Below are positions 1 through 64,000 of a stretch of 64,000 bases of DNA, one piece after another. Source of the stretch: Lepidurus packardi (Eukaryota > Arthropoda > Branchiopoda > Notostraca > Triopsidae). Made by a program: the position numbers and the translations under genes. The notes under the pieces were generated by a model. The model was not told the origin of the DNA. It worked only from the letters and a program-made list of their open reading frames with translations, and did no database searches. Numbering within the stretch: the first letter of the stretch is position 1; each line of letters begins with the position of its first letter. The stretch spans positions 5,585,001 through 5,649,000 of the forward strand of contig JAKZAN010000006.1 of the NCBI GenBank assembly GCA_023053545.1. Reading direction: 5' to 3'.

Positions 1-2032
1 ATAGCACCGGCTGCGGCGTTGTTCCCCGTTGTAGGCGTGTCCTCGCGCCATCTTGATGACGTTAAGCACTCGGTAAGACGGTTCTACGGTGTATAAAGCA
101 GCGAATGCGTTAGATAGTTGTTAATTACCGAATTCAAGTACCTCCGGAGGGGAATAAACTGAGAATTGCGTCCGTATGGAAATGGCTAATCAATCCAAGA
201 TGGCCGCCAATCAGAATGAGAATGGTATCGGTCAGGTGACCTCCTTTTTTCCTGTCTTTTGGAGGGCTTTCTTGACTTTCCCCAACGGTTTTTGGTGTCC
301 CAACAATTCAAGTTGGGGTGGCGCCGCAACAAAGGCACTGTGAAACCGATTGAAGGTAAAAAGCCCACCGAGTTTTTAATTTGCAAAAATCAACTGGGCA
401 AACAATTTCGCCGAAACTTTGAAAACTGTCCAAGTTCTTTTTCAAAATATTACACGAATTTTCACTGTTGAGACACAGATAAACTTTTGACTAAACAAGA
501 GCCGTTTCAGGCGTCTTCCTTCTATCACAAACAACTACGCACTCAGACTTGCACAAAATGGCGGCCGGTCGTCAAACAAACGCTACAGCGGGAGGAAAGA
601 GAGAACAGGGCTTATAAGCCTTGGGAGCCTTTGGGGTGGAGAAGGAGGGGAGGGGAGGGAAGGTGCCCTTCGACCGTTTCCTGCTACGCTAGGGAAGTTG
701 CAGACAAAGGAACGCTAGCAGCAAGCCGGAGAGTGGGAGGGAGGGGCTGGGTCTTGCGAAAGGCGTGCTGTGATTGGTCAGAAACCGGTTTGGCTCCAGT
801 CGTTCGGTCAACGACAGGGTGTTAGGATGAAAGTATGGCTGGCCGTGACGTAAGCCGGGAAAAAAGGTAACCGGGGAATTAATATGCAAAGCAATAGGAT
901 CTGGGTAACACAGCTGAGCTCTACAAATTCGCTTTGTTTGCTGACTCATGTTTAAAGTTAATTCAATGTTTATTGTATGTTTAAAGCCATTCTATTGTCC
1001 CTTTTAATAAAAAAACAAGTTAACTTCCAAGTAAAAGTTGGGGAATTTGTAGATTATTTGTTGCCAACATAAATAACTTCTTTTAGGGAAAAAAACGCAA
1101 CATACAACATTTCGTTTGTGCTGTTCATTTTCTTTGTCCCTAGACTTCCTTTAAGATTCAGCTGGTTTTCCCTACGAGAAAGAGATTCTATGGAAAACTC
1201 TTTGGACTTGGGAGTTTATCTATATATCTTGTGTGACTTGCCTTGGCAACACAAAAGCTGGCTCGGAGGCGTGATTTATACGCAGGAAAGACAAGTCGGT
1301 GGTTTGGGAGAGAGGGTCAGGTCAGTGGGCGTGGCCTAGCAAGGTTTTCATGCTATGGGCGTAGTAAGTCTTTTCCCTCCCCGACACGTTCCGCAGTTCA
1401 AAACTCGTCCACTTTTCCTTCTTGCGTTGTAAATCCTAAGCGCTGTAAATCCGAACGCGGGTCGCGGTTCCCAGCCCGCACGCTCTTCCTATTCATCCCT
1501 CCACAATCTTTCTACGGACTCGCCCAACGCAAAAGCGTTTCGGCGTTCCGCGAGCCGCCGCTTCGGTTCGGTTTCTGCTGCCCGCCCCTGTAGACAGGTC
1601 CAGCCAAGTGTCTAGGCTTCAGTCTTATCCCAGGGCTGACGGAGCAAGGGGCTCGGTGTTAAATTCGGGTGTGGCGTGCTTATGTTTTCTCTAGGTTTTC
1701 TTTTTCCCCCTCCTACGGAATAAAACAAACGCGCATTAAATGCAAGCAGTTTAAAACTCCACCGAGTTTCTGCCACCATGGTGTTCATGTGACCCTTTAC
1801 AAAAGTGGATTTTCCAAATCAAACGGCAATTTTCTCCCGTAGACACTGCGCTCTCTGTGGTTTTGTTGTGTTATCTCTGTGTCATGTGTTGTAACTAGCA
1901 ACTCCTTTTTTCTCAGTGGGATTCCAAAGTGAGATCACGCTACGCAAACCTGGAATCAAAACCAAGCTTCCCCGTGACTTTTAACCTCCTTTAAATGTCC
2001 TAATTGCTAAAACATCCAAGTTAAACTCCAAG
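1..2032 (+). promoter_or_regulatory. Upstream region and probable 5' UTR of the RING ligase gene
   Basis: No protein family is recognisable here. The stretch is relatively GC- and CpG-rich up to about 1.6 kb, as expected for a housekeeping-type promoter. It carries two YY1/Pho-like motifs: AAGATGGCCGCCAAT near 194-208 and AAAATGGCGGCC near 555-566. The second ATG opens only a 19-codon frame (558-617). A strong splice donor, CAAG|gtaagaaa, ends at 2032, and the acceptor ttttcag at 2569 precedes the first coding exon. Position 2032 is therefore a good candidate for the end of a non-coding first exon. The transcription start is not determined. The promoter assignment is an inference from composition, motifs and position. 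Confidence 0.35.
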
Positions 2033-2035
2033 GTA

Positions 2036-2215
2036 AGAAAATCGAACGTTTTCCCAACGTTTTCATCCTGAAATCCCCCAGACTCATCCTCGCAATCTTT
2101 CGCCTTAAAAATCGAACACAATAACTCGATTTAAACCAAGTATCGAAACGCAAGGAAATCGAACGTTTTCCAGACGGCGTTACCCTGAATCCATCCGATT
2201 TTCATTCTTGCCATC
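2036..2215. repeat. Imperfect ~118-bp tandem duplication
   Basis: AAATCGAACGTTTTCC occurs at about 2038 and again at about 2156, followed in both copies by related text (catcctgaa/taccctgaa, then catcc and cgcctta/atccttat). A smaller duplication, gttcttgccatccttat, follows at about 2205-2240. It lies in the likely 5' UTR intron. It looks like a diverged local duplication with no coding potential. Confidence 0.5.
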
Positions 2216-2247
2216 CTTATAGCGTTCTTGCCATCCTTATCGCCTTA

Positions 2248-2468
2248 TAGCGTGTTCCACTGGCTGCACTGGTGCAACATTTTTGGCACTCAGTGTGTAA
2301 ACATATCCATTTTTGACACTGCACCCAGCCAGTGTATTCGACTGGCAGCAATCGTTCAATATTATTGGCACTCAGTGCATGTACACAGTGTTTAAGCAAA
2401 TATAGTACGTGTGTGACAGTCTTGAGTGCGAAAAATACTGCACCAGTGTAGCCAGAGGAATGCACTGT
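2248..2468. repeat. Fold-back (MITE-like) repeat with about 45-bp imperfect inverted ends
   Basis: The left end (about 2251-2297, ccactggctgcactggtgca and onward) matches, in reverse complement, the right end (about 2420-2466). The inner part holds two more diverged units of the same sequence in alternating orientation (about 2300-2342 and 2335-2385), so the element reads as alternating inverted units. It has no ORF of note. The size and architecture resemble a small non-autonomous fold-back or MITE element. No target-site duplication could be fixed by eye. Confidence 0.5.
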
Positions 2469-2686
2469 CAAGCCTGTACCAAAGCAACTCGTAGTAAACG
2501 AAACTAATTACCTAAAAGTAGAGCATAGGAACTCGAAACTAATCTAAAAATGGATTTATCTCTTTTCAGGTGTGTTTAGGAAGGCTCCTCCCCGTTTTTT
2601 AGAACACTTTCTTGTTCCCCCCCCCCCATCACGTACGCCTTTTCATTTTTGCTGGGAAAATTGCCACCCTTTCATCACACACTCCC

Positions 2687-21806
<19,120 letters not shown>

Positions 21807-23068
21807 GCAAAATGAGAAACAAAAACACAACCCCGCCCCTTTTGCTCCCTGCACGCGATACCAAACGTGTGAAAAACCACTTCAGCGCGTGGGAGAATCC
21901 GTTTTTTAGCCACTTGAATGGGCTGTTGTCACTCCTCGTCTCTCCTTGCCCCCCCTCCCCCCCACAGGAAAAAAAAGAAACCGGTCCGGATCCCACCAAA
22001 TACTTGTTCCAGCCAAAACTCCTACTAACCCCCTTCCACGTTCCACGTGTCTTTCTATGGCGATAATAACCTCTATTTCACCTGCAAATCGTAAAATTTT
22101 TTTTAGTATTTTTATTTTTTTTTATTCGGAATGGTTTTTTGGCTATAAAAAATGCTGTCTACTCCCCTCTTGTTATAGTAGTTAAGGACAACCTTACTCC
22201 GAAGCTCTTAGTCCATATCTACCCTTGGCGTTTTTCGAAAGAGGGGAAAAGAACGATCAAAGAAATTTCGAGAATTTTCAAGAATTTTGAAAAATTGGAG
22301 AAAATTGTTTCAACGTTAGAAAGACAACATGATACACCGACACACGCATTACATGCAAACTAAAATAAAGGCAGGAAAAATTCCTCTCTGCCCCACCAAG
22401 ACAAGGTAAACAACACAGCGTTTTTTTTTTTTTTTTAAATTGTTGTCAATTTTTTGGGGCGGGAAGTAAAAAAAAAAAGTTGTGAAACCAAAAACGCCAA
22501 GTTTTTTGTCCCTTTGATGGGAATTCGGTTTTCAAGCCTTGTCCAGTTGTAATTGTGGTACTTTTTTGTCCATGTTTGCGCCTCCTGAGAAAATTACCGA
22601 AATGTTTTTGCCATTTTTTTTACAATTTTTATTTTTTACAATTTTAAAAATATTATTATTATTATTATATTTTTTTTTAAACAAAAGAAGCGATTGGGAA
22701 TTGTATGTTGGTGTATGGGATTCTAAATAGCCACCTAGCGGGCCAGTATGGAAATTTATTTCAAGTTGATCTCCATCTATTTTATTTTTTGCATTATTTT
22801 TTAAATTATTATTAGCGAGCATCATTTGAAATTTTGTGTTTTTTTATTTGGGAAACATTGAAAAATTTTTTGATTGGCTCACATGCTTTGGATTGATCCT
22901 TTCCATCACTTTTGTCGCCGTCTTTCATCAACTTCAAAAAAATCTCCGCAATAGCAAGTCGTGAATGGAAAATTAAACGCGGCCAAAGATTTTTTTTTTT
23001 TTTTGCAAAAAGGATTTCTTACATTTTTTTAACTATTTTTTCGATCATTTTTTAATTTTTTTAGTTTG

Positions 23069-23116
<48 letters not shown>

Positions 23117-24122
23117 AAAAGTTTGTTAATCGATACCCATTCTCTTCCTGCTGTTAATGGGCTAACGAAAGATTCTCCCTCAGCTTTCTCACATTCCGGT
23201 TCCAGCCAACCCTTTCTTTTCTTTGAGAAAAAAAAAGAAAAAAAATCTTTTTCTTTTTTTAACTCCCCATTTAAGCCATCGTGCGTATTGTAAAAAAAGA
23301 GAAAAAAGTTTGTCCAGCACTGCCGTCCTCCGTCGTCCAGCTTGATTCAAGTGAGCGTACCTTCCAAAAACTCAAAAAAGCAAACTTCAAAAAGCAAAAC
23401 AAAAAAAATGGATTCCTTTTTAACTTCCCTCTTCGTACATGCAAGAAAAAAAAAGAAAAAAAAAAGAAAACTATCTCACGATGTTCCAGGGATTCGTGCC
23501 GTGCGTGAAAAAATTATTGCTTTGAACAAAACAACTTTTTCGCTATGAACTCCCCTCCCCCCCCCTCTACCCTTGTCTCTCCATGGATGAATTTTTTAAT
23601 ATAATTGCTGTGATAGTTCGTTTTTTTTTTCATTTACATTGTTTTTTCTTTAGAGGTCCATTAAACCAGTTATCGCATTTTTGTCCCTGTTTGTACTTGG
23701 ATTAGAACTCATTATTCGATATTTGAAAAAAAAACTCCGTTGTTTGTCCCCACTTCCCCCCGAAAACCACCTCTACAATTTGAAAAAAAGAGAAAAAACA
23801 ATAACGAATAAGTGCGTGGGTTTTGGCTATATATTACCCTATCTTGTTGTTCACGTGGTTATCGTATACTAATTAAAAAAGCCTTCCATGCCTACATAGC
23901 CCTGTACGCCTGTAATTCCTGTGCCGCTTTGTTTGTATCGAACTGTACGGGTTAGGTTGTAAACCAGCGTTTTTTTGAAATCTCGACTCTTGTTACCTCG
24001 CGTGCTGGATAACACGTGGACTTTTCTTTAGGCAACAAGGTTAATCAAATTAATCGTTTTATTGCAGTCTTTAGAATTTTGTAGTCTTGGATGCACTTGG
24101 CGTGTCGTTTGATTCATTGACG
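21807..24122 (+). other. 3' flank/UTR of the RING gene; low-complexity DNA
   Basis: No coding region is supported after the RING stop. Poly-T tracts occur at 22424-22436 and especially 23070-23114. The segment from about 23785 to 24122 is repeated at about 28325-28675 in front of receptor 2, which ties this flank to the duplicated unit of the receptor array. Confidence 0.55.
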
Positions 24123-24620
24123 ATTTTGGAGACAGTGAGGTCATTTTTAGATCGATTTTAGGTCATTTACATAGAATTGGCAAGTTTCAACTCTAACGGC
24201 CGGAAATAGGGGAGGAGCTGCAGGGTTTTTGAAAAGACGTAGCCTCATTGGTTGAATTTGGACTCGTGGCGTGGAGTTGAAAGGGGAGAATTAATCGGGT
24301 TCTTACCGAGGGACGCGAGAACAAGCCGAAGGAACGTTACCAGGCTCGGTTAAAGCCACGCGGTTCCTTCGACTACGGCGAGTATGGGGGTTCCTAAAGG
24401 CAAGCCGAAGAAACGCGACGAGTGCCGGTTAAGGAGCACCATTCGTTCGGTTCTTGTTAATAGACTTCATTATTGCATGAATTTTTGCTTTGTGCTAGCA
24501 GGCCGAAGTAACGCTACGCAGCCCCGCCTGATGAGTGAATGAACGAATTAACTGAACAAAATGAATGAACACTATGTATTGCCTATACCAAACCCTATAT
24601 TTAACTGTGTACCTTGTTGA
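24123..24620. repeat. Receptor-array spacer repeat, copy A
   Basis: Starts attttggagacagtgaggtc and contains three direct motif units: caagccgaaggaacgtta, caagccgaagaaacgcga and caggccgaagtaacgcta. These are separated by cggttaa(ag/gg) and cattcgttcggttcttgtt. The same text recurs downstream of every receptor copy (27489, 28675, 32077 and 35656), so it belongs to the duplicated unit. No protein is coded. Confidence 0.75.
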
Positions 24621-24626
24621 GTAAAT

Positions 24627-27089
24627 TTAAGTTTCTAGTTTAGTGACAATTAGTGGCCAAGCTGTCTCCCTTAGGAAAGCTAAAACTGAGATCACAGTAC
24701 CGACTCCTAAGATCAAAAAGGCCGTTTGCAGCTGTATGAGAACAAGAGGACTCTCCGATGGTGCTTCCCCCAAATTGCGCGTTGAAAAGCAGTTAATTCT
24801 GGGAACGTATTTCGTTTCGAAATAGTTGGTTAAACCACCTTCAGTAGCTGACATTACGCTAAATTTTTTTTTTTAAGTTTAGAACGAATATTGAAAACAG
24901 GCTTTAAGTTTCAATAACTTACTTCTTCTGCAAGATCTGCGTAAGTGCTGGAACAGATTTTGATGTGTTCCACCCAGCCATGGCGGGGAAACCCGTTCCT
25001 CGTAATTCGAAAACGGCCATCCTACATTGTTTCGTTGACTGAAAATCGACATAAATCGATTCCTCGGCCATCCGATAACTCTATTTTTTCTGAGATGAAA
25101 AGCACGAAAGCTAAAATTGTAAAAAAAACAAAAAAACTCACAGTTATGAAACCATATCGTCCTCCAATAACCATTTGCACTCCTTCCCGATTAGTTTTCA
25201 CCAGAGATTCGGTGTTTTCGCGAAACAGGTTTCCAATATCTTTGTGTAAACCTGAAGTTGCTGCCTAGGATGACAATAACTGTTTTAGAATTCCATGATC
25301 GTATACAATTTATGGAATAAATGACAAGAAAGTTGTCCGAAAACATATAGCCTTTAATTGCCACGGGTTTCAGCGTACCTTTCGTCACAAAGTCTTCCAA
25401 ACTCTTAATAAGTGGCTGGGGCTGACGTGCAGTAACGAACGAAATTAGAATTGAAGTGTACGAAAATACTATAATAAAGGCTCCAAGGTTCCAAGTTGTA
25501 GCTAGAAAGCGACCTGGTAGGTGTTTAGGGCTAAATCCCCCTGCAAGAAAATGTTAAAATTATTATATTTAAAATTTAGAAATAACACTAAAAAATTATG
25601 GAATACCTTGTCCTGTAACCAGGGATACATTATAAAGCACATCTAACCCTAAATCAGGTTGATTGCCCGACATTCTCGCGACAACCCACATGGAGAGTGA
25701 AACTGATAAAAGGCTTGCAATTACGCAAATCCACACCTAGTAATTTTCAATACTGAATTAGATACTGAAAACTACTGAAAAACTTAGAAAAGGAAGCTAA
25801 ATACTTCAAAACCAAACGGTTTCGCATTTGAGAGTAAGTCATAGACCATCATCGGCGCTGGGATCAAAGCAGCCCAACGACCATTATTAGTTGGCCAGAC
25901 GAAGTCGAAGAAGGGTTGAGCATCGTAAACGTTGGCAAATATGGCAATATCGATTTCCTAAGTTAGAAATATCCTGGTCAGTTTGCTTCCAATGATGGAC
26001 TTGTACAGTTTGGGAGAAATGACCATTCTTTTAAACGATTATTTTTAAATATTCAATTCTTCAAGTCCACAAATGTTCCATCATATTTTCAATCCGTTTG
26101 TAGCGGATAGAAATTATACGTAAATCATAGCACTAGATTAGTATAGAGTAACATTTGTAACCGTACGCCTCGTAATGCCATTCCTGTTAATCCAATGGTG
26201 CTATTGCCCCGAAGGCCAAAAAGACGATCCTCAGGTTCAACAAAGTAGTACCTACACGACAGCATCGTTAGTGCGTTTATAATGTATACGTTATTACAGA
26301 ATTTACTTGAAACCAAAGCTCTTAGCTATTGCTTCAAAAAGGTCGATACTTTTGCCAGTCCATTTCACAATTCCGCCTAATTCCGACCGTATTACAGTTG
26401 GACGTATCTATCAAAAGAAAAGCCAAGTAATTGATGAACGCCTTTGGTTACCAAAAACCTAGTACTTACCTCAGTGGTCCCGGCTACTATTGTTTGCTTT
26501 TTCCATTGACTTCGAGTACAGGTTCCCGAGCTTGCTTGGTACATACTCCTCTTGATACCACGCGAATCTTCAATCAGATTCCGCAAATCTTCTACAACGG
26601 ATTGACGGGGTTTTAGCAGTCTAAAGCTTCTAGAACAAGGTGGTTCAATATTAAGCCACCAAATGAGTGATCCCGTCTCAATTTCTTTTGGCAAACTGTT
26701 CAACTTATCTGTTGAAATTGGCCTGTTTGTTAAGAGAATGAGTTTTGGAACCGCCGTCCTATTTGTATCTGCAATAAAGCCTTCTTTAGATCTAACTTTA
26801 TTCATAAGATTACTCACTGTGACGAGGTCTGATGACATCCGAAGTTATAGCAGGTAAGTTGTACTCCAGTGCTAAATCTCGAACAAGCATTTCTGCCAAC
26901 ATCTGCTGATAGAGTGGCCACTTAGTACAGCCGGCATCGTAAAGAATAACTGCTATTGGGTAAATTAAAGAAAGTTAGACTCTTGTGGATAAGTGAATAA
27001 ATGATAAGTGGATCATTCTCACGTAACTAACCTGGATTTCCTGCCTGGCCGACCGCAATCAGCACGTGTAGTAAAACTATGGTCCTCAT
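24627..27089 (-). CDS. Ionotropic receptor (iGluR-like channel), array copy 1
   Basis: Exons in transcript order: 27089-27032, 26952-26818, 26768-26470, 26407-26307, 26251-26167, 25957-25805, 25736-25607, 25540-25365, 25264-25142, 25080-24923, 24858-24627. Phases agree throughout and give 549 residues. A signal peptide (MRTIVLLHVLIAVGQAG) is followed by a short N-terminal domain to about residue 164. Ligand-binding half S1 (IKWTGKSIDLFEAIA-like text, GMALRGEIDIAIF, FFDFVWP) is at about 165-277, and M1 is at about 278-300. The pore/M2 (TTWNLGAFIIVFSYTSILIS) is at about 335-356, S2 at about 366-505, and M3 (QTAFLILGVGTVISVLAFL) at about 514-533. This is the layout of protostome chemosensory IRs. 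The S1 arginine that grips glutamate in iGluRs is not in its usual place (VYDAQPFFDF), so glutamate is unlikely to be the ligand. The weakest borders are the exon 8 donor (CCC|gtggca) and the NAGNAG acceptor of exon 2. The copy appears intact. Confidence 0.85.
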
Positions 27090-27104
27090 TATTGCTACCC
27101 GAAA

Positions 27105-27150
27105 TGAAGTACTGTACACTCGCCGATGTACCCCAACGTTTTATAGCCAA
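27105..27150 (-). promoter_or_regulatory. TATA/Inr core promoter of receptor copy 1
   Basis: On the minus strand, GGCTATAAAACG (TATA at 27145-27139) is followed by an arthropod-type initiator TACAGT with its A at 27113, 32 nt downstream. The start codon is at 27089, so the 5' UTR would be only about 24 nt. The same spacing is kept in all four copies. Confidence 0.65.
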
Positions 27151-27488
27151 CTTCTCGTGGGTTTCCACCATCAGAAATTCCTTTTAATGAATTTCTAGTG
27201 TTCTTTTTGTAAAAACCCAAGACTGACGTGACTGTTGAAATCAGTCCTTAGAAATTGTGCCGCATAATTGGACCGTCATTTAAGAACGACATACTCATAT
27301 GCGATAGTAATCCCCCGAGCAAGATCCAAAGGATGGAACTTTTGATTTATTCCTATTGCAATTATGGCTATAGCATGATTCGATTTTGCGAAATGTGATC
27401 TTCATTAAGAGCACGTTAAGGCTCCCGGATACCTTAGCTTACCTTAGAAAGTGCGCTAGCGTTAAAAAAATTTCATGAAAAAGTAACG
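27151..27488 (-). promoter_or_regulatory. Conserved upstream region of receptor copy 1
   Basis: About 340 bp upstream of the TATA box are almost identical in all four copies (31740-32076, 35320-35655 and, in part, 38876-39165). They include tgacgtgactgttgaaatca and a ttgtgccgcataatt block. Identity here is as high as in the exons, which fits recent duplication and gives no independent evidence of specific sites. Confidence 0.5.
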
Positions 27489-27910
27489 ATTTTGGAGACA
27501 GTAAGGTCATCTTTAGATCGATTTTAGGTCATTTACATCGAATTGGCAAGTTTCTACCCCAACGGTCGGAAGGAGGGGAGGAGCTCCTGGGTTTTTGAAA
27601 CGGCATAGCCTCATTGGTCGAATTTGGACTGGTGGCGTGGGGTTGAAATGGGAGAATTAACCGGGTTGTTACCGAAGGACGCGAGAACAAGCCGAAGGAA
27701 CGTTACCTGGCTCGGTTAAAGCCACGCGGTTCCTTCGACTACGGCGAGTATGGGTGTTCCTAAAAGCAAGCCGAAGAAACACGACGAGTGCGGGTTAAGG
27801 AGCACCATTCGTTCGGTTCTTTTTCTTTATAGAATTCATTATTGCGTGACAGGTGAATGAACTGGGTTTTCACTGAGCGACGGGAGACTAAGCCGGAGGA
27901 ACGCTACGAG
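27489..27910. repeat. Receptor-array spacer repeat, copy B (truncated)
   Basis: Same spacer text as at 24123, with motif units caagccgaaggaacgtta and caagccgaagaaacacga. It stops abruptly after ggaggaacgctacgagtc (about 27905) and is joined there to AT-rich sequence and a duplicated RING-gene exon. Confidence 0.75.
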
Positions 27911-27954
27911 TCAAATTTCATCAAAATTTCGTCAAATTTTCAAAATTTCATATA

Positions 27955-28311
<357 letters not shown>

Positions 28312-28324
28312 TAAAAATTTTAAA

Positions 28325-29140
28325 AACAGAGAAAAAATAATAAGGAATAAGTGCGTGGGTTTTGGCTATATATTACCCAATCTTGTTGTTTACGTGGTTA
28401 TCGTATGCCAATTAAAAAAGCCTTCCATGCCTACATAGCCCTGTACGCCTGTAATTCCTGTGCCGCTTTGTTTGTATCGAACTGTACGGGTTAGGTTGTA
28501 AACCAGCGTTTTTTTTTTTAAATCTCGACTCTTGTTACCTTGCGTGCCGGGCAACACGTGGACTTTTCTTTAGGCAAGGTTTATCAAACTAATAGTTTTA
28601 TTGCAGTCTTTAGAATTTTGTAGTCTTGGATGCACTGGGCGTGTCGTTTGAAGTCATCGATGTAAAAAGGAACAATTTTGGAGACAGTGAGGTCATCTTT
28701 AGATCGATTTCAGGTCATTTACATCGAATTGGCAAGTTTCAACTCCAACGGCCGGAAGGAGGGGAGGAGCTCCTATGTTTTTGAAACGGCATAGCCTCAT
28801 TGGTCGAATTTTGACTCATGGCGTGGGGTTGAAAGGGGAGAATTAATCGGGTTGTTACCGAGGGACGCGAGAGCAAGCCGAAAGAACGTTACTAGCCGCG
28901 GTTAAAGCCACGCGGTTCTTTCAACTACGGCGAGTATGCGGGTTCCTAAAGGCAAGCCCAAGAAACGCGCCGAGTACCGGTTAAGAAGCACCATTCGTTC
29001 GGTTCTTGTTAATAGATTTCATTATTGCATGAATTTTTGCATTGTGCTAGCAGGCCGAAGTAACGCTACGAAGCCCCGCGTGATGACTGAAACACTATGT
29101 ATTGTCTATACCAAACCCTATTTTTAACTGTGTAAATTGT
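28325..29140. repeat. Duplicated 3' flank of the RING gene plus spacer repeat, copy C
   Basis: From aataagtgcgtgggttttgg on, this is a copy of 23785-24610, including gccttccatgcctacatagc and the three-unit spacer motif. It directly precedes receptor 2, as the original precedes receptor 1. Spacers of receptors 3 and 4 lack the first 350 bp. Confidence 0.85.
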
Positions 29141-29149
29141 TGAGTAAAT

Positions 29150-31683
29150 TTAAGTTTCTAGTTTAGTGACAATTAGTGTCCAAGCTGTCTCCCTTAGGAA
29201 AGCTAAAATTGAGATCACAGTACCGACTCCTAAGATCAAAAAAGCCGTTTGCAGCTGTATAAGAACAAGAGGACTCTCCGATGGTGCTTCCCCCAAATTG
29301 CGCGTTGAAAAGCAGTTAATTCTGGGAACGTATTTCCTGTCGAAATAGTTGGTTAAACCACCTTCAGTTGCTGACATTACGCTAAATTTTTTTTTTTTAA
29401 GTTTAGAACGAATATTGAAAACAGGCTTTAAGTTTCAATAACTTACTTCTTCTGCAAGATCTGCGTAAGTGCTGGAACAGACTTTGATGTGTTCCACCCA
29501 GCCATGGTGGGGAAACCCGTTCCTAGTAATTCGAAAACGGACATCCTGCATTGTTTCGTTGACTGAAAATCGACATAAATCGATTCCTCGGCCATCCGAT
29601 AACTCTATTTTTTCTGAGATGAAAAGTACGAAAGCTAAAATTGTAAAAAAAAACAACGAAAAAACTCACAGTTATGAAACCATATCGTCCTCCAATAACC
29701 ATTTTCACTCCTTCCCGATTAGTTTTCACGAGAGATTCGGTGTTTTCGCGAAACAGGTTTCCAATATCTTTGTGTAAACCTGAAGTTGCTACCTAGGATG
29801 ACAATAACTGTTTTAGTATTCCATGATCCTATACAATTTATGGAATAAATTACAAGAAAGTTGTCCGAAAACATATAGCCTTTAATTGCCACGGGTTTCA
29901 GCGTACCTTTCGTCACAAAGTCTTCCAAACTTTTAATAAGTGGCTGGGGCTGACGTGCAGTAACGAAGGAAATTAGAATTGAAGTGTACGAAAATACTAT
30001 AATAAAGGCTCCAAGGTTCCAAGTTGTAGCTAGAAACCGACCTGGTAGCTGTTTAGGGCTAAATCCCCCTGCAAGAAAATTTTTAAATTATTATATGTTA
30101 AAATTAGAAATAAAGTTATAAAATTATGCAATACCTTGTCCTGTAACCAGGGATACATTATAAAGCACATCTAACCCTAAATCAGGTTGATTGCCCGACA
30201 TTCTCGCGACAACCCACATGGAGAGTGAAACTGATAAAATGCTTGCAATTACGCATATCCACACCTAGTAGTTTTCAATACTGAAATAGATACTGAAAAA
30301 ATACTGAAAAACGTAGAAAAGAAAGCAAAGTACTTTAGGAAACAAAAATACCTACATCATAACCAAACGGTTTCGCATTTGAGAGTAAGTCATAGACCAT
30401 CATCGGCGCTGGGATCAAAACAGCCCAACGACCATGATTAGTTGGCCAGACGAAGTCGAAGAAGGGTTGAGCATCGTAAATGTTGCCAAATATGGCAATA
30501 TCGATTTCCTAAGTTAGAAATATCCTGGTCAGTTTGCTTCCAGTGATGGACTGTACAGTTTGGGAGAAATGATCATTCTTTTAAGCGATAATTTTTAAAT
30601 ATTCAATTATTCAAGTCCATCAATGCTCCATCATATCTTAAATCAGTTCGTAGCGGATAGAAATTATACATAAATCATAGCTCTAGATTAGTATGGATTA
30701 GCTCTATATCAAAGCTCTAGATTAGTATAGAGTAACATTTGTAACCGTACGCCTCGTAATGCCATCCCTGTTAATCCAATGGTGCTATTGCCCCGATAGC
30801 CAAAAGAACGATCCTCAGGTTCAACAAAGTTATACCTACACGACAACATCTTTAGTGCGGATATAATGAATACATTATTACAGAATTTACTTGAAACCAA
30901 CGCTCTTAGCTATTGCTTCAAAAAGGTCGATATTGGTGCCATTCCATTTCACTATTCTGCCTAATTCCGACCGTATTACAGTTGGACGTATCTATCAAAA
31001 GAAAAGCCAAGTAATTGATGAACACCTTTGGTTACCAAAAACCTAGTACTTACCTCAGTGGTCCCGGCTACTATTGTTTGCTTTTTCCATTGACTTCGAG
31101 TACAGGTTCCCGAGCTTGCTTGGTACATACTCCTCTTGATACCACGCGAATCTTCAATCAGATTCCGCAAATCTTCTACAACGGATTGACGGGGTTTTAG
31201 CAGTCTAAAGCTCCTAGAACAAGGTGGTTCAATATTAAGCCAAAAAATGAGTGATCCCGTCGCAATTTCTTTTGGCAAACTGTTCAAACTGTTCAACTTA
31301 TCTGTTGAAATTGGCCTGTTTGTTAAGAGAATGAGTTTTGAAACCGCCGTCCTATTTGTATCTGCAATAAAACCTTCTTTAGATCTAACTTTATTCATAA
31401 GATTACTCACTTTGACGAGGTCTGATGACATCCAAAGTGAAAGCCGGCAAGTTGTACTCCAATGCTAAATCTCGAACAAGTATTTCTGCCAACATCCGCT
31501 GATAGAGTGGCCACTTAGTACAGCCGGCATCGTAAAGAATTACTGCTACTTGGGTAAATTAAGGAAAGTTAGACTCTTGTGGATAAGTGAATAAGTGATA
31601 AGTGGATCTTTCTCACTTAACTAACCTGGATTTCCTGCCTGGCCGACCGCAATCAGCACGTGTAGTAAAACTATGGTCCTCAT
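29150..31683 (-). CDS. Ionotropic receptor, array copy 2
   Basis: Same eleven-exon plan as copy 1, from the ATG at 31683 to the TAA at 29150-29152. The long exon 3 (within 30976-31431), S1 exons near 30960 and 30830, M1 exon near 30240, pore exon near 29930-30070, S2 exons near 29610-29790 and final M3 exon (29150-29381) are all open. Exon 3 carries a two-codon LN-S duplication (KLNSLNSLPKE) also seen in copy 3. The T-rich intron between exons 9 and 10 is 4 nt longer than in copy 1. This supports it being an intron, since read-through would shift the frame. Domains, topology and expected role (ligand-gated cation channel subunit in sensory dendrites) are as for copy 1. It appears intact. Confidence 0.82.
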
Positions 31684-31699
31684 TGCTACCTGAAATGAA

Positions 31700-31740
31700 T
31701 TACTGTACACTCGCCGATGTACCCCAACGTTTTATAGCAA
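31700..31740 (-). promoter_or_regulatory. TATA/Inr core promoter of receptor copy 2
   Basis: TATAAAA on the minus strand at 31736-31730 with the initiator CAGT (A at 31704) 32 nt downstream. The start codon is at 31683, giving a predicted 5' UTR of about 21 nt. Confidence 0.65.
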
Positions 31741-32076
31741 ACTTCTCGTGGGTTTCCACCATCAGGAATTCCTTTTAATGAATTTCTAGTGTTCTTTTGG
31801 TAAAAACCCAAGACTAACGTGACTGTTGAAATCAGTCCTTTGAAATTGTGCCGCATAATTGGACCGTCATTTAAGAACGACATCCTCATATGCGATAGTA
31901 ACCCCTGAGCAAGATCCAGAGGATGGAACTTTTGATTTATTCCTATTGCAATTATGGTTATAGCATGATTCGTGTTTGCGAAATGTGATCTTCATTAAGA
32001 GCACGTTAAGGCTCCCGGATACCTTAGCTTACCTTAGAAAGTGCGCTAGCGTTAAAAAAATTTCATGAAAAAGTAA

Positions 32077-32735
32077 CGATTTTGGAGACAGTAAGGTCAT
32101 CTTTAGATCGATTTTAGGTCATTTACATAGAATTAGCAAGTTTGAACTCTAACGGCCGGAAGGAGGGGAGGAGCTTCAGGGTTTCTGGAACGGCATAGCC
32201 TCATTGGTCGAATTTGGACTCGTGGCGTGGGGTTGAAAGGGGAAATTAATCGAGTTGTTACCGAGGGACGCGAGAACAAGCCGAAGGAACGTTACCAGGC
32301 TCGGTTAAAGCCACGCGGTTCCTTCGACTACGGCGAGTATGGGGGTTCCTAAAGGCAAGCCGAAGAAACGCGACGAGTGCCGGTTAAGGAGCACCGTTCG
32401 TTCGGTTCTTGTTTACAGAATTCATTATTGCGTGACAGGGGAATGAACGGGGTTTTCACTGAGCTACGCGAGACTAAGCCGGAGGAAAGCTACGAGTCCT
32501 GGTTAAGGCCACGCGGTTCTTTATATGTATGCAAGTTCCTAAAAGCAAGAACAAGAAACGCGACGAGTGCCGGTTAAGGAGCACCATTCGTTCGGTTCTT
32601 GTTAATAGACTTCATTATTGCATGAATTTTTGCTTTGTGCTAGCAGGCCGAAGTAACGCTACGCAGCCCCGCCTGATGAGTGAAACACGATGTATTGCCT
32701 ATACCAAACCCTATTTTAACTGTGTACCTTGTTGA
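32077..32735. repeat. Receptor-array spacer repeat, copy D
   Basis: Same spacer with four or five motif units: caagccgaaggaacgtta, caagccgaagaaacgcga, taagccggaggaaagcta, a diverged caagaacaagaaacgcga and caggccgaagtaacgcta. It is longer than copy A, so the unit number varies between spacers. Each unit is followed by a form of ccggttaag and cattcgttcggttcttgtt. Confidence 0.75.
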
Positions 32736-32741
32736 GTAAAT

Positions 32742-35263
32742 TTAAGTTTCTAGTTTAGTGACAATTAGTGGCCAAGCTGCCTCCCTTAGGAAAGCTAAAA
32801 TTGAGATCACAGTACCGACTCCTAAGATCAAAAACGCCGTTTGCAGCTGTATAAGAACAAGAGGACTCTCCGATGGTGGTTCCCCCAAATTGCGCGTTGA
32901 AAAGCAGTTAATTCTGGGAACGTATTTCCTGTCGAAATAGTTTACTAAACCAGCTTCAACTGCTGACATTACGCTAAAAAAAAATTACAAAAAAAAGTTT
33001 AGAACGAATACTGAAAACAGATTCTAAGTTTCAATAACTTACTTCTTCCGCAAGATCTGCGTAAGTGCTGGAACAGATTTTGATGTGTTCCACCCAGCCG
33101 TGAGTAGGAAACCCGTTCCCTGTAATTCAAGAACGGCCATCCTGCATTGTTTCGTTGACTGAAAATCGAAATAAATCGATTCCTCGGCCATCCGATAACC
33201 CTATTATTTCTGAGATGAAAAGTACGAAAGCTAAAATTGTAAAAAAAAACCGCACAGTTATCAAACCATATCGTCCTCCAATAACCATTTTCACTGCTTC
33301 CCGATTAGTTTTCACGAGAGATTCGGGGTTTTCGCGAAACAGGTTTCCAATATCTTTGTCTAAACCTGAAGTTGCTGTCTAGGATGATAATAACTGTTTT
33401 AGTATTCCATGATCGTATACAATTTATGGAATAAAATTACAAGAAAGTTGACAGAAAACAAATAGCCTTGAAGTGCCACGGGTTTCAGCGTACCTTTCGT
33501 CACAAAGTCTTCCAAACTCTTAATAAGTGGTTGGGGCTGACGTGCAGTAACGAAGGAAATTAGAATTGAAGTGTACGAAAATACTATAATAAAGGCTCCA
33601 AGGTTCCATGTTGTTGCTAGAAAGCGACCTGGTAGCTGTTTAGGGCTAAATCCCCCTGCAAGAAAATGTTAAAATTATTATATTTAAAATTTAGAAATAA
33701 TACTAAAAAATTATGGAATACCTTGTCCTGTAACCAGGGATACATTATAAAGCACATCTAAACCGAAATCGGGTTGACTGCCCGACATTCTCGCGACAAC
33801 CCACATGGAGAGTGAAACTGATAAAATGCTTGCAATTACGCACATCCACACCTAGTATTCTTCAATATGTAAATAGATACTGAAAAATACTTTACGAAAC
33901 AAAAAAAATCTTACATCAAAACCAAACGGTTTCGCATTTGAAAGTAAGTCATAGATGACCATCGGCGCTGGGATCAAAACAGCCCAACGACCATAAATAG
34001 TTGGCCAGACGACGTCGAAAAAGGGTTGAGCATCGTAAACGTTGGAAAATACGGCAATATCGATTTCCTAATTGGGTAGAAATATCCTTTTCAGTTTGCT
34101 TCCAATGATGGACTTTACACGGATGTACAGTTTGGGAGAAATGAGCAATCTTTTAAGCGATAAATTTTAAATATTCAATTCTTCAAGTCCACAAATGCTC
34201 CATCATATTTTAAATCAGTTTGTAGCGGATAGAAATTATACATAAATAATAGCTCTAGATTACTATGGATTAGCTCTAGATTAGTATGGATTAGCTCTAT
34301 ATCATAGCTCTAGATTAGTATAGATTAACATTTGTAACCGTACATCTCGGAATGCCATTCCTGTTAATCCGGTGGTGTTCTTGCCCGGAAAGCCAAAAGA
34401 ATGATCCTCAGGTTCAACAAAGTAATACCTACACGACAACATCGTTAGTGTGTATATAATGTATACTTTATTACAGAATTTACTTGAAACCAATGCTCTT
34501 AGCTATTGATTCAAAAAGGTCGATATTGGTGCCATTCCATTTCACAATTCCGCCAAATTCCGACCGTATTACAAATGGACGTATCTATCAAAAGAAAAGT
34601 CAAGTAATGGTTATACCAAGTAATGGAGTACAAAAACCTAGTACTTACTTCAGTGGTCCCGGCTACTATTGTTTGCGTTTTCCATTGATTTCGAGTACAG
34701 GTTCCCGAGCTTGCTTGGTACATACTCTTCTTGATACCACGCGAATCTTCAATCAGGTTCCGCAAATCTTCTACAACGGATTGACGAGGTTTTCGCAGTC
34801 TAAAGCTCCTAGAACAAGGTGGTTCAATATTAAGCCACCAAATGAGTGATCCCGTCGCAATTTCTTTTGGCAAACTATTCAAACTGTTCAACTTATCTGT
34901 TGAAATTGGCCTGTTTGTTAAGAGAATGAGTTTTGGAACGGCCGTCCTATTTGTATCTGCAATAAAACCTTCTTTAGATCTAACTTTATTAATAAGATTA
35001 CTCACTTTGACGAGGTCTGATGACATCCAAAGTGAAAGCCGGCAAGTTGTACTCCAATGCTAAATCTCGAAGAAGTATTTCTGCCAACATCCGCTGATTG
35101 AGAGGCCACTTAGTACAGCCGGCATCGTAAAGAATAACTGCTACTTGGGTAAATTAAGGAAAGTTCGACTCTTGGTGATAAGTGAATCTTCCTCACTTAA
35201 CTAACCTGGATTTCCTGACTGGCCGACAGCAATCAGCACGTGTAGTAAAACTATGGTCCTCAT
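32742..35263 (-). CDS. Ionotropic receptor, array copy 3
   Basis: ATG at 35263, stop at 32742-32744, same exon plan as copies 1 and 2. S1 is the most diverged of the four: FGGIVKWNGTNIDLFESIA, YFVEPEDHSFGFPGKNTTG and GMAFRD in place of GMALRG. S2 reads MAVLELQGTGFLLTAGWN, and the last exon begins VMSATEAGLVNYFDRKYVP. The changes cluster in the predicted ligand-binding halves, while the pore exon is nearly unchanged. That would fit altered ligand choice, but it is an inference from a few residues. It appears intact and is predicted to be a chemosensory channel subunit. Confidence 0.82.
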
Positions 35264-35279
35264 TGCTACACGAAATGAA

Positions 35280-35320
35280 TTACTGTACACTCACCGATGT
35301 ACCCCAACGTTTTATAGCAA
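35280..35320 (-). promoter_or_regulatory. TATA/Inr core promoter of receptor copy 3
   Basis: TATAAAA on the minus strand at 35316-35310, initiator CAGT with A near 35284 (32 nt), start codon at 35263. Confidence 0.65.
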
Positions 35321-35655
35321 ACTTATCGTGGGTTTCCACCATCAGAAATTCCTTTTAATGAATTTCTAGTGTTCTTTTGGTAAAAACCCAAGACTGACGT
35401 GACTGTTGAAAGCAGTCCTTTGAAATTGTGCCGCATAATTTGACCGTCATTTAAGAACGACCTACTCATATGCGATAGTAACCCCTGAGCAAGATCCAGA
35501 GGATGGAACTTTTGATTTATTCTTATTGCATTATGGTTATAGCATGATTCGTGTTTGCGAAATGAGATCTTCATTAAGAGCACGTTAAGGCTCCCGGATA
35601 CCTTAGCTTACCTTAGAAAGTGCGCTAGCGTTAAAAAAATTTCATGAAAAAGTAA

Positions 35656-36315
35656 CGATTTTGGAAACAGTAAGGTCATCTTTAGATCGATTTTAGGTCA
35701 TTTACATCGAATTAGCAAGTTTCAACTCTAACGGCCGGAAGGAGGGGAGGAGCTTCAGCGTTTTTGAAACGGCATAGCCTCATTGGTCGAATTTGGACTC
35801 ATGGCGTGGGGTTGAAAGGGGGGAATTAATCGGGTTAAGCGACGCGAGAGCAAGCCGAAGGAACGTTACTAGCCACGGTTAAAGCCACGCGGTTCTTTCG
35901 ACTACGGCGAGTATGCGGGTTCCTAAAGGCAAGCCGAAGAAACGCGACGAGTGCCGGTTAAGGAGTTCCATCTGTTCGGTTCTTGTTTATAGAATTCATT
36001 ATTGCGTGACAGGGGAATGAACGGGGTTTTCACTCAGCGACGCGAGACTAAGCCGGAGGAACGTTACGAGTCCTGGTTAAGGCCACGCGGTTCTTTTTAT
36101 GTATGTAGTATGCACGTTCCTAAAAGCTAGCCGAAGTAACGTGACGAGTGCCCGTTAGAAGCACCATTCGTTCTGTTCTTGTTAATAGACTTCATTATTG
36201 CGTGAATTATTGCTTTGTGCTAGTAGGCCGAAGTAACGCTACGAAGCCCCGCCTGATGAGTGAAACACTATGTATTGCCTAAACCAAACCCTATTTTTAA
36301 CTGTGTACTTTGTTG
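35656..36315. repeat. Receptor-array spacer repeat, copy E
   Basis: Same spacer family with about five caagccgaag-type units, including a degenerate one (ctagccgaagtaacgtga). Period between successive receptor stop codons: 4523 bp (1 to 2, with the extra RING fragment), 3592 bp (2 to 3) and 3581 bp (3 to 4). Confidence 0.75.
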
Positions 36316-36322
36316 AGTAAAT

Positions 36323-38819
36323 TTAAGTTTCTAGTTTAGTGACAATTAGTGGCCAAGCTGTCTCCCTTAGGAAAGCTAAAACTGAGATCACAGTACCGAG
36401 TCCTAAGATCATAAAAGCCGTTTGCAGCTGTCTAAGAACAAGAGGACTCTCCGATGGTGCTTCCCCCAAATTGCGCGTTGAAAAGCAGTTAATTCTGGGA
36501 ACGTATTTCCTTTCGAAATAGTTGGTTAAACCACCTTCAATAGCTGACATTACGCTAAAAAAATTTTTTTTTAAAGTTTAGAACGAATATTGGAAACAGG
36601 CTTTAAGTTTCAATAATTTACTTCTTCTGCAAGATCTGCGTAAGTGCTGGAACAGATTTTGATGTGTTCCACCCAGATGTGGCTAGGAAATCCTTTCCTT
36701 GTACGGCAATAATGGCCATCCTGCATTGTTTCGTTGACTTAAAATCGAAATAAGTCGATTCCTCGGCCATCCGATAACCCTATTTTTTCTGAGATGAAAA
36801 GTACGAAAGCTAAAATTGTAAAAAAAAAAACAAAAAAACTCACAGTTATGAAACCATATCGTCCTCGAATAACCATTTGCACTGCTTCCCGATTAGTTTT
36901 CACGAGAGATTCGCGGTTCTCGCGAAACAGATTTCCTATATCTTTTTCTATACCTGAAGTTGCCAACTAGGATGACAATAACTGTTTTAGTATTCCATGA
37001 TCGTATCCAATTTATGGAATAAAATTACAAGAAAGATGTTCGAAAATATATAGCCTTTAATTGCCACGGGTTTCAGCGTACCTTTCGTCACAAAGTCTGC
37101 CAAACTCTTAATAAGTGGCTGGGGCTGACGTGCAGTAACGAACGAAATTAGAATTGAAGTGTACGAAAATACTATAATAAAGGCTCCAAGGTTCCATGTT
37201 GTTGCTAGAAAGCGACCTGGTAGCTGTTTAGGGCTAAATCCCCCTGCAAGAAAATTTTTAAATTATTATATTTAAAATTTAGAAATAATATAAAAAAATT
37301 ATGGAATACCTTGTCCTGTAACCAGGGATACATTATAAAGAACATCTAAACCTAAATCGGGTTGACTGCCCGACATTCTCGCGACAACCCACATGGAGAG
37401 TGATACTGATAAAATGCTTGCAATTACGCATATCCACACCTAGTAATTTTAAATACTGAAATAGATACTGAAAAAATACTGAAAAACTTAGAAAAAAAAG
37501 CTACATACTTTACGAAACAAAAAAAAACTTACATCAAAACCAAATGGTTTCGCATTTGAGAGTAAGTCATAGATGACCATCGGCGCTGGGATCAAAACAG
37601 CCCAACGACCATAAATAGTTGGCCAGACGAAGTCGAAATAGGGTTGAGCATCGTAAATGTTGCCAAATATGGCGATATCGATTTCCTAAGTTAGAAATAT
37701 CCTGGTCAGTTTGCTTCCAATAATGGACTTGTACAATTTGGGAGAAATAACCATTCTTTTAAAGATAATTTTTAAATATTCAATTCTTCAAGTCCACAAA
37801 TGCTCCATCATATTTTCAATCAGTTCGTAGCGGATATAAATTATACATAAATCATAGCTCTAGATTAGTATAGATTAACATTTGTAACCGTACGCCTCGT
37901 AATGCCATCCCTGTTAATCCAATGGTGCTATTGCCCCGATAGCCAAAAGAACGATCCTCAGGTTCTACAAAGTAGTACCTACACGACAACATCGTTTGTG
38001 CGTATATAATTTATACTTTATTACAGAATTTACTTGAAACCAATGTTCTTAGCTATTGCTTCAAAAAGGTCGATATTGGTGCCATTCCATTTCACAATTC
38101 CGCCTAATTCCGACCGTATTACAAATGGACGTATCTATCAAAAGAAAAGTCAAGTAATGGATATAACAAGTAATTGAAAAGCCAAGTAATGGAGTACAAA
38201 AACGTAGTACTTACTTCAGTGGTCCCGGCTACTATTGTTTGCTTTTTCCATTGACTTCGAGTACAGGTTCCCGAGCTTGCTTGGTACATACTCCTCTTGA
38301 TACCACGCGAGTCTTCAATCAGATTCCGCAAATCTTCTACAACGGATTGACGGGGTTTTAGCAGTCTAAAGCTCCTAGAGCAAGGTGGTTCAATATTAAG
38401 CCACCAAATGAGTGATCCCGTCTCAATTTCTTTTGGCAAACTGTTCAACTTATCTGTTGAAATTGGCCTGTTTGTTAAGAGAATGAGTTTTGAAACCGCC
38501 GTCTTATTTGTATCTGCAATAAAACCTTCTTTAGAACTAACTTTATTCATAAGATTACTCACTTTGACGAGGTCTGATGACATCCAACGTGAAAGCCGGC
38601 AAGTTGTGCTCCAATGCTAAATCTCGAACAAGTAATTCTGCCAACATCCGCTGATAGAGTGGCCACTTAGTACAGCCGGCATCGTAAAGAATAACTGCTA
38701 CTTGGGTAAATTAAGGAAAGTTCGACTCTTGTGATAAGTGGATCTTTCTCACTTAACTAACCTGGATTTCCTGCCTGGCCGACAGCAATCAGCACGTGTA
38801 GTAAAACTATGGTCCTCAT
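36323..38819 (-). CDS. Ionotropic receptor, array copy 4
   Basis: ATG at 38819, stop at 36323-36325. The exon plan is conserved and the frames are open. Distinctive features are LATSGIEKDIGNLFRENRES at the start of S2, MAIIAVQGKDFLATSGWN further on, and a 6-residue shorter exon 3 (KLNSLPKE without the LNS duplication). The pore/M2 and M3 segments match the other copies. It is the distal copy of the array, and its upstream region ends at about 39165, where similarity to the other copies stops. Predicted role as for the other copies. Confidence 0.82.
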
Positions 38820-38835
38820 TGCTACCCGAAATGAA

Positions 38836-38876
38836 TTACTGTACACTCACCGATGTACCCCAACGTTTTATAGCAA
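38836..38876 (-). promoter_or_regulatory. TATA/Inr core promoter of receptor copy 4
   Basis: TATAAAA on the minus strand at 38872-38866, initiator CAGT with A near 38840 (32 nt), start codon at 38819. Confidence 0.65.
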
Positions 38877-39165
38877 ACTTATCGTGGGTTTCCACCATCA
38901 GAAATTCCTTTTAATGAATTTCTAGTGTTCTTTTGGTAAAAACCCAAGACTGACGTGACTGTTGAAATCAGTCCTTTGAAATTGTGCCGCATAATTTGAC
39001 CGTCATTTAAGAACGACCTACTCATATGCGATAGTAATCCCCTGAGCAAGATCCAAAGCATGGAACTTTTGATTTATTCCTATGGCATTATGGTTATAGC
39101 ATGATTCGTTTTTGCGAAATGTGATCTTCATTAAGAGCACGTTAAGGCTCCTGGATACCTTAGCT

Positions 39166-40564
39166 CGGTATAGGTAGTTAGCATGGGGAGTTTCAGAATA
39201 ACGTTTTGAGAAAACCAGTGCACTTCATGGAAAATTATTTGACAGTAGTAGTGAGCTTGCTAACAGGTAGTGCACAACCAATGCACAGCTTGTTCCAATG
39301 AATAGGAAGTTAGCAATATGCAAAGGAAGTTTGCAACTACGAGAAATACTCTTCTTAAACATCTGTCTTTGTTTCTGCACTAGCTGCTAGTAAAAGAAAA
39401 CTTTTATTTTAGTTTGCTTTTAAATCTTAGGAACTGTTTTAGAGAAATCCTGTTCCGAAAGTTTTGACGACTTGATTTGGGACATTGTGCTGCTACAGCA
39501 AACTATGGTAACAAATTGTACTTTTCAAAAGTAAAACAAGCGTAGAAACTTTGCCAGCAATTAGCTATCAATTTCTTTTCTTACTTTCTTACGCAAGACT
39601 TTCGCAAAACAATAACAAACATCAGTGCCATCTGTGACTGTTTCCCAATTCCCATCAACAAGCTAAAGTGTACGGGAGCCTTAAAGATGGCAGAACATAG
39701 GTTGAAACTAAATTTCTTTGCAATACAAAACCATATTGAAATCCAGTTTCGACTCCCACTCGCCCCACAGAACGCATTTTCATAATTTTAAATAAAGATG
39801 TTTAGAGATGGCCGCCATTTTGTCAAACATTGCTCAGTTTAGATCCAATACGTTTTTAACAAATCTCTGCAAAATTCGAACGCCACAAGACAATAAGGGA
39901 ACCAGTAATGATCATTAATTAAGATTCCTCCAGGTTTTCTTATAAAACAGTATCTTGTGTATTTCAATCCAACAACATCAAAGACAAGTTTAAGTATCTG
40001 GTCTATCTACAATACACGAATGAATTCAGTACTATTTCGTTTCTTTTTATGCTATTTCATCCTGGAATGCTCGCATTTTCCCGTCTCAACTCGCCGCTAA
40101 AACTACAAAGAACAAAAAGGGATACAAAACTTGTTCTACACTCCCTCCTCCCATCTTTTCGTCATGTGCAAACATTGCGGGAAACCGTATTCTCTATTCG
40201 TTTTGGCTGCGTTGTCCATTTCCGCTCCACTCCACTTGGCGCTGCACAGTTCGGCGTTGAATGTTGAAAGCTCAAACACGTTGCAGTGTACAAAGCCCAG
40301 GATCACGTTCTGCGTACTCAAATAACAACACAAGATCCCTCTGTGTATACATATGTGTGTGTGTGTGTGTGTGTGTATGCTTGGAAACAGAACAATGAAT
40401 TAAAGTGCCAGAATAGAACAAAGCGACCTAATCCTCTTCACTAAGTAAATATAAACATAACTTAGCTCTGTATTGTTGCTCTTTAAAGTGACACAAGTTT
40501 GTGTAAACAACGCTAATCTGTATCTGGGTAGGTACATTACGTTTATTACGATACAAGAACGAGG
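39166..40564. other. Intergenic region between the receptor array and the TPR/RRM genes
   Basis: No gene is supported. It contains a YY1-like double motif (agatggccgccattttgtc, about 39808) and a (GT)n run of about 22 bp at 40353-40375. Presumably it holds the promoter of the gene starting at 40565, but no TATA or initiator stands out. Confidence 0.5.
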
Positions 40565-43500
40565 ATGTCATTCTATTGGGCGCCAATGATGGAAAGGGAT
40601 TGCTTCAGTTTCGACGCAGAAGACGAAGAAGAAAGGGCTAGAATTCGCTTTTCCCACGAACTATTCTTACAATTCGTGCACAATATGACACCAGAGTATA
40701 TGGAGCGTAAATTGCGCGAAGATAAATTTGCCAGCCAAAGATTGGAAGAGCAGCGCAAACACGATTTGGGAACCCGAGCGAGAGAACAAGAGAAAGCCAA
40801 CAAAGAGGCTGCTGAACTTCTGCAACAGGAAGAAATGTTACAGCGTAAGCGAGAAAAGAGCCAGAGGAAGAAACAGAGGAAGAAGAAGGCCAAACAGGAA
40901 GCCAAGAAGCACGTTGAGGCTGTATCCCAGGGGAATCCAGTACCCACCGCCGCAGAAGAAGAAGAAGAGGAGGAATCCGCTTCCAACAATGAAACCGAAA
41001 CTTCCTTAAACGAAGAAATTGATCCCAACTCAGCTTTCGCAGCCAAATCCATGCAGAAAGCCAACATTAAGCCCGAATCAGCTAATTCAGTCAAGCAGGT
41101 ACGTTTTCTGTTCATTGTTGCAGGTACAATATTGCTGCTATTACCTTATTATTACCATTATAACCTTGTTAACCTTACGGAAACATGCCTACTTGGCTTT
41201 TCATTGTTATTGCATTGCTTTTTCATTGTTAGTGCCATTGTTCCAGCATTTGGTTGTTGCTATTGGGCACGTATTAGTCGTTACCAAATTCGCTCCCTAA
41301 CGGCAAGAATGGGCGAAATCCACCATTTTACGTCCGTTTTTTAGTAAGGAAAGCGCTTAATAGAAAACGTACGTAAAATGGTGGATTTCGCCAATGCTTG
41401 CCGCTAGGGAGCGAATTTGGTAAAGACTCTAAATTCTCATGAACTTATTGTCGGGTTTTTAGCCATTTTACCGTAGTTTTGTTTTGATTTTAGTTGGTAC
41501 TTTTGCTGATCGAAATTTCGCTAGTGGCTGTTTACATGTTATGTTAACATTGTCTATTTACTTTGTATGTTTAAGTTGTTTACATTGTTTGTTTACATTG
41601 TTTTGGGATGTTTACATTGTTTGCTTACATTGATTGTTTACAATGGTTGTTTACATTGGATGACGTCATTCTAGGCTCAGCCAATGGATAAGTGCGCGAA
41701 TCTCCGGAGTTTAGCGACTTCGTTAATTAGCGAAGGTTTCTTAATGGAAGCGATTTCGATTTTGAGCCAAGCCATCACCATTTGCCCCACAGATGGGAAG
41801 ATCTACTTAGAGCGGGCGGAATGCTTCTTTAGCTTAGGGAAATTCGAAGAAGCGTTGCAAGACGCGTTGGTTAACGTTGAAAGCAATCCGCGTTCCTCAC
41901 CGGGTTATAAACTGGCTTGTAAAGCTTATTTGTCTCTCAAGCAATACGATAAGGCTCATGAAGCGATTATGAAAGCGAAGGAGATTGAAGGGTACACGGA
42001 GGATGTCCAAGGAGGGATTAAACGGACCGGAGTCTTGAAATTAACCGACATGGGCTTTGATGAGGATAAAGCTGTCAGCGCCATGGAAGGGAAACGGAAT
42101 TTTCAAGTAGTTCTTTAGAGAAAAGTTGGAATAAAAGCAGGAAATTGAAAGACCGATCTTATAGGACGCCTTAGACGAATTATTGGGCGGTTTGGAACAG
42201 TTGAAAGTGGCCAAAAGTACCAAAGTTGAGGAATGGAAAGATTGGAGTGAAGATCAAGAAGAAAACGCGGTTGGATATACGCCACTTAATGGTGCCAAAA
42301 GTAGCAAAGTGGACGAGTGGGATCATTGGAGGGAAGATCAAGAAGAAAGCGCGGATGTCAATACTACCAAAGCTGTAGCACTACCGTCTACTTCAGGGCT
42401 AGAATATCAAGACCGTAGGTACGTTAAACAAGCTGGCCAAAATGTAAACAATGAGATATTTTGCGCGCAAATTAAAGTGCTAATTGAGTAGATACTTGTG
42501 TAAAATTTCCATAAATATCGGATGAATAGTTTCCAAGTATTTTCTAGTTGAACCTGGTTCAGTTCCTAGTGCCGGCAAATATGAGCCGCGAGAGGCGCTG
42601 AAGACTCTTTCGCTTAGAAATAGGCTTACACTCGTAGCGTTATAAGCGCACTTTAACGAAACTATTGCGTTTAAAAAGCTACAAAATTTTGTCAGCCCAC
42701 CGTGACTCCCTGCATCTATTTTGCGTTATCTTGTTGACATTATACTCTAAAATTGTATTTCTTTGTGTACCTTATTTTTGTTTTTAGTGTTTCTGACAGC
42801 TCGCGTGCAGTTTGGGTAGGTTCTATATCTCCTAGCGCGACTTGGAACGATCTGAATGTGCTCTTCCTCACCTGTGGTACCGTTCATAATCTGCACAAGC
42901 CAGTGAATACCAATTATGCGTTCGTAAACTTTACAACGTCTTCCGAAGCTTGTCAAGCGATTGCCAAATTCAATAATTACGAGTTCTTTGGCGAGAAACT
43001 CATCGTTCGTCGTGCACATTCTTCGCAAAAGGCCGGCAAGGCCCCTTTAGTTACTAAGCCAGCCACTCCAAAGAAAACCGAGTAAGAAGTTGATCGTTTT
43101 TCTACCTCAGAATCGACTATTATTTTTTTTAAATTATTTTTTTTTTAGTCCAAGAAATCCTCTTCAGATCAAATCCCTGTACGTGGCCAACGTCATGCCT
43201 AAGATGACCGAAAAGGAGTTACATAACATCTTTTCATCGTAAACATCATTATTATTGTTTACATTATCCTGTCAAATGTTTAAGAAACTACTTAATGTAT
43301 TGTTATAGGTGTGGTCACGTGACGAGCTGCCAGATTTTGCGCGAAAAGAGATGTGCATTTGTGAACTACGCGGCCAGTTATGAAGCCACCAAAGCATTGG
43401 AAACGTTACAAAATTTCCGGCATAAGAATGTGTGTCTCGTTCTCAAGTTTCCAAAGAATACTGAGCATACTGTGATTGGCAATAAAAGGCCCAATATTCC

Positions 43501-43743
43501 TCTTTTTGCTATTCCCGAGCCTAACGTCCAAGAGTAAGCGTTTCCTTGCTCAAAACTTCACGAGTTCTTACTATCTCGACTCCTTAAAAGTGTTCAAACA
43601 GTTTGGGATTTCCATGTTTCAGGGTTATTTCTGTGCCGACTGGCGAATGCGAGTTCTGGCGGAAAGGCGAATGCGTTTTTGGCGGCAAATGCTGGCTTGC
43701 CCACGTGCCCGAGCATCAAGGCGTGGATGCTGCCTGGGATTGA
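40565..43743 (+). CDS. TPR-UBA-RRM-CCCH protein, TTC31-like N-terminus
   Basis: Exons 40565-41098, 41675-42106, 42165-42418, 42788-43081, 43149-43238, 43309-43533, 43623-43743; phases agree and give 649 residues. Order: an acidic/basic coiled-coil-like region (about 60-120, KKQRKKKAKQEAKK), then TPRs (about 183-290, GFLMEAISILSQAITICP and GKFEEALQDALVNVESNP). A UBA-like helix bundle (LTDMGFDEDKAVSAMEGK...ALDELLGG, about 298-332) follows and is split by an intron. Next come RRM1 (AVWVGSI...NYAFVNF, about 413-482) and RRM2 (LYVANV...CAFVNY, about 513-580). A final CCCH finger reads C-x7-C-x5-C-x3-H (CEFWRKGECVFGGKCWLAH). Two tandem WKDWSEDQEE/WDHWREDQEE words lie before RRM1. Role inferred: an RNA-binding adaptor with protein-protein and possible ubiquitin contacts. 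The coiled-coil plus TPR part resembles TTC31, but I know no family with this whole set, so no symbol is given. Confidence 0.8.
41281..41422. repeat. Fold-back element in intron 1 (about 52-bp arms)
   Basis: The left arm 41281-41333 (ttaccaaattcgctccctaa...) and right arm 41371-41422 (...agggagcgaatttggtaa) are near-perfect reverse complements around a ~37-nt loop. Size and structure suit a small fold-back/MITE insertion within the first intron. The flanking intron holds seven CATTGTT words (for example 41113, 41202, 41224, 41236, 41583, 41596, 41615), mostly in a TTTACATTGTTTG-type repeat. Confidence 0.8.
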
Positions 43744-45021
43744 GCTAATTGGCGTCCATTTTGGAATTCATGAAAGTTTGGTTAGCGAAATATAAAGAAG
43801 AAAGACTTTGACTGCCTGTTTTGTACTTGAAGTGTGGGCTTAATCAGCAAATAAGATTAAAATTTAAGTGTTTCTTAACCTTTCCTACTATGGCCTATAT
43901 AAAACCTTGATGTGAACCTTCGTTTATCCTAGAATCTATTACATTGTGCGGCGAATGGGCTTATTTTTACCATCTCGACTATTTACTCAAGCTATCTTTG
44001 TACAAATTACTCTTAATTCATTTCTATTCTCTTAGAAAACATTTCCACTTGAGAATAGTCTCTTAGACAATGGGGAGAGGGTATAATTTCAGGTTTAAAT
44101 GGATCCCGGAAAACACAAAACGTTACTTGTGATGTCATTGCACTCTTCTGACGCTAGCCAAGAATTAGTTCCTGGTAAAACAGATGCCTAACAACCTATT
44201 AAGAGTAGCTGGAATCCTGTACGCCTAAAACTTTCGTAAACTGTCTTGGACGCAAAATGGTAACGAAGGTAAGGTTGAAATCTCGAAGTAATCTCGAAGT
44301 GTATTACATTTATATATTTTCTTCTTTTTCCTTGTCGTGAACGAAATTTATTTACGAAATGTATTCTGGTCTATTGTAGTGAGAGAATTAAATCTTTTCA
44401 AAATCCGGGGAGTAATGTATGATAAATAAGATCTATTTTTGCAAAACAGATGGTTAGAAGCTATTAAAAGTAGTTAGGATACTTGGTAAGCCTAGTAATG
44501 GCATTGTGAATTATCTCAAGAGCGAAGCAATCATTAAAACCTCTAAAACGCACAGAATTTCTGTATTTTCAACAATTTTCCTTGTTGTGACGTCAAGGCA
44601 AGAGTACAATACAACCCTATGCTTTTCATCCAGTTAAATCCTTCCAAACGTAACCATTAGCCCAGACCCAAAACCGAACCCCATAATTTAGTGTTGTCTT
44701 CTATCCGTATTAAACGTGGTGCTCAAAAGGTATTACCCCACGTGACCGTCTTTTACGCAAGCTCATTGGCCGCGTCTTATCCACGAGCGAACTAAACACA
44801 CACGTCCGCCTACCTTCCAGGTTTTCCGTTTTGGCGTTTTAACTTAAAAGATAAACATGCCCACGTGTTATTAAAACGGTGATGATTTCCTTTGTTGGCC
44901 TTCCTATTCAATCTCGGGGAGTCTCAGTCCTCTAAATAAATAACAAAGAAAGTAAGCTCGTTTGCTTAGAAAACGTTCGAAAAACGCCTTGTATTCATCT
45001 TTAATGCGACCTTGACCTTAG
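43744..45021. other. Spacer between the two TPR/RRM genes
   Basis: AT-rich, with no gene seen. It includes a TGACGTCA palindrome at 44588 and E-box-like ccacgtg words near 44738 and 44860. It should contain the 3' UTR of the first gene and the promoter of the second. The ATG at 45022 directly follows a possible acceptor (ccttag), so the second gene may have a further 5' exon in this spacer. Confidence 0.45.
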
Positions 45022-48000
45022 ATGTATGCCAAAGCGGTCATGAAACCGTTATCATTGTCCAAGTCAGCTGTAGATCCTGAACTTCCTACTCATCCTCCAG
45101 TTTTCGACGAGGTACACCTTTCAGTTAACTTTTAATACGTATATAAAAGCTTTATAAACCATCCAGAGTGAATGGAGTGATTTCTAATATTTTACCTGTT
45201 TTAATGTGTATTTTTCTGCCTTTTTCCGCGTTTTACCAGCGTTTGGAACGATACAACAAGTTATGCGACATATGCCAAAACACGATGAGCTTCGCATTAT
45301 GGGCCGAAGCTCGAGCTATCCTGGATAAAGCTGTTGTAAGCGAGCCACGCGAAAGTCGAGCTTTTCTGCTCCGCTCCGAATGCCTCTATGAATTAGGAGA
45401 CTACTTCAATGCCTTCCATGACGCTGATCGAGCTGCATTCTTTAATCTCCATGAAATCCGAGCATTTGCCTGGAGGGGCAAGTGTTTGCTAGCTCTTGGC
45501 GAGCATGAAAAGGCAGAAGAAGATTGGAAGAGAGTCCAAACCGTTTGGGGCAATACACCCGAGGTGCTCGAAGCTCTGAAACGCATCTTTCTATACAAAT
45601 TTGCCGTCTTGAGGATCGAACGAAACGAAGCTGAACGCGCCTGGGCCAAATTTGGCAACTACCAAGTACAATCTTCCTTTCCCTTTTGATTTCTCTAGAG
45701 ATTAAGATGTCTTGGTTGGTTTTAGAAAGCTCTTGATGCGTATTTGAACAAAACCAGCGAAGATGATCAACTGGAAGAGGAAGAAGAAGAAGAAGAAGAA
45801 ATTGATCAAGAAACTAGTGCGGAGGATTTCGTACAAGGAAATAGTGCTGCCGAGGCTCCCAGTCCGGATCCGAGACCAACCACTCCCTGGTAGGTACCTC
45901 GTACTGTGTTTGGATTAAATTAGTTAGTTGTTAGTAAAAAAAATTTTTTAATTTTTAAAAAATTTAATTTTTCTATCTTTTTTTTTGTTGTTTTTTTTAG
46001 TGATTTAAAAGCGAATAGTGCAGTTTGGGTAGGAAACGTGTACGAACACATCAGCGAAGAAGAATTACTCCAGATTTTTGGAAAGTATGTGAGAAGATTG
46101 GAAATAAGAAGAATTTAGAAAATTTTTTAAAATTGTAAAAATTCTTTTTAGACATGGTCGGATTGTTAACTACCGCGTGAATTACAACAGCAAATACGCG
46201 TTTATTAACTACGCAGGTTTGGAAGCTGCCGAAGTCATTGTGCGCAAACTCAACGGATTCCGCTACAAAGGAATCTCATTTTCTGTTAACGGAGTCGCCC
46301 CGGAACGTAAACAGTCGTAAGTTTCTTATTTCCCTTAGAAAATCTCGTTTAAATCATACGGTGTTATGTTTAAGTTATTATTCAATGTATTAAATTAGTA
46401 AAAACCTAAAAGTATGTGTACCAAAAGTGGGATCTTTAAGTTTAAAACGATGTTTTCATGCAGGTACTTTGATATGGTGCGATCCAAAACTATCTGGGTG
46501 GGCAACTTACCCCCCAGTTGCTCAACAAGCGAAGTGACCAACTTATTCTCCAAGTAAACAGGTTCCTTCAATCGTTAAGAAAGAAAAATAGATTATCTTT
46601 GCATTATTTTTGATCATTTTTTACTATTTTTGGATTGCTTTTAATTATTTTTGGACAACAAAGGTATGGGAACATAGTCGACTGTCGAATCTTGGCAGAA
46701 GCTTGCTGTGGGTTTGTGGATTATTCCAATATCGACGAAGCGGCTGCAGCGATGAAGAATTTAAGTGGCATCGAACTTTGTTCTTATTTGCTCAAAATTA
46801 AGTACGCCATGGACAACGGCGGAGTGATAAGCTCGGGAAATTTGAAAGAGTAAAATGAGGCTACAAGCTTTTTCAAAAATTGTTTAGTTGTCTCTGAATT
46901 CTTTTTTTTTATAGTCCAATTAATCCTGGAAAGTACGTAAGCCTTTTTGTGGGCAATCTCTGTGATAGCGTGAGCAAATCAGATTTGGGTGCCTTGTTCT
47001 CCAAGTACGTTAGAAAAATCGTTCTTTGCATTAGTTGAAAGTATTGAAGACAATTAAGTTAAGACAATAGCTTTAATACGACGCAAATGTTGTGAAGCTT
47101 TTGAAGGATATTTTTGTTGGTTTTCGGATTAGGTGTGGGAAGATCCGAAGCATTCGTTTAGTCGAGAAGAAAAACTTTGCCTTTATTATATATTTCCAAG
47201 CCAGTCATGCTGCCAAGGCTATGCAAACTTTACAAGCGTACAAACTCAAGGGATCCAAGTTGTGCCTCAGCTTTAATCCGTGTTGCGAATACGAAATTAA
47301 GGCGGAAACATCCCCGAAATCAAAGGGAACGGAAACCTTAGCAGCCATGGTGCCTTGCAATGGCGTCAGACCCAAGAAAACGGAAGAGTCGAAAACCAAA
47401 TCCGAAAACGGCAAGAAAGAATCGAAATACTCCGCCAAAACCAAGTAAAACTAGACAAAACGCCCAGTTTTTAGCCTATTTTAAGCTTGTAATCGATATT
47501 TAGTGCCTTTTGCGCATTGTAATCGATTACTAAGCTACTTCAGCTCCCCATTTTTAGTATACTTTAAGCTCGTAATCGATGTATAGTGCCTTTTCTAATT
47601 GTAAACAATATGAACGCCATAGCATAGAACGATTTACCGTTGATGAGTTGTAATCGATTATTAAGCTATTTCAAATCGAACGTTACCTTAGCACTTCTAT
47701 TGTGAACATTAGCATTACAAACAGTTAAGATTTAGTATCGGCATTTAGTGATATTTTGATTCGATTATTAATCGATTACTTTGTTCATGTCGTTCAATAC
47801 GTTTACAAAGCTTACCTTGTTATAATGAATGAATTGAAATCTAGTGTAAGAAAATATAATCCATTATTCATTCTATATCCTTGCTACTATTATTATGATT
47901 GTTATCGATTTAAGCATGCATTATTAATCGATTTCTTGGTATTTGAATTGTGTAACGGTTTTGAGTGGCGTTGTTGATTATTTCTCTAGTTTAATCGGTT

Positions 48001-48383
48001 TGTAGTTGGTATTGTAACTAAAATGGAGTTATTTCATTGCAGTCCTTCTAACCCTGATAAGTTTACGAGGATTTTTATCGGCAACATTGATACGAGCAAG
48101 ACTAGCGATAAACAACTCCGTTCGGTGTTCGCCAAGTAAACATCTCCTTGTTCTCGATCATTTTAGATATCTTCTAAGAGGTCATTTCTGTTTTAGAACT
48201 GGGAAAATCGCAGAATTCTTTACTATTCCTGGTCGAGGCTTCGGTTTCGTAGAATATACTTGTGCAGAAAGTGCAACAAAGGCCATGCAAACTTTACAAC
48301 ACTACGAATGCTTCGGCTCCAAATTGAATCTCCAATTCGCCTTCAAAGATCGTCTCCAACCTGTCAAACGTGGGCGAAAGTAA
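45022..48383 (+). CDS. TPR protein with four RRM domains, paralogue of the upstream gene
   Basis: Exons 45022-45111, 45240-45665, 45726-45889, 46001-46084, 46152-46316, 46464-46553, 46664-46849, 46915-47004, 47133-47444, 48043-48135, 48197-48383; 628 residues with consistent phases. TPR-like helices (about 31-140, ALWAEARAILDKAVVSEP) are followed by a degenerate UBA-like stretch (AWAKFGNYQKALDAYL) and a run of nine acidic residues. Then come four RRMs with RNP2/RNP1 pairs VWVGNV/YAFINY, IWVGNL/CGFVDY, LFVGNL/FAFIIY and IFIGNI/FGFVEY. The protein ends in a basic RGRK tail. Each RRM is built from two exons cut at the same place (after the first helix, LF.K) in phase 2, and the inter-RRM borders are also phase 2. 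It shares TPR-RRM order with its neighbour but lacks the CCCH finger. Inferred role: single-stranded RNA binding with a TPR protein dock. No named family assigned. Confidence 0.8.
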
Positions 48384-50440
48384 CTATAGCCTGCCAATAT
48401 TCCTCCAGCTAAACATTCCCTTAACGAAATTTTGAGGTTTTCCATTATTTTTTATTTATTTCTATTTCATTTATTGTTAGAAGGCTTTGTTGGAAGAAAG
48501 AAATCAAAATTATTTTTGGTTTTTTATTTAAATCTTCACTATTCATTAATACTAGTATAATCTGGAGAAATTTCAAAAAGGCATTCCATGTACCTAACTA
48601 TACAACAGTTACGGGTGATCTTCTGGTGCCAAAAAAATGCCATGCCAAACGTTGATATTTTGTTGTTTTTGTATTCGGATTCAAAACTTGCTAAACTTGA
48701 TGTAATTAAAGATTTCTTTCGCAAATAAGTACCACTTTATGGCCCACCACCTCCCACCACCCCCTTAAACACATTCCAATACGTTTAGCAAAGAAACCAT
48801 GGGAAGCATACGTATACTGTACGTTCACATCCGTGACGTCACAAAGCCACGTGAGTATTTCTTTAGAATTATTTTTTTAATAGCGTAAGGTTTCTATAAA
48901 GCTTAGTGTTGTGTGCTAAACTAAGCTTGGCATGGGGAACGTTGAAAAATGACAATAATTTGAAACATAAACAAATTCACTCATTTCAAAAATGCATATT
49001 AATGTTGATGTTGAATTGCGAATCTGGAAACTATCAGACTCTAGACATTAATGTAGCTTATTTTCAAGAAAAATTGCACGCAAATGGAGCACACGGTTCT
49101 AAAGTTATCGTGTTTATCCTTTCCGTGCGCAGACGCAATGCGCGTTCATATACACCCCATGCAAAGCGCCGCGCGCCACCTCGCGGTGGCGTGGGTGTAC
49201 CATGCCACGCTATTTTGGGCTTTTGCAGGAAAAGGGAAGGAAATGTGCCGCAGGCGCCTGTTTGTTCCACTTTACAAAGGAAGTGATAAAATGCAGTTTC
49301 GAGGCACGAGCGAATGTTTTTAGTAGAACATAACCGAATAAAAGTAATTAAGGTCACTAGATTGCACTTGTTTCGGTGCAATTCGTCCGCAAGTACGGGC
49401 TGTGAAGCTGTGAAGCAAGGATATAAGTGATTAAATAAAATAGCGACCCTGCCGTACGGAAACAAAGGAAGTGTAATTGAATACAAGAACAGAAGTTCTA
49501 GCTATAAAAACAGTGAAAGATAATTCGGTTTTAAAGGAGGTTTGACCAACAAAGAAAGTAATTAAGTAGAATGGGATTTCGGTTATGTGGAAACCAGGAA
49601 AAGTAACGAAAGAAGTTAGACTTGTTTTGGGTACACAAAATTCCACTTCCACTTGATTCAGCAAACTATTTTCTTGATCTAAAGCTCGTTTATATATTTT
49701 TATTGTATATTTCTATTGTAATGGTTTGTTTTGAGATTCGGATTGTAGGCTAATTTTCTTTTTTATTTCTTTTTAATACTTTTTTTCAGCCTTTGTTGTA
49801 TTGCTTCATGTAAGCGTTAAATAGCATTGTTTTGCAGTCTTCCAACGTTTACTAGCTCAGAAAATCTTTATTAACTTACTGTTTTCACAGTAGAAAGCGG
49901 ACGGCAGTTGAAAAACTAAGTGAGAACGTTTTCGTCTTTAAATTTGTGGATACTACATGTCTTAGCCATTTAATTACCCAATGGATACCTTTATTAGATC
50001 TAAGTGTTTAATTATACGTACGAGCAACGTAGCCCTTGTATCGTGTCACCAATGTAGGTACCCTGTTTGGAATCTGGTGACACGTGGCGTGTTTCGTCTA
50101 GAGTAGATTAAGTATAAGCTGGAAGGAAGAATTTTAATTGGATGATTGGTAAAAAGTGTCTGGTTGAAGGTCAGTGGACGGTAAAGTAATTTAGTGGTAA
50201 AACATTGTCTCCAGATGGCTAAATGTATGGATTAAAACACGAATCTGCTTTTTTAAAATTAACTAGTGCGAAAATTTAGTAAATGTGATTGACACACCTT
50301 CGGGATTAAGTCTAGCTACATTACTGTCAGGAGTTTTAGTCAAGGAATATAATTCTTTTGTAGATAACAAGTGTTTATCCGTTTCCCATGCTATCTGCCC
50401 ACACGTAGGGAGCTAACTGTAAGAAGGAGCGCTAAACGGT
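48384..50440. other. Intergenic region with a hairpin near 49.17 kb
   Basis: No gene is supported. Around 49152-49202 is a GC-rich hairpin-prone element: tacaccccatgc on the left, gcgtgggtgta on the right, and ccacc-tcgc-ggtgg at its centre. A TGACGTCA palindrome is at 48834, and a reverse-strand copy of the CTTGACAGTAATGTAG-type motif is at 50316-50333. The open frames at 48906-49486 are not recognisable. Confidence 0.45.
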
Positions 50441-50447
50441 AGAAAGA

Positions 50448-50494
50448 TCCCATAAAAGGCGCCGCATAAAAGGTGGAGTGGATTGCTTTCAGTC
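50448..50494 (+). promoter_or_regulatory. Core promoter of the SDR42E1-like gene
   Basis: Two TATA-like words, cATAAAAgg at 50450 and 50465, precede a canonical arthropod initiator TCAGTC at 50489-50494 (A at 50491). The nearer TATA is about 25 nt upstream. The start codon at 50555 leaves a 5' UTR of about 64 nt. Confidence 0.5.
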
Positions 50495-50554
50495 GCTGTG
50501 TAGGTTTCAAAGCTAACTTAGCACCTCGAAAGGGTCTGGGCCATACTTGCATCC

Positions 50555-51783
50555 ATGAAAAGCAAGCGATTCCTTGTGACAGGCGGTGGAGGTTTTGTGG
50601 GATTTCATGTGGGGCTAGCACTGTACGAAGCAGGCCACCAGGTCACGCTATTTGACGTCAAGAAGCCCCATCCAGAATGGGAAGAAGACCTGATACGTTC
50701 GGGGAACAGCAACAAAGGTTCGTGGTCATTTCGGTTGGGCGATATTCGCCGGAAAGATGAGTTGAGTCAAGCCTTCCGTGGACAAGACTGCGTCATTCAT
50801 ACGGGTAAGTAGTGACCAAGTATGTAAACGCAAGCTGTGTTGATGGAACGAAGCAAATTCCTTAGAAGAAGTTTATGTTATGAGAAATTCCAGATGAGTT
50901 TAAAGACGCATTTCACTCATTCGCAGCTTCTTACGGGCTGTCAGGGCGAGACCAAATGCGACCTGCTTGGAACCTGACGGAAGAGATCAACGTCCAGGGA
51001 ACTAAAAACGTAATCGAGTCCTGTTGCGAACAAAACGTACGCGCTCTGGTGTACACCAGCACTGTCAACGTGATCTACGGCGGGAAGAAGATCATAAACG
51101 GGGATGAAAGCATGCCTTACTACCCTTTACACTTACACGGGGATCACTACTCGCGCACCAAGTCTATAGCTGAGCAGATGGTACTTCTATGCAATGGAAA
51201 GACTACCACGGATGGCACAGTACTCACGACATGTGCTTTACGCTTATCCGGGGTGATCGGACCGAAGGACCAACGCGTCCTACCCCGAGTTGTATGGGCC
51301 GTCGAAGCAGGCTTAATGCGCTTCAACTACTTTGATGAAGATGGCGCTCAGGTCCAATTCTGCCACATTCGGAACGTAGTTCAAGCTCATTTGAAAGCTG
51401 CTTTCAAACTATTGGACGATGATTCCAGTAAGGTGGTTGCGGGACAAGCCTACTTCATAGCCGATGGACCTCACAGCAATAATTTGGAATACTTTCGTCC
51501 AATATTCGACGATTTGGGGCAACCTTTCCCTACAAAAACGCTCCCTCTTTGGCTTATGTGGGTAATTGTTTACGTAATTGAATTCGTGTACCTAGTTTTG
51601 TACAAGTTCTATGACTTCACACCATTTATGACCAGAACCGAGCTTCTGAAGACAGGCATTACGCACTTCTTTAGTATAGAAAAGGCTCGAGAGCACTTGG
51701 ACTATCAGCCAATTAAGCCTAACGATCTAGAAGACGTGGTACAAAGCATTGCTCAGCATAAAAAGCGAATGAGAAAAGAATAA
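50555..51783 (+). CDS. SDR42E1: Extended short-chain dehydrogenase/reductase, SDR42E1 type
   Basis: Two exons (50555-50804 and 50927-51783, phase 1) code for 368 residues, close to the usual length of about 390. The N-terminal Rossmann motif is TGGGGFVG (residues 9-16). An acidic residue after beta-2 (TLFDVKK) favours NAD(H), and LGDIRRKDEL is the adenine-ring loop. The catalytic TST near 127-129 is followed by YxxxK at Y158/K162 (YSRTK). The C-terminal third has a hydrophobic segment (LWLMWVIVYVIEFVYLVLY, about 282-300), as in the 3-beta-HSD/SDR42E group, which is membrane associated. Substrate in vivo is not deducible. Family members are linked to sterol/steroid-like redox chemistry. It is complete, with no oddities; the intron falls after the VIHTA strand. 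Confidence 0.9.
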
Positions 51784-52417
51784 GCTAGTCAATTGACTTC
51801 ACACACGCACACTCCTTTTGTAAAGCCAAAGTAATTTCTTGTAATTTATCTGGAAAAGTTTGTCTGCACCTAGTAAGCACGCGTATCTGTTTACTGTATT
51901 AGATTTTTAGAGATTTTTTACGGGTTTGTTTTATGTTTGATGAGTTGCAGCTGAAATGTAGGCTACAGTGTAAAATATACGTTAATAACCCTATGTGATG
52001 ACACGTACAGTACAGTACTGACACATCTTTTTACATCGTTCTATGTGTCTCTTGGCAGCGTTTTCCGTTGCATGCTAGAAAACCTTAGGGAATTACACTT
52101 CTTATCGTGGGTCGTCTGACCGTTTTTAACAAGTATATAATTAACAAATAAGTATACAATTCAGTATTCAATTAAAAGTAAATACGGCAATAATTCTAAA
52201 GTTTCGCGAAAAAGGGACAGATTTTTTTTGGTTTTCCGGCAGGAAAACCAAAACTTCCATAATCCATAACCTTGGTTTTCCGCTAACTTTTTTTTAGCTG
52301 CCAGTTTTTAAATGTGGTTTCCTCACGAGCTTCCTGCAACGTTAATGATTCAGAGCAAATCCGGGCAATAGTCATGCAACGATTGTACAAGACTAATGTG
52401 TTGAAATAAGAAGTGCT
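51784..52417. other. Spacer between SDR42E1 and the receptor kinase
   Basis: About 630 bp, AT-rich, holding the 3' UTR of the dehydrogenase and presumably the promoter of the kinase gene. There is a short inverted word pair around the ttttggttttccggcaggaa and aaccttggttttccg region near 52230-52285. No gene is seen. Confidence 0.5.
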
Positions 52418-60251
<7,834 letters not shown>

Positions 60252-60680
60252 GCGCCAGGCTTTATTTTTCCGTCTCCAATGCCTAACAACGAACTTGATA
60301 AACGTAACTTGACCCAAATCTATGCTGCAGAACAACCCAGTTCTGATCTCAGAGCATCAACATTGTACCAGCCAATTCCAAAGTAGAGTCACCTGTTGAC
60401 AGCTTTGTAAACGAAATAATCAACAAAGTTGGTTTCAATATTTGACATGCTTCGTTTTTTTCCCAAAACAAGAAACGCCCTCATGAGAATAGTTCGACGT
60501 TTAGGATGACGGTCTAATGTGGAGACAATTTCAAATTTTTGAAATTTTCGAACAAGTTTGTTCTGCATACCGGCTTCTTGTTTCTCTACCAGCTCACAAC
60601 TATTGCTTGTATATTGAAATTGGAAAGTCACTAACAATTCAACGATGTTTTAACACATTTTTCGTTACAAAATATTCATT
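60252..60680. other. Spacer between convergent genes
   Basis: About 430 bp between the end of the receptor kinase and the stop codon of FIGNL1 on the other strand. It should contain both 3' UTRs. No gene is seen in it. Confidence 0.6.
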
Positions 60681-63248
<2,568 letters not shown>

Positions 63249-64000
63249 TTTCCTATTTTCGTTGAATTTTCGCGGCTAATATGGAGTTTTTTTCTTTGTA
63301 CAGTCCACACGCGCTAAGGGCTACGCTTTAGATCTCGTTTTACAACAAAGCAGCTTCAAAGACGTACCGTTAGCCGTTTCACGAATTATAGCCCCTCCCC
63401 CAACCCGGTACTACTTGAATTACAAGCCGCTGCAAAGCAAGACAGGTTTAATTGGTTTCTATAAATGCTACTTTAATTACTACTAATTTGCTCAATAAAA
63501 GATTTATCTATCGTCAATATTTTCTTAGTTCTGAGCTTGCAAATGACTCTTGATTAGGTTAAATTAAGGTAATAGTGAGCTACATTAAGCGTACCAGTAA
63601 ACATTTCATTTGCTAGCGCACGTACACTGTAAGTACAACGGATCAATACGGAAGGCATTATGGGTGAAGTTCAAGGTTCATATCACCGTGCGATGCGTGT
63701 ATTGTACGATGAAGGAAATAATATTCCCCCTAATTAATTACTCCCAGGCTTATTTGGCACCCAAATAAATGCCAATACTAATTAATAATCCAGCTTACAC
63801 CCATTTCCGTGTTCAGGGACCTCAGGACATATGTAAGTACGATCGAAAAGGCTTGTATTTTTATCCTATGACGACAACATCAATTCTACACTCGTGTATC
63901 AGGACTGTTCTGGTTTTTGTCACCTTTTTGTGGACTTGACCTCGACCTGGGGTGGGAAAGTTTATCCCGGGATAGAATGACCATGTGTGTACCCATTAAT
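63249..64000. other. Right edge: FIGNL1 promoter region and unassigned DNA
   Basis: The 5' flank of FIGNL1 lies just right of 63248. No TATA box is obvious. The remaining 700 bp hold no recognisable gene. The sequence near 63345-63460 is moderately GC-rich. Confidence 0.4.

What the first reader, a model, noticed from the sequence alone, without database searches (positions are those of the whole stretch)
40565..48383. Two adjacent genes combine TPR, UBA-like, several RRMs and (in one) a CCCH finger
Gene 1 is coiled coil-TPR-UBA-RRM-RRM-CCCH; gene 2 is TPR-acidic-RRM x4. The N-terminal part recalls TTC31, but RRMs plus CCCH after a TPR-UBA module is not an arrangement I know. It could be a lineage-specific RNA-regulatory family linking RNA binding to a chaperone or ubiquitin dock. 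This is my best candidate for an undescribed system in the window.
Basis: partly seen in the sequence, partly recalled or inferred. Interest (0 to 1): 0.75.

Follow-up and report, generated by a model that had tools for sequence, protein, structure and literature searches.

The report
TPR–UBA–RRM–CCCH RNA-binding gene family
Two neighbouring genes in a small animal genome encode proteins that join RNA-binding parts to protein-docking and ubiquitin-docking parts; they belong to a family of at least four genes that mixes these parts, and the full combination matches no described family we could find, though relatives in other animals could not be searched.

Summary
With consensus splice sites, gene 1 (40565-43743, 649 aa) reads basic helix–TPR–UBA–RRM–RRM–CCCH and gene 2 (45022-48383, 628 aa) reads TPR–UBA remnant–acidic–RRM×4. 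The UBA and gene 1's CCCH fall below Pfam cut-offs. A profile of the three UBA copies matches 11 PDB sequences, each weakly, all from proteins with UBA domains; the CCCH profile's best hit is RBM22. The genome holds at least two more members: TPR–RRM–RRM–CCCH on C1 and UBA–RRM×5 on C2. Three genes share one phase-0 intron inside the UBA and 11 of 13 RRMs share one phase-2 intron. The chaperone-dock idea fails: none of five carboxylate-clamp residues is kept in any of three TPRs. TTC31, as described in print, shares only the coil–TPR order. Best reading: an RNA-binding adaptor in which RRMs and CCCH choose RNA while TPR and, in gene 1, UBA recruit proteins. Anatomy shown; mechanism inferred. 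No animal protein database was available, so 'lineage-specific' stays open. New variant of a known kind; interest 0.4.

The parts
40565..43743 (+). Gene 1, 7 exons: 40565-41098, 41675-42106, 42165-42418, 42788-43081, 43149-43238, 43309-43533, 43623-43743 (stop included); 649 aa; TPR-UBA-RRM-RRM-CCCH
   Evidence: splice-consistent assembly; Pfam
40691..40924 (+).
   Evidence: composition; no coiled-coil program was run
41696..42016 (+). Gene 1 TPR domain, residues 186-292
   Evidence: Pfam TPR_1 28.1 bits; ungapped match to HOP TPR1 and TPR2B; clamp residues absent
42032..42200 (+). Gene 1 UBA domain, residues 298-334, split by a phase-0 intron (42107-42164); MGF loop and C-terminal LL present
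   Evidence: Pfam UBA 18.6 bits, E 0.0016, below cut-off; PDB profile hits
42210..42353 (+). Gene 1 linker with two copies of a 20-residue Trp/acidic motif (AKSTKVEEWKDWSEDQEENA 42210-42269, AKSSKVDEWDHWREDQEESA 42294-42353)
   Evidence: read in the translation; not seen by eye in the other three members
42801..43016 (+). Gene 1 RRM1 (RNP2 VWVGSI, RNP1 TNYAFVNF), in one exon
   Evidence: Pfam RRM_1; alignment A5
43168..43453 (+). Gene 1 RRM2 (RNP2 LYVANV, RNP1 KRCAFVNY), split by phase-2 intron 43239-43308
   Evidence: Pfam; A3 and A5; intron
43648..43704 (+). Gene 1 CCCH finger C-x7-C-x5-C-x3-H (CEFWRKGECVFGGKCWLAH)
   Evidence: Pfam zf-CCCH 17.7 bits, below cut-off; profile with the C1 copy hits RBM22 first
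45022..48383 (+). Gene 2, 11 exons: 45022-45111, 45240-45665, 45726-45889, 46001-46084, 46152-46316, 46464-46553, 46664-46849, 46915-47004, 47133-47444, 48043-48135, 48197-48383 (stop included); 628 aa
   Evidence: splice-consistent assembly; Pfam
45252..45587 (+). Gene 2 TPR domain, residues 35-146
   Evidence: Pfam TPR_1 E 7e-5, below cut-off; alignment with gene 1, 24% identity
45567..45746 (+). Gene 2 UBA remnant, about residues 140-179, split by phase-0 intron 45666-45725; MGF loop lost
   Evidence: alignment A2; shared intron; no Pfam UBA hit on its own
45756..45830 (+). Gene 2 acidic stretch, residues 183-207
   Evidence: translation
46014..46296 (+). Gene 2 RRM1, internal phase-2 intron
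   Evidence: Pfam
46483..46808 (+). Gene 2 RRM2, internal phase-2 intron
   Evidence: Pfam
46934..47277 (+). Gene 2 RRM3, internal phase-2 intron
   Evidence: Pfam
48062..48341 (+). Gene 2 RRM4, internal phase-2 intron; reached over a 598-base intron
   Evidence: Pfam

Best explanation
Genes 1 and 2 are divergent tandem members of a family of at least four genes built from one ancestral TPR–UBA–RRM–RRM–CCCH-type RNA-binding adaptor. Shown by sequence: the domains (UBA and gene 1 CCCH by weak but concordant matches), the shared introns, the further members. Inferred: that the full order is ancestral; that the RRMs, with the CCCH finger where present, bind single-stranded RNA; that the TPR binds a partner protein but not Hsp70/Hsp90 tails; that the UBA of gene 1 (and perhaps of the C2 copy) docks ubiquitin or a ubiquitylated protein. 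Gene 1 would then link chosen RNAs to ubiquitin-marked factors, for instance in RNA turnover or RNP remodelling. Gene 2, with a decayed UBA, no CCCH and extra RRMs, would be a plainer multi-RRM scaffold. The family would have diversified by duplicating and dropping exon modules.
For: Intact gene models. Pfam RRM, TPR, CCCH and UBA matches. UBA profile: 11 of 11 PDB sequences at E<=10 come from UBA proteins (8 different molecules, as 4 of the 11 are Dsk2; best E 0.024). CCCH profile: RBM22 first, CPSF4 and tristetraprolin among the top seven of 36. Further members: C1:8975584-8976871 TPR-RRM-RRM-CCCH, 46% identical to gene 1 over RRM2-CCCH, and C2:10829263-10832134 UBA-RRM×5. Shared phase-0 intron in the UBA in 3 of 3 genes that have it; a phase-2 intron at the same RRM place in 11 of 13 RRMs; all 25 introns from the one before the first RRM onward are phase 2 in the four genes. 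RRM tree with 21 background RRMs of the same genome: the family label needs 2 changes against 10.6 in shuffles, 0 of 500 shuffles as low; one clade not rejected, p-AU 0.464. Aromatic RNP2/RNP1 positions (positions recalled) filled in the first RRM of all four genes.
Against: No structure model was obtained; no expression, RNA-binding or ubiquitin-binding data. UBA and gene 1 CCCH are below Pfam cut-offs, no UBA hit is significant alone, and the C1 and gene 2 TPRs are below Pfam cut-offs. RNP1 position 3 is Cys or Ser in 6 of 13 RRMs (gene 1 RRM2 included) and Arg in a seventh, C2 RRM2, whose RNP2 is degenerate too, so some RRMs may not bind RNA. In the tree the 13 RRMs form a single group in only 2% of bootstrap trees; C1 RRM1 and gene 2 RRM4 fall on the background side of a weak branch; the background rows are the best-scoring RRM_1 matches, which favours a split between canonical and divergent RRMs. 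How common the RRM intron or phase 2 is among unrelated RRM genes of this genome was not measured.
Confidence: 0.5

Rival explanations
1. The TPR is an Hsp70/Hsp90 dock, so the protein is an RNA-binding co-chaperone.
For: STIP1/HOP, DNAJC3, Hip and TOM70 are among the best natural TPR matches.
Against: At the five clamp positions HOP TPR1 has K,N,N,K,R; gene 1 has R,T,E,P,L, gene 2 C,Q,L,R,W, C1 L,L,I,L,H: 0 of 5 identical in each, with one conservative K-to-R change in gene 1 and one in gene 2. Gene 2 and C1 were mapped through alignment A1 (24% and 15% identity to gene 1), so their register is less sure. Clamp defined in passages of PMC13153604 and PMC4427203; HOP TPR1 numbering recalled.
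Confidence: 0.07
2. The UBA is a structural or protein-binding helix bundle that does not bind ubiquitin, and the protein is a plain RNP scaffold.
For: TNRC6C is among the UBA profile hits (that GW182-type UBAs need not bind ubiquitin is recalled). Gene 2 has lost the MGF loop and C1 lacks the segment.
Against: Gene 1 keeps MGF and LL, the usual ubiquitin-contact features (recalled), and C2 keeps VGF and LL.
Confidence: 0.35
3. This is a known orthologous animal family (for instance a TTC31-type or otherwise annotated gene with the same full order), only unfamiliar to the reader and not in the papers searched.
For: TTC31 has a coiled coil before three TPRs (PMC7279152 passages). Invertebrate orthologues could not be searched.
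Against: Human TTC31 is described as disordered after the last TPR, with no UBA, RRM or CCCH mentioned. Open-licence literature searches found no such order.
Confidence: 0.35
4. A derivative of the splicing factor RBM22/Cwc2 (CCCH plus RRM), working in the spliceosome.
For: RBM22 is the top PDB hit of the CCCH profile and among the hits of the RRM2-CCCH profile (E 2.2e-9).
Against: Order is RRM then CCCH; in the RBM22 chains the CCCH match precedes the RRM match (146-166 and 207-269 in 6qdv_M). PABP, ELAV, Sex-lethal, CELF and hnRNP A1 RRMs score better. TPR and UBA are foreign to RBM22 (recalled).
Confidence: 0.1

Closest known systems
TTC31 (human, 519 aa)
   Same: coiled coil followed by three TPRs (PMC7279152, passages)
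   Different: described with a disordered end after the TPRs; no UBA, RRM or CCCH mentioned; sequence not compared here
RBM22/Cwc2
   Same: one CCCH of the CxFWxKGxC type and a short-loop RRM
   Different: CCCH precedes the RRM; no TPR or UBA (recalled)
STIP1/HOP and other carboxylate-clamp TPR proteins
   Same: TPR domain, ungapped alignment over 100 residues of HOP TPR1
   Different: clamp residues absent; no RNA-binding domains in HOP (recalled)
TNRC6/GW182
   Same: UBA and RRM in one protein (recalled; TNRC6C is a hit of the UBA profile)
   Different: no GW or WG dipeptide in gene 1; TPR and CCCH absent from GW182 (recalled)
ZC3H7A/B
   Same: TPR plus CCCH fingers (recalled)
   Different: several fingers, no RRM or UBA (recalled; not tested)

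Membership tests
RRM proteins | RRM_1 above Pfam cut-off with RNP1/RNP2 | tested here: met
   84.6 and 187.3 bits vs 20.7; RNP motifs in alignment A5
TPR proteins | TPR Pfam match over cut-off | tested here: met
   gene 1 TPR_1 28.1 vs 27.8, TPR_19 27.4 vs 25; gene 2 and C1 below cut-offs
UBA domain | Pfam UBA cut-off | tested here: not met
   18.6 (gene 1) and 13.8 (C2) vs 22.4 bits as isolated segments; no UBA hit for gene 2
UBA domain | profile similarity to solved UBA domains | tested here: met
   11 of 11 PDB sequences matched come from UBA proteins, best E 0.024, none significant alone
UBA domain | ubiquitin binding | not testable with these tools
   MGF and LL present in gene 1, MGF lost in gene 2
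CCCH zinc fingers | C-x7/8-C-x5-C-x3-H above Pfam cut-off | tested here: inconclusive
   spacing met; gene 1 17.7 vs 20.5, its C1 relative 25.0 vs 20.5
Hsp70/Hsp90 carboxylate-clamp TPR | K, N, N, K, R clamp | tested here: not met
   0 of 5 identical in each of three TPRs
TTC31 | coiled coil then three TPRs, nothing folded after | tested here: not met
   UBA, two RRMs and CCCH follow the TPR; TTC31 anatomy
TTC31 | orthology by sequence | not testable with these tools
   no animal protein collection held
RBM22/Cwc2 | CCCH before RRM | tested here: not met
   CCCH is C-terminal to both RRMs
TNRC6/GW182 | GW/WG repeats | tested here: not met
   0 GW and 0 WG in gene 1; gene 2 not counted
ZC3H7A/B | TPR with several CCCH fingers | not tested
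   architecture recalled only

The most novel reading that the evidence does not exclude
A modular, lineage-restricted family of ubiquitin-reading RNA regulators. An ancestral TPR-UBA-RRM-RRM-CCCH gene was taken apart and extended, by phase-2 exon modules, into at least four paralogues, so that RNA choice (number and type of RRM, CCCH) and protein docking (TPR, UBA, a repeated Trp/acidic motif in gene 1) vary separately from gene to gene.
Probability: 0.2. Interest if true: 0.6.

Novelty: new variant of a known kind. Interest (0 to 1): 0.4.

Why it matters
Joining a ubiquitin-type dock and a TPR to RRM-RRM-CCCH in one protein would couple RNA choice to ubiquitin signals directly. Four paralogues in one genome with modules gained and lost make a natural test of which module does what. 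If plain relatives are found across animals, it reduces to a poorly annotated RNA-binding family.

Tried and rejected
Chaperone dock: rejected on clamp residues. TPR-only matches on C318 and C138: not counted as family, as a profile of the family RRMs finds no RRM in the 9.9 kb loci around them (L024, L025). Relatives in bacterial and archaeal genomes: gene 2 only was tried; 5 stretches matched a pattern, 0 confirmed. Viral collections were not scanned. Weak RRM matches elsewhere in the genome (C4 around 8.25 Mb, C1 around 8.68 Mb, C3 around 8.72 Mb and others) were taken as ordinary RRM genes and not modelled, so a more divergent member could have been missed. The first RRM tree read 11 minus-strand background rows on the wrong strand and is discarded; one search replaces it. 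In one search, 21 of the 30 background loci were used; 9 were dropped beforehand (6 with a stop inside the match, 3 with the shortest matches). The isolated gene 1 CCCH piece typed lacks one residue well outside the finger (a typing slip). Papers on ZC3H7 and TTC31 were listed and mostly not opened.
Full report
What was checked. The window is part of contig C5 of an unnamed 108.6 Mb genome in 344 contigs.

Gene models. Gene 1 assembles from 7 exons into 649 aa and gene 2 from 11 exons into 628 aa. 16 of 16 introns of the pair are GT-AG, and exon G+C exceeds intron G+C in both genes. The C1 relative uses one GC-AG intron. The last two exons of gene 2 (RRM4) lie beyond a 598-base intron, and two other readings exist: the stop at 47446-47448, or a separate start at an in-frame ATG at 48023. 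The linker before the last-type RRMs, [T/K]^[N/D]-x-x-N-P with a phase-2 intron at ^, recurs in gene 1 (PKKT^DPRNP), gene 2 (GNLK^DPINP and SAKT^NPSNP), C1 (EALT^NPKNP) and C2 (QYKT^DTRNP), which favours RRM4 being part of gene 2.

Domains. Pfam finds RRM_1 twice in gene 1 and four times in gene 2, and TPR in both, over a TPR cut-off only in gene 1. The UBA and the gene 1 CCCH score below Pfam's cut-offs. The UBA was therefore tested in another way: an alignment of the gene 1, gene 2 and C2 segments, searched as a profile against 177,635 PDB sequences, returned 11 sequences at E<=10 (Dsk2 four times, TNRC6C, a ubiquitin-conjugating enzyme, USP13, TDRD3, a UBA/UBX protein, USP5, RAD23A). That the matched chains are UBA domains is recalled for most of them. 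No hit is significant by itself (best E 0.024); the agreement of all of them is the evidence. The CCCH profile (gene 1 and C1) matches 36 sequences: RBM22 is first, CPSF4 and tristetraprolin are within the top seven (E 0.0003-0.0009), and a few hits such as protein G and a defensin are not fingers.

Family. Protein searches of the genome with all four proteins join four loci: genes 1 and 2; C1:8975584-8976871 (364 aa, TPR-RRM-RRM-CCCH, no UBA; its TPR is below Pfam cut-offs); and C2:10829263-10832134 (706 aa, Ser/Asp-rich start, UBA, five RRMs and, by eye, a decayed piece of a sixth). The C1 copy matches gene 1's RRM2-CCCH module at 46% identity. Counts are lower bounds, as the search scores only the best candidates. 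The UBA carries one phase-0 intron at the same codon in all three genes that have it. Of the 13 RRMs, 11 carry a phase-2 intron at the same place; gene 1 RRM1 and C1 RRM1 lack it. All 25 introns from the one before the first RRM onward, in the four genes together, are phase 2. How frequent this is in unrelated RRM genes was not measured. In a tree with 21 other RRMs of this genome the family label is strongly clustered (2 changes; 10.6 in shuffles), but single origin is neither shown nor rejected (p-AU 0.464; 2% of bootstrap trees), two family RRMs fall on the other side of a weak branch, and the background is made of the best-scoring, canonical RRMs. Codon position 3 is the least conserved in the four comparisons made: 0.41 for RRM2-CCCH of gene 1 and C1, 0.27-0.28 for the TPR exons.

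How it may work. RRM: the first RRM of each gene has the aromatic RNP residues; six of 13 RRMs have Cys or Ser at RNP1 position 3, and C2 RRM2 has Arg there and a degenerate RNP2 (positions recalled), so binding strength may differ within each protein. TPR: it aligns without gaps to HOP TPR1 and TPR2B, yet the clamp K, N, N, K, R reads R,T,E,P,L in gene 1, C,Q,L,R,W in gene 2 and L,L,I,L,H in C1. The clamp was read in passages of PMC13153604 and PMC4427203, which give Tah1 numbering; the HOP TPR1 numbering is recalled and agrees with the HOP letters. An Hsp70/Hsp90 dock is therefore unlikely. UBA: gene 1 keeps MGF and LL. Gene 1 also has, between UBA and RRM1, a Trp/acidic motif in two copies (VEEWKDWSEDQEE, VDEWDHWREDQEE), a possible short docking motif; no class is claimed. 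Together this suggests an RNA-binding adaptor that brings RNA to a TPR partner and, for gene 1, to ubiquitin. All binding steps are inferred. No structure model could be made.

Comparison with the known. Passages of PMC7279152 describe human TTC31 as coiled coil 147-197, TPRs 305-406 and disorder at 82-310 and 399-519 of 519 residues. Searches for the domain words together gave one paper on dinoflagellates (passages: not relevant), nine listings that looked unrelated, none and one on domain networks (listing only). A survey of mouse and human CCCH genes, PMC2478707, was searched for RRM, TPR and UBA: none of these words occurs in its main text, so it does not help either way. These searches cover only open-licence PMC papers. 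No collection of animal proteins was available, so a plain orthologue elsewhere is the most important open rival. Confidences of the explanations overlap, as they are not exclusive.

Verdict. The chaperone reading fails and the ubiquitin reading stays possible. I file it as a new variant of a known kind, a multidomain RNA-binding adaptor, with interest 0.4.

Noticed in passing
window 26392-26844, 30976-31464, 34511-35059, 38119-38616 (minus strand): Four ORFs of 150-182 aa, 92-97% identical over the 129-149 residues aligned, 3.5-4.6 kb apart, just upstream of gene 1; the third, the only one scanned, has no Pfam match. Unknown gene or element array.
   Followed up: partly
window 42210-42353: Trp/acidic 20-residue motif in two copies in gene 1's UBA-RRM linker, not seen by eye in the three relatives.
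   Followed up: no
window 50884-51783 +: 3-beta hydroxysteroid dehydrogenase/epimerase-type ORF.
   Followed up: no
L022 4844-4916: GC-AG intron in the C1 relative.
   Followed up: no
G000 contig C3, about 0.4-2.8 Mb: Dense cluster of Chitin_bind_4 cuticle-type genes.
   Followed up: no
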